A stretch of DNA of 64,000 nucleotides, taken from the NCBI GenBank assembly GCA_030148505.1, contig JASBTI010000041.1:1-64000 (forward strand), read 5' to 3'. The stretch is from Rhodanobacter sp. Lineage in GTDB: Bacteria; Pseudomonadota; Gammaproteobacteria; Xanthomonadales; Rhodanobacteraceae. The stretch's first letter is position 1. The number at the start of each line of letters is the position of its first letter. The notes under the pieces were generated by a model. It did not search any database and was not told the DNA's origin. It saw nothing but the letters and a program-made list of their open reading frames with translations. The position numbers were made by a program, and so were the translations under genes. Shown here one piece after another: positions 1-64,000 of this stretch.

Positions 1-717
1 CTCGGCGAATGCCGGCGCGTGCAGGCTACCGTGGAGCAGGCAGTCAAGAGCGCCAAGGCCGCGGCGCAGGGCTACCAAGGCCATCTGCGCATCGCCATCT
101 GCGACAGCCTGGCGCAGCCCCGCATCGCCACCTTGCTGGCACGCAGCCGCGAGGACGAGCCCGAGCTGGAGATTCGCGTCTTCGAGCTGCCGTTCGCGCA
201 GCAGCTCAAGATGCTGCACGACGATCTGCTGGACATCGGCTTTGCCTTGTCAAACGCGGTACATGATGGCCTCGTCGCCGAGCCGGTGTGGACCGATCCG
301 CTGTCGGTGATCGTGCCCGCACGCCACCCCTTGCTGGCGCACGTGCAGGTGCCGCTGGCCGAAGCCCTGAAATTCCCGCTGGTTCTGTGCCATCCCGAAT
401 CGGGATCGGGCTGCCGCCATCAGATTCAAGCGATGCTGGAGGACGCAGGCACGCCGCTCAAGCTGGTCGATGAGGTGACCAGCTTGGGCGTGATGCTGAC
501 CTTGGTCGGCGCCGGCTACGGCATCGGCTTCGCCATCGCCTCGCAGGTGCAGACGCTACAGCGCCCGGACATCTCCATTCGTCCCCTGGCCGGCACCCCA
601 CCGATGCTCTCTACCTACCTGCTGCGCCGCCATGGCGAACCCTCCGAGCCCATGAAGCGGTTCATCGAGCGGGTGAAAGACGAGGCCGCACCGGTCGATG
701 AACAGCCAGTCCTTTGA
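1..717 (+). CDS. LysR-type transcriptional regulator, 3' part
   Basis: The reading frame is open from base 1 to a TGA at 715-717, so the gene starts outside the window and its N-terminal helix-turn-helix is missing. What remains (about 238 residues) is a LysR substrate-binding domain. It begins in the linker helix, followed by GHLRIAICDSLAQP (typical start of the effector domain), a VLCHPESGSG segment and a GAGYGIGFAI segment near the C-terminus. LysR proteins are cytoplasmic DNA-binding regulators that respond to a small molecule; the ligand and targets cannot be told from this fragment. It lies on the left side of a tRNA-like 3' end at 950-967, so it may belong to an integrated element. Confidence 0.85.
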   Translation, partial: LGECRRVQATVEQAVKSAKAAAQGYQGHLRIAICDSLAQPRIATLLARSREDEPELEIRVFELPFAQQLKMLHDDLLDIGFALSNAVHDGLVAEPVWTDPLSVIVPARHPLLAHVQVPLAEALKFPLVLCHPESGSGCRHQIQAMLEDAGTPLKLVDEVTSLGVMLTLVGAGYGIGFAIASQVQTLQRPDISIRPLAGTPPMLSTYLLRRHGEPSEPMKRFIERVKDEAAPVDEQPVL

Positions 718-949
718 GGACGCAGCTCGCCTGTTCGTTGCGACCTGTGGCGTGGTGTGCCAGTAGACAGATAGACTTCCGAATGAAATCCGATGCTCTG
801 GCTGTTGATGGATGTGCTTGGCTCGCTTTGGATCACCCGCAACGGCTTGCGTTGACCAGGCCGAAGACTTGAGTCCACAATCGAGTCCATTCCGTGACGC
901 TTGGATCGGAAAAGACGTTCGTAATAAACGAGTTAGCGACCGGGTGCTG

Positions 950-967
950 TTCCCTTCACCCGCTCCA
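950..967 (+). other. tRNA 3'-end-like sequence, candidate attachment site
   Basis: The 18 bases TTCCCTTCACCCGCTCCA read like the 3' end of a tRNA-Gly: 3' side of the T arm, acceptor strand CACCCGC, discriminator and CCA. No T-loop GTTCGA, anticodon arm or 5' acceptor strand precedes it, so it is not a tRNA gene. Integrases that use tRNA genes leave such a truncated copy at the distal end of the island. In this orientation the intact tRNA and integrase would lie to the left, outside the window. Nothing else was recognised in 718-993. Confidence 0.35.
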
Positions 968-993
968 TTCCCGGATTTCCACCGAGCAAGTCC

Positions 994-1461
994 ATGGCAG
1001 ACCTGATGATGTTGGGCTGGCGGGAACGCGTGGAGCTGCCGCAGCTAGGCATCGCGATGCTGAAAGCCAAGCTGGATACCGGTGCTCGCACCAGCTCCCT
1101 GCACGTGGATTCGCTGGAGTCCTTTCAGCGCGACGCGGCGACCTGGTTGCGCTTTACGCTGCACGTCCGGCGGCGGCAGTCGACGCCGCTGTGTTGCGAA
1201 GCATTGGCAAGGGACCGCCGGGTGGTCATCGATACCGGTGGCCGTCGAACCGAGCGCTGGTTCATTCGTACCGAAGTGCGACTGGCGGGGCAGTGCTTCG
1301 ACATCGACGTCAATCTCACGGACCGTCGGCATATGCTTTTCCCTCTGTTGCTGGGACGCAGTGCGCTACTCGGCCGTTTTGCGGTTGACCCGGCAACCTC
1401 CTATACGCGGCCGCCGTCCTCAACGGCAACGCCTCACCTCATATCGCTGGACAGTGTATGA
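994..1461 (+). CDS. rimB: RimB-like retropepsin-type (ATP-dependent zinc protease family) protein
   Basis: This 155-residue protein has the signature of the 'ATP-dependent zinc protease' family (DUF785), now viewed as retropepsin-like aspartic proteases. The active-site-like block [12 protein letters not shown] lies near residues 30-41, after an [13 protein letters not shown] start, and a [11 protein letters not shown] block follows near residue 120. The Asp-Thr-Gly-Ala resembles the catalytic D-T/S-G of aspartic proteases. In Pseudomonas the homologue RimB acts with RimK in ribosomal protein S6 glutamylation and turnover. The stop overlaps the rimK start (ATGA at 1458-1461), so the two are translationally coupled. 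ATG codons at residues 5 and 6 are alternative starts. Family call is firm; the RimB role is inferred from the rimK partnership. Confidence 0.85.
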
Positions 1462-2369
1462 AAATCGCCATCCTTTCGCGCAACAGTCGCCTGTATTCGA
1501 CCCGGAGGCTGGTCGAAGCGGGTCGTGAGCGTGGCCACGTGGTGCGCGTGCTCGACCCTTTGCGTTGCTATGTGCGCATTGCTCCAGGGGCGGTTGCGGT
1601 GCGTTATCAGGGCAAGGCAGTGCGCGATCTCGATTGTGTGATTCCGCGCATTGGTGCCAGCAGCACCTTTTACGGCACGGCCGTTTTGCGACAGCTGGAA
1701 ATGATGGGTGTGTACACGCCCAATTCATCCGATGCGGTATTGCGCGCGCGCGACAAACTGCGTTGCCTGCAGATGCTGGCGGCGCAGGGTATCGACATGC
1801 CGGTGACGGTGTTCGGCGACAATCCCGATGACACCGCCGATGTGCTGGCCCTGCTAGGCGAGCCTCCACACGTGATCAAGCTCAATGAAGGAAGTCAGGG
1901 TACCGGAGTGGTGCTGGCGGAAAAACGTACCGCCTCGCAGAGTGTCATCGAGGCATTCCGCGGCCTGTACGCCGATTTTCTGGTGCAGGAATTCATTGCC
2001 GAGGCCAATGGCAGTGATCTGCGTTGTTTTGTGGTGGGTGGAAAGGTAGTCGCGGCGATGCAGCGCGATGCCAGCCCCGGTGAGTTTCGCGCCAATCTTC
2101 ATCGCGGTGGCAGCGCGAGCGGAGTGACGTTGAGCGCTCAGGAAAGGCGCATTGCCATTCGGGCGGCTGGCGTGCTGGGACTGGGTATTGCAGGAGTTGA
2201 CCTGCTGCGCTCCAAGCGTGGCCCTCTACTGCTCGAAGTGAACGCGTCGCCAGGCCTCGAAGGTATCGAGAAAGCTACCGGCGTCGATGTGGCAGGCAGC
2301 ATCATCGATTTGCTGCAGAAGCAGGCCGCCAGCGCAATCGCAAAGCCCGTACCCCGCAAGAGGCCATGA
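1458..2369 (+). CDS. rimK: RimK, ribosomal protein S6 alpha-L-glutamate ligase
   Basis: This ATP-grasp ligase (303 residues; E. coli RimK has 300) adds glutamate residues to the C-terminus of ribosomal protein S6. Visible features are the N-terminal MKIAILSRN, the motif [19 protein letters not shown] near residues 63-81, the ATP-grasp segment [13 protein letters not shown] near 140, and the metal/ATP-binding end [15 protein letters not shown] near 255. All are standard for RimK. It is coupled to the preceding retropepsin-like gene through an ATGA overlap, a known arrangement in gamma-proteobacteria. The last 20 residues are a basic tail (KPVPRKRP). Confidence 0.95.
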
Positions 2370-2491
2370 GGATGATGCCCTGGCGTCCGTAATTGACCGC
2401 AATTTGGCGGCAGGCATACCATCGTCGGTGGGTAGATTCGGCGTTCTGTGCTCCATGACGGGGTGCGGCCTGATTGGGGGAGATAATTGAC

Positions 2492-2980
2492 ATGATGGAA
2501 CGGAGACTGCATTGGGTTTTCATGGTGACCGTTGGCCTGCTCATGCAGGCAGGCGCCGCGTATGCTTACAAGACGAAAACGATTGTCAAGGCTGAAAACA
2601 AAGAGGATTTCACGGCAGTCGCCGCTGCCGTCCGTCAGCAGATGGTGCCAGGTGGACGCTATGAGTTTGTTGACAAGCACGAGCGCGCGAAAGTTGATGC
2701 GGGTTTGAGTGATATGCAGTCTCTGTTCGACAAGTACGACACCGTGGCAAAGATGAGCCAGAGCGCCAAGGTACAGTTGTTCAACGATCAGGAGACGGTA
2801 AACGCGATCCTCACCCGTCGGGACGACAAGCGGCTGATCTGTGAGTCGATAGCGCCGGTCGGTTCGCATATTCCCCGGACCACCTGCCGGACTTACCGCG
2901 AAGTCCAGTTGGAGCGGCGAGGGACAAGGGATTACTTGCAGCGAGTTCAGCAGGTGCCGCAGTACAAGAGCGGTCATTGA
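2492..2980 (+). CDS. Secreted protein of unknown function
   Basis: A 162-residue protein with a clear signal peptide: MMERRLHW, a hydrophobic stretch, and an AAYA-Y cleavage region around residue 25. The mature part is charged and mostly helical (KAENKEDFTAVAAAVRQQM). It has two Cys near the C-terminal third (LICES, RTTCRTYRE) that could form a disulfide. A GGGGGAG Shine-Dalgarno-like stretch at 2475-2481 precedes the ATG at 2492; the second ATG (2495) is an equally good start. I do not recognise the family and no domain motif is visible. It stands alone between rimK and a terminator-bearing intergenic region. Presumably periplasmic. Confidence 0.7.
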   Translation: MMERRLHWVFMVTVGLLMQAGAAYAYKTKTIVKAENKEDFTAVAAAVRQQMVPGGRYEFVDKHERAKVDAGLSDMQSLFDKYDTVAKMSQSAKVQLFNDQETVNAILTRRDDKRLICESIAPVGSHIPRTTCRTYREVQLERRGTRDYLQRVQQVPQYKSGH

Positions 2981-3254
2981 TCGACCGGCCCGGCAACGAC
3001 CCGCGCTCGCTGCGTAGCCGCGCGGCGCCGGTGACTAATTTGCCACGGTCCAGGCAGGACCGGACGTGGGCGCACATCGCGTGTTCACGTACTTCACTGC
3101 GGAATGAACAGGCTAGGCAACCGTACTGGCGTCGCACGACGCGATTAACCGGGGCATAACCCCCAGGTGTCTATAAAGGCCCCACTGATTGTCTGCTTGA
3201 GTACGAGCTGCAAGCGCGAGTGAAGGCAGATGGCGGTATCGGGGCAGTAGTTTG

Positions 3255-3300
3255 GGCCCAGATGAGGCGGCGGCGAGTCGCGCATCTGGGCCTTTTTCTT
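3255..3300 (+). terminator. Rho-independent terminator in the 2981-3413 intergenic region
   Basis: A stem GGCCCAGATG (3255-3264) pairs with CATCTGGGCC (3283-3292) and is followed by TTTTTCTT. It lies 275 bp past the end of the preceding gene. The terminated transcript may therefore be a separate small RNA beginning near a TATAAA box at 3172-3177. That stretch contains further pairing blocks (TCTGC with GCAGA, GCCCC with GGGGC). No ORF or other feature was recognised in 2981-3254 or 3301-3413. Confidence 0.75.
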
Positions 3301-3413
3301 GCCCGCATGAGCACTTGTTCAGAATCTCCCGTGAGGCGGCGGGATTCCTCCGATCAAGCTTGTTAAGCTAGTGACTTGAGCCGTTCTGTGCAGCGGCTGC
3401 GCAGGAGTGACAT

Positions 3414-4100
3414 ATGCGTGTTCTGGTGATCGAAGACAATAGCGATATCGCGACGAACATCGGTGACTATCTGGAGGACCGCGAGCACGTGGTCGATTTC
3501 GCTGGCGACGGCGTGACCGGTCTGCATCTTGCTGTGGTACATGATTTCGATGTGATCGTACTGGACCTGACCCTGCCCGGGATGGACGGGCTGGAAGTGG
3601 CGCGCAAGTTGCGCCATGAGGCGCACAAGCAGACCCCGATCCTGATGTTGACGGCACGCGACGCCTTGGAGCAGAAGTTGACCGGTTTCGAGTCCGGGGC
3701 CGACGACTACATGACCAAGCCGTTTGCGCTGCAGGAACTGTCGGCGCGTCTGGAGGTGCTGGCGCGACGCGGCAAGGGTCCGCAGAGCCGGGTGCTCAAG
3801 GTCGCCGACCTCACTTTCAATCTCGATACGTTGACGGTGAACCGCGAAGGCAAGTCGATCCAGCTGAATCCGATCGGCTTGAAATTGCTGCAGGCCCTGA
3901 TGGAGGCCAGTCCGTCGGTGGTGACGCGCCAGGATCTGGAGCAAAAGGTCTGGGGTGAAGAGTTGCCTGACAGCGACTCCCTGCGGGTGCATATCCATGG
4001 CCTGCGGGCAGCCATCGACAAACCGTTTGAGAAGCCGTTGATCCACACGCGGCATGGCATTGGCTACCGGATGGTCGAGCCGGATGCGGTCCAGGCGTAA
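3414..4100 (+). CDS. OmpR/PhoP-family response regulator
   Basis: This 228-residue two-domain regulator has an N-terminal receiver domain. The acidic pair is in VIEDN, the phosphoacceptor is Asp51 (VLDLTLPGMDG), the Thr is in MLTARD near 80, and the Lys is Lys102 (DYMTKPF). The C-terminal winged-helix DNA-binding domain (from about residue 125) ends with the typical SLRVHIHGLRAAIDKPF ... IHTRHGIGYRM. It is followed by a histidine kinase whose ATG lies inside its last codons (17-bp overlap), so the two form one operon. The sequence resembles the PhoP/PhoQ-like pairs of Xanthomonadales. The signal sensed is not deducible. Confidence 0.93.
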   Translation: MRVLVIEDNSDIATNIGDYLEDREHVVDFAGDGVTGLHLAVVHDFDVIVLDLTLPGMDGLEVARKLRHEAHKQTPILMLTARDALEQKLTGFESGADDYMTKPFALQELSARLEVLARRGKGPQSRVLKVADLTFNLDTLTVNREGKSIQLNPIGLKLLQALMEASPSVVTRQDLEQKVWGEELPDSDSLRVHIHGLRAAIDKPFEKPLIHTRHGIGYRMVEPDAVQA

Positions 4101-5367
4101 GCTGCGCTTCCGATTGGTGGTTTCGTTCGCGTTGTTCGGCTTCGGTCTCAGCGCGCTGTTTGCCGTGGCAGCGCTGTACGTGCGCGCCAAGGTGGAAAAC
4201 CAGTTGATCGACGCGAGCCTGCAGAACGACGTCGATCAGGCTGTCGATCATGTCATCGCGCATCCCGACCAGCAGGCTCACTCCGAGCTTCTCGAGGCTT
4301 GGATCAAGAGCGAGCGCACCCTCTACAAGATGCCCTTGGCCTGGCAAAATCTCAGTACCGGCATCCACGACATTCACGATGTGGATAGCGGAGGCAGGAC
4401 CAAGCATTACAAGCTTGCCGTGCAGCGCAAGGACGGCATCATCGGTTTCATCCGCTATGATGCAAGCCGCGAGGATCTGGGTAAGCGCCAGCTGGTGACC
4501 TCGCTGATAGGCGCGGTCGTATTGTTCAGTCTGCTGTCGCTGGCGATCGGGCTGTGGTTGTCTCGCAAGGTGCTCAAGCCGGTAAGTGAACTGGCACAAC
4601 GGCTGCGTGACTTCCGCAAGGCCGGCAAGGCCGAGCCGCTGGCGTCGCATTTTGCCGATGACGAAGTGGGTGAGCTGGCTTATGCGCTGGACGAGTACTC
4701 GTCGCGGCTCACTGCGATGGTCGAACGTGACCGGGAATTCAACTCCGACGTCAGCCACGAATTGCGCACGCCACTGGCGGTGATTGCCAGCACCACAGAG
4801 TTGCTGCAGGGCTCGCCCGACCTCAGCGAAAAAATCAGCGAACGCTTGAAGCGGATCGAGCGGGCGTCGCGTCAGGCCACCGAGCTGATCGAGGCGTTGC
4901 TGCTGCTGTCGCGCGCCGAGCGGCGTGGCCCGACCCGGGGCGAAATCACCGAAATCGGCAAAGTTGCCGCCGACGTGATCGAAAGCCAGCGACCGCAGAT
5001 GCGCGGAAAGCCGTTGACCATCGCGCTGGCAATGAGCGAGTCGGTGACCGTCAACGCACCGGCGTCGGTGGTCGCGGTAGCATTGACCAACCTGATCGGA
5101 AACGCCATCAAGTACACCCTCGAAGGCCATGTGCAGGTCGACGTGGGGCAAGGCAAGATCGAAGTCATCGACACCGGCCCAGGCATCAAGCCGGAAGACG
5201 CCGAGCGACTGTTTCAGCGCGGGGTCCGCGGCGAAGGTGCCGGCGGCAGCGGGGCAGGCCTCGGGCTGGCTATCGTGCGCCGGCTGTGCGAACTGTATGG
5301 CTGGAACGTGGCGATGCGCCCCCGAAGCGATACCAATGGGGCCATTGCCAGCATCCAGTTCAACTAG
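4084..5367 (+). CDS. Sensor histidine kinase, partner of the preceding regulator
   Basis: A 427-residue membrane kinase. One membrane helix sits near residues 11-32, a periplasmic sensor of about 110 residues follows, and a second helix lies near residues 140-160 (SLIGAVVLFSLLSLAIGLW). Then come a HAMP-like linker and a HisKA domain with His225 (SDVSHELRTPLAV). The ATP-binding domain shows the N box (TNLIGNAIKY), G1 (DTGPGI) and G2 (GAGLGLAIV). The ATG at 4084 was preferred to one at 4054 because the latter gives an extra hydrophilic tail before the cytoplasmic RSRRKLRFR. It would phosphorylate the response regulator encoded just upstream. The stop is 6 bp before a REP-like palindrome. Confidence 0.92.
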   Translation: MRSRRKLRFRLVVSFALFGFGLSALFAVAALYVRAKVENQLIDASLQNDVDQAVDHVIAHPDQQAHSELLEAWIKSERTLYKMPLAWQNLSTGIHDIHDVDSGGRTKHYKLAVQRKDGIIGFIRYDASREDLGKRQLVTSLIGAVVLFSLLSLAIGLWLSRKVLKPVSELAQRLRDFRKAGKAEPLASHFADDEVGELAYALDEYSSRLTAMVERDREFNSDVSHELRTPLAVIASTTELLQGSPDLSEKISERLKRIERASRQATELIEALLLLSRAERRGPTRGEITEIGKVAADVIESQRPQMRGKPLTIALAMSESVTVNAPASVVAVALTNLIGNAIKYTLEGHVQVDVGQGKIEVIDTGPGIKPEDAERLFQRGVRGEGAGGSGAGLGLAIVRRLCELYGWNVAMRPRSDTNGAIASIQFN

Positions 5368-5373
5368 GAATGG

Positions 5374-5396
5374 AGGAGCGCACTCTGTGCGCTCCT
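5374..5396. repeat. REP-like palindrome between convergent genes
   Basis: A perfect 10-bp inverted repeat AGGAGCGCAC / GTGCGCTCCT with a 3-base loop. It lies between the ends of the histidine kinase and ilvE, where it can act as a bidirectional transcript end. Related copies occur at 27746-27817 and, degenerate, at 46322-46347, which marks it as a dispersed REP family rather than a gene-specific terminator. There is no T-run. Confidence 0.75.
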
Positions 5397-5409
5397 ATCG
5401 GTTCATTGC

Positions 5410-6327
5410 TCAGACCGATTCCAGCCAACCCCAACGGTCATTGGTGCGCCCGTCGAACAGCCCGAAGTACAGCTCTTGCAGCCGACGGGTGACGCGCCCG
5501 GCTTTGCCCGCACCGACCTGTTTGCCATCGACCGAGCGGATCGGAGTGATTTCGGCGGCGGTACCGCACATCAGCACTTCGTCGGCGAGATACAGATATT
5601 CGCGCGGGATATCCCGTTCGACGACCTCGATGCCTTCCTCGCGAGCCAGGGTTTTTAGCGTATCGCGGGTGATGCCAGCGAGAATCGAGGCGCTGGCTGG
5701 CGTGGTATGCAGGACACCGTCGAACACCAGGAACAGATTTTCACCGGCGCCTTCACTGAGCAACCCGCTGGCCGCCAGGGCGATGCCTTCGCCGAAACCG
5801 AGGCGGCGCGCTTCGCGGGCAATCAATTGTCCGGACAGGTAGTTCCCACCAGCCTTGGCTCCGGCCGGGATCGTGTTGGGCGCAAAGCGCTGCCAGCTCG
5901 ACACGCACGCGTCGATGCCCCTTTCCAGAGCTTCTGCGCCCAGGTAAGGACCCATTGGCCAAGCGGCGACGGCGACGTCGATCGGGGTTTCGGCGGACAA
6001 TCCGAAGCCGCCCAGTCCGCGGTAGGCCACCGGGCGCAGATATGCGGCACCGAGGTCGTTCTTCTTGATCACTGCGCGGCAAGCGCCAGCCAGATCGTCG
6101 AACGAGTACGGCAACACCATGTCGTAGATGCGTGCCGACTGGTAGAGCCTGTTGAGATGATCGGTAAGACGAAAGATAGCGGCGCCGTCCGGCGTGGCAT
6201 AGCTGCGGATACCCTCAAATACCGACGAGCCGTAATGCAGTGCATGCGACATGACGTGGGTGGTCGCTTCCTGCCAGGGTTTGATGCTGCCGTTTTGCCA
6301 GATCCACTCGGGGTATTGCTGCGCCAT
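5410..6327 (-). CDS. ilvE: Branched-chain amino acid aminotransferase
   Basis: This 305-residue fold-type IV PLP enzyme transfers the amino group between glutamate and the 2-oxo acids of valine, leucine and isoleucine. Diagnostic segments are ALHYGSSVFEGIRSY near the N-terminus, YLRPVAYRG, the PLP-lysine region AGAKAGGNYLSG, and SEGAGENLFLV with the downstream TPASASILAGITRDT. These match the IlvE group rather than D-amino acid transaminase or aminodeoxychorismate lyase. The start at 6327 (MAQQYPEWIW) has GGAG five bases upstream; an in-frame ATG 27 bp earlier lacks one. It is monocistronic and convergent with the histidine kinase gene. Confidence 0.93.
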   Translation of the reverse strand: MAQQYPEWIWQNGSIKPWQEATTHVMSHALHYGSSVFEGIRSYATPDGAAIFRLTDHLNRLYQSARIYDMVLPYSFDDLAGACRAVIKKNDLGAAYLRPVAYRGLGGFGLSAETPIDVAVAAWPMGPYLGAEALERGIDACVSSWQRFAPNTIPAGAKAGGNYLSGQLIAREARRLGFGEGIALAASGLLSEGAGENLFLVFDGVLHTTPASASILAGITRDTLKTLAREEGIEVVERDIPREYLYLADEVLMCGTAAEITPIRSVDGKQVGAGKAGRVTRRLQELYFGLFDGRTNDRWGWLESV

Positions 6328-6403
6328 GTCGATTCTCCAATGGGGACTACCCATAATAACCGGTGCAGCCCCTTACGGCGCGGGCTTGTCGGGCTAGGGT
6401 GGC

Positions 6404-6982
6404 TCAGCCGGCGCGGCGCAGCCACAGGCAGCCGGCCTTCCGCTCGATGTTGAAGTGCAATGCCGGTGTGCTTTCGCCGTCATGCTCGGTGGTGCGCACA
6501 ATCAAGTGCTGCGCGGTAGTCGCCGTCGGGGATGGCGGTACACTCGAGGTCGCGGTCCGCGCCGGGTAGACAGCCTCAGGGCCGATGTCTTCATCCGGCG
6601 CCGATCCCAAACCGAGCAGAGGCTGCTCGACGAGTCCGGCCAGCAAACGGATATCTGCCGTTGCAGCGCTGCGAGCCAGACCGTTCCACAACATCAGACC
6701 CGCCAGTCGGTTGGCATCGTGGTTGGTAAAGGCGTCAACTACCTCTTGCTGCAGCGCCTGACGACTGGCCGCGCACAGGACTGGCGCAGGCTTGGTCGGT
6801 GAGCTGGTGCTGTGGCTCGCATTACCCGGCCTTACCGGGGTGGCATCCAGTGAGGCGCAGGGTTGGTCGGTAAACACCGGAGTGCCCTTAGCGCCTATGC
6901 AATGGTGGATTGTCGTCTGGGCAACGGTGGACCCGCCCCAGGCGAGGAGGCTTAGGCAGAGCAGGGCGATCAGGCAACGCAT
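6404..6982 (-). CDS. DUF4124-like secreted protein
   Basis: A 192-residue protein with a signal peptide (MRCLIALLCLSLLAWGG, cleavage near VAQ-T). The mature N-terminus (HHCIGAKGTPVFTDQPC) resembles DUF4124, a short domain at the start of many proteobacterial exported proteins. A Pro/Ser/Thr-rich linker and a helical region with a second Cys pair follow. Function is unknown. It starts 20 bp after metF on the same strand and probably shares its transcript. Upstream in-frame ATGs exist, but the residues there are the reverse reading of the metF end, so the start was placed at 6982. Confidence 0.7.
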   Translation of the reverse strand: MRCLIALLCLSLLAWGGSTVAQTTIHHCIGAKGTPVFTDQPCASLDATPVRPGNASHSTSSPTKPAPVLCAASRQALQQEVVDAFTNHDANRLAGLMLWNGLARSAATADIRLLAGLVEQPLLGLGSAPDEDIGPEAVYPARTATSSVPPSPTATTAQHLIVRTTEHDGESTPALHFNIERKAGCLWLRRAG

Positions 6983-7002
6983 CGTCGCAGCATACGCTGC
7001 GC

Positions 7003-7827
7003 TCAATCGAGTTGTTGCAGCACCGCTTGGGTCGCCCGGGCACGGTTCAGGGTATAGAAGTGCAGACCGGGTGCCCCTCCGGCAAGCAGTCGTCGACACA
7101 GTTGCGCGACTACGTCGGCGCCCAGGGCGCGCACCGAGGCGGCATCGTCGCCGTGCGCCTGCATCCGTTTGGCGATCCAGCGTGGAATCTCGGCGCCGCA
7201 CATGTCGGAGAAGCGCTTGAGCTGGTTGTAGTTGGCTATCGGCATGATCCCCGGGACAATGGGCACCTTGACGCCGAGTTTGTATACATCGTCGACGAAG
7301 CGGAAATAGGCGTCGGGGTTGAAGAAGTATTGAGTGATCGCGCCATTGGCGCCCGCATCCACTTTGGCTTTGAAGTGATGCAGGTCACGCAGCGCATCCT
7401 CGGCTTGCGGATGGGTTTCCGGGTAGGCGGCTACCTCAATGTGGAAATGATCACCGCTGTGCTGGCGGATGAACCGGACCAGTTCGCAGGCATAGCGGAA
7501 ATCGCCGGGGGTAGCCATGCCCGAAGGGAGATCCCCCCGCAAGGCCACGATGCGTCGGTAGCCCGCGTTGCGGTAGGTGTCGAGCATGGTGGCCAATTCA
7601 TCTCGTGTGCCGCCGACGCACGAAAGATGCGGCGCCACGTTGAAACCGTACTGCTGATGCAGGCGCGCCACGGTATCGCCGGTGTAGCTGAGCGTCGATC
7701 CGCCGGCGCCGAAGGTGACTGAGGCATAGTCCGGCTGATGCGTTTTCAGCAGCTGGGCCGCGCGTTCCAGCTGCACGCGCTGCTCGTCGGTCTTGGGTGG
7801 AAAGAATTCAAAGCTGATCGCCGGCAT
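7003..7827 (-). CDS. metF: 5,10-methylenetetrahydrofolate reductase
   Basis: This FAD-dependent TIM-barrel enzyme reduces methylenetetrahydrofolate to methyltetrahydrofolate, the methyl donor used by methionine synthase. It is 274 residues long. Visible motifs are ISFEFFPPKTDEQ at the N-terminus, ASVTFGAGGSTLSYTGDTV, the folate-site HLSCVGGTRDEL, IVALRGDLP, and the later ITQYFFNPDAYFRFVD and VPGIMPIANYNQ. It is complete. A 28-bp palindrome-like element at 7863-7890, shared with metK and metE, lies 36-63 bp upstream of the start. A decayed second metF copy lies downstream of ahcY at 21481-21642. Confidence 0.96.
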   Translation of the reverse strand: MPAISFEFFPPKTDEQRVQLERAAQLLKTHQPDYASVTFGAGGSTLSYTGDTVARLHQQYGFNVAPHLSCVGGTRDELATMLDTYRNAGYRRIVALRGDLPSGMATPGDFRYACELVRFIRQHSGDHFHIEVAAYPETHPQAEDALRDLHHFKAKVDAGANGAITQYFFNPDAYFRFVDDVYKLGVKVPIVPGIMPIANYNQLKRFSDMCGAEIPRWIAKRMQAHGDDAASVRALGADVVAQLCRRLLAGGAPGLHFYTLNRARATQAVLQQLD

Positions 7828-7862
7828 CGCGCAGGTTCCTTGGGGGCAAGGCTGACGAGTAT

Positions 7863-7890
7863 ATATCTCTAATTCGCGATGAAGCGATAT
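7863..7890. promoter_or_regulatory. Candidate methionine-regulon operator upstream of metF
   Basis: An imperfect palindrome with ends ATATCTCT and AGCGATAT around a TCGCGA centre, 36 bp before the metF start. It matches the perfect palindrome upstream of metE at about 18 of 28 positions and shares the TATC...GATA ends and their spacing with the metK copy. The position suits a repressor covering the promoter. The regulator is not in the window; SahR-type ArsR proteins are one candidate known to control methyl-cycle genes in proteobacteria. Confidence 0.55.
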
Positions 7891-8119
7891 ATAAATGCTC
7901 TGCCATCCCCGCGCAATGCTGCCGGCGGCCTCCCGCCTTGCGTTTATCTAGGGGGTGGCCAGCCCCCCGTGACTTGGGGCCTCGCCGTGCGTCGCTCTGC
8001 TTAGCCGCGCTTCGCCAGGGGCCCCCGTATGCAGCCGACGCGCCGCCCATCCCGACAATGGCAGGAGTTTCGACTTGAGTTGTTCCCATGCGCCATGTGG
8101 CGCATGGGAATGCGGTGAA

Positions 8120-9394
8120 TCAGAACTTCCAGCCGTAAGCGATACCGAGTGAATTCTGGTGCATGGAAATGCGCTCCGTACCGGCTGGCGCCCCCCCCAT
8201 GAATACGGGGAGAATCGAGGCTCCCTGTACGCTCTTCGTGAAGGCATGCATGTACGCGACGGTCAGTTCGCCGCCCGACGGCATCTTGTGCGTGAAACCA
8301 AGCGTCAGGTGATCGGTGACGACGCCGGGAGCCAAAATGTTGAAAGTGACATCTGTGCCGCGAATCGGGTTGTCGCCGTGATTGATACCGGCGCGCCAGG
8401 TCCAGCGGTCGGAGCTTGCATACTCGACGCCGAACTTCCAGACATTGATGTCGTGCCAGCCGAATCCCGGGCCGCCGTTGGAACCCAGCTGCGCGGGGAC
8501 CAGGCTCGGATTGCTGACGGATTGCACACCGGTATAGTTGATGCGTTGATAATCGAGCGAAAACGTCAGCGGCTTGGTGGGCGTCCAGGCCAAGCCGATG
8601 GAGTAATTTTCAGGAATATCAAATTTTCCGGCTTGTGCAAACAGACCCGCATAGCGTGAAAACCGGCTCATGTTGATCTTGCTGGCGTAGGCTGCGCCGA
8701 TCGCAAAGCTCGGGCTTACGCGGGCGAAGTAACCAATACGAACGCCGAGACCGTGAGAGGTTTCCGGGCCGTTGTTGGTGACGCTTCCAGGCTGGGACGA
8801 AAGACCTGGGGTGCCCGCGAAGGCCTGCAGTCCCTTGGCTGAGAAACGTTGAAAGGCGATCTGAGGGGCAATACCAATCGACTGGTTCGGCGTAAGTGCG
8901 TACGACGCCGTGGGTGCGAGGATCAGCTGGGTCAGGTCGACGCCGAGAGAGCCGGACCCACACAGCATGTTGGCCGCGCCCTGGCCACAGTTGAACTGGC
9001 CACCGCGGTAGTCTGTATTCATGCCACCGTTGCCGAAGACGCTGATACCGAGGGACAAGTCGTCGCGAACCATATGGTTGTAGCCAAACTCCGGGATGGC
9101 GAAGACAGTTCGTCCGCTATCGACCGACCCATCCATACCGGGACCAAGTCCGGAACGCGCAGCCTTGCGCTTCGGCGAGAACAGGTCCAGCCCGGCGTCG
9201 AGACGATTGCCTGCCATCACCATGGTGGCCGGGTTGTTGGCGCCGCCGAAGCTGTCACTGGTCATCGCCATCGAGGTGCCGCCACGACCCTTGGCCTTCA
9301 TGCCATATCCGTGTGAAAAGTAACCGTTTGTTGCTGAAGCCGTACCGCAGCCAAGCATGAGCACACCGGCTGTTATGAGAATTCGCTGCCGCAT
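8120..9394 (-). CDS. FadL/TodX-family outer-membrane transport protein
   Basis: A 424-residue beta-barrel protein with a signal peptide (cleavage near ASA-TNGYF) and the hallmark N-terminal block of the OMPP1/FadL/TodX family: NGYFSHGYGMKAKGRGGTSM followed by NNPATMV. It ends with an aromatic outer-membrane signature (AYGWKF). Family members let hydrophobic compounds, classically long-chain fatty acids, cross the outer membrane. Here it is divergent from a CsoR-family regulator with a strong palindrome between them, beside a sox operon. A role in uptake of a sulfur substrate or of lipids is conceivable but not shown. Confidence 0.9.
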   Translation of the reverse strand: MRQRILITAGVLMLGCGTASATNGYFSHGYGMKAKGRGGTSMAMTSDSFGGANNPATMVMAGNRLDAGLDLFSPKRKAARSGLGPGMDGSVDSGRTVFAIPEFGYNHMVRDDLSLGISVFGNGGMNTDYRGGQFNCGQGAANMLCGSGSLGVDLTQLILAPTASYALTPNQSIGIAPQIAFQRFSAKGLQAFAGTPGLSSQPGSVTNNGPETSHGLGVRIGYFARVSPSFAIGAAYASKINMSRFSRYAGLFAQAGKFDIPENYSIGLAWTPTKPLTFSLDYQRINYTGVQSVSNPSLVPAQLGSNGGPGFGWHDINVWKFGVEYASSDRWTWRAGINHGDNPIRGTDVTFNILAPGVVTDHLTLGFTHKMPSGGELTVAYMHAFTKSVQGASILPVFMGGAPAGTERISMHQNSLGIAYGWKF

Positions 9395-9454
9395 GAGTCT
9401 TCCCCCAGCAATATATTGTCAATAGTCCGAAACCACCCCATGGCTTCGACCTCC

Positions 9455-9482
9455 CATATACCAATACGGGTATTGGTATATG
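9455..9482. promoter_or_regulatory. 28-bp palindrome, predicted CsoR-family operator
   Basis: A perfect inverted repeat CATATACCAATAC / GTATTGGTATATG with a 2-bp spacer, between the divergent fadL-like gene and the CsoR-family gene. It contains ATACC-N6-GGTAT, the half-site pattern used by CsoR/CstR-type repressors. A weaker relative (ATACC-N6-GG) is at 21374-21391, before the first gene of the sox operon. The rest of 9395-9768 holds no convincing gene; a 67-codon ORF at 9480-9683 has no recognisable features. Confidence 0.7.
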
Positions 9483-9768
9483 CTGAGACTAACACGAGAC
9501 TTTGCGTATTACAGCGACGTTACGTGGGCGAGCCGAAAGTTAATTCGGTTAATGGAAAATATAATGCGACGCAACATATCAACCACGCGGGCGCTTACGG
9601 AAAAGGTGGCGTTTATGACCGTCGCATTGATGCGAAAACAACGGCTCCATGCTAATCTCCAGAGGAGATCTTTGGGCGATTAAGATTCGCGTGTTACGAA
9701 TGCCTGTAGATACTGCGAGAAAATCATGCGTTGCAACATTCATGAAACATGGTTGACGGATACGTCGA

Positions 9769-10068
9769 ATGACAAAACCCAAACAAATGGACGGGCTTCA
9801 GGAAAGTGAAGAAGCGCACCGGCGCAAGGTGGTGACCCGGTTGGCCCGCATTGAGGGGCAGGTACGCGGCATTCAGAACATGATTACCGACAACTGCTCC
9901 TGCGAGCAGGTCGCGTTGCAACTCACCGCGGCCAGGCGTGCCCTGGACAAGGCGTTCTACGAAATGATCGCCTGCAGTCTCAATAGCCACATTGAGGCCG
10001 CCGGCGACATCACTGAGATTCGCGCCTCGACCAAGGATCTGGCGCGATTGCTGGCCAAGTTCGGTTGA
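9769..10068 (+). CDS. CsoR/RcnR/FrmR-family (DUF156) transcriptional repressor
   Basis: A 99-residue all-helical regulator. The family block RRKVVTRLARIEGQVRGIQNMI spans residues 18-39, and CSCEQVALQLTAARRALDKA follows. Family members bind DNA as tetramers and release it on sensing Cu(I), Ni/Co, formaldehyde or persulfide. Here Cys45 sits at the conserved first-ligand position, with Cys43 just before it. The CsoR His is replaced by Ser70 and the second ligand Cys by His74; an extra Cys69 lies beside them. The copper set is therefore incomplete and a thiol/persulfide sensor is more likely, as the sox locus suggests. It converges on the last gene of the sox operon with an 8-bp gap, and a palindromic operator lies upstream. 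Confidence 0.88.
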   Translation: MTKPKQMDGLQESEEAHRRKVVTRLARIEGQVRGIQNMITDNCSCEQVALQLTAARRALDKAFYEMIACSLNSHIEAAGDITEIRASTKDLARLLAKFG

Positions 10069-10076
10069 AACTCGCG

Positions 10077-11048
10077 CTAGTGTGACAGCGACTCCTGCTC
10101 CATCTGCAGGTAGACGTTGTAGGCGTTCCTGCGATTGGCGACATTGAAGGTCGGTTCGGCCTGGAAACGGCTCCAATCGATATGCTTGTAAGCTTCCTCG
10201 AACGGCACGAAGTTGTCCACGGCCAGGCCCATTTGCTTCCGCAGAAAGATCAGATAGTCCCGGGTCATCCGGGCATCACGGCGCGGGTGGAAGGAGGCTT
10301 GGCCGTGTCCGGGAACCATCACGCGCGCCGGTATGGCGAGCATACGATCGATGGCTTTCAGCCACAATTTGGTATTGGCATTGCCTACAAAGGGCACCCG
10401 GCCAGCATAGACTACGTCGCCCGAATACAAGACGCCGTCCGGCTCCACCAACATGGCAAGATCTTCGGGTGAGTGTGCCGGACCGATATGGCGCACTGAA
10501 AAGCGCACTCCGCCCATCTCGAAATCCACGGGCTTGTCGAGCCAGCGGTCTGGAAGTGGCAAGCTGAAATCCGCACCGAGCCAGCGGCCGATGATTTTTT
10601 TGCGTTGCGCCAGCCGCTCCGATGCGGCTTGTGAATTCAGGTAGGCATGTGCACGCGTATCAGCCCAGACCTGCGCACCGATACGGCGAAACGCCGGTAT
10701 GCCGTAGAAATGATCGGCATGATAGTGGCTGATAATGACGCGTTTGATCGGAAGTTTGGTGCGCTTGCCAATTTCCTCGATCAAGCGGTCTGCCAACGCT
10801 GGCGATCCCAGCGTATCAAATACCACGACGCCATCCCGGGTAATCACAAAGCCGGCATTGGCGATGAAACCTTCATTGGCGCGACTCGCCTCCTCAAGTC
10901 GGCCCTCCACATAATAGCTGTGAGGGCCCACCTGATGTACGGTCATCGTTATGTCGCTGGGTGCCCAGGGAGGCGCACCGGACGCGGCTGCCGCCGGCGT
11001 GCAGAGCGTCATTAAAACGAGCAGCGCTGACCGGACATGTTTCAGCAC
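10077..11048 (-). CDS. SoxH-like periplasmic metallo-beta-lactamase-fold hydrolase
   Basis: A 323-residue MBL-fold protein with a signal peptide (ALLVLMTLCTPAAAA). The zinc motif HYHADH is near residue 107, a His follows at IGPAHSPEDL, an Asp at YSGDVVYAG, and a C-terminal His at PGHG. Homologues are encoded in sox operons as SoxH; their reaction is not established and a thiol-ester or persulfide hydrolase role has been suggested. The start is GTG at 11048, two bases after the soxB stop, which suggests coupling. It is the last gene of the long minus-strand sulfur operon. Confidence 0.85.
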   Translation of the reverse strand: MLKHVRSALLVLMTLCTPAAAASGAPPWAPSDITMTVHQVGPHSYYVEGRLEEASRANEGFIANAGFVITRDGVVVFDTLGSPALADRLIEEIGKRTKLPIKRVIISHYHADHFYGIPAFRRIGAQVWADTRAHAYLNSQAASERLAQRKKIIGRWLGADFSLPLPDRWLDKPVDFEMGGVRFSVRHIGPAHSPEDLAMLVEPDGVLYSGDVVYAGRVPFVGNANTKLWLKAIDRMLAIPARVMVPGHGQASFHPRRDARMTRDYLIFLRKQMGLAVDNFVPFEEAYKHIDWSRFQAEPTFNVANRRNAYNVYLQMEQESLSH

Positions 11049-11050
11049 GG

Positions 11051-12766
11051 TCAGGCAATCCCGGGATTATTTTTCTCGCCGATGAGCTTCGGCGTGTTGA
11101 GTTTGGGTTGCGCAACGCTACGGTGTGAGCCGAGGTAATCGGCGACTACATCCCAAATCGGTTCCCCGGTGGCATTGGGCGCTACTGGTGCCCACCCGGC
11201 GACCTTGTAGGTTTTATTGGCGTCGAGGGGTTCGCCACCGAGCCGCATGTCAGTGATGCGTTTACCCATGCTGGCTGCGGGGGCGCAGGTATAGGCGAGG
11301 CCGCCCACGCGAACCATGTCGCCACCCTGCTGATAGTAGGGGTCCGGATTGAACAGGTTGTCGCCAACATCCTCCAGAATGGCTTTGATCTGCGTACCCG
11401 TAAGCTCGCTGACGGTGACGGCGGGGTAGGTGATGGCCGTCTGATCCATCAGTCGCTCATGGGTAATGGCTTCGCCGGGCAGCAATGTCGTGCCCCAGCG
11501 GAATCCCGGTGAAAAAGCGATTTCCGCATCTTTCACTTCCATCAACGCGTCGAGTATCAACTGGTCGAAACTGCCATTGAAGTTGCCACGGCGATACAAC
11601 AGACCTTCGCTCACGGCATGCTGCTTCGTCAGCTTGGCTTCATAAGGCTGGCGGTGCCTCGTGATCAGCGCCTGCATCGCCGGGTCCGGTGCCAGCAAGT
11701 TGGAAAAGACCGGGAGCAGCCGGTACCGGGCATCGTGAAGTTTGCCGTTGCGCACGTCGAGATCGAGTACGCCAACGAACTTGCCGTTGCTGCCCGCATT
11801 AGTCACTAGCGTATGTCCACCGCTATTTTTCACCGTAACCGGGTGCGGTACGCCATCGTGGGTATGTCCGCCGAGGATGGCATCGAGCCCGCTGACCTGG
11901 GAGGCGAGCTTCAAGTCGCAATCCATGCCGTTGTGGGACAGCAGCACAACCACGGCGGCGCCGGCCTTGCGAACCTTGTCGATGACTTGTTGCAGATGAT
12001 CCTGCTGGATGCCGAACGACCAGTCCGCGACGAAGTGGGCCGGGTGGGCGATAGGCGTGTAAGGAAATGCCTGGCCGATGATGGCGACGTCGACCCCGTT
12101 GACATGCCGCATCGTGTAATCGGGAAACACCGGGTCTCCGAAGTCAGCTGTGCGGATGTTCTGCGCCACAAAATCGATTTTGCCCTTGAAGGGGCCGTCG
12201 ACAACCTCCTTGACCCGATCGGCACCGTAGGTGAATTCCCAGTGTCCCGTCATCACGTCGACGCCGAGTTCCAGCTGGGCATCGATCATGTCCTGTCCCT
12301 TGGTCCACAACGATGTGGCGGAACCCTGCCAAGTGTCGCCGCCATCGAGCAGCAGTGCTCCCGGGCGGCTGGAACGAAGGCGTTTGATCAAGGTTGCGAC
12401 ATGGGCATAGCCACCGATCTTGCCATAGCGCTGGGCGGCCTCGACATAATCCAGGCAAGTCAACGCGTGGGCTTCGCGGGTTCCCGGCTTGATCCCGTAA
12501 AACTTCAGCAGGTGCTCGCCTACCAGGTGCGGTGGCCTGCCGAAGGCAGCACCGACGCCAATATTGGACGAGGGCTCACGGAAATGAATGGGCATCAACT
12601 GCGCATGACTGTCGGTCATGTGCAATAGACTGACGTTGCCGAATGCCGGCAGGTCATAAAGTGCTTCACCGCTGCCGGCGGCAAACGCTTTGGAGGACGC
12701 CAGCGGCAGACCAGCCGCAGCTGCAGCTGCCATCAGCTGCATGAATTCGCGGCGACTCATGCTCAT
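11051..12766 (-). CDS. soxB: SoxB, S-sulfosulfanyl-L-cysteine sulfohydrolase
   Basis: SoxB is the periplasmic di-manganese enzyme that hydrolyses the terminal sulfone from thiosulfate-loaded SoxY, releasing sulfate. This copy has 571 residues, as usual. It starts with a Tat signal (SRREFMQLM, then an alanine-rich stretch). Metallophosphoesterase motifs are DSHAQLMPIH, GGDTWQGSA, GHWEFTYG, LSHNGMD and GGHTHDG; the 5'-nucleotidase-like C-terminal domain follows. The ATG at 12766 has GGAG seven bases upstream; a second ATG at 12760 is possible. It follows soxX by 19 bp. Confidence 0.97.
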   Translation of the reverse strand: MSMSRREFMQLMAAAAAAGLPLASSKAFAAGSGEALYDLPAFGNVSLLHMTDSHAQLMPIHFREPSSNIGVGAAFGRPPHLVGEHLLKFYGIKPGTREAHALTCLDYVEAAQRYGKIGGYAHVATLIKRLRSSRPGALLLDGGDTWQGSATSLWTKGQDMIDAQLELGVDVMTGHWEFTYGADRVKEVVDGPFKGKIDFVAQNIRTADFGDPVFPDYTMRHVNGVDVAIIGQAFPYTPIAHPAHFVADWSFGIQQDHLQQVIDKVRKAGAAVVVLLSHNGMDCDLKLASQVSGLDAILGGHTHDGVPHPVTVKNSGGHTLVTNAGSNGKFVGVLDLDVRNGKLHDARYRLLPVFSNLLAPDPAMQALITRHRQPYEAKLTKQHAVSEGLLYRRGNFNGSFDQLILDALMEVKDAEIAFSPGFRWGTTLLPGEAITHERLMDQTAITYPAVTVSELTGTQIKAILEDVGDNLFNPDPYYQQGGDMVRVGGLAYTCAPAASMGKRITDMRLGGEPLDANKTYKVAGWAPVAPNATGEPIWDVVADYLGSHRSVAQPKLNTPKLIGEKNNPGIA

Positions 12767-12785
12767 GAAAATACTCCGAAAAAGA

Positions 12786-13409
12786 TTATTTGTTGACCGG
12801 TGAATCGGGATCGAACAGGAGGGCCATGACGTCCTTGAGCTGCTGTTCGGTGAGGATACCCTTGCTGCCAAAGCGCGGCATGGCGGAGCACAGCGAGTAC
12901 CCTTTCATGTCGTAGACCATGCTCCAGGTCAGCTTGAGCATCGCTTCGGAGCGGCCGCGATTCTTGCCGTAGTGATACAACGAGGGTCCGATTGTGCCGT
13001 AGGCGATTTGCTGTTTGTCCAGTTGGTGGCAGGCATAGCAGTTTCCGCCCGACGGCTTGCTCGGATCGTCCGAATATTGCTTTCCCTTACCTTCTTCGGC
13101 GATCGCCTGTCCACGTTTCCAGTCACCCAGGTACTTGCCGTCGGCAGGGTACTTGACCGAGTCGCGATTGGCCGTCTGCAATGGGCTGGCGAGCTTGGCG
13201 GGCGGGGCATGAGGCGCATAGGTGGAGCACAGCGCCTGGGTCTTGTCCTGGTCGAGCCGGTCCATACCGGCCTGGCCGTGTGCTGCGAACGAGGCCTTCA
13301 AGGCCGCGAACGCTTCGGCATTGCGATCGTTCTTATGGGTTTGTGCTGCGGCGGCCGCCGCCAGGGGCAAGGCCGAGAGCAGAATCACCAAGCGAGTCAA
13401 AGTACGCAT
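12786..13409 (-). CDS. soxX: SoxX, cytochrome c subunit of the SoxAX complex
   Basis: SoxX is the small c-type cytochrome that takes electrons from SoxA while thiosulfate is coupled to SoxY in the periplasm. It is 207 residues with a signal peptide (LVILLSALPLAAAAAAQ) and one haem motif CYACH (Cys124, Cys127, His128). A Met ligand candidate is in AMPRFG near residue 181. The N-terminal extension of about 90 residues before the cytochrome domain is present in longer SoxX forms. It lies 10 bp after soxA. Confidence 0.93.
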   Translation of the reverse strand: MRTLTRLVILLSALPLAAAAAAQTHKNDRNAEAFAALKASFAAHGQAGMDRLDQDKTQALCSTYAPHAPPAKLASPLQTANRDSVKYPADGKYLGDWKRGQAIAEEGKGKQYSDDPSKPSGGNCYACHQLDKQQIAYGTIGPSLYHYGKNRGRSEAMLKLTWSMVYDMKGYSLCSAMPRFGSKGILTEQQLKDVMALLFDPDSPVNK

Positions 13410-13419
13410 CGTCCACTCC

Positions 13420-14256
13420 TTAACGTTTGAGGCCGGGGGCTGCCATTTCTCCGCCTTCGGCGTTCTTGGCAAGGAACATGGTCAGATCGATGGCAACTTC
13501 CGAGCCGTATTTCAGTTTCGGAAAGCGCATCTGGCGGAAGCAGCTGCCGAGACGCCATTCCATCGTCCGGACTTCCCCCTGGGACACGCGATAGGCTGGC
13601 CAGGTAGTGTAGGTTTTTTGTGCTTCGGGATTGGCATTGGCCAGGTCGGGCAAGTCCTGCAGACGGATCCGCTTGCCCGACTGTCCATGGCAGGTGGCAC
13701 ACGAGAAGTCGTGGGTGCCTGCCCGATAGTAGAAAATCGCCTTGCCCATCGCATAGGCACGCTTTTCTTCGGGATGAGTCATGGGCAGGCTGATCGGTAT
13801 GCCCTTCGATGCATCGACGACGTAGGCAGACAGCGCTTCAAGATCCGATTTGCGGTCGCCGTCGCCGAACCGGTTCTTCAGAATGGCTTTCCGGTCGAGC
13901 CCTTGATCCCTGACCATACAGGTGAGAAGCCGGGTTTCGAGATCCTGGACCTTGCCGGTATCGGCGAAATAGCGCGGCATGTGGGCATAGGCACCCTTGA
14001 TTTTGCCCACACCCATGCCGAGGTCGCAGGTCTTGGCCAGCGCGACGTTTTTCGGTCCGCGAGGTTTCTGCCAGAGATCCTGTCCCCGCATCACCCACAG
14101 GTCGGCCGGGTTGTCGTCGCCAAACATGGCCCGGTACTGCGCCACCGGGTCGGCCGGAGTGGCTGCCTGTGCCCAGACTAGCGAGGCAGTGAAGCTGCTG
14201 GCGGCCCCCACCACAATCGCCAGCCAGAACATGTGCTGTTTGGTTTTTGCTCTCAT
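13420..14256 (-). CDS. soxA: SoxA, cytochrome c subunit of the SoxAX complex (mono-haem type)
   Basis: SoxA catalyses the oxidative attachment of thiosulfate to the SoxY cysteine. It has 278 residues with a signal peptide ending near VWAQA. Only one CXXCH motif is present (Cys186, Cys189, His190), so this is the mono-haem SoxA type. The di-haem form of Paracoccus has another CXXCH; in its place here a pair of lone cysteines (Cys77, Cys113) could form a disulfide. The essential haem-ligating Cys239, which is modified to a persulfide, is in LGSCFRQMRFP. The start is ATG 14256. Confidence 0.95.
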   Translation of the reverse strand: MRAKTKQHMFWLAIVVGAASSFTASLVWAQAATPADPVAQYRAMFGDDNPADLWVMRGQDLWQKPRGPKNVALAKTCDLGMGVGKIKGAYAHMPRYFADTGKVQDLETRLLTCMVRDQGLDRKAILKNRFGDGDRKSDLEALSAYVVDASKGIPISLPMTHPEEKRAYAMGKAIFYYRAGTHDFSCATCHGQSGKRIRLQDLPDLANANPEAQKTYTTWPAYRVSQGEVRTMEWRLGSCFRQMRFPKLKYGSEVAIDLTMFLAKNAEGGEMAAPGLKR

Positions 14257-14284
14257 GTCGCCATCTCCGTGATGCTGTGGGCGT

Positions 14285-14737
14285 TCAGGGCCTGATGTAA
14301 ACATAGCCCTCGCGCGATTGCAGCCGCGCGAGTTCGGCCATGCCGGAAGGGACGACCACGATACCGTCGTCCAATTGTTCGGGTTTGATCTTCAGGGTCG
14401 CCATTGTGTTGCCGCATGCTTCGAAGCGGACCCCTTTGCTCTGTAAATCTTCGACCATCAGCGAGAACGGGTAGCCGCCGGCGGTATTGCTGCCTTTCAC
14501 CATGAAGCGCACGCTGGGACCGATCGCCACGATGACGATCTTTGCGGTCGGATCGGCTGCAAGTTGATTCTCTGCTTGGTGCAGTGCGGTCGTAGTGTCC
14601 TTGCGATCAGCATCGAGGTGATAAACGACTCGGATTGGGGAGGACGTCGCGTGAGGGCCCTCGGCCGCAAGCGCGTAGCCTCCCGAGCCCACCGTCGCGG
14701 CCAGGCCGATAAGCAAGGCCATTGCCAGATTGCGCAT
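14285..14737 (-). CDS. Periplasmic DsrE-like sulfur-relay protein
   Basis: A 150-residue DsrE/DsrF-fold protein with a signal peptide (MALLIGLAATVGSGGYALA). It has the family pattern RVVYHLDADRKDTTTALHQAENQL, a VIVAIGPSVRF strand and a single conserved Cys in FEACGNTMATLKI near residue 110, the position that carries sulfur in DsrE-type carriers. Exported homologues are often next to sox genes. The role is unproven; sulfane-sulfur binding in the periplasm is likely. The start at 14737 has a strong Shine-Dalgarno (AGGGGGTGA). It lies between soxZ and soxA in the same operon. Confidence 0.85.
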   Translation of the reverse strand: MRNLAMALLIGLAATVGSGGYALAAEGPHATSSPIRVVYHLDADRKDTTTALHQAENQLAADPTAKIVIVAIGPSVRFMVKGSNTAGGYPFSLMVEDLQSKGVRFEACGNTMATLKIKPEQLDDGIVVVPSGMAELARLQSREGYVYIRP

Positions 14738-14814
14738 GTGTGTCACCCCCTTTCTGAGAGTGCGCGAGGCGCATGCCCCGGCCGCGCGCACTCATGGTCG
14801 ATGCCGTCAGGAAC

Positions 14815-15126
14815 TCAGCTGACTACAGCGTCATCCGTGCGGCTCTCTCCCGCGGTATCTTTCCAGGTAATCGTTACCTTGTCGCCCTTGGCCGCACCCT
14901 TGAAGCGGAAGGCAAGAAACGGGTTCTTGGACACTGCGGGCCCCCAGTCGGCGGTCAGTACGTCTTTGCCCTTGCACGTGGCTTTTACGGTTTCGATGTA
15001 ATGCGCCGGAATCAGCTTGCCGCTGGAGTCCTTGCGCAAGCCGGTCTCCATGGGGTGTGCCATCAGCACTTTTACCTCAACCGTATCACCTGTGAGCCGC
15101 GCGCGAATTCGCATCGGATCTGCCAT
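14815..15126 (-). CDS. soxZ: SoxZ, sulfur-carrier scaffold protein
   Basis: SoxZ (103 residues) forms the SoxYZ heterodimer and presents the SoxY sulfur arm to the other Sox enzymes. It is an immunoglobulin-like beta protein with no signal peptide of its own and is exported bound to SoxY. Recognisable blocks are RIRARLTGDTVEVKVLMAHPMETG, PAHYIETV and FRFKGAAKGDKVTITWKDTAG. It starts 26 bp after soxY. Confidence 0.95.
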   Translation of the reverse strand: MADPMRIRARLTGDTVEVKVLMAHPMETGLRKDSSGKLIPAHYIETVKATCKGKDVLTADWGPAVSKNPFLAFRFKGAAKGDKVTITWKDTAGESRTDDAVVS

Positions 15127-15152
15127 GTCTTTCTCCTCGATCGAAATGTGGT

Positions 15153-15638
15153 TCAGCCGCCGCAGCCGCCAAGGGTGACCTTGACCAGCTTGTCGGTATA
15201 AAAGAAGCCCTTGTCGGTTTGTACCAGGGCGCGCAGATTGGACGTTTCAGCGATCTTCACCCGGGTCATCACGTAGGGCTCGGTGCCCTCGGGGAAGTGG
15301 AACGCCGCGGAAAGTGCGTGCGGGTTCTTTTCCGACACGATCGCTATCATGCGCGTACCCGGCAGCTTGCTCTGGATCACGACCGGAACCACGGCGCCAT
15401 TCTCGGCGATCGAGGGCGCCTGAAGCATGATGTCGGAGGACTTTACGGCCTTGTCGCCGCCCATGGCCTTGACGACGGAGTCCAGCGTGTGGCCCTGGAA
15501 TTCCTTGCGATGGTCTGTCGGTGCGAGCGGGCTGGTTGCGGCCGCCGCGAGGCGGGGCAGCAGACCAGTAGTCGCGACGAACAGGACGGCAGTACCGCTG
15601 GCACTTGCCTGCAGGAATGCCCTTCTAGACATTTTCAT
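15153..15638 (-). CDS. soxY: SoxY, covalent sulfur carrier
   Basis: SoxY holds the sulfur substrate on a C-terminal cysteine during thiosulfate oxidation. It has 161 residues and a Tat signal (SRRAFLQASASG). The carrier arm is intact: the protein ends in LGGCGG, with Cys159 third from the end. The body is an Ig-like fold (VVPVVIQSKLPGTRMIAIVSEKNP). Paired with soxZ immediately downstream. Confidence 0.96.
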   Translation of the reverse strand: MKMSRRAFLQASASGTAVLFVATTGLLPRLAAAATSPLAPTDHRKEFQGHTLDSVVKAMGGDKAVKSSDIMLQAPSIAENGAVVPVVIQSKLPGTRMIAIVSEKNPHALSAAFHFPEGTEPYVMTRVKIAETSNLRALVQTDKGFFYTDKLVKVTLGGCGG

Positions 15639-15714
15639 GAATAACTCCTCGACTGTATTGCGTTTGCTGTTGGATGGATTGGCGGGAAATCTGGGGTTCC
15701 GTGCCGCAGACTAC

Positions 15715-16686
15715 CTACTTTTTGGCTTTTTGCGTCAGGATCCATTGAACCATGGTCGACAGATCGGCATCGGAAAGGTCGGGATGTGGCGGCATCGGAA
15801 TCGATCCCCACACGCCGGCACCGCCGTTTCGAATCTTGTGTATCAGATGTTTTGAAGCCCCCGGATTGCCCTGGTATTTCTTCGCGACGTCGCGAAAGGA
15901 AGGTCCGAGAATTTTGTGGTCGAGCGCATGGCAAGCAGTGCAGCCGGATGCCGTCATCACCTTCGGCATTGCCGAAGCGGCTGACGTCTTGCCGGCCACG
16001 GCGCTGCCGGGCAGGTCGGCCTTCGGTGGCGCCTGTTCGTTCATGGTCTCCAGGCCGCGGAAGTTGTCCCGGATATCGCCGTAGAGATTCTTGGTGAAAC
16101 CTGCAGGGAGGCTGCCGGTGATCTTCACCACTTTCTCGCAGTTCTTCATGCAGGCCGTATTGTGAACGTCCGGTTTGCCATGCACGCTCATCATTCCCGG
16201 ATAGGGTTTGAGCGCATTGGCGTTGGGCATCTTGACCTTGGGCAATGTCTGCCTGTTGGCGACGAAGTCGGATGGCACGATGTCGTTGAGATTGAGCACA
16301 TAGGCTGCGACTGCGTACACCTGGTCAGCCGTCAACGACTTTGAGTGCGGAAAAGGCATTGCGCGGTTGATGTAGTCAAACAACGTGGTCGCGTGGTTGA
16401 GCTTCGCTTTGATGCCGGTGAGAGCCAGATATTCGTTGCTTTCACCGAACGAACCGTGACAACTTGCGCAGTTCGCATCGTAGATCTCGCCGCCTTGCGC
16501 TACCGAGCCCTGACCCTCAGGCAAACCCTTCCCATCAGGGCGTACATCGATGTTCCAGCCAGCGATTTCGGCTGCGGTTGCCTTACGGCCGAGGTGGTAG
16601 TTTTTCTCCCGGGCCTGCGCCGGCAGCGCAATAACAAGCAGCAGAGCGACGGCCAGAGCGCCGACCAATCGATCAGACTTCGACAT
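15715..16686 (-). CDS. soxD: SoxD, di-haem cytochrome c subunit of sulfane dehydrogenase
   Basis: SoxD accepts electrons from SoxC during oxidation of the SoxY-bound sulfane sulfur. It is 323 residues with a signal peptide (LLVIALPAQA). Two haem motifs are present: CASCH (Cys73, Cys76, His77) and CTACH (Cys249, Cys252, His253). Met ligand candidates are AMPFPHS after the first and SIPMPPHP after the second. The C-terminal domain looks like a class I cytochrome c. The ATG at 16686 lies inside the end of soxC (14-bp overlap), so the subunits are coupled. Confidence 0.93.
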   Translation of the reverse strand: MSKSDRLVGALAVALLLVIALPAQAREKNYHLGRKATAAEIAGWNIDVRPDGKGLPEGQGSVAQGGEIYDANCASCHGSFGESNEYLALTGIKAKLNHATTLFDYINRAMPFPHSKSLTADQVYAVAAYVLNLNDIVPSDFVANRQTLPKVKMPNANALKPYPGMMSVHGKPDVHNTACMKNCEKVVKITGSLPAGFTKNLYGDIRDNFRGLETMNEQAPPKADLPGSAVAGKTSAASAMPKVMTASGCTACHALDHKILGPSFRDVAKKYQGNPGASKHLIHKIRNGGAGVWGSIPMPPHPDLSDADLSTMVQWILTQKAKK

Positions 16687-18007
16687 TGTGCACCTTCCCT
16701 TCGGCATCGACGAGCCACGTCTGAATGGCATTGTTGTGGTAGATCGACCGCGTGCCGCGGACTTCGCGCAACTGGCGCATCTTCGGCTGCACATAACCGG
16801 TCGAGTCAATACAACGGCTCTGCAGCATCGCCGGGTTGCCATCCCAGTTCCAATCAATGCGGAAGCGGGTAAGCGCCTTGTCGAGCACGGGCGTCTGCAG
16901 CTGTGCCGTGCGCCAGTTCTTGCCGCCATCGGTGGAGACATCCACGCGCTTGATATGGCCGCGTCCGGACCAGGCGAATCCGGTGATCTGGTAGTAACCA
17001 CCCTTGTCGAGCAGATGCTGCCCTCCAGATGGCGAGGTGATGACCGACTTTGCCTCTTGGATCCAGGTGTACTGGCGGATAGTGCCATCGGGCATCAAGT
17101 CACTGTATTGCAGCGACTCCTCGCGGGTATCCCAGGGCTTGTCGCCGACCTTGATACGGCGTAGCCACTTGACGTTCGACACGCCCTGGACTCCCGGTAC
17201 GACCAGGCGCAGCGGGTAGCCCTGCTCCGGGCGCAGCATTTCGCCATTCTGTCCGTACGCGACGATTACGTCGTCCAGTGCGAAGGAGAGCGGAATGGTG
17301 CGGGTCAGCCCTGCACCGTCGGCGCCTTCGGCGAGCAGGTATTTCGCTTTCTTCGTATCAAAGCCGACGTCTTCGAGCAAGGTCGACAGGGGCACGCCGG
17401 TCCACTCGGCACAGCTGAGCATGCCATGCGTATATTGCACCGTGGGCACCGATGGATTGGCCCATTCCATCGCCGAGTTGGCACCGCACTCGATGAAGTG
17501 GATGCGCGAGACCGAGGGAAACCGGAGGATGTCCTCCATGGTGTAGATTTTGGGTTCACGCACCAACCCGTGCAGCATCAATCGATGCTCGTACGGATTG
17601 ATGTCCGGCCGCCCATTGTGGTCGCGCTCGAAGTGCAAGCCGTTTGGCGTGATGATGCCGAACAGGTTCTGCAGCGGTGCGAAGGCCACCGACGACTGGG
17701 TGGTAGTGGTCAGCCCCGGGCTGCTCCGTCGAATGATGTTTTTCTCGAACAAAGACGGGACGCCATACGGATTTGCTCCGACCGGCTTGCCGAGAAATTG
17801 CGACCAGGGCGGTACGTTCGGCGGCAGGTGTGCCGGATTGGCCGGTGCCCCCTTCGCGTCGACTGCATTCAGCGAACTACCGGCGAACACAGCTGCACCA
17901 CCGGCCAGCAGGCCGCCCAATGCGCGACGTCGTGACTTGCCCGCAGCGCTCAGAAAGTTCTCAGGTGCCGAAATAATGCGGCCTGGTTTTGGGTCGTGCT
18001 GGTCCAT
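16673..18007 (-). CDS. soxC: SoxC, molybdenum sulfane dehydrogenase subunit
   Basis: SoxC is a sulfite-oxidase-family molybdoenzyme that, with SoxD, oxidises the sulfane sulfur on SoxY by six electrons. The 444-residue protein has a Tat signal (KSRRRALGGLLAGGAAV). The Mo-pterin domain has conserved Cys174 in FIECGANSAMEW and the blocks GMLSCAEWTGVPL and YGQNGEMLRPEQGYPLRL. The dimerisation domain includes ITGFAWSGRGHIKRVDVS and DGGKNW. The presence of soxCD predicts oxidation to sulfate without periplasmic sulfur globules. Confidence 0.95.
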   Translation of the reverse strand: MDQHDPKPGRIISAPENFLSAAGKSRRRALGGLLAGGAAVFAGSSLNAVDAKGAPANPAHLPPNVPPWSQFLGKPVGANPYGVPSLFEKNIIRRSSPGLTTTTQSSVAFAPLQNLFGIITPNGLHFERDHNGRPDINPYEHRLMLHGLVREPKIYTMEDILRFPSVSRIHFIECGANSAMEWANPSVPTVQYTHGMLSCAEWTGVPLSTLLEDVGFDTKKAKYLLAEGADGAGLTRTIPLSFALDDVIVAYGQNGEMLRPEQGYPLRLVVPGVQGVSNVKWLRRIKVGDKPWDTREESLQYSDLMPDGTIRQYTWIQEAKSVITSPSGGQHLLDKGGYYQITGFAWSGRGHIKRVDVSTDGGKNWRTAQLQTPVLDKALTRFRIDWNWDGNPAMLQSRCIDSTGYVQPKMRQLREVRGTRSIYHNNAIQTWLVDAEGKVHNVEV

Positions 18008-18108
18008 CCAGTGCTCCGTTCAGTTTGGTCTATGGTGCCTGGCAAATCAGCTATCAGGCGCCGTTGCGGTTCCCTGCGCGCTCGTCGTGCAGGGAACCTG
18101 GCAAGAGA

Positions 18109-19074
18109 TCAGGGGAGTCCGACGACCGGACGCTTCTCGGCCGTCCACTCATACATCGAACCGTCGTAGAGACGCGTATTCGGGTTCTTCATTATTTCGC
18201 TGAGCACGAACCAGGCGCCGGACGCCAGATGGCCGGTATTGCAATAGGTGATGCTCGGCTTGTGGGCATTGATGTCCAGGTGCCTGAAGATCGAGGTGTA
18301 TTCGGCGGGCGTCAGGTAGTGCATACCGCCTTTGGCTGATGTGCGGAGGTCAGGCGGCAGGTCGACCGCGCCCTTGATATGGCCGGCGCTGCCCACGATC
18401 GGCTTCTTCGTAAGGCCGATATAGAACGGCATGGGCCTTGCGTCGACGATCTGCACCCCGGTGCCGATGGCCTTGGCTACATCTCGGCTGCTGGCGACGT
18501 ATTTCATCCGAGCTGCGCTTGCGGTCCAGTTGCCCTTGCCTTCAGCTGCCGCGGCGGTGTTGTAGGGCAGTCCCTGCTCAAGCCAGCCGGTCGTGCCGCC
18601 ATTGAGGATCGCGAGATGGTTGTCGCCATATACCTTCATGGACCAGTACACCCGTGCGGCCATATCCAGGTCGGCACCACTTGCACCCTCGGGCACGATT
18701 ACCGTCGGCCGGCCGGCTTTGACGCCGATGTTGCGCATCAGATCCTGAAAAGCCATCTGATCAGGCAGCATCCATTTGACTTCATGACCATCGACCATGC
18801 GCGGCACGCGCACCTTTCCGAAGTCGAGCAGCAAGGCCCCAGGAATGTGACCACCGAACCCGGACAGCGACTTCACTCCCTTTTCGGTGGTGAATGCGGG
18901 TGTCTTGGTAAAGGACGCCGGATCGTGGCGGACGTCGATGACATTGACCTCCGCGCGGTGTTGTGACAGCCATTGTGAACTCACCAGCGGACCCGGTAGC
19001 GTAACCGCCTGGGCCGCAGCTGATCCAAGCAGGAGCAGTGTGGCCACTAAAGTAGTCCTGATCTGCGTTTTCAT
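18109..19074 (-). CDS. Periplasmic tandem-rhodanese sulfurtransferase
   Basis: A 321-residue protein with two rhodanese domains, as in thiosulfate sulfurtransferases and 3-mercaptopyruvate sulfurtransferases, plus a signal peptide (TTLVATLLLLGSAAAQA). The first domain (from VNVIDVRHDPASF) is inactive-looking. The second (from VQIVDARP) carries the persulfide Cys278 in the loop YCNTGHLAS. That loop differs from the CRxGx[R/T] of classical rhodaneses and is common in sox-linked copies. It may move sulfane sulfur to or from the Sox system. Start ATG 19074, about 100 bp before soxC in the same direction. Confidence 0.9.
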   Translation of the reverse strand: MKTQIRTTLVATLLLLGSAAAQAVTLPGPLVSSQWLSQHRAEVNVIDVRHDPASFTKTPAFTTEKGVKSLSGFGGHIPGALLLDFGKVRVPRMVDGHEVKWMLPDQMAFQDLMRNIGVKAGRPTVIVPEGASGADLDMAARVYWSMKVYGDNHLAILNGGTTGWLEQGLPYNTAAAAEGKGNWTASAARMKYVASSRDVAKAIGTGVQIVDARPMPFYIGLTKKPIVGSAGHIKGAVDLPPDLRTSAKGGMHYLTPAEYTSIFRHLDINAHKPSITYCNTGHLASGAWFVLSEIMKNPNTRLYDGSMYEWTAEKRPVVGLP

Positions 19075-19108
19075 TTCCTTCCCCTCCAACCCCGTCCTCG
19101 CGGACAAA

Positions 19109-19846
19109 TTAGTGAATTAGATGTTCAAATACAGTGAGCTGCTGTTCGACCGACACGTGACACTGGCTGATGACATGCATGCGTCGATCTTCAAACAGGC
19201 CGGGACGGCGTCCGCCGGCAAGCCGGGCTCCCATCCGGCGGTCGCGGTGTCTCAACAATTCGGCAATCTGTGGTGCAAACACACCGAGTTGCGCGCGCAA
19301 CCAGCGCTCCACCGTCCGTGCGCCGGTATCGGCGGTATTTGCGATGTTTTCGGCTAATGCGATCAAGGTCTCGGCCGGTAGCCAGGTTTCGTCGGTAACC
19401 CAGCGGTTGGTGGTGAACAAGCGTTGCGGCATGCCGCGCGCGTCGACGCCAATCGCCGCCAGGTGGGCGTAGCATGGCTTGCCCGTGGCATCGTTGCCGA
19501 GCTGGGCAAACAGATGAAAATGCCCGTGTTCTTCCGCGGTCATGCCAGGTGTGTCATGCGAGTGGTAGTAGTAATGGAGGACACCACGGGCGCCATCGAG
19601 CATGCTGGCGTCTTCAGCCTGATACGCATGCCATGTACGAGGCGTCTCGCCACGGCCGACGACTGCAGACAGCGGGAAATCCCCCGCATCGACGAACGCG
19701 CACAGGCAATCGACCAACGCACTGGCCGCCGCTTGCGCGCGTTCGAGTTCCGGTCTGTCGAGCCTTTGAAGGCACGCTGCGATTCGCGCCTGTGGAAAAC
19801 GCAGGCGCGAATTATCGACCGGAATGTGCTGGAGGACTGCAGACAC
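19109..19846 (-). CDS. Conserved-looking protein of unknown function in the sox operon
   Basis: A 245-residue protein without signal peptide or membrane segment, so probably cytoplasmic. It is His-rich in the middle: VLHYYYHSHDTP and EEHGHFHLFAQLG near residues 90-115. The second half is helical and ends in RHRDRRMGARLAGGRRPGLFEDRRMHVISQCHV. The clustered histidines could bind a metal. I do not recognise a characterised family, and an ordinary esterase or dioxygenase motif is absent. It sits between the Cys-repeat protein gene (12 bp upstream) and the rhodanese gene (34 bp downstream), so it is almost certainly co-transcribed with the sox genes. Confidence 0.75.
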   Translation of the reverse strand: MSAVLQHIPVDNSRLRFPQARIAACLQRLDRPELERAQAAASALVDCLCAFVDAGDFPLSAVVGRGETPRTWHAYQAEDASMLDGARGVLHYYYHSHDTPGMTAEEHGHFHLFAQLGNDATGKPCYAHLAAIGVDARGMPQRLFTTNRWVTDETWLPAETLIALAENIANTADTGARTVERWLRAQLGVFAPQIAELLRHRDRRMGARLAGGRRPGLFEDRRMHVISQCHVSVEQQLTVFEHLIH

Positions 19847-19857
19847 GCTTCACTATC

Positions 19858-20205
19858 TCAAGAACATTTGCGAGCCGGAGCACACGGATTCTTTGGCCCG
19901 TTGCAGTTCTTATCGGCCTTTTTTGTCCTCGGCGCCTGCTTTGGCGCGCAAGGATTGCTGGGCCGGGCTTTCTGCGGAGCACAGGGATTGTTGGACCTGG
20001 TCGCAGGCCGGGAGGGCGCACAGGGATTGTTGGATTTGGCGGCCGGTCTGGAAGGTGCACAGGGGTTGTTCTGTGCATGTGCTATCGACACGCCACTGAG
20101 TGGCGCCAAGGCGGCCGGTAGCGGGGCCATTGCAGCCAGTGCCAAGGTGGCGGCTGAAAGCTTGGCCGCCAGCGGCCCAGTACGTTTTTTAGCGACAGGG
20201 TTCAT
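19858..20205 (-). CDS. Small exported NPCAP-repeat protein
   Basis: A 115-residue protein with a long signal peptide ending near IAHA-QNN (residue 44). The mature 70 residues contain five NPCAP units (Cys49, 62, 75, 86 and 108), plus Cys101 in KNCNGPK and Cys114 at the C-terminus. The rest is Pro, Ala, Arg, Lys and Ser: basic and without hydrophobic core, hence probably disordered. The first three repeats are a 13-residue period (N-N-P-C-A-P-S-R-P-A...). Seven regularly spaced thiols in the periplasm of a sulfur oxidiser suggest binding of metal, persulfide or polysulfide, but this is inference. It is transcribed with the YedE transporter genes 31 bp upstream. Confidence 0.8.
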   Translation of the reverse strand: MNPVAKKRTGPLAAKLSAATLALAAMAPLPAALAPLSGVSIAHAQNNPCAPSRPAAKSNNPCAPSRPATRSNNPCAPQKARPSNPCAPKQAPRTKKADKNCNGPKNPCAPARKCS

Positions 20206-20236
20206 CAGGTATCTCCTCGATTGTTCCAGGATTTTG

Positions 20237-20814
20237 TCAGTCGGCGCAGGTGATCGCTGCAGAAGTCCCGTTGCGACGGGTGAACCACCAGACCGCGACT
20301 GCAACGCCTGCCAGCAGCATCAGTACTGCCCATGCGGGAAGGCCCAGAAGCTGGCCAAGGGTTTGTGCCTGCGGACCCGCGGCCGCATTCATCAGCGGTG
20401 TGATCGGGGTATAGATGCCGGCGAAGGCTACTACCCCGAGAATCAACCCGACAAAAAAGACCATGCCGTCGATGCGCCCGGCAGCCGCGCCAACGACGGA
20501 CGTTCCTGGGCAATACCCGCCAAGCCCCATGCCAACGCCGATCAATGCGCCTCCGAGCAGGGTTGCCCAGAGGTAGGTCGTGGGGATGAAGATGTCAGAC
20601 GTATGCATGTATCCGGCCAGTTCGAGAACGTACAACCCCCCGCAGCGACGAGAATCGCCGTGAACATCACGTTAAAAACAGTCCAGTCCTGCAACCGCAG
20701 CTGGGCGGTAAGGCGACAGCCATTGCCGAGCCCCCCGCGTTGCAGCACGTAGCCGAAGAGTACGCCACACACCAGGCCGGAAACCGGGCCGGTCCATTCG
20801 ATGGGAAAGGTCAT
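20237..20814 (-). pseudogene. YeeE/YedE-family transporter half, frameshifted
   Basis: Read as one gene this is a YeeE/YedE (TsuA-like) membrane protein of about 192 residues. The N-terminal part starts MTFPIEWTGPVSGLVCGVLFG (20814) and reads to VAAGG; the C-terminal part resumes as YVLELAGYMHTSDIF in another frame at about 20635. The C-terminal part contains the conserved GYCPGTSVVG segment. The break is at a run of six G (minus strand; 20636-20641), and one extra G would restore a single frame; the length (578 nt) is one short of a multiple of three. Either a real mutation, a sequencing error or slippage. The start overlaps the stop of the neighbouring YedE gene by ATGA. Such paired half-transporters import thiosulfate or other sulfur compounds. 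Confidence 0.8.
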
Positions 20815-21323
20815 TTCCACATCCTCCGTGTCAACAGGCCGGTGATCAGCCCGGCACCAAAGAAACCGATCAGAAAGACGAAGCCTGCCGTCGCCAGCGT
20901 TGCAGAACCAGAAAGTCCAAGCCCACTGGTGCATCCCGCAGAAACCCGAGCGCCAAAGCCGGACAGCACGCCGGCAATCAGGGCCAACGATAGACGCCCC
21001 ATGCTCTTGATGCGGGGTGGCCCTTCAATGCGAACATGCAGGTGGCCGGACCACCAGGCGGCCGCCAGTGCGCCCAGTGCCACCCCGAGGACCTCCCAGA
21101 TAATCCAGGAATTGAGCGGGTTTCGCCCATTTTCGACCATCCAGCCGAGATAGCCATTGGCTTGGGTTGCGGTGGGTGCTACCACATTCGACGTGGCGGC
21201 GGCGATGGCTGTAGGCGCTCCGGACGCACCTAGTCCGTGACCCGTCATCACGAAGGTCAACAGCAGCACCAGGCCGAGCACGGCCCCAGCCAGGTGCGCA
21301 TTCCAGATTGGGCGCTGCTTCAT
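20811..21323 (-). CDS. YeeE/YedE-family membrane protein (putative sulfur-compound transporter)
   Basis: A 170-residue inner-membrane protein with four to five hydrophobic helices. It has the family motif GFGARVSAGCTSGLGLSG near residue 125, where the conserved Cys is thought to contact the sulfur substrate in the thiosulfate transporter TsuA. The N-terminus has an extra loop (residues 30-65) before a second helix. With the next gene it forms a two-gene transporter, usual in Xanthomonadales. It is the first gene of the sulfur operon and is preceded by a possible CsoR-type operator at 21374. Confidence 0.88.
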   Translation of the reverse strand: MKQRPIWNAHLAGAVLGLVLLLTFVMTGHGLGASGAPTAIAAATSNVVAPTATQANGYLGWMVENGRNPLNSWIIWEVLGVALGALAAAWWSGHLHVRIEGPPRIKSMGRLSLALIAGVLSGFGARVSAGCTSGLGLSGSATLATAGFVFLIGFFGAGLITGLLTRRMWK

Positions 21324-21373
21324 GTTTGGAGACTCCCTGGCAACCGTCGGCAGGCGACGATGGACGTTATTGA

Positions 21374-21391
21374 CTATACCCCTATAGGAAC
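21374..21391. promoter_or_regulatory. CsoR-type operator-like element before the sulfur operon
   Basis: The inverted repeat CTATA-CCCC-TATAG (21374-21387) is embedded in ATACC-N6-GG, matching the half-site and spacing of the palindrome at 9455-9482. It lies about 50 bp upstream of the first gene of the sox operon. A CsoR-family repressor encoded at 9769 is the natural candidate to bind it. The match to the right half-site is weak. Confidence 0.45.
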
Positions 21392-21480
21392 GAAAGCTCT
21401 GGAGGATGCCGTGGGATCGGCGCTCGGTTTTGGTGGGAGATTAGGGGCAGCACGAGTGTCTGGGGGCATGGAGCGGAAGT

Positions 21481-21642
21481 GGTGAGGCCGTACCTGGCGT
21501 GCAACCGCACCACGGTTTCGCCGGCGTAGCCCAGCGTTGATTTATCCGCGCCGAACGCTACCGAGGCAATATTCCGTTCAGCGCCTCGGCAGTACGGTCC
21601 ATCGGCATGATCGTCGGCCTCGGGCGGAAAGCCTTTGCAGCT
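21481..21642 (-). pseudogene. Relic of a second metF
   Basis: Reading the minus strand gives about 50 codons without stop that match the N-terminus of MetF: FPPEADD (compare FFPPKTDE), then ASVAFGADKSTLGYAGETV (compare ASVTFGAGGSTLSYTGDTV) and VRLHARYG. A stretch of about 13 residues between the two blocks is missing and nothing after residue 66 of MetF is left. No start codon is suitable. It lies downstream of ahcY on the same strand but beyond its terminator. ahcY-metF operons are common in this order, so this looks like the remains of the operon partner, its function now supplied by the metF at 7003. Confidence 0.8.
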
Positions 21643-21741
21643 GAGTCGTGGGACGCTGCTGCTGGGGCTGTTGATATATCCCCGTCTGCGATGGTTCAGT
21701 GGTGGGCGTATTTCAGCCGAGCATGCCAGCGGTCCACTGAC

Positions 21742-21775
21742 ATAAAGAAGGACGCATTGCAGCGTCCTTCTTTAT
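21742..21775 (-). terminator. Terminator downstream of ahcY
   Basis: A 14-bp perfect stem ATAAAGAAGGACGC / GCGTCCTTCTTTAT with a 6-base loop lies 65 bp past the ahcY stop. On the minus strand the 3' arm ends in TTCTTTAT, giving a short U-rich end. The same structure can work on the other strand. Confidence 0.8.
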
Positions 21776-21840
21776 CGTTTTCCAAGTGCATGGCAGATTT
21801 TGTGTGGGTACGCCGTCTGCAGCGAGGAGGGCAGTAGCGA

Positions 21841-23283
21841 TCAGTAGCGGTAATGCTCCGGCTTGTACGGGCCTTCGACCGGCACGCCGAGGTACTTGGC
21901 TTGCTCGGCACTGAGCGTAGTCAGCTTGACGCCTATCTTCTCCAGGTGCAGGCGCGCCACTTCCTCATCGAGCTTCTTCGGCAGGATGTAGACCTTGTTT
22001 TCGTACTTGTCCTTGTTCGCCCACAGCTCGATCTGCGCCAGTGTCTGGTTGGCGAACGAGTTGGACATCACGAAGCTCGGATGCCCGGTGGCGCAACCCA
22101 GGTTGACCAGGCGTCCTTCGGCCAGCAGGAACATCGCGTGGCCGTCGGGGAACACGTACTTGTCCACCTGCGGCTTGATGTTGATCTTCTCGACGCCGGC
22201 CATGGTGTTCAGCGCATCGACCTGGATCTCGTTGTCGAAATGGCCGATGTTGCAGACGATGGCCTGGTCCTTCATAGCCTTCAGGTGGTCGAGCGTCAGC
22301 ACGTCCTTGTTGCCCGTGGTGGTGACATAGATGTCACCGCGGCCCAGCGTACTTTCGACGGTGTTCACCTCGAAACCTTCCATTGCCGCCTGCAGCGCAT
22401 TGATCGGGTCGATCTCGGTGACCACCACGCGCGAGCCATAAGCACGCAACGAGTGGGCGCAGCCCTTGCCGACATCGCCGTAACCGCAGACCACGGCCAC
22501 CTTGCCGGCCAGCATCACGTCCATCGCGCGCTTCAGGCCATCGGCCAGCGACTCGCGGCAGCCGTACAGGTTGTCGAACTTGCTCTTGGTGACTGAATCG
22601 TTGACGTTGATCGCCGGGACCAGCAGTTTGCCGGCTTCGGCCAGTTGGTACAGGCGGTGCACGCCGGTGGTGGTCTCCTCGGAGACGCCCTTCCAGTCCT
22701 TGACCACGGTGTGCCAGAAACCCGGGCGCTCCTTGTGCACGCGCTTGAGCAGGTTCTTGATTACCTGCTCCTCGTGCGAGGAAGCCTTCTCGTTGACCCA
22801 GTCCGAACCGTTCTCCAGCTCGTAACCGTTGTGGATCAGCAAGGTGACGTCGCCACCGTCGTCGACCACCATCTGCGGACCGAGGAAGCCGCCCTTGCCA
22901 TCGGGGAAGCTCAGCGCTTGCAGGGTACAGTCCCAGTATTCCTCCAGCGTCTCGCCCTTCCAGGCGAATACCGGCGTGCCGGTGGCGGCGATGGCGGCAG
23001 CGGCGTGGTCCTGGGTCGAGAAGATGTTGCACGAGGCCCAGCGCACGTCGGCGCCGATGTCCTTAAGCGTTTCGATCAGCACGGCGGTCTGGATCGTCAT
23101 GTGCAGCGAGCCGGTCACGCGCACGCCCTTAAGCGGCTGGGTGGTGGCGTATTTGCGGCGGATCGACATCAGGCCCGGCATTTCCGGCTCGGCGATGTCC
23201 AGTTCCTTGCGGCCCCAGTCGGCCAGCGACAGGTCGGCAACTTTGTAGTCGTGGGCAACAGTTTCTTTGTTGACAGCGTTCAT
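21841..23283 (-). CDS. ahcY: S-adenosyl-L-homocysteine hydrolase
   Basis: This NAD-dependent enzyme splits S-adenosylhomocysteine into adenosine and homocysteine, removing the product inhibitor of methyltransferases. It has 480 residues, typical of the longer bacterial form with an insert around residue 150. Motifs are [46 protein letters not shown], the NAD-binding [15 protein letters not shown], and the C-terminal PEHYRY with the NAD-contacting Lys-Tyr. The start is ATG 23283 with GGAG ten bases upstream. A SAH riboswitch lies in the leader, so expression should rise when the substrate accumulates. Confidence 0.97.
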
Positions 23284-23392
23284 GCGTATCTCCGGTTTGG
23301 TGCGAGGGGCTTCGGAGGAGCCGGCCATGGATCGCCGGATCTCTTCGGAATGACTCGCGTACAGACAACCGGGCGCCGTTGTGGAACGTGCG

Positions 23393-23490
23393 CGCCGAGC
23401 CTGGCCATTTGTGAATGTCGTCGCAGCTCCAGGCTGTCGGCGGTTGCGGATAGCTCCGCATTCACAAACGGTCGCAGCGCCCCTCGGCGG
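23393..23490 (-). promoter_or_regulatory. SAH riboswitch in the ahcY leader
   Basis: On the minus strand the leader reads CCGCCGAGGGGCGCTGCGACC, then a hairpin with arms TTTGTGAATG and CATTCACAAA, then GGCCAGGCTCGGCG. The P1 stem (CGCCGAG with CTCGGCG), the GAGG(G)GCGCTGC(G)ACC core and the closing CAGGCTCGG are the conserved features of the SAH aptamer (RF01057). It lies 110 nt before the ahcY start. A -10-like TACAAT (minus strand) at 23507-23512 fits a promoter just upstream. SAH binding is known to turn expression on. The divergent ppc gene starts 100 bp to the right. Confidence 0.93.
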
Positions 23491-23590
23491 GCAGTACAAG
23501 CCGGTTATTGTAGCGTCAGATCCTGCCGGTTGCCTGCGCTGTATATTGTGGGGTTCAGCCGGACTTGCTTTCCCCACCCTGGAGCCCCCT

Positions 23591-26329
23591 ATGGAAGCCA
23601 ATCGCGAACCCGAGTTCCTGCCCCACGATGGGCCACTGCGTGAGGATGTGGGTCGGCTTGGGACCCTGGTCGGCAAGATGCTTGCCGAACAGGGTGGCAG
23701 CGGATTTCTCGATCGGGTCGAGCAGGTACGTACGGCGGCGATCCGGCGCCGGCATGAAGGGGAGTCGGTGGCGGGGCTGGCCGATTCGCTGGCCGGTCTC
23801 GATGCCAGCCATGCCGAGGCAATGGCACGTGCCTTTGCCACTTATTTCCAGGCCGTGAATACCGCCGAACGCGTCCACCGCATCCGCCGTCGCCGCGACT
23901 ACCAGCGCGCCGGCGGCAAGCCGCAGCCGGAATCCTTGCTGGACGTGCTTTGCCAGCTCAAGGCGCAGGGCGTGGGCGCAGATGAGCTGCTCGGCTGGCT
24001 TGAGAAGCTGTGGATCGAACCGGTGTTTACCGCGCATCCGACCGAGGCGGTGCGCCGCTCGTTGCTGGAGAAAGAGCAAGCCATCGTGCGTTCCCTGGTC
24101 GACAACTTCGACTCGCAACGCACACCGCAGGAGCGCAAGGAGGACGACGACCGTATCTTCATGGCGCTGTCGTCTGGGTGGCAGACCGCTGAGGCGTCGC
24201 CGGTGCGACCGACCGTGCAGGATGAACACCACCATGTCGGCTTCTATCTGGCGAATCCGCTTTACCGCATCGTGCCGGCGTTGTACGAATCGCTGGCCGA
24301 GGCCTTGCAGACGGTTTATGGCGTGACCGTTGCGTTGCCACAGCTGCTCGGGTTCGCCACCTGGGTCGGTGGCGACATGGACGGCAATCCGAACGTAGGG
24401 GCCGACACCATCGCCGCCAGTCTGGCCAGTCAGCGCGCCCACGTGATCGAACACTATCGGGAGGACGTGGCCGTGCTGGCACGGTTGCTGAGCCAGACCG
24501 AGAGTCGCGTTGCCGTGGCGGAGCCCCTGCTCCAGCGGTTGGCCGACTACCGCGAGCGTTTTCCGCTGGCCGCCGCCAAGATCCGTCCGCGCCATGCCGA
24601 TATGCCATACCGTGGCCTGCTGACCCTGATCGGCGCCCGCCTGGAGGCGAGCCTGGAAGAAAGCCACGCGGAAGGCTACACCTCGGTCGGCGAACTGGTC
24701 GGCGATCTGCGGCTGATCGAAGAGAGCCTGATCGGTCATCATGGTCTGCATGCTGGCGCCTATGCGGTGCAACGCTTGATCCGCCGGGTGAATACCTTTG
24801 GATTGCATCTGGCAAGGCTGGATGTGCGCCAGGATTCACGTGTGCACGATGAAGCGCTGGCAGCGCTGCTGGATGACGCCGACTGGATGGAGCGTCCCGC
24901 CGAGCAGCGCGCACAGAAACTGCGCGACTTTGCCAGCGGGGAAGCGCGCTTTCCGATCAGCCGTGTCGAGGTGGTTACTTCGTTGTACGACGTGTTCGCC
25001 ACACTGGGGGACGCTCGTCGTCGTTACGGTAGCGAAGCCGTCGGCCTGTACATCATCAGCATGGCGCGCAGTGCGGCGGACGTGCTGGCGGTGTTGGCGC
25101 TGGCGCGTTACGGCGGCCTGCTTGCTTCACCCGCCGTGGTTGCGGGAGAGGCCGCTGCTACGGGCGCGGTTCCCCTGGATATTGCGCCGCTGTTCGAAAC
25201 CGTCGACGACCTGAAGAACGCGCCGGCGACCTTGCGTGCCCTGCTGGCCGATCCGGTGTATCGCCAGCACCTGGCTTCGCGCAGCGATCAGCAATGGGTG
25301 ATGCTGGGCTATTCCGACAGCGGCAAGGATGGTGGCACGCTCGCCTCGCGCTGGGGCTTGCAGCGGGCGCAGGTCGAGTTGCTCGAGGTGGCGCGCGAAA
25401 CTGGCATCAAGCTGGCCTTCTTCCATGGCCGTGGTGGTTCGGCCAGTCGTGGCGGCGCACGCATCGCGCCGGCGCTGATGTCATCGCCCCGTGGCTCGGT
25501 CGCCGGGGTGATGCGGGTGACCGAGCAGGGTGAGGTGATCCACCGCAAATACGGCATACGCGCGCTGGCCCTGCGCAATCTGGAGCAGACCGTGGGCGCA
25601 GTGTTGCGCGCGTCGATGCGCCCACGCGAGATCGAGCCGCGCGAGGAACGCTGGCGCGAGCAGATGGGCCAGCTGTCGGCTAGCAGCCGGCGCACCTACC
25701 GGGCGTTTGTCGATCACCCGCACTTCGTCGATTATTTCCGCACCGCCACACCGATCGACGTGATCGAACGGATGACGCTCGGCTCGCGCCCCTCCAGCCG
25801 GCGCAGCATGCGCGGGGTCCAGGATCTGCGGGCAATCCCGTGGGTATTCGCCTGGACCCAGTGCCGCTCGATCCTGCCCGGCTGGTACGGTCTCGGCAGC
25901 GCGCTGGAGCACGGGGTACAGACGTTTGGCGAAGCGGCGATGGTGGAGATGGCCCACGACTGGTCCTTCTTCAGCAACACGCTCGACGACGTCGAGATGG
26001 TGCTGGCGAAGTGCGATCTGGATATCGCCGAGGCGTTCTCGAGGCTGTCCGGTCCGCTCCACGAAGAAATGTTCGGTTTGATCCGCGACGAGTTCGCGCG
26101 TACCCGCCGGTGGCTGCTACGGCTGAAGGGTTCCGCAGCGCTGCTGCAGGATGCGCCGCGCCTGGCAGCGTCGATCCGACTGCGCAATCCGTACATCGAT
26201 CCCATGAGCCTGCTGCAAGTGGACCTGCTGCAACGCTGGCGCGACGGCGATCGCGCCGACGAGGAGCTGCTGCAGGCGCTGGTCGCCTGCGTCAACGGTG
26301 TATCGCAGGGGCTGCAAAACACGGGTTGA
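23591..26329 (+). CDS. ppc: Phosphoenolpyruvate carboxylase
   Basis: PEPC adds bicarbonate to phosphoenolpyruvate to give oxaloacetate, refilling the citrate cycle. This copy has 912 residues (E. coli 883). Catalytic blocks are [13 protein letters not shown] (with the essential His), the [10 protein letters not shown] block near residue 580, and the glycine loop [13 protein letters not shown] near 620. It ends in the C-terminal QNTG that contributes to the active site. The start at 23591 has GGAG six bases upstream; the frame is open further upstream, but those residues read across the ahcY leader. Monocistronic, divergent from ahcY. Confidence 0.97.
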
Positions 26330-26473
26330 ACTAGCTGTCCGGTAACGGACGTTGCAATTCGCTGCCGGACAGTCGGCGATTCAAGGTGCGCGCCAGTTTT
26401 CAAACCAAGCCATTGATCTAGAATTTGTTTTTCGTGGGCTTCTGGTTGGCACGCGAGTTGCGATGCCCGTTGC

Positions 26474-27727
26474 ATGGATATCGCCAATCCGATGCTGAAG
26501 ATCCGCAAGCGGCGCCGTTTGCGGTTAATACTTGGTGCTGCCGTTATGGCGGGCACCACGCTAGTGCTTCTGCTGTGGCAGCTCGGGCCTGCGTTGCCCC
26601 GCGTTGATCGTTCGAGTCTGTGGATCGACACCGTACAGCGTGGCGACATGCTGATCGAGGTGCGTGCCACCGGTACGCTAGTGCCGCGAGAGAGTCGTTG
26701 GCTGGCGGCCGCCACGGCCGGACAGGTGGAGAAAATTCTGGTCTGGCCGGGCGCCAGGGTCGAACCGGGCACCGTGCTGCTGCGCTTGAGCAGCCCGCAA
26801 GTCGAAGACAACCTGCGCAACGCTCAGGCGCAGGTGGCGGCCGCGCTGGCCGAGGTGGCCGCAAAGCGCGCGCAACTGCAATCGCAGTCGCTGGATCAGC
26901 AGTCAGCGTTGGCGCAGGCACGTTCCGACTATGCTTCGGCCAAGGTCAAGGCCGACGCCGACGTCATCGCCGCCCGTGAACAGGTGATCCCGCGTATCCA
27001 GTTTAAGCAGGGGCAGATCGCGCTGAAGCAACTGCAGCAAAGAGTGCGGATCGAGCAGCAACGCGTCGCGGCCTTCGCCGGCAATATGCAGGCGCAGCTC
27101 GACGCGGTGCGGGCACGCCTGCAACAACAGCGAAGCAACCTGCAATTGCGGCAGCGCCAGAGCGATGCGCTGGAGGTCAAGGCCGGTATCAGAGGCGTGT
27201 TGCAGGAAGTCGCCGTACAGGAAGGCGCGCAAGTCGCCGCGGGGGCGAGTCTCGCACGCGTGGCGCGGCCGGACGTGCTGATCGCGAGGTTGCAGGTGCC
27301 CGAAGTGCAGGCCAAGGACGTGGCGATGGGCATGCTGGTCAGCGTGGATACCCACAACGGCAAGGTCGCGGGCAAGGTTAGTCGGATCGATCCGGCGGTG
27401 CGCGACGGCAGCGTACAAGTCGATGTCACCCTGACCGGAAAACTGCCGCCGGGCGCACGGCCAGACCTGTCAGTGGACGGGCGCATTCGTATCTCGTTGC
27501 TGCGCAACGTGCTGTTCGTGGGGCGCCCGGCTTTGGCCAAGGCCGACAACGACATCAGTTTGTTTCGTCTGGGAACCTCAGACAGCATCGCGACCCGCGT
27601 GCCAGTGCGCATAGGCGCGACCTCGGTCGATCGCGTGCAAATTCTGCGTGGCCTGAAGGCAGGCGATCAGGTCATTCTTTCCGATACAAGTCAGTGGGAT
27701 AAATATGACCAGATCCGTGTGCGCTGA
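26474..27727 (+). CDS. HlyD/MacA-like periplasmic adaptor of an ABC efflux system
   Basis: A 417-residue membrane-fusion protein. One N-terminal helix (residues 17-37) follows a basic start (KIRKRRRLRL). The biotinyl-lipoyl-like half (GTLVPRESRWLAAATAGQVEKILVWPGARVEPGTVLL) comes next, then a long coiled coil of about 110 residues rich in Gln and Ala, and the second lipoyl half (IRGVLQEVAVQEGAQVAAG). Beta-barrel and membrane-proximal domains complete it. It should link the ABC permease encoded downstream to an outer-membrane channel, which is not encoded here. A REP pair separates it from the ATPase gene. Confidence 0.9.
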   Translation: MDIANPMLKIRKRRRLRLILGAAVMAGTTLVLLLWQLGPALPRVDRSSLWIDTVQRGDMLIEVRATGTLVPRESRWLAAATAGQVEKILVWPGARVEPGTVLLRLSSPQVEDNLRNAQAQVAAALAEVAAKRAQLQSQSLDQQSALAQARSDYASAKVKADADVIAAREQVIPRIQFKQGQIALKQLQQRVRIEQQRVAAFAGNMQAQLDAVRARLQQQRSNLQLRQRQSDALEVKAGIRGVLQEVAVQEGAQVAAGASLARVARPDVLIARLQVPEVQAKDVAMGMLVSVDTHNGKVAGKVSRIDPAVRDGSVQVDVTLTGKLPPGARPDLSVDGRIRISLLRNVLFVGRPALAKADNDISLFRLGTSDSIATRVPVRIGATSVDRVQILRGLKAGDQVILSDTSQWDKYDQIRVR

Positions 27728-27745
27728 ATTCCAGCGGCCAACCGC

Positions 27746-27817
27746 AGGAGCGCACCTTGTGCGCGATGATTTCGGGTGGCCAGCAGCAGGAGCATCGCGC
27801 ACAGAGTGCGCTCCTAC
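27746..27817. repeat. Pair of inverted REP elements (REPIN-like)
   Basis: Two copies of the element seen at 5374-5396 face each other. The left reads AGGAGCGCAC-CTT-GTGCGCGATG (27746-27768). The right is its reverse complement form, CATCGCGCAC-AGA-GTGCGCTCCTAC (27793-27817). They are separated by 24 bases. This paired arrangement is how REP sequences are usually mobilised by RAYT transposases. It lies between the adaptor and ATPase genes and could lower transcription or stabilise the upstream mRNA. Confidence 0.8.
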
Positions 27818-27856
27818 TCACACATCAGCCAAACGACTCCGCACAGGAATAGCCCC

Positions 27857-28621
27857 ATGAACGAATCCACTCACGTCATCGCCCTCAGTGGCATCCGCAA
27901 AATGTTCCAGACCGACGAGGTGGAAACCCACGCGTTGTCCGATGTGCACCTGTCCATCGAGTCCGGCGAATACGTGTCTATCTCCGGCCCGTCCGGTTGC
28001 GGCAAGACCACGCTGCTGTCGATTCTCGGCCTTCTCGACAACCCCAGCGCCGGCAGCTACATGCTCAACGGTCACGACGTCGCCGCGCTCAACGCGGCCT
28101 CCCGTGCGCGCATCCGCAACGCTGAAATCGGCTTCATCTTCCAGGCCTTCAACCTGATCGGCGACCTCAGTGTGCAGGAGAACGTTGAATTGCCGCTCAC
28201 CTATCGCAGCGGCATTGGTGTCGGCGAGCGTCGCGAGCGGGTGCAGGAAGCGCTGGAACGCGTTGGCATGGCGCACCGCATGCGTCACTACCCGGCGCAA
28301 CTCTCTGGCGGTCAGCAACAGCGAGTGGCGGTGGCACGCGCACTGGTCGGGCGGCCGGCGATCCTGCTCGCCGACGAGCCGACCGGAAACCTGGATTCAC
28401 GCAACGGCGAAGCTGTTATGGCGCTCCTGGACGAACTGCACAAGGGCGGCGCGACCATTTGCATGGTCACCCACGACGCGCGCTACGCCGAGCTGGCCAA
28501 GCGCAAGATCCGCCTGTTCGACGGTCGCGTGGTCGACGAAGAGACTTTCGATCGGCTACGTCACGAAGACGAGCAGCGACTGGACGCCCTGATCGGTCAG
28601 CGTGTGGAAACCGGCGCGTGA
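27857..28621 (+). CDS. MacB/LolD-type ABC transporter ATP-binding protein
   Basis: A 254-residue ATPase with Walker A (GPSGCGKTT), Q loop (FIFQAFNLIGDLSVQENV), signature LSGGQQQRVAVARAL, Walker B (ILLADEPTGNLDS) and switch His (VTHDARYAE). The NLIGDLSVQENVELPL segment is characteristic of the MacB/LolD/FtsE group that works with FtsX-like permeases. It carries a 25-residue C-terminal tail. The start at 27857 follows the REP pair. Its stop overlaps the GTG start of a deleted permease (GTGA). Confidence 0.93.
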   Translation: MNESTHVIALSGIRKMFQTDEVETHALSDVHLSIESGEYVSISGPSGCGKTTLLSILGLLDNPSAGSYMLNGHDVAALNAASRARIRNAEIGFIFQAFNLIGDLSVQENVELPLTYRSGIGVGERRERVQEALERVGMAHRMRHYPAQLSGGQQQRVAVARALVGRPAILLADEPTGNLDSRNGEAVMALLDELHKGGATICMVTHDARYAELAKRKIRLFDGRVVDEETFDRLRHEDEQRLDALIGQRVETGA

Positions 28622-28863
28622 ATATCTGGCTGGCAGAGATCTGGAGGACTTGGCGGGCCTGTCTGCGGCGACCGGGCTATTTGCTGTTGGCTGCGGGCGT
28701 GCTGCGCGTGGTGATGGATCAACTCGACCGCCATGGCGCCTTCGATCCGCTGATAGTCGTTGGCGTGTGTGTGGTCCTGACTCTCGCGGGCTTGCTTGCC
28801 TGCCTGCTGCCGGCGTTGCGTGCTGCCCGTGTTCAACCCATGCGCGCATTGCGCGGAGAATGA
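28618..28863 (+). pseudogene. FtsX-type ABC permease with a large in-frame internal deletion
   Basis: An 81-codon frame starts at GTG 28618 (overlapping the ATPase stop) and ends at 28863 (overlapping the next permease start by ATGA). The first 28 residues (NIWLAEIWRTWRACLRRPGYLLLAAGV) match the N-terminus of MacB-like permeases. The last 50 (PLIVVGVCVVLTLAGLLACLLPALRAARVQPMRALRGE) match the final helix and tail. About 300 residues of periplasmic domain and two helices are missing, yet the frame and both translational couplings are intact. Homologous operons usually have two complete permease genes. It is probably non-functional, or kept only for coupling. Confidence 0.75.
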
Positions 28864-31271
28864 TGATGATTGTGCGCGAATTGCACGATGCGGGGCGTCG
28901 GTTGGTCAGGCGGCCGGGGTACACGACATTGTCGGTGGTGGTGCTCGGGGTGGGGCTGGGGCTGGTGCTGTTTCTCTTCAGCATAGTCAATTCGCTGATC
29001 CTGCAGCCGTTGCCGTTTCCGCACGCTGATCGGATGATGGCGGTTGGTGAGCCGGCCTTCAACGGTATCGAAGGCATCGAGAGCGACCAGTACCTGCAGC
29101 TCAAGGGCAAGCTGCACAGCGTCGATGTAATGGGTGCCTATGACGATTCCGGTATCAGCCTCGACAGCGGCAACGGCGCGACCTATTACCCAGGTTGCTG
29201 GCTGACCGCCTCGATGATGAAACTGCTGGAAGTAAAGCCTTTGCTGGGGCGTGGCTTGGTGGCAGCAGACGATGGGCCCGACGCGCCGCGTGTGGTGGTG
29301 CTGGGTGAAGCGTTGTGGCGGCACATGTTCAACGCGGATCCGCATATTGTCGGCCGGGCCGTGCGGGTCGATGGCGAGTGGAGCACCGTGGTTGGCGTGA
29401 TGCCGGCGAATTTCGGGTTTCCCGCTCGTTCGCAGGCGTGGCTTCCGCTGCGCCTGCGAAACGGTGAGCGCCGTTATATCGATGCCGTGGCTCGGCTGGC
29501 GCCGGGGCAGCAGCTGGGTCAGGCGCGCGCGGAACTAGATGCGTGGGTCGGCCGCTTGCAGCATGCGCTGCCGCCGGGGCAGCACGCCACGCGGGCGGTA
29601 ATGGGGCCGATATCGCTGACCTTTGTGCCTACGGACATGCGTCGTTGGGTGTGGTTGATGTTCGGCGCCGGGGTGCTGGTGCTGCTGCTGGCGTGGATCA
29701 ACGTAGCCAACCTGCAATTGGTGCAGACCCTGCAGAGACGGCATGAGCTGGCCCTGCGCAGTGCTCTGGGCGGCAGCCGTGCGCGGCTGATGCTCGGCGC
29801 GCTGGCGGAGAGTCTGCTGTTGAGTGCGACGGCACTCGCGGTGGCGTTTCCGATTCTGCATGGTGCGGGATACTGGCTCAAGGTGACATGGACCGCGAGT
29901 CATCCCGACGCGCTCGCTCTGCATCATGGTGTCGATGCCTGGGTAGTGGCATTCGGCATTCTTGCGGCCGTGCTGAGCAGCCTGCTGGCCGGTGGCATTC
30001 CCGCCTGGCGTGCTTCGCGAGTGGATCTGCAGGACGCGCTGCGCGACGGGGCCAAGGGTTCGGGCGGTAAATTCGCACGTGTGGCGAAGATCATGGTGGT
30101 AGCCGAAGTGGCGCTGACCGTAGTGCTGCTGGTCGGTGCAGGTACCTTCGTGCTGGCGCTGGGCAAGTTGCTGGCGCAGCCGGCAGTGGGCGCAACACAT
30201 GCTGCGCAGGTATTGACCGCGAACGTGGCTTTTCCTGCAGCCTCGTATCACGACGATGCCAAACGCATCCAGTTCTTCGACAGTGTGGTCGAGCGCTTGC
30301 GTCGCCAACCGGACGTGGTCGACGCCACTGCGTCGGACACCATTCCCAGTGCGGTGTTGGGCAGTCATGAAGACGTCTCGTTGCCAGGTCAGCCGGAGCC
30401 TTTGGAGGGCTGGCCGCGGGTGCAGATGGGTATAGTCGGGCCGCATTTTCTCGATACCTACGATGTACGTCTGATAGGTGGACGCTTCATTGATGCGCGC
30501 GACCGTGCCGCCAGTGCGCCGGTGGTGGTGATCGACGGCACGATGGCTGCGCAGTTCTGGCCGCACGGCGATGCGCTGAATCGCAAACTGATCCTGTATC
30601 CTGGAAGAAGGTCGGCAGAGACGGTGACGGTGATCGGGGTGATCGAGCCGTTGCAGCTCGATAGCGCGCTGGAGAGATCGGCGCCGGGGATGCTGATGCC
30701 ATTGCAGCAATCGGCCGGGGCCACGCCGCTGCAAGACGTTGGTCTGGCAGTGCGCACGCACGCCGACGCGGCGACTTATGTGCCGCGTCTGATCGAGACT
30801 GTGCATGCGGTGGATCCGCAGGTTGCCGTGTACAGGGTGCTCACTCAGGCGCGCGTTATGGGCATGCAACGTGCCGGATTTGTCGTGCTGACCGACGTAT
30901 TCTCCGCGTTGGGACTGGTGGCCTTGTTGCTGGCTGCCGCCGGTCTTTACGGTGTCCTGGCGTTTTCGGTCGAGCAGCGCACACGCGAGATCGGCATCCG
31001 CCGTGCCATTGGTGCCAGCAACAGTGCCATCGTGCGTCAGGTGTGCCGGCAATTGACCTGGCAACTTGGCATTGGTCTGGCCATCGGCATTGCTCTGGCG
31101 TTGCCGTGGTCCAGCGCTTTGGCCGACCCGAATCTGAAAACGCGGTCGCATGATCCGGCGGTGTTCGTGCCAGTGCTGTTGATGGTGTTGTGTGTGGCGG
31201 CCCTGGCAGCGCTGGTACCGCTATATCGCGCGCTGCGCGTCGATCCGGCGATCGCTTTACGCTATGAATAG
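28860..31271 (+). CDS. ABC transporter permease with two FtsX domains (MacB-like)
   Basis: An 803-residue inner-membrane protein with the duplicated layout of MacB_PCD-FtsX permeases. The first half has a helix near residue 22 (TTLSVVVLGVGLGLVLFLFSIVNSL), a periplasmic domain, and an FtsX block of three helices from about 265 (WVWLMFGAGVLVLLLAWINVANLQLV). The second half starts near residue 400 (AKIMVVAEVALTVVLLVGAG) and ends with helices around 680-790 and a VDPAIALRYE tail. Three ATGs in a row (28860, 28863, 28866) are possible starts. With the ATPase and the HlyD-like adaptor it should form a tripartite exporter; the substrate is unknown. Confidence 0.9.
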   Translation: MMMIVRELHDAGRRLVRRPGYTTLSVVVLGVGLGLVLFLFSIVNSLILQPLPFPHADRMMAVGEPAFNGIEGIESDQYLQLKGKLHSVDVMGAYDDSGISLDSGNGATYYPGCWLTASMMKLLEVKPLLGRGLVAADDGPDAPRVVVLGEALWRHMFNADPHIVGRAVRVDGEWSTVVGVMPANFGFPARSQAWLPLRLRNGERRYIDAVARLAPGQQLGQARAELDAWVGRLQHALPPGQHATRAVMGPISLTFVPTDMRRWVWLMFGAGVLVLLLAWINVANLQLVQTLQRRHELALRSALGGSRARLMLGALAESLLLSATALAVAFPILHGAGYWLKVTWTASHPDALALHHGVDAWVVAFGILAAVLSSLLAGGIPAWRASRVDLQDALRDGAKGSGGKFARVAKIMVVAEVALTVVLLVGAGTFVLALGKLLAQPAVGATHAAQVLTANVAFPAASYHDDAKRIQFFDSVVERLRRQPDVVDATASDTIPSAVLGSHEDVSLPGQPEPLEGWPRVQMGIVGPHFLDTYDVRLIGGRFIDARDRAASAPVVVIDGTMAAQFWPHGDALNRKLILYPGRRSAETVTVIGVIEPLQLDSALERSAPGMLMPLQQSAGATPLQDVGLAVRTHADAATYVPRLIETVHAVDPQVAVYRVLTQARVMGMQRAGFVVLTDVFSALGLVALLLAAAGLYGVLAFSVEQRTREIGIRRAIGASNSAIVRQVCRQLTWQLGIGLAIGIALALPWSSALADPNLKTRSHDPAVFVPVLLMVLCVAALAALVPLYRALRVDPAIALRYE

Positions 31272-31453
31272 AAGTGGCCTCGGACACGATAAGCTTTTCG
31301 CGCCTGGCAGCGCTGAGCTTTTCACGGCTCAGGCAGGCCTTGCCCATCACGCCGCACGAATCGTGTGGCCAGCCGGGTTTGTCCGGGCAGCGGCCTGCCT
31401 GTGTCTACAATGCAACCATGGCCAGTATTGGTCGTATCGACCCATGGACCCTC

Positions 31454-32851
31454 ATGACGCGTGAAACCATCACTACCGTGCTGTTGGCCGATGACCAACC
31501 GGATGTGCGCGAGGCCTTGCGTCTGCTGCTGAAATCCGAAGCCATCGCCAGCGTGGGCGTCGATGGGCCGGCGGCGGCAATGGAGGCGGCTGGTCGGCGC
31601 AGTTTCGATTGCGCCATGATCGACCTCAACTACACCCGCGACACCACCTCCGGTGACGAGGGGTTGCGGCTGCTCGAACGCTTGCGTCAGCTCAATCCGG
31701 ATCTGCCGGTGGTGGTGATGACCGCCTGGGGCAACGTACCCCTGGTGGTCGAGGCGATGCGCCGCGGTGCGGCCGACTTCATCGAAAAGCCGTGGGACAA
31801 CGCACGCTTGATCGGGGTGTTGCGGGCGCAGATTGCCCTGGCCCGCAGTGCACGCAAGCAGCAGCGGCTCGAGGCGACCAATGCCCTGCTGAGCGGGACG
31901 GGCGGCACCGATCTCATCGCTGAGTCGCCAGCCATGCAGCGGGTGATGGCGATGCTGGCCCGCATCGCGCCCAGCGACGCGAACGTGTTGGTGCTGGGCG
32001 AAAACGGCACCGGCAAGGGGCTGATCGCACGGCAGCTACATGCATTGTCCGCGCGCGCCACGCAACCGTTCATCAAGGTCAACATGGGCGGCATTGCCGA
32101 AACCGTGTTCGAGTCGGAGATGTTCGGCCATGTACGCGGCGCCTATACCGATGCCAAGAGCGAGCGCATCGGGCGTTTTGAGCTGGCCGACGGCGGCACT
32201 CTGTTTCTGGACGAAGTCGGCAATGTGCCTACTTCGCAGCAACCGAAGCTGCTGCGTGTGCTGGAGGACGGTGAGTTCGAACGGCTGGGGTCATCGCGCA
32301 CCCGACACGCGGATGTACGGCTGATCTCGGCCACCAATGCCGATCTGGCGGCGGACGTGGCCGACGGCCGCTTTCGACGCGATCTGTTGTATCGCCTCAA
32401 TACGCTGGAAATCATGCTGCCGCCGCTGCGCGATCGGCTGGCCGACATTCTTCCGCTGGCTCGTGCCAGCCTAGCTCGCAGCGCCCGTCATTACGGGCGG
32501 GCCGGGTTGCGGCTGGCACCCTCGGCCGAACGCGCGCTGCAAGCTTATGCCTGGCCGGGCAATGTGCGCGAACTCGGGCACCTGATGGAGCGTGCGGCAC
32601 TGCTGACCGAGCATGACGAAATTTCCGCCGCCGGTTTGGCTTTCGGTGCACCAGCCGAGCCCAGCGGCGAGCTGGATCGGATGACCCTGGAGCAGGCCGA
32701 GGGTTGGCTGGTACAGCGGGCGATGCAGCGCCATGAGGGCAACCTGCAGCACGCCGCCGATGCGCTGGGGGTCACCCGGCAGGCCTTGTATCGACGACTC
32801 GAAAAACATGGTCTGCGTGAAAGCGCCGATGTCACTGATGGCGCCCCCTGA
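31454..32851 (+). CDS. NtrC-family response regulator with a variant GAFTGA loop
   Basis: A 465-residue regulator. The receiver domain has LADDQPD and the phosphoacceptor Asp in MIDLNYTRDT. The AAA+ domain has Walker A GENGTGKG, Walker B GGTLFLDEVG and an arginine-finger-region FRRDLLYRLN. The C-terminal Fis-type helix-turn-helix is NLQHAADALGVTRQALYRRLEKHG. The sigma-54 contact loop, normally GAFTGA, is GAYTDA here. The start at 31454 (MTRETITTVLLADD) gives the usual short N-terminus; ATG 31418 is also in frame, seven bases after a TACAAT box, and would be leaderless. It is followed by its kinase and probably controls the exporter genes. Confidence 0.9.
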   Translation: MTRETITTVLLADDQPDVREALRLLLKSEAIASVGVDGPAAAMEAAGRRSFDCAMIDLNYTRDTTSGDEGLRLLERLRQLNPDLPVVVMTAWGNVPLVVEAMRRGAADFIEKPWDNARLIGVLRAQIALARSARKQQRLEATNALLSGTGGTDLIAESPAMQRVMAMLARIAPSDANVLVLGENGTGKGLIARQLHALSARATQPFIKVNMGGIAETVFESEMFGHVRGAYTDAKSERIGRFELADGGTLFLDEVGNVPTSQQPKLLRVLEDGEFERLGSSRTRHADVRLISATNADLAADVADGRFRRDLLYRLNTLEIMLPPLRDRLADILPLARASLARSARHYGRAGLRLAPSAERALQAYAWPGNVRELGHLMERAALLTEHDEISAAGLAFGAPAEPSGELDRMTLEQAEGWLVQRAMQRHEGNLQHAADALGVTRQALYRRLEKHGLRESADVTDGAP

Positions 32852-34196
32852 GTCACCGCCCTCAACGCGCCCGCGCGCGCGCTTGCCGGCGTACGAGGCG
32901 CGAGCGCTCTATGGCGCGCTGGTGGTCAGCTTTCCGGCGCTTGTGACGTTGACTCTTGTGCTTTTCATGGGCCGTCCAGACGTCCATAATGGCGTATATT
33001 TCCTGCTGGCTGTGGCGATTGTCACGGTATGGCTGGCACGCTGGCACTATCGGCGGATGATTCATCCGATTCGCACGCTGGCCAGTTTGCTAGAAGCGCT
33101 GCGCGAAGGCGACTACAGCATGCGCGGCGCATCGCACAGCGTGCTAGGTGACGTGGTCTATGACATCAATGCGCTGGCTGAACGTTTGCAGAGTGAACGG
33201 CTGCACTTCGAGGAATCTTCCTACCTGTTGGGCAAGACCTTGGCGGCGTTGGATAACGCGGTGCTGGTGTTCGATGAGGGTCGCCGATTGCGGCTGCTCA
33301 ACCCCGCGGCGCAACGTCTGCTGCATGCGGAGCATGCTCGCCTGTTCGGCCGCAGCGCACAGGAACTTGGCCTGCAGCCGTTGCTCGATGGCCCGTCGCG
33401 CCAACTGCTAAGTCATGCATTTGCGGGTCGCCGCGGCCGCTTCGAGATTCGCCATGCGCCCCTGCGCAGCGGTGGCCTGGGTGGCCGGTTGCTGGTAATC
33501 AACGACGTGGGACGCGTGCTGCGCGAGGAGGAGCGCCAGGCTTGGCAGCGCTTGCTACGCGTGCTCGGACATGAGGTCAACAACTCGCTGGCACCGATCC
33601 AGTCGATGGCCAATACGCTGGCCACGCTGGTGCAACGCGAACCGCTGCCACACGACTGGCGCGACGATTTTCACAGCGGGCTGGAGCTGATTGGACACCG
33701 TGCCGGGGCGCTGGCCCGATTTCTGGCCCGCTATAGCCAGCTGGCGCGCTTGCCGCCGCCGCGACTGCGCACGGTATTGCTCGCCGCGCTGCTCGAAAAA
33801 GTCGCACACCTCGATCAGCGCGTGGTCGTGCACGTCGATGCTGGCGTACCGCTGCAGGTTGAGGCCGATCCCGATCAACTGGAACAAGCGCTGATCAACC
33901 TATTGCGCAATGCGGTCGAGGCCTCGCTGCCGGAGGGCGGAGAAGTTGAGCTGAACTGGCAAGTCGGCGAAGGCGAAGTGCGCATCGAGATTCGCGATGA
34001 TGGCGCCGGCCCGCCGGCCAGCGACAACCTGTTCGTGCCATTTTTCACCACCAAGTCGGGCGGCTCCGGCATAGGCCTGGCGTTTGCGCGACAGATCGCC
34101 GAGGCACATGGCGGTGGCGTGAGTCTGGTGGCCCGCGAGAATGCGCGCGGCGCGCTGGCCATCTTGTGGCTGCCATTGCCCGAGTCAGGAAGGTGA
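32829..34196 (+). CDS. NtrY-like sensor histidine kinase
   Basis: A 455-residue kinase, partner of the NtrC-like regulator whose last codons it overlaps by 23 bp. Two membrane helices lie near residues 28-65 with almost no periplasmic loop (VVSFPALVTLTLVLFMG and GVYFLLAVAIVTVWLA). HAMP-like and PAS-like regions follow, with a NAVLVFDEGRRLRLLNPAA segment. The HisKA motif is LGHEVNNSLAPIQSM, with the Asn-Asn after HEV seen in NtrB/NtrY kinases. The ATPase domain has NLLRNAVEAS, IRDDGAGPP and FFTTKSGGSGIGLAF. The lack of a periplasmic domain suggests an intramembrane or cytoplasmic signal. Confidence 0.9.
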   Translation: MSLMAPPESPPSTRPRARLPAYEARALYGALVVSFPALVTLTLVLFMGRPDVHNGVYFLLAVAIVTVWLARWHYRRMIHPIRTLASLLEALREGDYSMRGASHSVLGDVVYDINALAERLQSERLHFEESSYLLGKTLAALDNAVLVFDEGRRLRLLNPAAQRLLHAEHARLFGRSAQELGLQPLLDGPSRQLLSHAFAGRRGRFEIRHAPLRSGGLGGRLLVINDVGRVLREEERQAWQRLLRVLGHEVNNSLAPIQSMANTLATLVQREPLPHDWRDDFHSGLELIGHRAGALARFLARYSQLARLPPPRLRTVLLAALLEKVAHLDQRVVVHVDAGVPLQVEADPDQLEQALINLLRNAVEASLPEGGEVELNWQVGEGEVRIEIRDDGAGPPASDNLFVPFFTTKSGGSGIGLAFARQIAEAHGGGVSLVARENARGALAILWLPLPESGR

Positions 34197-34247
34197 AGGC
34201 CGGGCAGTACCGTCATGGGGTTGGCGGTACAAGGCCCAGCGTTCGTT

Positions 34248-35105
34248 CTACCCCGGAATCATGAAGCGGGCGACCTGGGTCAGTTCACCGGCCTCGCGCA
34301 TCGGCACGACAAAGGTCTGGCGTTTCTCGTCCGGGGTGTTTTCGTTGGTGATGATGGTGACGTGCGCCACGGTGATGGTGGCAGGCTTGCCCTCGGCATC
34401 GCTGCCGCTGCCGCCGTAGTAGTTGACGTAAACGTAGTACAGGCCGGGCATCGCCACCGGCGAAGAAAAGATTTCCGGACCGTAGCCGTCGGTCACGTCC
34501 ACATCCAGGGCGCCGCCATTGTCGAGTTCGCGATGGCCGTACCAGGCATGTTGGCCATCGGGGGTGATGACGTGCAGGTCCAGATCGGTGTTGTCGGTGC
34601 TCCAGGACAGCACCACGCGGATACGTGCGTGCAGTTTGCCGGTTTGCGCCTCGTAGAACGTGGCGCTGTTGCGCTGTTGTCCATCCGGGCTGATGACTTG
34701 CACGTTGTTCGAGCCGGCCCCGAAATTGTACGGCCGCGAGAAATGGCCTTCGCCGTCGACCTTCAGCGGCATCGCCACGCCGTTGACCACCAGGGTATAG
34801 GGCGTGCGCGGTGCCCCGGCCACCTGGTCGGTTTTCGACTTGGGTCGCTGGCGGATCTGGCCGGCAATCATCGCGCTGCGGCTCTGGCCTTCCGGCGTGT
34901 TCACGTCGGAGGCTGGATAGTGCACCTCCTGCAGATAGTTCTGTGCGCCCTGATCGAGGTTGGCCTGGCGCCAACCCGACAGCGGCGTGTCGATCCGGAT
35001 ATCGGCCGATGTCGATTGCGCCTGTGCGCCACCCATCAGTGCCAATGACAGCGGGACGAGCCAGCAAAGGCGGCGGAGCAAGCCCGGGGCCATGAGTGTA
35101 CGCAT
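34248..35105 (-). CDS. yfaP: YfaP-like protein (DUF2135), yfa cluster
   Basis: A 285-residue exported protein with a signal peptide (LVPLSLALMGGAQA). An N-terminal beta domain comes first. The C-terminal DUF2135 region contains VLSWSTDNTDLDLHVITPDG, WYGHRELDNGGALDVDVTDGYGPE and GLYYVYVNYYGG, with many Asp residues that could bind calcium. It is the last gene of a minus-strand cluster (yfaA, yfaT, yfaS, yfaQ, yfaP-like) whose E. coli counterpart is poorly characterised. Function is unknown; a periplasmic role with the alpha-2-macroglobulin is implied by context. Confidence 0.85.
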   Translation of the reverse strand: MRTLMAPGLLRRLCWLVPLSLALMGGAQAQSTSADIRIDTPLSGWRQANLDQGAQNYLQEVHYPASDVNTPEGQSRSAMIAGQIRQRPKSKTDQVAGAPRTPYTLVVNGVAMPLKVDGEGHFSRPYNFGAGSNNVQVISPDGQQRNSATFYEAQTGKLHARIRVVLSWSTDNTDLDLHVITPDGQHAWYGHRELDNGGALDVDVTDGYGPEIFSSPVAMPGLYYVYVNYYGGSGSDAEGKPATITVAHVTIITNENTPDEKRQTFVVPMREAGELTQVARFMIPG

Positions 35106-35109
35106 CACT

Positions 35110-35502
35110 TCAGTCTCCTCCGTTGCGCACGAGACGACGTGCGAGTGCTTCGACATAGGCTTCGTCACGACCATGCGGGTGCCCGGCCAGAGCCAGATGC
35201 AGGTATTCGTGGACCACGCTTACGGCATCGTTGCTGTTGCGCAGCGGTCCCACGTAAATGCGCCGTGCGCGCAGGTCGGTATACGGTCGGCGTGCATGCA
35301 GCGCGCAGACCGTGAAGCTGGCCGGCGCGTGATACCCGGGTTCGCGGATCAGCACGGGCTGCCATGCCACCAGTTGCTGCCGCAGCCACTCTTTCAGCAA
35401 CGGCTGCGGCTGGCATGGCGTCGGTGCAGCCGCGTGCGCGACGCGAGATGACGCTGCGACGGCCAGCAACAGCAGCAGACAAACGACGGCAGCGCGCGTC
35501 AT
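35110..35502 (-). CDS. Short DUF2300/YfaQ-like protein with HEYLH motif
   Basis: A 130-residue exported protein with a signal peptide (CLLLLLAVAASSRVAHA). The motif VVHEYLHLALAGHPHGRDEAYVEALARRL near the C-terminus is of the HExxH zinc-peptidase type. It corresponds to the C-terminal part of E. coli YfaQ (DUF2300, about 550 residues), so this is a much shorter form. Two Cys (Cys29, Cys66) could pair. The start overlaps the yfaS stop (ATGA at 35499-35502). It may be a small metallopeptidase or a binding domain; activity is unproven. Confidence 0.75.
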   Translation of the reverse strand: MTRAAVVCLLLLLAVAASSRVAHAAAPTPCQPQPLLKEWLRQQLVAWQPVLIREPGYHAPASFTVCALHARRPYTDLRARRIYVGPLRNSNDAVSVVHEYLHLALAGHPHGRDEAYVEALARRLVRNGGD

Positions 35503-38500
35503 TGCACGATCCACGGTGCCGAATCGGGCGTCGACAGGGCGCTGGCATCGGGTTGATACATGCGGTAGTAGCGTACCGGCGGCAGCCGGAAGCGACCCGG
35601 TTGCGAGAAGCGGATCAGGTGGCGGATGGTCCGCGTGCTGTCGGCCTCGATGGTTTCGATCGGGTCGGCATAGTAGGTCTCGAAAACCTGGGCTTTTTCG
35701 CTGCCCAGCACCGGCATGGCACTGGGCATGGGGTCGCCGTTGACGTCCAGCGGCTGGTATTCGTCACGGTTGGGATCGAGCACCTTGAGGTCGCTGATGC
35801 TGAATCCGTAGCGCTGTGGTACCACCTCCGCGCCGGGCGGCAGCGGCACCTGCAGCAGACCGTAGCGCAGCGGCGTATCCAGCCCCGAGGTCAAGGTGAT
35901 CTGATCCACATACAGCGCTTCGGCGCTCAGCGGACCGTGTACCACGCGTGCCTCGAACACGCCGGGTTTGCCGGAGGGAACCAGCTTATACAGGGTGCGC
36001 TTCAGGCCGAGTGCCAGGGACTCGCTGTCGCCCGCGGCGGACTGATAGCTGATGCGCAGCGGCACGGGGGCGTCGGAGGCCCGGTCAAGAGCGATCTTCC
36101 TTGGCACGTCATCGCCGATGAAGCGCCAGAGCGAACCGGTTACGGTGTTTTGATGAAGCCAGGGACCGGCCAGAGACAGCGCGGTTGAAGTACTGGTGGT
36201 GTTGGCAGCCGGATGTGCGTGGCTCAGCCAGACCAGCAGCAAGGCACGCTCCATGGTCGGCCAGTCGCGGCTGATGTGCTGCAGCACCGGCTTCATGCGG
36301 GCCGCATCCGCGTGGGCGGTGAGCACCAGCGGCATCGACGCGAGCACGTCATTGCCGCTGGTAGACAAGGCTTCGGCGGCGGCCACGCTGGCCTTTTCCA
36401 GGGCCGCGGTGAGTGGCTGGCCCTGGCGACGGACGATATCGCGATACAGCACCAAGGTCAGTGCGCGACCGGCGTTACTGTCCGGTGCGGCCAGGATGAC
36501 GCTTTCGCCGCGTGGCAAGTCCATCGCCGTCGGTGACGGATCGATGGCCGGCATCTGGTCAAGATCATCCTGCAGTCCCTTGAGCAGGGTCGTTACCGGC
36601 AAGCCCATGTCCTCCATCATGCGAATAGCCAGCGCCCGGTGCAGCAACGGCATCTGTGTGCCGCCCTGCTGGTAGGCGTCCACCACGTGCTGCCAGTGGC
36701 TGGGCGGGAGCTGGATGCCCAGGGTGCGGCTGGCATACCAGTCAGCGTAATAGGCGTACACCGTCAGCAGCGGGTTCATCGCGCCCTGGTTTCCCCACCA
36801 GGTGAACGTGGCATCCGGCCCGGCCAGCGCCATCAGCCGTCCGCGCGCGGTTTGCGTGCGCTGTTGCAAGCGCAATCGCAAGCCCTGGCTGGCACGGTCG
36901 TGGGGCAGCGAATCCAGTGCCAGCGACAGCGGCAGCAAACGGCTGGCGGTCTGTTCCACACAGCCGTAGGGGTAGTCGATCAACGCGCCCAGCGCGCCGT
37001 CGAACTGTTGTTGCACGGTGCTTGCCGGTTCAGCCTCGATGTGTCTCGCATCGGCGGGCAGATCAAGCGCCGCACCGGTCATCACGTTCTTGCTGTGCCA
37101 GCTCAGCCAGTGTGCCGGCAGCGCCTCCAGCGACACATTCAGCGCGTCCAGCGTCTTGCCGTCGGCCTGCAAGGTGAGGTGTTCGATGGCGTCGTGCTGA
37201 ATATCCAGCTGCAGCGGCACGAAGTTGCTGCCCGGTTGCAGGTTGACGTTTCGAGTCTGCAGTTTGCCATCGCCGGTGCGCGCCAGCAGCTGCCCGGCCA
37301 CGGCGTGATCGCTGTGGTTGAAGGCGACGATACCGATGGTCGGCTGGTCACCCGTACGGAAGCGTTTCGGCCCGGTCCATTGCAGGTAGAAGGGCTTGGT
37401 CGAATCGACGTACGCAACGCTCTGGCCGGCGCTTCCATCCGCACTCATCGCGCGCACGGTCATGCGCCAGCGCGACAGCGCATCGGGCATGACAAAACTG
37501 AATTGCGCTTCGCCGTTGGCGTCGGTACGCAGCGTGGGAAACCAGGCGGCGGTATCGATGTTTTCGCGTCGCGGGCGCACTTCCAGGGTGGGCGACTTGA
37601 CGTCCCGATGGTAGATGCTCGCCTCGCCGCTGTCGGCCATTTTTGGCGACCAGGCCAGGTCGTAGCCGTAAAAGGACAGGCTGGCGGTGGTGCGTACGCT
37701 GTCGCGCAGCGGGTGGAAAAAGAAGTCGAAAATCGACGGCGCCAGTTCCGGCTGCAGCACATACACCATGTTGTCGACCACCGAGGCGGTCAGCACCGTC
37801 TGTACCGGCTTGCCATCGCGGCTTGCGCTCAGTTTCACGGTGACACGATCGCCGGGTCGGTAACGGGTTTTTGCGGTGTGCATGGCGATCTGGATCGCCG
37901 GCATTTGCACCTGCAGGCCGACATTCTGGAATTGAAAGTCGTCGTGATCGACGTACAGGGCGGAGAAGGTCATGTTCGGTGCGTAGGCATCCGTCACCGG
38001 CACGTCGACTTGCCATCGCGTGGGGCTGAGCCGCTTGGCCCGCAGCCAGTCGGCACCCTGGCTGGCCAGCGCATGCTTGGCTACGCCGTCGCGCTCCAGG
38101 GTCAGCAGCATGTCACCCACCGGTTGCGGGAGATCCAGGGTGATATGGGCTATATCGCCGATGCGGTAGCGCGGCTTGTCGGTGTGCAGGCGCAACCCCA
38201 CTGCCGGGTTCTCGCTGTTGCCGGGAATCTGCACGCTGGCGCGCGCCAGGTTGGTGCCGTCGGCGCTGCGCAGGAACAGGCTGTAGCCACCGGGCTGCTT
38301 GAAGTCGACCTGGAAAGCGGGGGCGGCCGGATCGAGCGTTCCCTCCGTCGTGGTCTGATCCTGCAGGCGTATCGCCATCCATTGCGTCGGTAGTGGCGTG
38401 CCGGTCTTGGCGTTCCCGGAAATTGCGAATTGCAGGGGGCCGGTGCCCTGCGGCGGTTGCTTCGGCGTGACGGTGTAGGGCAACGGTCCTGGCTGCAAGC

Positions 38501-40145
38501 TGATCTGCATGCGCGCGCTGACCGGAAACGCGCCGTACTCGCGCGCCTCGGCACGCAACTCGTAGCGTGACGGCACCGCGGCAGCCGGCAGTTTGAAGCG
38601 CGCGTTGCCGTTCTTGTCCACGGTCAGCAACTGCTCGCGCAACTGCCGGACGAAGCGGGTATGCGCATCGTTGTCGGTGATCGACAGCGCCTGTGCCTTG
38701 ACGTCGAGCAACACCTTGGCGTGTTTCAACGGCTTGCCGTCCGGGTAGTGCAAACGCACGGTACCGTCGATGGTGTCACCGGGATGGTAGTGCGGGCGGT
38801 CGAGGGCAATGTCCACCTGGAAATGCGGCTTGGCGTAATGAGCGACACGGAACATGCCGGTGTAAGTGGTGCCACCCAGCTGCAGGCGCAGCTGATAGCC
38901 ACCGGGCAATGCGGTGTCGGGCAGCGGCATGTCGACATTGCCACCGGTTTGCGGGTCCACATCCACGGCGCGGCTCAGCAGTTCACGGCCCGCCGAGTCG
39001 ATCAGACTCAGCCGCCCGGCACCGGTCTTGATCGGATGTGACTGGCGTGCGCTGGTGTAGTGACGGGCGAATATTTTCACCTGCACCTGGTCGCCTGGCT
39101 TGTACAGCGGGCGGTCGGTGAAGATATACACGCGCCGGTCGTAGACCTCGCTGTCGTAGTAGAAATTCTCCGACACGAACACGCCACCCTGGGCATCCGT
39201 ACCGATCATGTAACTGGTCTGCGGTACCGTGTGCTTGAGCGCCAGCAGCCCCTGGTCGTCGGTGTGTCCCCGATCGAGCAAACCATTGCCGTCGGTCCAG
39301 GCGATGGCGACATCGGGCACGGCCTTGCCGGTGTTCTTGTTGGCCGTCCAGACCAGCGCCTCATCGCGGGAGGTCTTGGTTACACCCACGGTGTCGGAGA
39401 CGAACAACGTGGTCACCGCGCGGTGGCTGCCGACATAGGCTTCAACCAGATACAAGCCGGGTTTGAGGTGACCCAGCGGCACATAGGCGTTGCCGGGCGG
39501 TGGGGCCAGAAAGTTGCTGCTGCTGCCGTCGAGCCGGGTCAGCTTCGGCGGTGCGATCGGTTCGGCGTCCTGGATCGGATAGCGAAAGCGTTCGATCAAC
39601 TGAAACTGCTTCAATGGCGTGAACTGCGGCGGCGAATCGTAATCCGGATGGTAGGAGCGAGGTGGTGCCTGGCTCAGTGACGGCGTCGTCTGCACCACGG
39701 CGCTGCGCACTCGGCCGGTGAAGATCTGCTGCCAGATCAGGCGTGACTTGGCGAACCATTTGTCCCACAGAAAGCTCAACGTGTTGGACACGCCCTCGCC
39801 GCTGTAGTGACCGTCGACCTGCACGCGGTGCAGGTCTTTCTGATGTTCGAGCAAGGCTAGCGGGTGAGGCACGCGGTACAACACGATATCCACGCCGCCA
39901 TAGCTCTGGAATGCGTCAGGTGGCCCCTCGACGCGCACGCGCGCAATATCGGTCGAGCTGAAGCCGGAGTCGGACAGCACGAAAAACGGTGCGCCGGCAT
40001 CCACCTGGTGGCGGCTCTTCAGCACATCGGAGGTTGCCCCGGCAGGGCCTGCCAGCAGCAGGCTCAGCGCGACAAGAACGATAGCCGGAAAACGCCGATG
40101 AAATTGGGATTGTCGATTCGCGGTTGCCAACGCACATCTCTCCAT
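35499..40145 (-). CDS. yfaS: YfaS-type bacterial alpha-2-macroglobulin with thioester
   Basis: A 1548-residue periplasmic protein, close to E. coli YfaS (1534). It has a signal peptide (FPAIVLVALSLLLAGPAGA) and no lipobox Cys, so it should be soluble. MG-type beta domains fill the first half (VYIFTDRPLYKPGDQVQVKI is the usual MG1/MG2 signature). A bait-like region and the alpha-2-macroglobulin domain (AAWFPTLRTDANGEAQFSFVMPDALSRWRMTVRAM) follow. The thioester motif CVEQ (Cys1062) lies in DYPYGCVEQTASRLLPL. Such proteins trap proteases that cleave the bait. The start codon lies 82 bp inside the upstream yfaT-like gene. No penicillin-binding protein 1C gene accompanies it, consistent with the YfaS rather than the YfhM type. 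Confidence 0.92.
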   Translation of the reverse strand: MERCALATANRQSQFHRRFPAIVLVALSLLLAGPAGATSDVLKSRHQVDAGAPFFVLSDSGFSSTDIARVRVEGPPDAFQSYGGVDIVLYRVPHPLALLEHQKDLHRVQVDGHYSGEGVSNTLSFLWDKWFAKSRLIWQQIFTGRVRSAVVQTTPSLSQAPPRSYHPDYDSPPQFTPLKQFQLIERFRYPIQDAEPIAPPKLTRLDGSSSNFLAPPPGNAYVPLGHLKPGLYLVEAYVGSHRAVTTLFVSDTVGVTKTSRDEALVWTANKNTGKAVPDVAIAWTDGNGLLDRGHTDDQGLLALKHTVPQTSYMIGTDAQGGVFVSENFYYDSEVYDRRVYIFTDRPLYKPGDQVQVKIFARHYTSARQSHPIKTGAGRLSLIDSAGRELLSRAVDVDPQTGGNVDMPLPDTALPGGYQLRLQLGGTTYTGMFRVAHYAKPHFQVDIALDRPHYHPGDTIDGTVRLHYPDGKPLKHAKVLLDVKAQALSITDNDAHTRFVRQLREQLLTVDKNGNARFKLPAAAVPSRYELRAEAREYGAFPVSARMQISLQPGPLPYTVTPKQPPQGTGPLQFAISGNAKTGTPLPTQWMAIRLQDQTTTEGTLDPAAPAFQVDFKQPGGYSLFLRSADGTNLARASVQIPGNSENPAVGLRLHTDKPRYRIGDIAHITLDLPQPVGDMLLTLERDGVAKHALASQGADWLRAKRLSPTRWQVDVPVTDAYAPNMTFSALYVDHDDFQFQNVGLQVQMPAIQIAMHTAKTRYRPGDRVTVKLSASRDGKPVQTVLTASVVDNMVYVLQPELAPSIFDFFFHPLRDSVRTTASLSFYGYDLAWSPKMADSGEASIYHRDVKSPTLEVRPRRENIDTAAWFPTLRTDANGEAQFSFVMPDALSRWRMTVRAMSADGSAGQSVAYVDSTKPFYLQWTGPKRFRTGDQPTIGIVAFNHSDHAVAGQLLARTGDGKLQTRNVNLQPGSNFVPLQLDIQHDAIEHLTLQADGKTLDALNVSLEALPAHWLSWHSKNVMTGAALDLPADARHIEAEPASTVQQQFDGALGALIDYPYGCVEQTASRLLPLSLALDSLPHDRASQGLRLRLQQRTQTARGRLMALAGPDATFTWWGNQGAMNPLLTVYAYYADWYASRTLGIQLPPSHWQHVVDAYQQGGTQMPLLHRALAIRMMEDMGLPVTTLLKGLQDDLDQMPAIDPSPTAMDLPRGESVILAAPDSNAGRALTLVLYRDIVRRQGQPLTAALEKASVAAAEALSTSGNDVLASMPLVLTAHADAARMKPVLQHISRDWPTMERALLLVWLSHAHPAANTTSTSTALSLAGPWLHQNTVTGSLWRFIGDDVPRKIALDRASDAPVPLRISYQSAAGDSESLALGLKRTLYKLVPSGKPGVFEARVVHGPLSAEALYVDQITLTSGLDTPLRYGLLQVPLPPGAEVVPQRYGFSISDLKVLDPNRDEYQPLDVNGDPMPSAMPVLGSEKAQVFETYYADPIETIEADSTRTIRHLIRFSQPGRFRLPPVRYYRMYQPDASALSTPDSAPWIVQ

Positions 40146-40723
40146 GTGAACAATTGTTGTGCGCTGATCGCGCGCATGCCGTTGTCGCCGCGCCGGGCGC
40201 TGCCATCGTGATAGGCGATGTAGTTGCCCATCCAGATCATCAGGTGCTGATCCTGCCCCTGATCGAAAAACAACAGGTCACCGGGGCGTGCCTGATTGAC
40301 GTCGCGCGAGATGTAGCGGCTGTTTTCCTGCACCAGCGCATACGCCGAGGCGAAGGCGCCAAAACCACCACCAATGTGCCGCCAGTGGCCGCGCAATGCG
40401 TCCTGCGCCCGGGTCAAGTCCAGCTCCGGCGGCAATGGCTGCCGGCTGAGCGCATTGTCCCGGCGCCAGGTCGCATCGTGCCGACGCAACGACTCGGCGA
40501 CGGCGAAGCGCACCAGCCCGGCGCAATCGCGGTGGTTCCAGCGTGGGTTGGGACCGTGGCGCAACTGCTCGGCGACGATCAGCGTGAACCACGCACGAAA
40601 TTCGCGTGATTGCTGTGGACTGAGCGCCGCCGCCGATGGCGCGGCGATCGCCGGCGTCACGCCCGTCAGCAGGGCGCCTGCCAGCGCGAGCGTGGTCAGT
40701 GTGTGCTGGACAAGGCGTGCCAT
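40064..40723 (-). CDS. yfaT: YfaT-like protein (DUF1175)
   Basis: A 219-residue exported protein with a signal peptide (LTTLALAGALLTGVTPAIAA). DUF1175 proteins resemble NlpC/P60-like cysteine hydrolases: here a Cys near residue 61 in RDCAGLVRFAVAESL and His residues in GQDQHLMIWMGNYIAYHDG. The activity is untested in the family, so amidase or peptidase action on peptidoglycan or proteins is inference. The start at 40723 overlaps the yfaA stop by 28 bp, and the stop overlaps the yfaS start by 82 bp. All three are therefore translated from one message. Confidence 0.85.
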   Translation of the reverse strand: MARLVQHTLTTLALAGALLTGVTPAIAAPSAAALSPQQSREFRAWFTLIVAEQLRHGPNPRWNHRDCAGLVRFAVAESLRRHDATWRRDNALSRQPLPPELDLTRAQDALRGHWRHIGGGFGAFASAYALVQENSRYISRDVNQARPGDLLFFDQGQDQHLMIWMGNYIAYHDGSARRGDNGMRAISAQQLFTWRDVRWQPRIDNPNFIGVFRLSFLSR

Positions 40724-42351
40724 GTGACCGATTGCCAGGCGAGGTGAGAGGTGTCGAGCGGATCGGGCAGCGTCAAGGCATACACCGGGAACTGCGCCAG
40801 CGCCTGCAGTCGGGGTGACAGGTATTGTGCGGCGGCCTGGTGAAACAGCGGTTCGCGGTCGGCCGGCAGGTCGCCGTTGATGGCGTCGCCGAGCAGCTTG
40901 CTCAAACGTACGGGGGTGATCACCGCCATCACGTGACCGGCATCGCGCGGCAAGGTATCGGCCAGTGCGGGCCGCAGCTTGTTCATCACCGCCAAGGTGT
41001 TGCGAACCTGCTGCGCATCGGGCGAAAACACCAGCCACTGGCCATGCCGGGCCAGGGCCATATGGTAGGTGCCGTAATCGGTGGGCACGTCGCGCTGCCA
41101 CACGGTGGCATGGTCGGTGTGCACCGGCGTGATGGTTTGCGGCAACGCACTTGCGGTCTGACGATAGCGCGCCCAGGAGTTGCCGGTGCTGTCGGCAAAC
41201 AGCGCCCCCAAGGTGGTGTCCCAGGCGCCCCGATCCTGGATCGATGCCACCAGCAGCGGCGTGTAGATGGCGCCGTCGGCGAACCAGCAGATGGCGGCCG
41301 GCCCGTGCAGCGCACCGACCAGGGCGGTATCGATGCGTGCATCGCTGGCTTGCAGTCGTTTCAGTGTGGCCAGGGCACGCCCCCAATCCACCGGCGCGCT
41401 GGCGCACAGGCTGGCGCCGGCAGGGGTGACCTGCCACAGCGCCCGCGTGTCGAAGGTGCGATCGGCGTTGTTCATGTCGACCAGCCGCAGGTAGCTGGAC
41501 CAGCCGTTACCGTCAAAGTCGAAACGCAACGCCTGGACGTCCGGCGTGAAATGTTGATAGTTGAACGTGACCGCGTCCGCGTCGATCACCAGCGCGTGTT
41601 TGCCGGCAAACTGCTGCAGGCCGAAATGGCGCCGCAAAGGACTGGCGCGCCAGCGTGGGTCGAGTAGCGCCTTCCACACTTTGGCCCGGTTCGCGGCGTC
41701 ACCGAAACGCTCGCTGGAAAACAGCGCCGGGTCGGAGAAGATCAACAAGTGCGCGTTGGCCTGCGCCAGAAACAGCGATCGTTGTCGCCCGTAGTCGAGC
41801 CGGTACAACGGCGTGTCGCTGCCATCGGGCAAGGGCAGGGAGCCGACCTGCTGCAGGCTGTGGTCCTTTCCGGTCAGCCGGGCAACGAGTTTCAGTGCCG
41901 CCGTCATCGGCGAGCTGTCGGTGTCGATCAGCCAGTGCGAAAGCTTGCCATCGGGTCCGCGCCACAGGGCGATATCGGCGGGACGGTCAAGTGCCATCGC
42001 CACCAGATCATCGCGCAGGCTCAGGTGATGTTCGTAAGCGATGCGGCGCAGCGTGCCTTCGAGCTCGAGAAGGCGGCTATGGTGCTGGTAGTAGAAAACG
42101 AAGTCTTCGGTAAGCACCGCCTTGAGCAGCGGTACCTCGAGCAGGTCACGCGGCAGATCGCGCAGGGATTTCGACACGATCATCGCATCGGGCTGCGCCA
42201 GCCGTACTGGCGCGATGTCGGTCAGCGCGGCGGGAATCGGTTGCCGCAACTGGTGTTGTCGCCACAGCTGTCGTCCCAGCACCGTGGCCAGAACCATCAG
42301 CAAGACGGCCATGCCGGCGAGCAGGTAGCGACGTCGATTCATGGCTCGCAT
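40696..42351 (-). CDS. yfaA: YfaA-like protein (DUF2138)
   Basis: A 551-residue protein anchored by one N-terminal helix (YLLAGMAVLLMVLATVLG) after a basic MRAMNRRR, with the rest in the periplasm. The sequence matches the DUF2138 pattern: PDAMIVSKSLRDLPRDLLEVPLLKAVLTEDFVFYYQHH near the start and LPRDAGHVMAVITPVRLSKLLG near the end. Only one clear Cys pair region is present (SLCASAPVDWG, AAICWFADG). It is the first gene of the yfa cluster. Function is unknown. Start 42351 or 42342 (second ATG). Confidence 0.85.
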   Translation of the reverse strand: MRAMNRRRYLLAGMAVLLMVLATVLGRQLWRQHQLRQPIPAALTDIAPVRLAQPDAMIVSKSLRDLPRDLLEVPLLKAVLTEDFVFYYQHHSRLLELEGTLRRIAYEHHLSLRDDLVAMALDRPADIALWRGPDGKLSHWLIDTDSSPMTAALKLVARLTGKDHSLQQVGSLPLPDGSDTPLYRLDYGRQRSLFLAQANAHLLIFSDPALFSSERFGDAANRAKVWKALLDPRWRASPLRRHFGLQQFAGKHALVIDADAVTFNYQHFTPDVQALRFDFDGNGWSSYLRLVDMNNADRTFDTRALWQVTPAGASLCASAPVDWGRALATLKRLQASDARIDTALVGALHGPAAICWFADGAIYTPLLVASIQDRGAWDTTLGALFADSTGNSWARYRQTASALPQTITPVHTDHATVWQRDVPTDYGTYHMALARHGQWLVFSPDAQQVRNTLAVMNKLRPALADTLPRDAGHVMAVITPVRLSKLLGDAINGDLPADREPLFHQAAAQYLSPRLQALAQFPVYALTLPDPLDTSHLAWQSVTWHALSSTH

Positions 42352-42710
42352 GCAATACAAACCCCCTGTGGCACCGTGCACCAGAATGGCGCCGGCATTG
42401 GTTTTCCCCACGGCACCCAGAATGGCTCCGATGCACGTCTTTTTCGGGGCTAATCATGCGTGCTGAAATGGCCGAATTGGGGTTTTTTCGGGAAAGCGTC
42501 GTCCACGCCAACGGGTCGCCCAATCCGTTTGGCAGACTACACGACGATGCAGTACCGGGAAACGTTTTCGGGTACCGATGAAGCGGCAGCCGCTCGCAGG
42601 CCGACAGAGGTCGATTGAATCGAGCGGTGATTGCCATGTCCGATGATCCCGCGTGTCGATGACCGTTCTGCGACGGCGCCATCGCTGACACCCCGGATTC
42701 ATTCGCCGCT
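42352..42710. other. Intergenic region between yfaA and uup
   Basis: No gene, RNA or terminator with a T-run was recognised. Two imperfect copies of CACC(C)AGAATGGC(G/T)CCG about 40 bases apart (near 42380 and 42416) are the only repeat seen. It should contain the promoter of the yfa operon on the minus strand. Confidence 0.5.
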
Positions 42711-44597
42711 TCAACCGTCCAGTGCGGACCAGCGTGCGTATGCCGTTTCCAGTTCTTCCTGCAGCTTGGCTACGGCGTCATTGGCGGCCGTGATGGCGGT
42801 GCTGTCTTGTTTGAAGAACTCCGGCGCATTCATCGCTTCGGCATGCTCGGCGATCGCGCGTTCCAGTTTTTCGATGCGGGCGGGCAGCTGCTCCAGTTCG
42901 CGTTGCTCCTTGAAACCGAGCTTGCGCTTCGGGGTGGCGCTGGTCGGTGCTACCGGGGTGTCGTTGCGAGTCAGGCCGGGACGTGCGGCGGCGGCTGATT
43001 GTGCGGCGGCGGTCGGCCTTTGCCGTAACCAGTCGCTGTAACCGCCTACGTACTCACCGATGCGGCCTTCGCCCTCCAGCACCAGGGTGCTGGAGACCAC
43101 GTTGTCGAGGAAGGCGCGATCGTGCGAAACCAGCAGCAGGGTGCCCTGGTAGTCGGTCAGCAGTTCTTCCAGCAGCTCCAGGGTTTCGACGTCGAGATCG
43201 TTGGTCGGCTCATCCATCACCAGCAGGTTGGAGGGCTGGGCGAACAGCTTGGCCAGCAGCAGGCGGTTGCGTTCGCCGCCGGACAGTCGGGTGATCGGCG
43301 CGCGTGCGCGTTCGGGCGAGAACAGGAAGTCCTGCAGGTAGCCGATGATGTGCTTGCGCTGGCCGTTGAGTTCGATGAACTCGCGGCCCTCGGCGACATT
43401 GTCCAGCGCGTTGAGCTTGTCGTTGAGTTGCACCCGGTGCTGGTCGAAGTAGGCAATCTGCAGGCTGGTGCCGCGTTCGGCGCTGCCGCGCAGCGGCTGC
43501 AGTTCGCCCAGCATGATTTTCAGCAGGGTGCTTTTGCCGGCGCCGTTGGGTCCGATGACGCCGATGCGGTCACCACGCATGATGGTGGTGCTGAGGTCGT
43601 CGATCAGTACGCGGCCGTCGTAGGCCTGATGCACGTGCTGCAGGTCGATCACCTTCTTGCCGGAGGACTGTCCCGTCGCCACCGCCATCTTCGCGTTGCC
43701 GGTGAGATTGCGTCGCTCGGCGCGCTCGTTGCGCAGCGCCTTCAGCGCACGCACCCGGCCCTCGTTGCGGGTGCGTCGGGCCTTGATACCCTGACGAATC
43801 CAGACCTCTTCCTGGGCCAGCTTCTTGTCGAACAGCGCATTGGCCTGTGATTCCGCATGCAGGCGTTCCTCGCGTCGGCGCAGGTAGTTATCGTAGTCGC
43901 CGGGCCAGTCGGTCAGCGCACCGCGGTCGATCTCGACGATGCGCGTCGCCAGCGCGCGCAGGAAGCTGCGGTCATGGGTGACAAAGATGATCGAGCCGGC
44001 AAACTGTTTGAGGAAACTTTCCAGCCAGCCGATCGCCTCGATATCCAGATGGTTGGTGGGCTCGTCCAGCAGCAGCACGTCGGGCTTGCGGACCAAGGCC
44101 TGCGCCAGCAACACGCGGCGCTTCATGCCGCCGGACAGCGCGGCGAAGTCGGTTTCGCCCGGCAGCTCCAGCTGGGTCAGCACCTCGGTCACCCGGCGGT
44201 CGAGGTCCCAGCCATGCTGTGCCTCGATCTGCGATTGCACCTCGCCCAGCGCGTCGAAGTCGGCCTGGGTGGTGAGATCGTGCAGCAGGTGGTGATAGCG
44301 CGCCAGCAGATGGCCGAGATCTCCGAGGCCTTCGGCAACCACATCGAACACGTTGCCGGCGGTGTTCTGCGGTACCTCCTGCGCCATCCGCGCCACCACC
44401 ACGCCGTTCTGTACACGCACCTCGCCATCGTCGGCATGCAGCTCGCCGGCGATCAGCTTCATCAGGGTGGATTTGCCTTCGCCGTTGCGACCGACGATGC
44501 AGACACGCTCGTTCGCCTCGATCGACAGATCGACGTGTTCAAGCAGGAGGGGGCCGCCGATACTGAAGTCGACGCGTTGCAGTTGGATAAGGGACAT
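42711..44597 (-). CDS. uup: ABC-F family ATPase, Uup type
   Basis: A 628-residue protein with two ABC ATPase domains and no membrane segments. Domain 1 has Walker A GRNGEGKST, signature LSGGMKRRVLLAQAL and Walker B VLLLDEPTNHLD. Domain 2 has GPNGAGKST, LSGGERNRLLLAKLF and LLVMDEPTNDLD. A linker with AQEEVWIRQGIKARRTRNEGRVRAL lies between, and a C-terminal coiled coil of about 80 residues (KEQRELEQLPARIEKLERAIAEH) is typical for Uup. ABC-F proteins act on the ribosome; Uup also affects precise transposon excision. Single-gene unit, divergent from a methyltransferase. Confidence 0.93.
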   Translation of the reverse strand: MSLIQLQRVDFSIGGPLLLEHVDLSIEANERVCIVGRNGEGKSTLMKLIAGELHADDGEVRVQNGVVVARMAQEVPQNTAGNVFDVVAEGLGDLGHLLARYHHLLHDLTTQADFDALGEVQSQIEAQHGWDLDRRVTEVLTQLELPGETDFAALSGGMKRRVLLAQALVRKPDVLLLDEPTNHLDIEAIGWLESFLKQFAGSIIFVTHDRSFLRALATRIVEIDRGALTDWPGDYDNYLRRREERLHAESQANALFDKKLAQEEVWIRQGIKARRTRNEGRVRALKALRNERAERRNLTGNAKMAVATGQSSGKKVIDLQHVHQAYDGRVLIDDLSTTIMRGDRIGVIGPNGAGKSTLLKIMLGELQPLRGSAERGTSLQIAYFDQHRVQLNDKLNALDNVAEGREFIELNGQRKHIIGYLQDFLFSPERARAPITRLSGGERNRLLLAKLFAQPSNLLVMDEPTNDLDVETLELLEELLTDYQGTLLLVSHDRAFLDNVVSSTLVLEGEGRIGEYVGGYSDWLRQRPTAAAQSAAAARPGLTRNDTPVAPTSATPKRKLGFKEQRELEQLPARIEKLERAIAEHAEAMNAPEFFKQDSTAITAANDAVAKLQEELETAYARWSALDG

Positions 44598-44702
44598 GCC
44601 CTATTGTAGCCGCCCCTATGCCGCCATGACGGCTCCTGTTGACGAAAGCAGGCACGTGGATGGCCTAGAATCGACGGCTTGTCTTTCGCAGTGAGCTTGA
44701 TC

Positions 44703-45308
44703 ATGAATCGTTGGGATGAGCGCTACACCGGTGAGGCCTTCCTGTTCGGCACGGCGCCGAACGCGTTTCTGGTGGCGCAGAAGCAACGTCTCCCGGCTAG
44801 CGGGAACGCCTTGGCCGTGGCCGATGGCGAAGGTCGCAACGGGGTATGGCTGGCCGAGCAGGGTCTGCACGTGCTGGCGGTGGATGCCTCGGAGGTGGGA
44901 CTGGCCAAAAGCCGGCAACTGGCCGCCGAACGCGGTGTCTCCATGCAGCAGGAGCTGGCCGATCTGGCGCAGTGGGACTTCGGCCACGAACGCTTCGACG
45001 TGATTGCCGCGATCTTCATCCAGTTTGCCGACCCCGCCTTGCGTGAACGACTGTTCGCCGGCATGCAGGCGGCGCTGAATCCCGGTGGCCTGCTGTTGCT
45101 GGAAGGCTACCGCCCCGAGCAGCTCGGCTACGCGACGGGTGGCCCGTCGGACATCGAGAACCTGTATACCGAGGCGCTGCTACGTGATGGCTTCCCCGCA
45201 TTGGAGATCGAGCATCTGGCCGTCTACGACGCCGAAATCCACGAAGGGGCTGGGCACCACGGCATGTCCGCGTTGATCGACCTGGTGGCGCGCAAGCCGA
45301 TCCGCTGA
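44703..45308 (+). CDS. Class I SAM-dependent methyltransferase
   Basis: A 201-residue cytoplasmic methyltransferase of the TehB/UbiE-like group. It starts MNRWDERYTGEAFLFGTAPNAFL, a common opening of this family. The usual motif I glycine loop is VADGEGRNGVWLAEQG, motif II is VLAVDASEVGLAKS, and motif IV is FDVIAAIFIQFADPALR; GGLLLLEGY follows. The substrate is not known. Start at 44703 follows the uup promoter region on the opposite strand. A decayed restriction-modification region lies downstream. Confidence 0.88.
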   Translation: MNRWDERYTGEAFLFGTAPNAFLVAQKQRLPASGNALAVADGEGRNGVWLAEQGLHVLAVDASEVGLAKSRQLAAERGVSMQQELADLAQWDFGHERFDVIAAIFIQFADPALRERLFAGMQAALNPGGLLLLEGYRPEQLGYATGGPSDIENLYTEALLRDGFPALEIEHLAVYDAEIHEGAGHHGMSALIDLVARKPIR

Positions 45309-45470
45309 AATTCCGGCAAACGCCATCGCGGTAGCCGGCTGCTGTCGTTGACCCACACCTTCGAGCCTACTTGCCAGTAATCATCGGGAGTTGAACCGTT
45401 TCGGTTTTCGCTCGCAAGGCCGGCGCGCGCCGACGTGGCATTTTTCCCGGCGCTCGCGCCAGGGACTGCC

Positions 45471-45604
45471 ATGTCACGGGTTCTCATCCAGCACTACCGC
45501 AACGAGCTGGCCACCTTGCGCCAGATCAGCGGAACCCAACGCGAGAGCGTGGTGCGCGAGGCATTCAAGGGACGGCTCAAGGGCTTGGCGCGCGCTCGAG
45601 CTTA
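45471..45604 (+). pseudogene. N-terminal fragment of a restriction-modification methylase-like protein
   Basis: The 44 codons from ATG 45471 (MSRVLIQHYRNELATLRQI... GTQRESVVREAFKGRLKG) resemble the start of large DNA methylase/type ISP restriction enzymes. The frame then ends at TAA 45602. The rest of the gene is missing and the sequence runs into an oppositely oriented relic. Nothing was recognised in 45309-45470. Confidence 0.5.
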
Positions 45605-45860
45605 ACCTCGTGGCAGCCGATGTCGTCGAGGGTCTGTCCGACGTGAGGAAGGTCGGGAATTTCGACAAAATAATTCGGGTTCTTGCGGTGCCACATGACC
45701 GGCTCCACGCCGTTGCACCACATCGCCAGCGGCGCGCCACTGGCGTAGGAGCAGAAGCTGCCCCTTGCCGTCCTTGAGCTTGCCCTGCTTCACCTCGATG
45801 ATGAGGTAGGGCACGGTGGAGCGGTCGGCGTCCATCACTACGATGGCGTGGTGGGTTATA
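45605..45860 (-). pseudogene. Fragment of a restriction enzyme N-terminal (HsdR-like) domain
   Basis: On the minus strand one frame reads VVMDADRSTVPYLIIEVKQGKLKDGKGQ, the PD-(D/E)xK-type core of HsdR N-terminal domains. After a frameshift near 45750 another frame continues SFCSYASGAPLAMWCNGVEPVMWHRKNPNYF and VEIPDLPHVGQTLDDIG, typical of the same domain. Both ends are missing. With the plus-strand fragment at 45471 it forms a small restriction-modification graveyard. Confidence 0.65.
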
Positions 45861-45873
45861 CCACTCATCCAAT

Positions 45874-46278
45874 GTGAGGGGTATAACCGAGGCGTCTACT
45901 GGAGCCCTCAAACTGGCCTTGTACCGTGAACTGCCCGCCGCCGCCCAGACCGCTTACGCCGAGCTGCAAGAGCTTCTGGATGCCGCCGCTGCCTGTCTGG
46001 TGAACCTGCCCGATCCGGCGCGCTACGGCTTGCAAAAGTTGCTGGTGGCTGCCGAGCGTGGTCCACGCCATGCAAAGTACAACAAGGATATTTCCCAGGC
46101 GCTGAGCCTGATTGACTGGCACCTGCAGCGCGCACCCACGCTGTTGCTGGATGCATGGGAGGATCTGGCCGGTCGCGGAACAGGTTGGGTCCTGCGTGCA
46201 CGGCAATCATTGAAGGCGGCGCCTGCGGCGCAACGCGAACTGGTGTTGCGGTTCGAGCAGGCTGCTAGCCTGAAATAA
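45874..46278 (+). CDS. Hypothetical protein
   Basis: A 134-residue frame from GTG 45874, rich in Ala, Leu and Arg and predicted helical (LALYRELPAAAQTAYAELQELLDAAAACLVNLPDPARYGLQKLLVAAE...). It is cytoplasmic, with no recognised motif. It ends four bases before a good terminator, which supports it as a real gene. The true start is uncertain: a TTG near 45916 before LYRELP is an alternative, and the N-terminus may have been cut by the adjacent restriction-gene relics. An inverted repeat GGTTATACC/GGTATAACC (45854-45888) spans the proposed start. Confidence 0.55.
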   Translation: MRGITEASTGALKLALYRELPAAAQTAYAELQELLDAAAACLVNLPDPARYGLQKLLVAAERGPRHAKYNKDISQALSLIDWHLQRAPTLLLDAWEDLAGRGTGWVLRARQSLKAAPAAQRELVLRFEQAASLK

Positions 46279-46280
46279 AA

Positions 46281-46312
46281 ACGGGCCGCTCAAAGGCGGC
46301 CCGTTTCTGTTG
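46281..46312. terminator. Bidirectional terminator between the hypothetical gene and metK
   Basis: A 9-bp GC-rich stem ACGGGCCGC / GCGGCCCGT with loop TCAAAG. It is preceded by AATAAAA and followed by TTCTGTT, so it can end transcripts from both sides. A degenerate REP-like sequence (46322-46347, GCGCACTTCGATGCGCTCCTAC) lies between it and the metK stop. Confidence 0.85.
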
Positions 46313-46343
46313 GTGCGCGGTGTTCGCGCACTTCGATGCGCTC

Positions 46344-47540
46344 CTACAGCTTGGCATCGGCGCGCAGTGCCTCGGCCTTGTCGGTCTGTTCCCACGAGAA
46401 CGCGGTGAAGACGTTGCCATGGGCATCCTTCATCTTGTGCGGGGCGCGGCCGAAGTGGCCATAGCTGGCGGTCTGCTGGTACATCGGGTGGATCAGGTCG
46501 AGCATCTGCAGGATGCCATACGGGCGCAGATCGAAATGCTTGCGGATCAGCTTTTCGATCTTCTCGTCGCTGATCTTGCCGGTGCCGAACGTGGTGACCG
46601 AGATCGAGGTCGGATGGGCCACGCCGATGGCGTAGCTGACCTGCACTTCACAGCGGTCGGCAATGCCGGCGGCGACGATGTTCTTGGCCACGTAACGGGC
46701 CGCGTAGGCGGCTGAACGATCGACCTTGGACGGGTCCTTGCCGGAAAACGCACCACCGCCATGGCGGGCCCAGCCGCCGTAGGTGTCGACGATGATCTTG
46801 CGCCCGGTGAGACCGCAGTCGCCGACCGGACCGCCAATCACGAACTTGCCGGTCGGGTTGATATGGAACTTGGTGGCCTTGTGCAGCAGCTTGGCCGGCA
46901 GCACCGGCTTGAGGATGTATTCGCGCACGGCCTCGATCAGGTCCTTCTGCTTCACATCGGGATCGTGCTGAGTCGACAGCACCACGGCGTCGATCGCCAC
47001 TGCCTTGTCGTTCTCGTAGCGCAGGGTGACCTGACTCTTGGCATCCGGACGCAGCCACGGCATCGGCGAGTTTTTCTTCTTGCGGACCTTGGCTTGTTGC
47101 TCGACCAGCCGGTGCGAGTAGTGGATCGCCGCCGGCATCATGTCCTTGGTTTCACGGGTGGCGTAGCCGAACATCAGGCCCTGGTCGCCGGCGCCCTGGT
47201 CTTCCGGTTTCTTGCGGTCGACGCCTTGATTGATATCCGGCGACTGCTTGCCGATCAGGTTGAGCACGCCGCAGGTCTCGCCGTCGAAGCCGACATCGCT
47301 GGAGTTGTAGCCGATGTCGAGAATCACCTTGCGGGTCAGTGCCTCGAGGTCGATCCATGCACTGGTTGTGACTTCGCCGGCGACGATCGCCACACCGGTC
47401 TTCACCATCGTTTCGCAGGCGACGCGCGCACGCGGGTCCTGAGCGAGGATCGCATCGAGCACGGCATCGGAAATCTGATCGGCAATCTTGTCCGGATGGC
47501 CTTCGGAGACCGATTCGGAGGTGAACAGGTGGCTGGTCAT
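46344..47540 (-). CDS. metK: S-adenosylmethionine synthase
   Basis: MetK makes S-adenosylmethionine from methionine and ATP. It has 398 residues with all family signatures: [25 protein letters not shown] at the N-terminus, [12 protein letters not shown] near residue 118, [22 protein letters not shown] near 260 and the C-terminal HFGR region. The insert [20 protein letters not shown] is typical of proteobacterial MetK of this type. A 28-bp element shared with metE and metF lies 9-36 bp before the start and covers the AAAGGA ribosome site, so it should regulate expression. Confidence 0.97.
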
Positions 47541-47548
47541 CGCGGTTT

Positions 47549-47576
47549 ATATCCTTTTGTGCGGATAGAAAGATAC
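47549..47576. promoter_or_regulatory. Candidate methionine-regulon operator upstream of metK
   Basis: The element begins ATATCCTTTTGTGCGG and ends ATAGAAAGATAC. It matches the perfect palindrome before metE at 20 of 28 aligned positions, including the TGCG centre and the TATC...GATA ends. It ends 9 bp before the metK start codon. A bound repressor would block transcription or initiation. Confidence 0.6.
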
Positions 47577-47686
47577 ATAAGGTCGCGCATGATACACGCG
47601 CGGCGCTGGGTTTGCAGCCCGAGGGGTCATAGGTCGCCCTGAGTTTCAGACCGGTTCAGCCGTCTGGATGGCTGCCAGTGCCCAAA

Positions 47687-49039
47687 TCATCCCATTTCAC
47701 AGCGGTTGCGGCCGCGACGTTTCGCCAAGTACAGGGCGCGGTCAGCCCGTTCGAAAACGCTGTTGGCGGTATCGTCGGGCTGTACCTGGGTAACGCCGCA
47801 GGACAGGGTAATGCTTACCGGCTGCTGTTGGCCGCGGAACCCGATCCCTTCGATAGTGGCACGCAATGTCTCGGCAATACGCAGGCCCGCCTGAGCTGAA
47901 GTGCCTGAGAGCACCGCCACGAATTCTTCGCCGCCGTAGCGCGCCAGCAGGTCACCGGCTCGCAGTCTCGCCTTGAGCTGATCTGCCACGATGCGCAGGG
48001 CGCGATCCCCGGCAGCGTGGCCGAAGCGATCGTTGATATGTTTGAAGTGATCGATATCCAATACCAGCAGACAGACCTCGGCCGTGTGCTGGCGTACCTG
48101 CTCGCAGATTTCTCCGATATGCGCTTCGTACACCCGGCGGTTCGCTATGCCGGTCAAGGGATCTGTCGCGGCCTGCTGTTGTTTCTGGCTCAGGCTGAGC
48201 TCCATCGATTGCGCGGCATGTTCCAGTTCGCGGATGCGCTGAGTCATTTGCTGCGCGCGTGCCTGCCAGTCCCGTTCGCGTTTTTCTTCCCGCTCGCGGA
48301 AGGCTTTCATGTGTGTGCTGATGGCCCCGATGCGTGACTCGACTTCTCTGCGAAGGAAGTGCAGGTCGTTGGTCTGCCGCATCTGTGAGCCGAGTGCATC
48401 GATCTCATGAATCAGGTGATGGTCGAGTTGCTGGCGGGCACCACTGCCATCGCGTTGATCGGCGTTTTCTCGGGTGACGTACTCGGTCAACTCCACCAAT
48501 TGCTCGGTTACATGGGCGAGCAAGGTTTCGGCGGCTTGCCTGTGTTCGCCGAGTTGCCTGATCTGACGGTTGACCACGCTGGCCAGTGCCTCGGCTTGCT
48601 GGGCAAGTCCGCCAAGTTCGTGCGTTTCCATGATCGCCGCGCGCAGCGTGCCGAGGTACGGCAGCATCGTCTCATCGAGTTGCAGTCGATCCAGCACGGC
48701 CAGCAGGGCATCGCGGCCTGCTGCACTGTCCGGCGGGGAAATCTCCGGAGGCGGGAGGGTCACGCTGGGAGTCGGCGAGACGAGGTCATCCAGTGAGCGC
48801 ACGGCGTCGGTCAGTTCGTGGAGCAACTGCTCGATGGTGGATTCGTCGGTGGCGTTGCGCATTTCGCTGCGGATCTTGTCCAACGTGAGATCCAGCGGCG
48901 CCGCATGGCCTTCGGCGGCATAGGTTAGCCGGGTGACCAGGCGCCGCAGCAAGGTGTCGATGCGCGACCATTGAGCCAGGGCGTTCTCGTCTTCGTCGAG
49001 GGTACCCGCTTGTGAGCCTGAGGCTCGGTGTGCATTCAT
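47687..49039 (-). CDS. Diguanylate cyclase (GGDEF domain)
   Basis: A 450-residue cytoplasmic protein. Residues 1-280 are helical with a coiled coil (REREEKRERDWQARAQQMTQRIRELEHAAQ) and no membrane segment. The C-terminal GGDEF domain begins ATDPLTGIANRR and has the active-site sequence GGEEF near residue 380, preceded at the right distance by the inhibitory-site RAGD (RxxD). It should make cyclic di-GMP from GTP and be product-inhibited. The N-terminal part is of the kind annotated as YfiN-like or alpha-helical sensor; its signal is unknown. No EAL domain. Confidence 0.92.
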   Translation of the reverse strand: MNAHRASGSQAGTLDEDENALAQWSRIDTLLRRLVTRLTYAAEGHAAPLDLTLDKIRSEMRNATDESTIEQLLHELTDAVRSLDDLVSPTPSVTLPPPEISPPDSAAGRDALLAVLDRLQLDETMLPYLGTLRAAIMETHELGGLAQQAEALASVVNRQIRQLGEHRQAAETLLAHVTEQLVELTEYVTRENADQRDGSGARQQLDHHLIHEIDALGSQMRQTNDLHFLRREVESRIGAISTHMKAFREREEKRERDWQARAQQMTQRIRELEHAAQSMELSLSQKQQQAATDPLTGIANRRVYEAHIGEICEQVRQHTAEVCLLVLDIDHFKHINDRFGHAAGDRALRIVADQLKARLRAGDLLARYGGEEFVAVLSGTSAQAGLRIAETLRATIEGIGFRGQQQPVSITLSCGVTQVQPDDTANSVFERADRALYLAKRRGRNRCEMG

Positions 49040-49303
49040 GGGCTATGGCTGTGATCCACGGATCGGATCATGGTAGTTCGCATACGGGGCGAATGCACCT
49101 GCACCCTTGCCGTCGCGGCGAGGAGCATGCTGCGATGCATCGCCTATCCAGTCGTGCAGCGGTGCATAAGCACGTCGCACCTGCCCGGTGAAACCTTGCG
49201 TCGAGCGCCGGGGAGGTTTCCGGGCAAGTTGGACCCGATGCGGGAAAGCAGCTTGCAGCAAAGGGTCTCTCCCGACCGGATGCCGGGCGGAAGAGGTTCC
49301 CAC

Positions 49304-51595
49304 TTACGCAGGTAGCCGCATTTCGTCCCGCAGTTGTCGGGCACTATCGACCATATGGCGGAGCGCCAGCTCCACTTCGGGCCAGCCGCGGGTTTTCAGA
49401 CCGCAGTCCGGGTTGATCCACAGTTGTCCGGATTCCAGCACGTGCAGCGCCTTGTGCAGTAGTTGGACCATCTCCTCCTTTGTGGGCACGCGGGGGGAGT
49501 GAATGTCATATACGCCGGGGCCGATACCGTTGGGATAGCGGAAACGAACGAATGCATCCAGCAGCTCCATCCGTGAGCGACTGGTTTCGATCGAAATGAC
49601 GTCAGCGTCCATGGCCGCTACCGCCTCGATGATGTCGTTGAATTCGGAATAGCACATATGAGTATGGATCTGCGTGGTGTCGCGTACGCCTCCGGCCGTG
49701 ATGCGGAAGCACTCAACCGCCCAATCCAGATAGCGTGGCCAGTCAGCGTGGCGCAGTGGCAGGCCCTCACGCAGCGCCGGTTCGTCGATCTGAATCACGT
49801 CGATGCCGGCGGCTTCCAGATCGTGCACTTCGTCGCGCAAGGCCAGTGCAATCTGTCGACAGACCGTTTCCCGGGGCAGGTCGTCGCGTACGAAGGACCA
49901 TTGCAGCATGGTCACCGGTCCGGTGAGCATGCCCTTCATCGGCTTGGTGGTGAGTGATTGCGCATAGCGCGACCAGCGCACGGTCATCGGTGCACGGCGG
50001 GCGATGTCACCATAGATTACCGGAGGCTTGACGCAGCGTGAGCCATAGCTCTGGACCCAGCCGAGCTTGGTGAACAGGTAACCGTCCATCTGTTCTCCAA
50101 AATATTCGACCATGTCGTTGCGCTCGGGTTCGCCGTGTACCAACACATCCAGCCCGATAGTTTCCTGGAAGCGCACTACACGCTCTACTTCCGCTCGCAG
50201 CACGGCTTCGTAGGCGTCTTCGCTCAGCCTGCCGCTGCGGCGGGCAGCGCGTGCCTTGCGCAATGCGTCAGTCTGGGGGAAGGATCCTATCGTCGTGGTC
50301 GGCAACGGAGGCAGCGGCCGGATTTCGGATTGCGCCACCCGGCGTATTGTGTAGGCGGAGCGACGCAGTGAGGCTTGCGGGCCGAGTGCGCTCAGGCGAC
50401 TGCGGACTTCCGCGTCGATCACGCCCGGGGCATGCGCCTGCGCATTCAGTAAGGCTTGTTGAGCGGCCAGTGCGGCGAGCGCCTCGGGTTGCTCGGCCAG
50501 CGCGGCGTCATACACCCGCAACTCCTCGATTTTCTGGCGGGCGAAAGCCATCGGGGCACGATGCCGCGGATCGAGCATGGTTTCCGCTTCGAGATCAATG
50601 GGCACGTGCAGCAGCGAGCACGATGGCGCAAGCCACAGACGGTCGCTGCCCAGGCGCTCCCGAGCTTTGCGCAGAGCGGACAACACGCGGTCGGGTGAGC
50701 TTCGCCATACATTGCGGCCATCGACTACGCCGGCACTGAGGATATGTCCGGCTGGCAGCGCGTCCAGCACGGAACCGAGCTGTTCCGGTGCGCGCGCCAG
50801 GTCGATGTGCAAGCCATCCACCGGTAGCGTGCTGGCCAGCGTTAGGTTATCGCCGAGCGCGCCAAAGTAGCTGGCCAGCAATATCCGCGGGCGGCGCGCC
50901 GTGGCAAACCTGGCATAGGCGTGACGATAGGCTGCATGGGCATCGCGATCCAGGTCGAGGACCAGACAGGGCTCGTCCAGCTGGACCCAGTCGGCGCCGG
51001 CATCGGCCAGTTGCTCCAGCAGCTCGATGTATGACGGCAGCAGCGCGTCGAGCAACGCAAGGCGGTCGCTGCCGTCCACGGCCTTGGATAGCAGCAGGAA
51101 CGACACGGGTCCCAGCAGCACCGGACGGGCCCGATGGCCTTGCTCGCGCGCTTCGCGAAATTCCGCCAGTGGCTTGTCGCCTCTCAGTGCAAAGCGTTGG
51201 TTTGCCTCAAGCTCCGGTACCAGGTAGTGATAGTTGGTATCGAACCATTTGGTCATCTCCAGCGCGTGCAGATCGTGACCGCCGCGTTTGTGGCCGCGAG
51301 CCATGGCGAAATAACCGTCCAGCGCATTGTCGGAAAATATGGGTCGGTAGCGTGCTGGAATGGCGTCGAACAGCACCGCCGTATCCAAGACATGGTCGTA
51401 CAGGCTGAAGTCGTTGCATGGCACTACGTGGGCGCCGGCATCCACGGCCAGGCGCCAGTGCCGGCGCCGCAGGGCGGATGCGGTATCCAGCAGGGCTTGG
51501 GCGGAAGTTTCCCCACGCCAGTGCGATTCGAGCGATCGCTTGAGTTCGCGCTTGAGGCCTATGCGCGGAAAGCCTGAGTAGGTAACGAGTGACAT
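49304..51595 (-). CDS. metE: Cobalamin-independent methionine synthase
   Basis: MetE transfers the methyl group of methyltetrahydropteroyl-polyglutamate to homocysteine without cobalamin. The 763-residue zinc enzyme has an N-terminal GFPRIGLKRELKRSLE, PVSFLLLSK, and the second-half signature TTTIGSFPQTDALRKAR. The catalytic blocks are QIDEPALREGLPLR, HMCYSEFNDI (His and Cys zinc ligands) and INPDCGLKTRGW (second Cys ligand). The ATG at 51595 has AGAGGAA five bases upstream. The frame is open further upstream only because it crosses the riboswitch leader. It carries a cobalamin riboswitch, so it should be shut off when B12 is present. Confidence 0.97.
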   Translation of the reverse strand: MSLVTYSGFPRIGLKRELKRSLESHWRGETSAQALLDTASALRRRHWRLAVDAGAHVVPCNDFSLYDHVLDTAVLFDAIPARYRPIFSDNALDGYFAMARGHKRGGHDLHALEMTKWFDTNYHYLVPELEANQRFALRGDKPLAEFREAREQGHRARPVLLGPVSFLLLSKAVDGSDRLALLDALLPSYIELLEQLADAGADWVQLDEPCLVLDLDRDAHAAYRHAYARFATARRPRILLASYFGALGDNLTLASTLPVDGLHIDLARAPEQLGSVLDALPAGHILSAGVVDGRNVWRSSPDRVLSALRKARERLGSDRLWLAPSCSLLHVPIDLEAETMLDPRHRAPMAFARQKIEELRVYDAALAEQPEALAALAAQQALLNAQAHAPGVIDAEVRSRLSALGPQASLRRSAYTIRRVAQSEIRPLPPLPTTTIGSFPQTDALRKARAARRSGRLSEDAYEAVLRAEVERVVRFQETIGLDVLVHGEPERNDMVEYFGEQMDGYLFTKLGWVQSYGSRCVKPPVIYGDIARRAPMTVRWSRYAQSLTTKPMKGMLTGPVTMLQWSFVRDDLPRETVCRQIALALRDEVHDLEAAGIDVIQIDEPALREGLPLRHADWPRYLDWAVECFRITAGGVRDTTQIHTHMCYSEFNDIIEAVAAMDADVISIETSRSRMELLDAFVRFRYPNGIGPGVYDIHSPRVPTKEEMVQLLHKALHVLESGQLWINPDCGLKTRGWPEVELALRHMVDSARQLRDEMRLPA

Positions 51596-51600
51596 GGAAA

Positions 51601-51628
51601 TTCCTCTTGCAAGATGGGCAAAGAGGAA
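51601..51628 (-). promoter_or_regulatory. Hairpin sequestering the metE ribosome-binding site
   Basis: In the metE mRNA the 8 bases UUCCUCUU pair perfectly with AAGAGGAA, the Shine-Dalgarno sequence that ends five bases before the AUG; the loop is 12 bases. This suggests translational control as the output of the upstream cobalamin riboswitch. Sequence between here and the aptamer (51629-51806) holds no gene; it contains a further stem CGGAAGCG / CGCTTCCG at 51783-51806. Confidence 0.6.
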
Positions 51629-51806
51629 CGAAGGGCGGCCGGCGAAGTCCGCCAGCTTTTGACCTTCGCCCCCGCGGGCGAACCGGCATGACCGCGGAGA
51701 AGACAGAGCACATCTGCCTTCCGCAGGTAGGAGCGGAAAGCACACGGGCTCCGGTGTTTCCCCGCGGAAACGCCAGGTCGGACGGAAGCGCGAATGCACG
51801 CTTCCG

Positions 51807-51950
51807 GCTGAGGCAGGTATTCGGGCTCGTGGACAGACTGTCAGACCTACTGCCCGTCGCTTCCCGGACGCATCGCGTCCAGTGCCTGTGACGGGGTTCG
51901 TTTCCACATACCGCTGCGGGGCAGCGCCGGATTCACACCGGCTTCCCTTG
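51807..51950 (-). promoter_or_regulatory. Cobalamin riboswitch upstream of metE
   Basis: On the minus strand the leader reads AAGGGAAGCCGGTGTGAATC, CGGCGCTGCCCCGCAGCGG and, at the 3' end, GAGCCCGAATACCTGCC. These are the conserved L5-L6 core, the B12 box and the closing GxxGACCC/GAGCC-type segment of the cobalamin aptamer (RF00174). It is about 140 nt long and ends 210 nt before the metE start. B12 binding should repress metE, leaving a B12-dependent MetH (outside the window) to take over. Confidence 0.93.
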
Positions 51951-51952
51951 AG

Positions 51953-51982
51953 ATTATCTCTTTATGCGAATAAAGAGATAAT
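51953..51982. promoter_or_regulatory. Perfect 30-bp palindrome at the metE promoter
   Basis: Arms ATTATCTCTTTAT and ATAAAGAGATAAT (13 bp, perfect) with a GCGA spacer, immediately upstream of the cobalamin riboswitch. It is the best copy of an element also present before metK and metF. Its place suggests a repressor site over the -10 region or start of the metE transcript. Nothing else was recognised between it and the end of dusB at 52121. Confidence 0.7.
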
Positions 51983-52120
51983 TACCACCAGCGGCGCTGA
52001 AAATAGCCGTATGGATGTCTGAAGTCAAAGGTCGCGTGGTCATGGCGTAGGGCGACCAGGCGGTGGAGGTTCAGGGTTCCGGTGGTCTGGGAACCAGGCC
52101 GGGTGCTGAGCGATCGCTTT

Positions 52121-53110
52121 TCAGGCGGCCTGCGGTTGGCCAGCTGCAAGTGCAGCAAAGTAGTCCCGGGTCAGACGCCACTGTTCGTCGGCGCTCTCGG
52201 CGCGATTGGCCACGTGCCGGAAGGCGGCGTTTTGCGGACGGTCCTTGGCATACCAGCCGAGGTGTTTGCGCGCGATACGCACACCGGCCTGTTCGCCGTA
52301 GAACGCGTACAGGTGTTGCAGGTGGTCGAGCAGGATCGCTGCGACCTCAGCGGGGTCCGGCTCCGGCAACTGCTTGCCGGTGGCCAGGTAGTGCGCGATT
52401 TCCCGGAAGATCCATGGCCGACCTTGGGCGCCGCGACCGATCATCAGCGCATCGGCGCCGGTTACCAAAAGCACGTGGAGTGCCTGCTGCGGCGTGGTGA
52501 CATCGCCATTGGCCAGCACCGGGATGTGCACGGCGGCCTTGACCGCGGCAATGGTGTCGTACTCTGCCTCACCTTCGTATTTGTCGGCGCGGGTGCGGCC
52601 GTGCACGGCGAGTGCCGCGATACCGGCATCTTCGGCGATATGCGCGATGTTGAGGGCGTTGCGGTTGCTGCGATCCCAGCCGGTGCGGATCTTCAGCGTT
52701 ACCGGCACCTCGACGGCATCGACCACCGCCCTGACGATACGCGCGACCAGCGGCTCATCCTGCAGCAGCGCAGAACCGGACCATACGTTGCACACCTTCT
52801 TGGCGGGGCAACCCATGTTGATGTCGATCAGTTGGGCACCGTTGGCGACGTTGAAACGTGCCGCCTCGGCCAGCATTGCCGGATCGTAACCGGCGATTTG
52901 CACGCTGACCGGTTCCGGCTCGCCGCTGTGATCCATGCGTTGCAGCGATTTGCGCGTCTGCCACAGCCGCGGATCCGAGGCGGTCATCTCCGACACGGCC
53001 AAGCCCGCACCAAGACGTTTGCACAGGAGTCGGAACGGTTTGTCGGTGACGCCGGCCATCGGCGCGAGCACCAGCGGAGGGTCGATGTGGTAGGGGCCGA
53101 TCTGCAGCAT
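52121..53110 (-). CDS. dusB: tRNA-dihydrouridine synthase B
   Basis: DusB is an FMN enzyme that reduces a specific uridine in the D-loop of tRNA. It has 329 residues with the family start IGPYHIDPPLVLAPMAGVTDKPFR, SVQIAGYDP, the catalytic Cys in INMGCPAKKV, TLKIRTGWD, VHGRTR and the FMN-phosphate loop GADALMIGRGAQGRPW. The fis gene that usually follows dusB in gamma-proteobacteria is not here; metE regulatory sequence follows instead. No feature was recognised in 53111-53314. Confidence 0.95.
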   Translation of the reverse strand: MLQIGPYHIDPPLVLAPMAGVTDKPFRLLCKRLGAGLAVSEMTASDPRLWQTRKSLQRMDHSGEPEPVSVQIAGYDPAMLAEAARFNVANGAQLIDINMGCPAKKVCNVWSGSALLQDEPLVARIVRAVVDAVEVPVTLKIRTGWDRSNRNALNIAHIAEDAGIAALAVHGRTRADKYEGEAEYDTIAAVKAAVHIPVLANGDVTTPQQALHVLLVTGADALMIGRGAQGRPWIFREIAHYLATGKQLPEPDPAEVAAILLDHLQHLYAFYGEQAGVRIARKHLGWYAKDRPQNAAFRHVANRAESADEQWRLTRDYFAALAAGQPQAA

Positions 53111-53314
53111 TCGCCTAGTATAACGATCGTCGGCGAGGACGGCGGTTGGCCGCGCACGGTGAGCATCGGTGTGGCGTTGCCCGACCGACGGTATCGCCAG
53201 AACCTGTCGAGCTGGGTGGTTGGCCCGACAACGCCCTGGATTTAGGCAAGGAGCACGGTCGTAGCCGGGAGGAGCGGGCCGGTGGTCCCCGGGAGCGATG
53301 TCCGGAGCCAGGTG

Positions 53315-54613
53315 CTATGGCAAAACCGCACCACTACGCTTCGGCTGGCTGCCGACAAGTGTGCCGCGAACATGCTTGTGCCGGAACAGGGGCACGAACA
53401 GGATTGCCATCAACAGCGCATAGGCGGCGAAGGCCATCCAAATCCCGTGCCAGTCCTTGCAGATCGCGACGGTGTCATTGCAGGTATGATCGGTGAAGAA
53501 ATGGTCGATCGCGAAGCCCGCAACCAGGCTGCCGAGCACGGCGCCGACGCCGTTGGTCATCAGCATGAACAAACCCTGCGCGCTGGCGCGGATCTTCGGG
53601 TCGGCCTGGCTCTCGACGAACAGCGAGCCGGAGATGTTGAAGAAGTCGAACGCCATGCCGTAGATGATGCATGACAGCACGATCATCCACAGGCCGCCCG
53701 CGGGATCGCCCAAGCCGAACAGGCCGAAGCGCAGCACCCAGGCGAGCATGCTCATGGTCATCACCGCCTTGATGCCGAAGCGCTTGAGGAAGAACGGGAT
53801 CGTAAGGATGAAGGCGGTTTCGGAAAACTGCGAAATCGAAATGATGATGGCCGAATAGCGAACCGTGAGCAGATCCTTGTAGGCGGGAATCTTGGCGAAA
53901 TCCCTGAGGAAGGTGTCGCCATAGGCATTGGTCAGCTGCAGCGCAGCGCCCAGCAACATCGCGAAGATGAAGAACACCGCCATATTGCGGTTCTTGAGCA
54001 ATACGAACGAGGTCAGCCCCAGCCGATCGGCCAGCCCGCGGCTGTGCGTGGCATCCAGTTGTGGCGGGCATCGCGGCAGGGTGAACGCGTACAGCCCCAG
54101 TAACAGCGAAGCGCCGGCGGCAACGCGGAACTGGGTGGCGGAAGCCTCGAAGCCGAGCAGGCTGACGGTCCAGGTGGCGGCGATGAAACCGATCGTGCCC
54201 CATACGCGTATCGGTGGGTAGTGACTGACCACATCGTAGCCGTCCCGCTTCAGTGCGTTGTAGGCCACCGCGATCGACAGCGAGATGGTCGGCATATAGA
54301 AGGCCATGTTGAGCAACATGACCCAGAACATCATATGTGGACTGCCGACCAGCGGTATTGAGAACAGAACCACGGCACCGACGATCTGAAACAGTCCATA
54401 AAGACGCTCGGCGTTGATCCACTTGTCGGCAATGATGCCGGCCAGCGAGGGCATGAACAGCGAGGCGATGCCCATGGTCGAGAAGATCGCGCCGAAGTTG
54501 GTGCCCGACCAATGCTGGGTGTGAAACCACCAGGTGCCGATGGTCAATAGCCATGCTCCCCAGATGTAGAACTGCAGAAAGTTCATTACGATCAGGCGAA
54601 GCTTCAGATTCAC
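53315..54613 (-). CDS. Nucleoside:H+ symporter family MFS transporter (NupG/XapB-like)
   Basis: A 432-residue membrane protein with about 12 helices. The start VNLKLRLIVMNFLQFYIWGAWLLTIG aligns with the beginning of E. coli NupG, so the GTG at 54613 was chosen over the ATG nine codons later. Further family features are GIASLFMPSLAGIIADKW, the loop HYPPIRVWGTIGFI and KIRASAQGLFMLMTNGVGA. NupG imports purine and pyrimidine nucleosides with protons; related proteins in Xanthomonadales may carry other sugars. Single gene on the minus strand. Confidence 0.88.
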   Translation of the reverse strand: MNLKLRLIVMNFLQFYIWGAWLLTIGTWWFHTQHWSGTNFGAIFSTMGIASLFMPSLAGIIADKWINAERLYGLFQIVGAVVLFSIPLVGSPHMMFWVMLLNMAFYMPTISLSIAVAYNALKRDGYDVVSHYPPIRVWGTIGFIAATWTVSLLGFEASATQFRVAAGASLLLGLYAFTLPRCPPQLDATHSRGLADRLGLTSFVLLKNRNMAVFFIFAMLLGAALQLTNAYGDTFLRDFAKIPAYKDLLTVRYSAIIISISQFSETAFILTIPFFLKRFGIKAVMTMSMLAWVLRFGLFGLGDPAGGLWMIVLSCIIYGMAFDFFNISGSLFVESQADPKIRASAQGLFMLMTNGVGAVLGSLVAGFAIDHFFTDHTCNDTVAICKDWHGIWMAFAAYALLMAILFVPLFRHKHVRGTLVGSQPKRSGAVLP

Positions 54614-54686
54614 AGGCAGGCATCCGGCATATTGGGTCCCCTGACGCAGCCGAGGGAACTGCCCCGTGGCCACCAGCGAAGGCAGG

Positions 54687-55331
54687 TTAGAGGAAGCCGC
54701 GTGGCAGCGGCAAGGCGCACGGTATGGGCGCTCCATGGTTGCCCTCGAGTACGGCGGCGACCCGCGCACGCAATGCCGGCAGCAGTTCGGTCTCGAACCA
54801 CGGATTGCGCTTGAGCCAAAGCCGGTTGCGGGGACTGGGATGCGGCAGCGGCAAGCGGTTCCGCGACAGGTGGTCGCGCCATGCCTGCACGGTATCGGTG
54901 AGGCGGCTTCCTCGTGGTGTACCCAGCATGCCGGCTTGTGCGTAGTGGCCAATCAGCAGGGTCAGTTGCACCTGGGTGAGGGTGGGCAACAGCTGCGGTT
55001 GCCAGGTTGGCGCGCATACGGGGCGCGGCGGCAGGTCGCCGCCGCGAGCAGTGCCCGGAAAACAGAAGCCCATCGGCGCAATCGCAACCAGGCGGGCATC
55101 ATAGAAGGTCGACGTGTCGATGCCGAGCCAGTCGCGCAACCGCTCGCCACTGACATCGTTGAACGGGATGCCGGTGTCATGCGCCTTGCGTCCTGGCGCC
55201 TGGCTGATGATCAGCAATCGTGACGTGGGCGATGCCTGCACCACCGGTCGCGGTTCCCGCGGCAGATCGGCTTCGCAGAGCCGGCAGGCGCGAATTTTCG
55301 TGAGCAGCGAGTCCATGCGCTCGGTCTGCAC
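54687..55331 (-). CDS. Uracil-DNA glycosylase superfamily protein
   Basis: A 214-residue protein of the UDG superfamily: IISQAPGRKAHDTGIPFNDVSGERLRDWLG contains the uracil-pocket-like motif A, and HPSPRNRLWLKRNPWFETE resembles motif B. An N-terminal CRLC pair (Cys16, Cys19) is common in family 4-like members, though a full set of four Fe-S cysteines is not evident. The role is presumed DNA base-excision repair or an unassigned activity. GTG 55331 was chosen because GAGGGGAAA lies before it; ATG 55316 is the alternative. It follows the FAD oxidase gene by 20 bp. Confidence 0.83.
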   Translation of the reverse strand: MQTERMDSLLTKIRACRLCEADLPREPRPVVQASPTSRLLIISQAPGRKAHDTGIPFNDVSGERLRDWLGIDTSTFYDARLVAIAPMGFCFPGTARGGDLPPRPVCAPTWQPQLLPTLTQVQLTLLIGHYAQAGMLGTPRGSRLTDTVQAWRDHLSRNRLPLPHPSPRNRLWLKRNPWFETELLPALRARVAAVLEGNHGAPIPCALPLPRGFL

Positions 55332-55351
55332 GATCTTTCCCCTCTGCTCGT

Positions 55352-56731
55352 TCAAGGCAGAAGTTTGCCAGGATTGAGGATGCCGTCCGGATCGAATGCC
55401 GCCTTGATGTTGCGCATCAGTCCCAGTGCGCTGCATGACAATGCCAGCGGCATGAACTCGCGCTTGACCAGGCCGATACCGTGTTCGCCCGAAAGGGTGC
55501 CGTCCAGCGCGATGACCAGGGCGAACAGCTCGGCCAGACAGGCGTGTGCACGCGCGCGTTCGGCGTCGTCGCGTGGCAGCAGGTTGACGTGCAGGTTGCC
55601 GTTGCCGGCATGACCGAAGCTGACGATCAGCACCTGGTGATTTGCCGACAGTTGCTTGATGCCGTCGACCAGCTCGGGCAGGCGGCTGACCGGTACCACC
55701 ACATCCTCGTTGATCTTGTTCGGCGAAATCCTGCGCTGGGCAGGCGACAGCGCCTTGCGAGCGGCCCACAGGGCTCGCGTTTCGGCCTCCGTTTCGGCCA
55801 CGCGCAGTTCGTCCAGTCCGTCGCCGCGGGCGGCGCGGGACACGGCGTCGACGGCCGAGTGCAGGGTTGCCGTCTCGCCGTCGACCTCGATCATCAGCAT
55901 CGCACCGGCCAGCGGCACGCCGTCGCCGCCGTAGTCGTGTGCCAGTTGCAGGGCGACGTCGTCGATGAATTCCAGCGCACAAGGTGTCTGCGGCTGCGCC
56001 ATGATGCGGGCCACTGCGCGCGCGGCAGCCCCCACGCTGTGGTAGGTCGCCCGCAGGGTGCGGATGGCCGACGGCTTCGGGGTGATCTTGAGGGTGGCTT
56101 CGGTGATCAGCGCCAGTGTGCCCTCCGAGCCGATCAGCAGACGGGTCAGGTCATAGCCGGTCGCCCCCTTGCTGGTGCAGGTCCCGCAGCGGAAGCCCTC
56201 GCCGTGGCCGGCAACGGCGCGCAGGCCGAGCGTATTCTCCCGCGGGCTGCCGTATTTTACGGTGCGGGGGCCCGCCGAGTTGCATGCCAGGTTGCCGCCG
56301 ATCGTGCACCACGATGCCGAGCTGGGGTCGGGTGGCCAGAAGAAGCCGTACTGATCAAGGGCTCTTTGCAGGTCGCCGTTCAACACCCCCGGTTCGACTA
56401 TCGCGAGGCGATTGTCCGGGTCGATCCGCAGGATCCGGTTCATCCGCTCGAAGCTCACCACTACACCACCATCCACCGGTACGGTAGCGCCGGTGGTATT
56501 GCTGCCGCGACCGCGTGCAATGACCGGGACGTGATATTCCCGGCATGCCTGCACCAGTGATTCAACCTGCGCATGCTCATGCGGAAATACCACCGCATCG
56601 GGCAGTGCGTGGCGCCGCGAATTGTCATACGAGTAGGCAATGCGTTCGGCTTCGCCGGTGGCGCAGCTCCCGGTAGGAAAGATGTCATCCAGGCGTGCGT
56701 GCAGATCGAGGGAAAGAGGCATGCGTGGCAT
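55352..56731 (-). CDS. FAD-linked oxidase, GlcD/D-lactate dehydrogenase type
   Basis: A 459-residue flavoprotein with the PCMH-type FAD domain: VVFPHEHAQVESLVQACREY, ARGRGSNTTGATVPVDGGVVVS and TIGGNLACNSAGPRTVKYG. The FAD-oxidase C-terminal domain follows, ending in NKINEDVVVPVSRLPELV, FGHAGNGNLHVN and SGEHGIGLVKREF. It belongs with GlcD and D-lactate/D-2-hydroxyglutarate dehydrogenases that oxidise D-2-hydroxy acids and pass electrons to a quinone or cytochrome. The exact substrate cannot be told. Start 56731 (or 56722). It may share a transcript with the UDG-like gene. Confidence 0.9.
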   Translation of the reverse strand: MPRMPLSLDLHARLDDIFPTGSCATGEAERIAYSYDNSRRHALPDAVVFPHEHAQVESLVQACREYHVPVIARGRGSNTTGATVPVDGGVVVSFERMNRILRIDPDNRLAIVEPGVLNGDLQRALDQYGFFWPPDPSSASWCTIGGNLACNSAGPRTVKYGSPRENTLGLRAVAGHGEGFRCGTCTSKGATGYDLTRLLIGSEGTLALITEATLKITPKPSAIRTLRATYHSVGAAARAVARIMAQPQTPCALEFIDDVALQLAHDYGGDGVPLAGAMLMIEVDGETATLHSAVDAVSRAARGDGLDELRVAETEAETRALWAARKALSPAQRRISPNKINEDVVVPVSRLPELVDGIKQLSANHQVLIVSFGHAGNGNLHVNLLPRDDAERARAHACLAELFALVIALDGTLSGEHGIGLVKREFMPLALSCSALGLMRNIKAAFDPDGILNPGKLLP

Positions 56732-56828
56732 CGTAGTCCACCGGCGAGGAAAAGTTTGCACCCGCCGGTACCGACCTAACCTCCCGGCATCGATTCTGCC
56801 GGCGGTCGAGTTGCGTGAGGTGCGTTGA

Positions 56829-57185
56829 TCAGCTGACCTCGAAGGCGTCCCTCAACCAGTGCATTTGTGCGTTTTCTGCTGGGCCGTCGTAGCTGACCAC
56901 GTCGAATCGACAGGGCGATCGGCGGTAGCGGGGATGGGCGGCTAGCCAGTGTTGCGCGGCGAGGATCAACTTGCCCTGCTTGGCCGCGGTGACCGAGGCG
57001 GCGGCGTCGCCGTACCCGGAATTCTTGCGATAGCGGACTTCGACGAAAACCACGGTCCCCCCATGGGACATGATCAGATCCAGTTCGCCGTACCGGCTGG
57101 TGTAATTGCGGGCGAGCAGCCGCAAACCGGCAACTTCGAGTTCGGCGCAGGCGCGTTGCTCGAATGCGTCTCCCGCCGCACGCAT
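56829..57185 (-). CDS. yraN: YraN family endonuclease-like protein (UPF0102)
   Basis: A 118-residue protein with the UPF0102 pattern: GDAFEQRACAELEVAGLRLLARNY, then the PD-(D/E)xK-like core GELDLIMSHGGTVVFVEVRYRK. It is normally encoded next to the LpoA and RsmI genes, as here. Its ATG overlaps the stop of lpoA by one base (TGATG at 57183-57187). The biochemical function is not established; a nuclease fold is predicted. Confidence 0.9.
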   Translation of the reverse strand: MRAAGDAFEQRACAELEVAGLRLLARNYTSRYGELDLIMSHGGTVVFVEVRYRKNSGYGDAAASVTAAKQGKLILAAQHWLAAHPRYRRSPCRFDVVSYDGPAENAQMHWLRDAFEVS

Positions 57186-59062
57186 CAGTGCCCGGTGGCA
57201 GCGGGGTTGGGGGTCGATGGCGTGCTTGCCGACGCCGGCTGCGCATCAGGTGCTGGTACCGTGTCGGGTACATCATTGATCTCCAGACTGCCCCCCATCG
57301 GCCGCGCCAGACCGTTCTGGAATTTGGCCCAGATCAGCACATTGCGTACCCGGCCAAACGGATCGGCGGTGAGTTGCCCGGTGGCACCAGGCAGGTAACT
57401 GCCGGGGTGAGCACGCATCCAGTCGATATAAGGCACCAGACTCCAGGCGTCCATGCCGAACGCGAACAGCCGGCCCGCGCCGTCGCGGGCGGCCGGGAGT
57501 AGCGCCGCGATGCTGTCATGCTCGGGAAGACCGGGTTGTGCATTGAACAACCACGGCATATCGCAAAACTCTACCCCGTCGAGGTCGCGATCCGCAGCGG
57601 CGTCGTCGCTGCCCGCATAGATATGGGACGTGGCGAATACTGGTAACTCGACGTTGGCTACCCGTAATTGCGGCAGCAGCAGCCGCGCCTCGGTGGGGCG
57701 CATGCTGATGAAGATGCCGGTGTCGGGGCTGGCGGCAACCGCCGAACCGGGTTTGCTGGTGTAGTTACCCAGATTCAGCCCCTGCAGTGCCGAGGTGAAA
57801 TTCGCCACTACATGGATACCGTCGAGTTGACCGCCGCGGGCGAGCAGCTCTGCCTTGAACGCGCCGGCCGCTCGCTGCGCGAAATCGTCCTTGGAAATGA
57901 TCACATAAGCGTGCTGCAGGCCGCGCCCGATCATACGGTCGGCGGCCTGGGCACCCTCATTCTCTGGCAGCAGACCGAATTCGCTGGTGTCTCCGGCGGG
58001 CAATTGGCGGTTATCGGGGTGATTCAACGCCAGCAACGGGACCGGTAGCGACGCTTGGTTGAACACCGCGGTGACGTCGTCGCGGGTCAACGGGCCGACC
58101 ACGAATTGTGCGCCATCTGCCACGGCTTGCTGATACGCGGCGATGCTGCCGGCGGCGGTGCCATGGCTGTTGTAGACGCGCACGATAGGTCGTGGCGCAT
58201 GGTTATGGCCGGCGTGCATGTAGGCCGCGAAGAAACCCTCGCGAATCGAACGGCCTGCGGCGGCGAAGTTGCCGTCGCCAGGCAGCAGCAGCGCGATTCT
58301 GGCCGGTACCTTATAGCCCTCACGCACGTCGGCGTCCGGGCCGGGTACCAGGGTGCCGACCGGTTGATTCAGTGCCGCCTCTTGCCGCGCCACCACCACC
58401 CCGAGCTGGCTCAAGGCTTCATTGACCCAGGACAGCATGCGGTCGCCGGGTTTCATCGCGGCAGCGCGTTGCTGCAGTGATGGAATGCCCAATTTGCGCA
58501 GTAGGTCGAGGGCCTGCTGGCGGTTTTGCGCCTGGTCGAAGCCGGTGAGCTCGCTGTCCATCTGGATGCGTGTGCGGGCAGCTCCCCAGTTGTCGCCGCT
58601 GGCCGCCATGGCCCGGGCGCGCAATTCGAGCAACCGGGGTTGCAACGCCGCCGGCACCACGAGGTGCGGCTGGGTGGTGAGGCGCAGTGCGGTGGCGACG
58701 TCGTGCTGGCTCAATGCCAATTCGGCACGCAGCAGATCGAGGCGGGCCGGCTCGTCACCGCTCAGTCGCTGGCGATCGATTTGCGCAAGCGTGGTGGCAG
58801 CAAGATCGATTCGACCCTCCTGCCGCCACGCTTCCGCTGCCAGCAGCCGATAGTGGTCCTGACGACTGGACGACTGCGAGGCCAAGGCCAGATAGGCTTG
58901 TGCGGCCTGCTGGAATTGGCCTTGCTGCGCCAGTGTGGCAGCACTTTGCGCTGCGGCGATTTCGGCGGGTGTGCGCTGCACGTTGGCAGGCATGCAGCCA
59001 GTCAGTGCGAAGGAAAGCAGCAGTGCGAACGTTGTGGCACGGCTGAGGCGCATGAGGCGCAT
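57185..59062 (-). CDS. lpoA: LpoA/LppC-family outer-membrane lipoprotein, PBP activator
   Basis: A 625-residue lipoprotein with signal peptide and lipobox LTGC (Cys23). The N-terminal half consists of TPR-like helices (residues 30-260: AATLAQQGQFQQAAQAYLALASQS and repeats). The C-terminal half is a periplasmic-binding-protein-like domain (from RIALLLPGDGNFAAAGRSIREGF). This is the layout of E. coli LpoA, which reaches through the peptidoglycan to stimulate the synthase PBP1A. The last 35 residues are Pro/Ala/Ser rich. Start 59062 (a second ATG at 59053). It is divergent from rsmI and coupled to yraN. Confidence 0.92.
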   Translation of the reverse strand: MRLMRLSRATTFALLLSFALTGCMPANVQRTPAEIAAAQSAATLAQQGQFQQAAQAYLALASQSSSRQDHYRLLAAEAWRQEGRIDLAATTLAQIDRQRLSGDEPARLDLLRAELALSQHDVATALRLTTQPHLVVPAALQPRLLELRARAMAASGDNWGAARTRIQMDSELTGFDQAQNRQQALDLLRKLGIPSLQQRAAAMKPGDRMLSWVNEALSQLGVVVARQEAALNQPVGTLVPGPDADVREGYKVPARIALLLPGDGNFAAAGRSIREGFFAAYMHAGHNHAPRPIVRVYNSHGTAAGSIAAYQQAVADGAQFVVGPLTRDDVTAVFNQASLPVPLLALNHPDNRQLPAGDTSEFGLLPENEGAQAADRMIGRGLQHAYVIISKDDFAQRAAGAFKAELLARGGQLDGIHVVANFTSALQGLNLGNYTSKPGSAVAASPDTGIFISMRPTEARLLLPQLRVANVELPVFATSHIYAGSDDAAADRDLDGVEFCDMPWLFNAQPGLPEHDSIAALLPAARDGAGRLFAFGMDAWSLVPYIDWMRAHPGSYLPGATGQLTADPFGRVRNVLIWAKFQNGLARPMGGSLEINDVPDTVPAPDAQPASASTPSTPNPAATGH

Positions 59063-59142
59063 GGGAGATCCCTTGATCGTCATGGTCGGCAATGCGCGAT
59101 GATAGCCGATCATATTGTCCAGCCGCGGTGCAGGAGTTCACG

Positions 59143-59976
59143 ATGTCATCAGTTCAGCCAGGCTGCCTGTGGGTGGTTGCCACCCCGATCGGTCATCGGG
59201 ACGATTTGTCGGCACGGGCTATTGCGACCTTGCGCGCCGTGCATGTCGTGGCAGCCGAGGATACCCGGCATACGCGTCCACTGCTGGTACATCACGGTAT
59301 CGACACACCACTGATGGCATTGCATGAACATAACGAGCGGGATGCGGTGGAGGCGATTGTCCGCAGGCTCGTTGCCGGGGAGTCGGTGGCGCTGGTTTCT
59401 GACGCCGGCACCCCATTGATCAGTGACCCGGGCTTTCGTCTGGTGCGTGCGGCCCGGGCGGCAGGTATCCGCTGTGTGCCGATTCCGGGCGCGTGTGCGG
59501 CGATTGCGGCATTGTCGGTGGCCGGTATGCCCAGTGATCGTTTCGTATTCGAGGGTTTTTTACCGCCGAAATCCGCTGCCCGGCGCAGTCGGCTGCAGCA
59601 GCTGGCGAATGAATCAAGAACGGTGATTTTCTACGAATCTTCCCATCGGGTTGCCGAGAGTCTCGCCGATATGCGCGATATTTTCGGTGCTCAGCGCGAT
59701 GCGGTGCTGGCGCGTGAGCTGACCAAGCTGTTCGAGACGGTGCTGGGCGAGCCTCTGGGGGAGCTGGCAGTCCGGGTGGCAGCGGATCCCGACCAGCAAC
59801 GGGGCGAATGCGTGCTGCTGGTCGCCGGCCGCGGGGAGGAGGCTGATGCGAAACTGGCCGAAGGCCGCCGCATCTTTGCCATCTTGCGCGAAGAGCTGCC
59901 ACCGGCGAAGGCAGCCAAGATGGCCGCCGCAATCAGTGGTGCGCCGCGCAAGGCGCTGTATGAGAGTGAGAAGTGA
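59143..59976 (+). CDS. rsmI: 16S rRNA (cytidine-1402 2'-O)-methyltransferase
   Basis: RsmI methylates the ribose of C1402 in the ribosomal P site, alongside RsmH (encoded at 61229), which methylates the base. It has 277 residues with the TP-methylase pattern LWVVATPIGHRDDLSARA, AAEDTRHT, ALVSDAGTPLISDPGF, PIPGACAAIAALSVAGMP and FEGFLPPK. ATG 59143 has AGGAG before it. The last four codons and the stop fall inside a 7-bp tandem repeat (59966-59998), so the C-terminus (YESEK) was set by repeat expansion. Confidence 0.96.
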   Translation: MSSVQPGCLWVVATPIGHRDDLSARAIATLRAVHVVAAEDTRHTRPLLVHHGIDTPLMALHEHNERDAVEAIVRRLVAGESVALVSDAGTPLISDPGFRLVRAARAAGIRCVPIPGACAAIAALSVAGMPSDRFVFEGFLPPKSAARRSRLQQLANESRTVIFYESSHRVAESLADMRDIFGAQRDAVLARELTKLFETVLGEPLGELAVRVAADPDQQRGECVLLVAGRGEEADAKLAEGRRIFAILREELPPAKAAKMAAAISGAPRKALYESEK

Positions 59977-60039
59977 GAAGTGAGAAGTGAGAAGTGAGAG
60001 AGCGCCAATCGCGCGCGTCCGCATTTCTCTCATTTCTCA
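59966..60039. repeat. Tandem AAGTGAG repeat with inverted partner
   Basis: A 7-bp unit (AAGTGAG) is repeated nearly five times at 59966-59998, starting inside the end of rsmI. A complementary block CTCTCATTTCTCAC at 60026-60039 pairs with GTGAGAAGTGAGAG in the repeat, giving a 14-bp stem (one G-T) around a GC-rich loop. It may act as a transcription barrier before rnpB, although there is no T-run. Confidence 0.75.
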
Positions 60040-60070
60040 CTCCTCTCCCCTCACTCCTGTATTCTTGGCG

Positions 60071-60433
<363 letters not shown>

Positions 60434-60656
60434 CTCTTGCCCCATGGCGCCCTGGGTATCGATGCGGACCCGGGGCGCCGAAGGCGGCCGCTGGATGAAC
60501 ATCGATTCATCTCCGGAGCGATGAAAAGCGTTCCACCAAGCCAGTGGCTAAACTAAAAAATCCCGAGCTTTCATATACCTTCACCAGCTTTCTAGAAACA
60601 GCTGGATATTTCGTCACGTGATGAAGCTTTCTCCTTGATTCACAAAAGAAAATCCC

Positions 60657-60718
60657 TTGACAGTCTCATAGGGCGAGACTATCGTGGGTTCCAGTGTGAA
60701 ATCGTGGGATTAAGTGGA
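60657..60718 (+). promoter_or_regulatory. mraZ promoter with four 10-bp-spaced MraZ boxes
   Basis: TTGACA (60657-60662) and TATCGT (60680-60685) are 17 bases apart, a good sigma-70 promoter. From the -10 onwards GTGGG, GTGTG, GTGGG and GTGGA recur exactly every 10 bp (60684, 60694, 60704, 60714). This is the TGGGN-repeat binding pattern of MraZ, which represses its own operon. The last box lies at the mraZ ribosome site. In the rest of 60434-60656 nothing was recognised apart from a GGCGCC-based hairpin near 60447-60481. Confidence 0.85.
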
Positions 60719-60729
60719 GTTAGCGCATC

Positions 60730-61176
60730 GTGTTCCAGGGCGAAACAGCCATCACTGTTGACGACAAGGGTCGTCTGGCCATCCCGACTGCATACCGGGA
60801 CCAGGTGTCGGGCGAGTGCGCGAATCGTCTGGTGGTGACCTACAACCCCTTCGAATCCGGCTGTCTGTGGCTGTTTCCGTATGCCGAGTGGGAACAAGTG
60901 CGCGATCAGGTCAATGCCTTGCCGAAGGTCAAGGCGGCGCATCGCGACATGCAGATGAAGCTGGTTGGTGCCGCTGCAGTGCTTGAGCCCGATGGATCGG
61001 CACGCATCCTGCTGCCGGCCAGCCAGCGAGCTGCTGCGGGCATCGAAAAGAAAGCCGTCTTGCTGGGCATGGGCAACAAGTTCGAATTGTGGAGCGAGCA
61101 GGCGCACCTGGCGAAGATTCGCCAGAGCATCGGCGAAGACGAAATCACCAACGAAATGGCGGACCTGCGCCTGTAA
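60730..61176 (+). CDS. mraZ: MraZ, transcriptional regulator of the division/cell-wall cluster
   Basis: A 148-residue protein with two AbrB/SpoVT-like halves: [22 protein letters not shown] and, in the second half, [16 protein letters not shown]. Both carry the conserved DxxGR[L/I]-type motif. It forms ring-shaped oligomers and binds the direct repeats in its own promoter. GTG start at 60730. It is first of the mraZ-rsmH-ftsL-ftsI order. Confidence 0.95.
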
Positions 61177-61228
61177 CTGCTTGCCGAATCGGCACAGCGA
61201 CAGGGTGGGACGGGAGCGGGAGTGCGGC

Positions 61229-62179
61229 ATGGCCGAGAGCCGGAATACAACTTCAGGCTCTGAACCGTTGCGGCATATCCCGGTAATGCTGGGTGAGGCA
61301 GTGGAGGGCTTGTCGGTGCAACCTGACGGGCGTTATCTCGATGGCACATTTGGGCGTGGCGGTCATGCGCGAGCGGTATTGTCGCGGCTCGGCCCTGGCG
61401 GCCGATTGCTGCTGATGGACCGTGATCCACAGGCGATTGCGGCAGCACAAGCCGAGTTCGCCGCGGATCCTCGGGTAGCGATTCGGCATGCCAACTTCGC
61501 CCGTATGGACGAATGGAGTGAGGTCGCAGCGGGCCTGGACGGGGTGCTGCTGGATCTTGGCGTCTCCTCGCCGCAGTTGGATGAGGCCGCACGGGGCTTC
61601 AGCTTCATGGCCGATGCGCCGCTGGACATGCGCATGGATACGACCCGTGGCGAGAGTGCGGCCGATTTCCTGGCGCAGGCGGACGAGCGGGAGATTGCCG
61701 ATGTGCTGTGGAGCTATGGCGAGGAACGTCACAGTCGACGGATCGCCCGTGCCATCGTTAACGACCGCGATGATCGGCCGTTCATTCGAACCGGCCAGCT
61801 GGCCACGCTGATTGAACGCGTGGTGGGGCGGCGTGAGCCAGGAAAGCATCCGGCTACGCGCAGTTTTCAGGCGTTGCGAATTCGCGTCAACCGCGAACTT
61901 GATGCGCTGCAGGAAGGTCTGGATACGGCACTTGAGCGACTCAATGTAGGCGGTCGCCTGGCGGTGATCAGCTTTCATTCGCTGGAAGATCGTGTTGTGA
62001 AACGATTTATCCGCGATCACTCCGGTCGTATCCAGAATCGTCGAAATGGGCCGCCGGTGCAGTCTGCGCCGACGCGTCTGGTCGCGATTGGCAAGGCGCA
62101 GTTTCCTTCGGAAGCCGAGCTGGCGGTGAACCCGCGTTCGCGCTCGGCAGTATTGCGCGTGGCGGAGAAGCTGTCATGA
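61229..62179 (+). CDS. rsmH: 16S rRNA (cytosine-1402 N4)-methyltransferase
   Basis: RsmH (MraW) methylates N4 of C1402 in 16S rRNA. It has 316 residues: [13 protein letters not shown], the SAM motif [54 protein letters not shown] and the C-terminal [18 protein letters not shown] are all present. ATG 61229 was chosen; the frame continues further upstream but inside mraZ. Its stop overlaps the ftsL start (ATGA). Confidence 0.96.
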
Positions 62180-62448
62180 GGCTGGTCGGCATCATGGCCG
62201 TGCTGGGCCTGTTGGCCGCGGTACTGGTCAGCGCGCTCGGGGTGGTATGGACGCGCAACCAGAGTCGCGTACTGTTTGTCCAGCTCACCTCGCTGCAGAA
62301 TCAGCGTGATGCGCTGAACATCGAATACGGCAAATTGGAGCTGGAGCAGGCGACCTATGCCGAACCGCGACGGGTAGACAGTGAGGCGCGGCTGAAATTG
62401 GGCATGGTCGACCCGCAGCCGCAAGATATCCGGTTGCTGCGTCAATGA
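62176..62448 (+). CDS. ftsL: FtsL, cell-division protein
   Basis: A 90-residue bitopic membrane protein with one helix ([22 protein letters not shown]) and a periplasmic coiled coil with leucine heptads ([26 protein letters not shown]). It ends in a short [14 protein letters not shown] tail like other FtsL proteins. It joins FtsB and FtsQ and activates FtsI/FtsW at the septum. It is coupled by ATGA overlaps to rsmH before it and ftsI after it. Confidence 0.93.
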
Positions 62449-64000
62449 GCTGGCGCAACCACACCCAGCCCGCAATTCAGGGCCGCCATCGCGGGGTAGG
62501 TCCAAGTGCCCGCAAGCGCATGGTGCTGGTGGTCGGATTGCTGGGCCTGACCTCGGTGGGCCTGGTGGCGCGCGCGTTTGACCTGCAGGTGGTGCGCAAG
62601 CAGTTTTACCAGCGCCAGGGCGATGCCCGCTTCTTGCGTGTGGTGCCGATCCCGGTATCGCGCGGCAGCATCTTCGATCGCAATGGCGAGCCGTTGGCGG
62701 TGTCGACACCGGTGACGTCGATCTGGGCCAATCCGTCCGAAGTGCTGGAAAACGAAGACCGCATTCCCCAGCTGGCCAAAGCGCTGGGAGTCGACCCGGG
62801 CGATTTGAAGAATCGTCTGGCACAGCGGTCGGATCGTGAGTTCGTCTATCTGCGCCGGCAGATGCCGCCGGCGGCTGCCAAGGCAATATTGGATCTGAAC
62901 ATTCCCGGCATCAACGGCCAGCGTGAATTCAAGCGGTTCTACCCTTCCGGCGAGGTGACGGCCCATGTCCTGGGTTTTACCAATATCGACGACCACGGCC
63001 AGGAAGGGCTGGAGCTGGCCTATGACGACTGGCTTTCCGGCAAGCCGGGTGCCAAGCAGGTTATCCGTGATCGGATGGGACACGTGGTCGAGGATGTCGA
63101 GCAGGTACGTGCGCCGAAGCCGGGGCGCAACCTTACCCTGAGCATCGACCGACGTATCCAGTTTCTGGCCTATAGCGAACTGAAGAATGCGGTGGAGAAA
63201 TTTCAGGCCGACTCCGGTTCGATGGTGGTGCTTGACGTGCAGACCGGTGAAGTGCTGGCGATGGTCAACATGCCGACCTACAACCCGAACGCGGTGGGCG
63301 AGAGCAAGTTGTCGCAGCGGCGCAACCGGGCGATGACCGATGTGGTCGAGCCCGGTTCGACGATGAAGCCGATCATGATGGCGGCAGCACTGTCCAGCGC
63401 TCAGTTCACTCCGACCAGTCCGGCCATCGATACCTCGCCGGGCATCTGGCATTTCGCCGGTCACCTGATTCGCGACGATCACGACTACGGCGTGTTGACG
63501 CCAACCGGCGTTTTGACCCGCTCCAGCAATGTGGGTGCGGCCAAAATTGCCGATCAGCTCAATACCGCGTTGATGTACGACACCTACCGCGCCTTCGGCT
63601 TCGGAAACAGCACCAACAGCGGTTTCCCCGGCGAGGCATCGGGCTACCTGAAAATAGGCCACGACTGGCGACCTTTCGAAAAGGCCACCATGGCCTTCGG
63701 CTATGGCGTCAACGCCACGGTGCTGCAGCTGGCCAACGCCTACGCCACGATCGCCGACAACGGCGTGATGCACGACCCCAGCTTTATCAAGGGCGATGAC
63801 AATCCGGCCCGGCAGGTGATTTCGCCGAAGGTGGCACACGAGTTGGTGCGCATGCTGGAAACCGTGACTGCACCAGGGGGTACCGCTGTGAGTGCCGATA
63901 TCGCCAATTACAGTGTGGCTGGCAAGACCGGTACGGCGCACAAGGCCATTGCCGGCGGCTACGCCAAGCACCAGTACAACGCGCTGTTCGCCGGCATCGT
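62445..64000 (+). CDS. ftsI: Penicillin-binding protein 3, septal transpeptidase (3' end outside the window)
   Basis: The frame starts at ATG 62445 (overlapping the ftsL stop) and is open to the end of the window, 518 codons. One membrane helix (MVLVVGLLGLTSVGLVARAF) is followed by the dimerisation domain (RGSIFDRNGEPLAVSTP) and the transpeptidase domain. The catalytic Ser305 lies in EPGSTMKP, SSN in LTRSSNVGAA, and the KTG motif in SVAGKTGTAH near the window end. FtsI cross-links peptidoglycan at the division site with FtsW. Only the last 50-100 residues are missing. Confidence 0.95.
   Translation, partial: MSWRNHTQPAIQGRHRGVGPSARKRMVLVVGLLGLTSVGLVARAFDLQVVRKQFYQRQGDARFLRVVPIPVSRGSIFDRNGEPLAVSTPVTSIWANPSEVLENEDRIPQLAKALGVDPGDLKNRLAQRSDREFVYLRRQMPPAAAKAILDLNIPGINGQREFKRFYPSGEVTAHVLGFTNIDDHGQEGLELAYDDWLSGKPGAKQVIRDRMGHVVEDVEQVRAPKPGRNLTLSIDRRIQFLAYSELKNAVEKFQADSGSMVVLDVQTGEVLAMVNMPTYNPNAVGESKLSQRRNRAMTDVVEPGSTMKPIMMAAALSSAQFTPTSPAIDTSPGIWHFAGHLIRDDHDYGVLTPTGVLTRSSNVGAAKIADQLNTALMYDTYRAFGFGNSTNSGFPGEASGYLKIGHDWRPFEKATMAFGYGVNATVLQLANAYATIADNGVMHDPSFIKGDDNPARQVISPKVAHELVRMLETVTAPGGTAVSADIANYSVAGKTGTAHKAIAGGYAKHQYNALFAGI

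Follow-up and report, generated by a model that had tools for sequence, protein, structure and literature searches.

An exported NPCAP-repeat protein in a Rhodanobacter sox cluster is paired with a DUF6969 protein, its candidate maturation partner

The window, as we call the whole 64,000-nucleotide stretch of DNA that was analysed, carries on its minus strand a sox cluster in which a small gene for an exported protein with NPCAP repeats is embedded. Read along that strand, the order is two YeeE halves, the NPCAP gene, a gene for a DUF6969 protein, a rhodanese gene, soxC, a cytochrome gene in the soxD position, soxY and soxZ, and past soxZ it continues with a DsrE-family gene, soxA, soxX, soxB and a SoxH-related hydrolase whose match lies below the cut-off. 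The genes around the NPCAP protein are as follows.

20811..21323, minus strand: YeeE/YedE half-transporter, PmpA-like half (PF04143 positions 176-307 of 310)
20237..20635, minus strand: YeeE/YedE half-transporter, PmpB-like half (PF04143 positions 41-153 of 310)
19858..20205, minus strand: NPCAP-repeat exported protein, 115 aa (translated ORF)
19109..19846, minus strand: DUF6969 protein (PF22308), 245 aa, no signal peptide by eye, proposed maturation partner (161.5 bits against a curated cut-off of 27)
18109..19107, minus strand: rhodanese with two PF00581 stretches (Pfam) and an apparent signal peptide (signal peptide and CNTGHLA loop by eye)
16673..18007, minus strand: SoxC (TIGR04555, 620.5 bits)
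15715 to about 16700, minus strand: c-type cytochrome in the soxD position (general cytochrome c matches only, below cut-off)
15153-15638, minus strand: SoxY (profile match)
14815-15126, minus strand: SoxZ (profile match)

Counted from the starts in the ORF list, the gap measures 31 nt between YeeE and NPCAP, 11 nt between NPCAP and DUF6969 and 1 nt between DUF6969 and rhodanese, so the stretch from the second YeeE half to the rhodanese looks like one transcript; a promoter scan of 19700-21900 returned no promoter-like site on the coding strand. The first-pass annotation had placed the gene between YeeE/YedE transporter genes and the rhodanese-soxCD genes. The transporter side of this placement holds, the neighbours there being two half-length genes that match opposite halves of PF04143, whereas on the other side the DUF6969 gene (19109-19846) separates the NPCAP gene from the rhodanese. 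At the far end of the sox cluster, and divergent from it, lies a CsoR/RcnR/FrmR-like regulator (9769-10068, plus strand; every match below cut-off), which could be a persulfide or copper sensor for the sox operon.

Translation of the NPCAP gene bears out the earlier description of its product: five NPCAP units, seven cysteines, a signal peptide and a basic composition, with a 13-residue period in the first three units. The protein has a mature part of 71 residues, runs from MNPVAKK to RKCS and comprises the following parts.

20213..20218, minus strand: GAGGAG ribosome-binding-like site, 7 nt ahead of the ATG (read from sequence)
20074..20205, minus strand: signal peptide, residues 1-44 (cleavage after AHA by eye)
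20053..20067, minus strand: NPCAP unit 1, residues 47-51
20014..20028, minus strand: NPCAP unit 2, residues 60-64
19975..19989, minus strand: NPCAP unit 3, residues 73-77
19942..19956, minus strand: NPCAP unit 4, residues 84-88
19876..19890, minus strand: NPCAP unit 5, residues 106-110

The units follow one another at spacings of 13, 13, 11 and 22 residues, and the cysteines are residues 49, 62, 75, 86, 101, 108 and 114. Downstream of the AHA-Q cleavage site, which was placed by eye (the signal peptide as such being called by a simple hydrophobicity rule and by inspection), the mature part holds 14 Lys and Arg against one Asp or Glu, and its five NPC tripeptides were reached in none of 200,000 shuffles of that part. 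Compared with its nearest relative (G019, 85% identical), from which the protein differs by one 13-residue unit, the gene shows 41 synonymous against 15 non-synonymous codon differences; it is thus a real gene, and one under purifying selection. Loss of the cysteine positions among close relatives had been named beforehand as a finding that would count against a thiol-based function; in these relatives the repeat cysteines are kept and it is the number of units that varies.

Relatives of the NPCAP protein are rare, occurring in 3 of 45 genomes of the same genus (the window's own counted) and in 8 of 233 genomes of the family, with three weak matches among these eight dropped. The weak matches L006-L008 of the NPCAP search, dropped as chance, contain no ORF with two NPC. 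A search of plasmids with the protein gave no match, and the protein itself matched no Pfam family, no NCBIfam family and no PDB sequence. The first-pass annotation knew of no characterised protein of this form, a statement that has to be amended: according to the part of PMC7677010 available, CdeC, a cysteine-rich exosporium protein of Clostridioides difficile, has an NPC repeat of six units, although CdeC is a spore-coat morphogenetic protein from a different setting and is likened here by its described repeat alone, not by aligned sequence. Among the matches listed in our literature search, NPC-repeat papers concerned mostly aquaporins, plus CdeC.

Our literature search found no paper naming “DUF6969” or “PF22308”, the family of the gene immediately downstream. 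We aligned 46 DUF6969 proteins, in all of which Y94, H95, H97, E106, H107, G108, H109, H111, F113, H128, G138, W149 and V150 (window numbering) are invariant, with the following stretches carrying the His/Glu set.

19508..19567, minus strand: DUF6969 residues 94-113 (YHSH...EHGHFHLF), core of the invariant His/Glu set (alignment)
19463..19465, minus strand: DUF6969 His128, invariant in 46 of 46 (alignment)

A second alignment of 38 proteins, which overlaps the first and adds 15 new ones, retained all the matching His and Glu residues except H107. In an AF2 model with a pLDDT of 90.3, H95, H109/H111 and H128 lie on three strands (90-96, 108-118 and 124-134, respectively) and H97 just beyond the first; strand alternation would place H109 and H111 on one face, and the predicted arrangement of the His/Glu set resembles a metal site. 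A signal-like hydrophobic stretch was present in none of the 60 DUF6969 relatives scored (of 65), which makes DUF6969 most likely a cytosolic protein that acts before its partner is exported. Genomes encoding DUF6969 amount to 30 of 369 in the class sample, 15 of 230 in the family sample (14 above cut-off) and 20 of 398 in the phylum sample, the window genome being part of all three; the family was absent from the 14 control genomes, and tblastn on plasmids returned 168 records with it.

The gene pair of the window proved to be one instance of a recurrent arrangement. We assembled 66 DUF6969 loci, consisting of the window, L009-L014 from the NPCAP searches, 39 of 40 fetched regions and 20 loci of the phylum sample; one locus (L099, genome G021) had been excluded before counting, as it was under the DUF6969 cut-off. 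A locus was scored as paired if an ORF on the DUF6969 strand, no longer than 230 aa, had both a signal-like hydrophobic stretch and an xxC tripeptide that recurs, and if its stop lay between 900 nt before and 100 nt after the start of the DUF6969 domain. This rule, drawn up after the first loci had been seen, was satisfied at 38 of 45 loci besides the window, whereas none of 155 other genes from these loci satisfied it. The 20-locus phylum sample serves as a separate replication: ten loci pass, and seven more have an NPC-rich ORF within 1.5 kb. Overall, 49 of the 66 loci are paired, window included, and 11 more either lose part of the repeat gene to a contig end or encode an NPC-rich protein within 1.5 kb. 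The contig end accounts for the failure of L010, L011 and L065; NPC repeats occur only as tails on a CxxCH protein at L061, L120, L123 and L125; at L121, L122 and L124 the NPC gene is divergent from DUF6969 and 1.3-1.5 kb away; and at L127 it lies downstream. No Cys-repeat gene was found at the remaining six loci (L067, L068, L087, L119, L126 and L129). Contig limits apply at two of them, L126 beginning 262 nt from a contig end and L068 lying on a contig of 3.6 kb, and the other four have room for such a gene; DUF6969 may therefore have other jobs as well.

The association can also be seen starting from the repeats. An NPC profile matched 14 of the 369 class genomes, and 11 of these 14 carry DUF6969, against 30 of 369 overall; after removal of the five genomes that were the source of the profile, DUF6969 is present in 6 of 9 NPC-matching genomes against 25 of 364 (p 4e-6), and the association persists at p 4e-4 when two same-genus genomes are dropped as well. 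NPC-repeat proteins without DUF6969 occur in 3 of the 369 genomes. We further inspected 4 of the 168 plasmid records, none of which is among the 66 loci. On pSymB of Sinorhizobium meliloti 1021 (NC_003078), where tblastn matched DUF6969 at 1090746-1091219, the order is rhodanese, YeeE, APC-repeat gene, DUF6969, and Ciceribacter thiooxidans has the same order with APC/NPC repeats; on plasmid plas1 of Burkholderia glumae (L165) a KC-repeat gene precedes DUF6969 and arsenosugar genes follow it; and at the Azospirillum plasmid locus (L164) no Cys repeat was seen beside DUF6969. Taken together, the pairing of DUF6969 with Cys-repeat genes is well supported, and such pairs are found in alpha-, beta- and gammaproteobacteria.

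A few individual loci deserve mention. Two genomes lack a DUF6969 match: in one, the ORF after an NPC-tailed cytochrome looks on inspection like a formylglycine-generating (FGE-sulfatase) protein (L147, genome G293), and in the other an exported helix-hairpin-helix protein, ComEA-like by eye, bears an NPC-repeat tail (L152, genome G308). Genome G378 has one contig (C69) ending in YeeE and NPC repeats, with the NPC match extending to 19993 of 20050, and another (C54) at whose end the series NPC, DUF6969, rhodanese begins; the assembly is seemingly broken inside the NPC repeats, and repeat arrays may be under-counted in draft genomes.

The proteins encoded upstream of DUF6969 fall into several repeat types, namely NPCAP, NPCAAK-like, acidic S/NPC[S/G]L, KCGAKC and CGCC/CAAT. 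Repeat classes and YeeE labels, both assigned by hand, were placed on a maximum-likelihood tree of 66 DUF6969 proteins, a quick one that has weak support at 20 of its 63 inner branches and includes some long rows. On this tree the repeat type requires 11 changes, compared with 40.8 in shuffles, and as few were reached in 0 of 200 shuffles. Repeat type thus tracks the DUF6969 tree, on which the NPCAP clade comprises 15 rows with a support of 87. Order is conserved too: the succession YeeE, YeeE, repeat gene, DUF6969, rhodanese is kept in six relatives (L009-L014) as far as their contigs extend. Reading of the sequences suggests that the repeat proteins of L014, L097 and L098 are lipoproteins. 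In the acidic type, an Asp-His motif (IDHTRHRLP and variants) follows the membrane segment. The acidic/APC proteins of L076-L086, L088, L138, L163 and L166 retain this Asp-His pair directly past the membrane segment, where it is possibly a recognition or metal site.

We then considered the link to sulfur metabolism. Among the 15 NPCAP-clade rows, 13 have a Sulf_transp/YeeE gene beside DUF6969 and two (L010 and L011) break off at a contig end, leaving 13 of 13 testable loci with the transporter; the earlier note had stated that its reading would suffer if homologues lay mostly away from sulfur genes, and for this clade the reverse holds. Sulf_transp is likewise found within 3 kb at 12 of 13 acidic-repeat loci, and a rhodanese homologue at 10 of 12 checked. 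Of the 64 loci from whole genomes, 26 have Sulf_transp within 3 kb of DUF6969, and of the 38 without it within 3 kb on the same contig, 32 still have a Cys-repeat gene; other repeat types are found with bufferin enzymes, NPC-tailed CxxCH proteins or arsenosugar genes. As the majority of DUF6969 loci lack a sulfur transporter within 3 kb, a sulfur cargo would be clade-specific at best. The annotation’s proposal of a periplasmic, thiol-rich sulfur buffer therefore keeps its footing in the export, the thiols and the setting of sox, sulfur-transporter and rhodanese genes, but it is not the whole story, since the constant partner across relatives is DUF6969 and not the sulfur genes.

Two known systems bear on this setting. 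SoxYZ is a periplasmic carrier of sulfur on Cys, and SoxY and SoxZ are encoded in the same cluster as the NPCAP protein; in contrast, the NPCAP protein matches neither the SoxY nor the SoxZ profile and has several repeat cysteines, where SoxYZ has one Cys on a C-terminal arm. As to the transporter, PmpA and PmpB are the halves of a PF04143-type transporter (PMC11582611, available part), and YedE1E2 is reported to import zero-valent sulfur (PMC10812762, available part). The two half-length genes of the window match the N- and C-terminal halves of PF04143 as PmpA and PmpB do, and on this similarity the pair is of the PmpAB/YedE1E2 type and predicted to import sulfur; unlike the window, the available parts of PMC11582611 and PMC10812762 mention neither a Cys-repeat protein nor DUF6969.

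The closest described parallel is the class of bufferins, oxazolins and captophorins, that is, MNIO-modified, Sec-exported Cys RiPPs (of the Buf_EGKCG type, for example) for which one class criterion is 5-thiooxazole on Cys and copper binding. Both cases feature a small Sec-exported protein with repeated cysteines beside a cytosolic protein with a metal site (presumed for DUF6969), both include lipoprotein-like and cytochrome-fused versions, and some DUF6969 loci contain MNIO, DoxX and DUF2063, which together form the bufferin core set (PMC12452194, in the part available). Conversely, the motif of the window protein is NPC, not EGKCG, and neither “DUF6969” nor “NPC” occurs in the main text of PMC12452194 and PMC13097082. 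When the window was compared with the class feature by feature, the NPCAP protein was found to be a Sec-exported small Cys-motif precursor. It matched no precursor model (DUF2282 and others, with Pfam and NCBIfam models searched and no Buf2/EGKCG profiles among them), the only MNIO (PF05114) match of the genome lies on contig C6 and the window on C3, and DUF2063 and DoxX were absent from the ten window genes scanned with Pfam; we therefore do not count the NPCAP protein as a bufferin.

Beyond the window, 5 of 64 loci have MNIO within 3 kb of DUF6969, and at one of the five the match is a fragment at a contig edge that scores below cut-off. Three of these MNIO genes were tested (those of L063, L092 and L133), and all score above the NF050167 MNIO_BufB cut-off; at L092 and L133 DUF6969 is accompanied by MNIO, DUF2063 and DoxX, and at L063 by MNIO and DoxX. 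No MNIO match was obtained in 17 of 62 DUF6969 genomes (8 of 43 and 9 of 19), or in 15 of the 52 with a completeness of 90% or more and a contamination of 5% or less. Given these genomes, and the location of the window’s only MNIO on another contig, it appears that DUF6969 does not need MNIO in order to serve Cys-repeat proteins. NPC-tailed CxxCH proteins are present at 8 of 65 loci (L060, L061, L070, L120, L123, L125, L127 and L128), and three scanned neighbour ORFs match the SoxA/TsdA cytochrome family. This recurrent fusion of a CxxCH (c-type cytochrome-like) part with NPC repeats near DUF6969 parallels the Buf1-cytochrome fusions described, along with lipoprotein versions of bufferins, in the available part of PMC12452194.

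Our preferred reading, to which we give an even chance, is that DUF6969, as a cytosolic metalloprotein, has the NPCAP protein for its substrate and would mature or load the repeat cysteines before export, much as MNIO does for bufferins, and that the product would be a sulfane sulfur carrier or buffer acting with the rhodanese and YeeE. The NPCAP precursor would be made with its signal peptide and bound in the cytosol by DUF6969, which, as maturase or chaperone, may modify the repeat cysteines or load them with metal or sulfur; Sec would export the protein after this step. In the periplasm, the basic, unfolded polythiol (or a modified form of it) would exchange sulfane sulfur with the exported rhodanese and deliver it to the PmpAB/YedE1E2-type half-size YeeE transporter beside the Sox system, serving in the window’s clade as a sulfane sulfur carrier or buffer with several sites. 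The window product probably handles sulfane sulfur, and the chance that DUF6969 represents a new class of maturases is a real one. The fullest form of our reading, in which DUF6969 would be a new, MNIO-independent class of Cys-modifying maturases for a large family of Sec-exported xPC/KC-repeat proteins, and one branch of the products a dedicated, post-translationally matured polypeptide carrier of zero-valent sulfur feeding YeeE/PmpAB, is a tentative proposal that we regard as a serious possibility rather than as the expected outcome.

Several alternatives have to be set against this. The NPCAP protein might be an unmodified thiol buffer whose Cys persulfides move between rhodanese, SoxYZ and YeeE, with DUF6969 as a cytosolic sulfur accessory and no maturase involved. 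The transporter at 13 of 13 testable NPCAP-clade and 12 of 13 acidic-repeat loci, the rhodanese homologue at 10 of 12 of the latter, the exported rhodanese that adjoins in the window and the pSymB order of S. meliloti 1021 would all fit such a buffer; yet 32 of the 38 DUF6969 loci without Sulf_transp within 3 kb have a Cys-repeat gene, and the co-clustering of MNIO, DUF2063 and DoxX at some loci points to peptide maturation, so we consider this explanation unlikely, though a genuine contender. Slightly less probable to us, and hence doubtful, is a bufferin-like buffer of copper or another metal, in which the repeats chelate the metal, DUF6969 is a metallochaperone or sensor and the sox setting reflects copper stress or cuproenzymes. 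This would be in keeping with the likeness to bufferins and captophorins (PMC12452194 and PMC13097082, as far as available), the parallel between NPC-tailed CxxCH proteins and the Buf1-cytochrome fusions of PMC12452194, the HMA, DoxX and Pyr_redox families among neighbours of the KCGAKC type and the CsoR/RcnR/FrmR-like regulator beyond the sox genes (all matches below cut-off), but the ten window genes scanned around NPCAP include no metal-resistance family and the NPCAP clade accompanies sulfur transporters.

It is, finally, extremely improbable that we are dealing with a low-complexity exported protein of no specific function that came to lie near sox genes by chance. The basic, disordered-looking composition and the presence in just 3 of 45 same-genus genomes, the window’s included, might have suggested so, but this is already contradicted by the purifying selection on the gene, by the gene order kept in six relatives as far as contigs extend and by the pairing of Cys-repeat genes with DUF6969 in many families.

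Whichever reading applies, an orphan family, DUF6969, and a set of overlooked low-complexity proteins are joined here into one testable system, which includes Sinorhizobium meliloti 1021, and the NPC/APC repeats and the His/Glu set of DUF6969 offer clear targets for mutagenesis. The pairing suggests a hitherto undescribed route to cysteine-based carriers of sulfur or metal. If DUF6969 modifies cysteines, RiPP biology would gain an extra maturase class, and if the product carries sulfane sulfur, it would offer an explanation of how zero-valent sulfur in the periplasm gets to importers of the YeeE type.

Two further gene neighbourhoods are of note: the plas1 set of B. glumae also holds an MTA phosphorylase, two arsenosugar glycosyltransferases, a thioredoxin and CcdA, and at L133 a phosphorylase-family gene lies beside MNIO and DUF6969.
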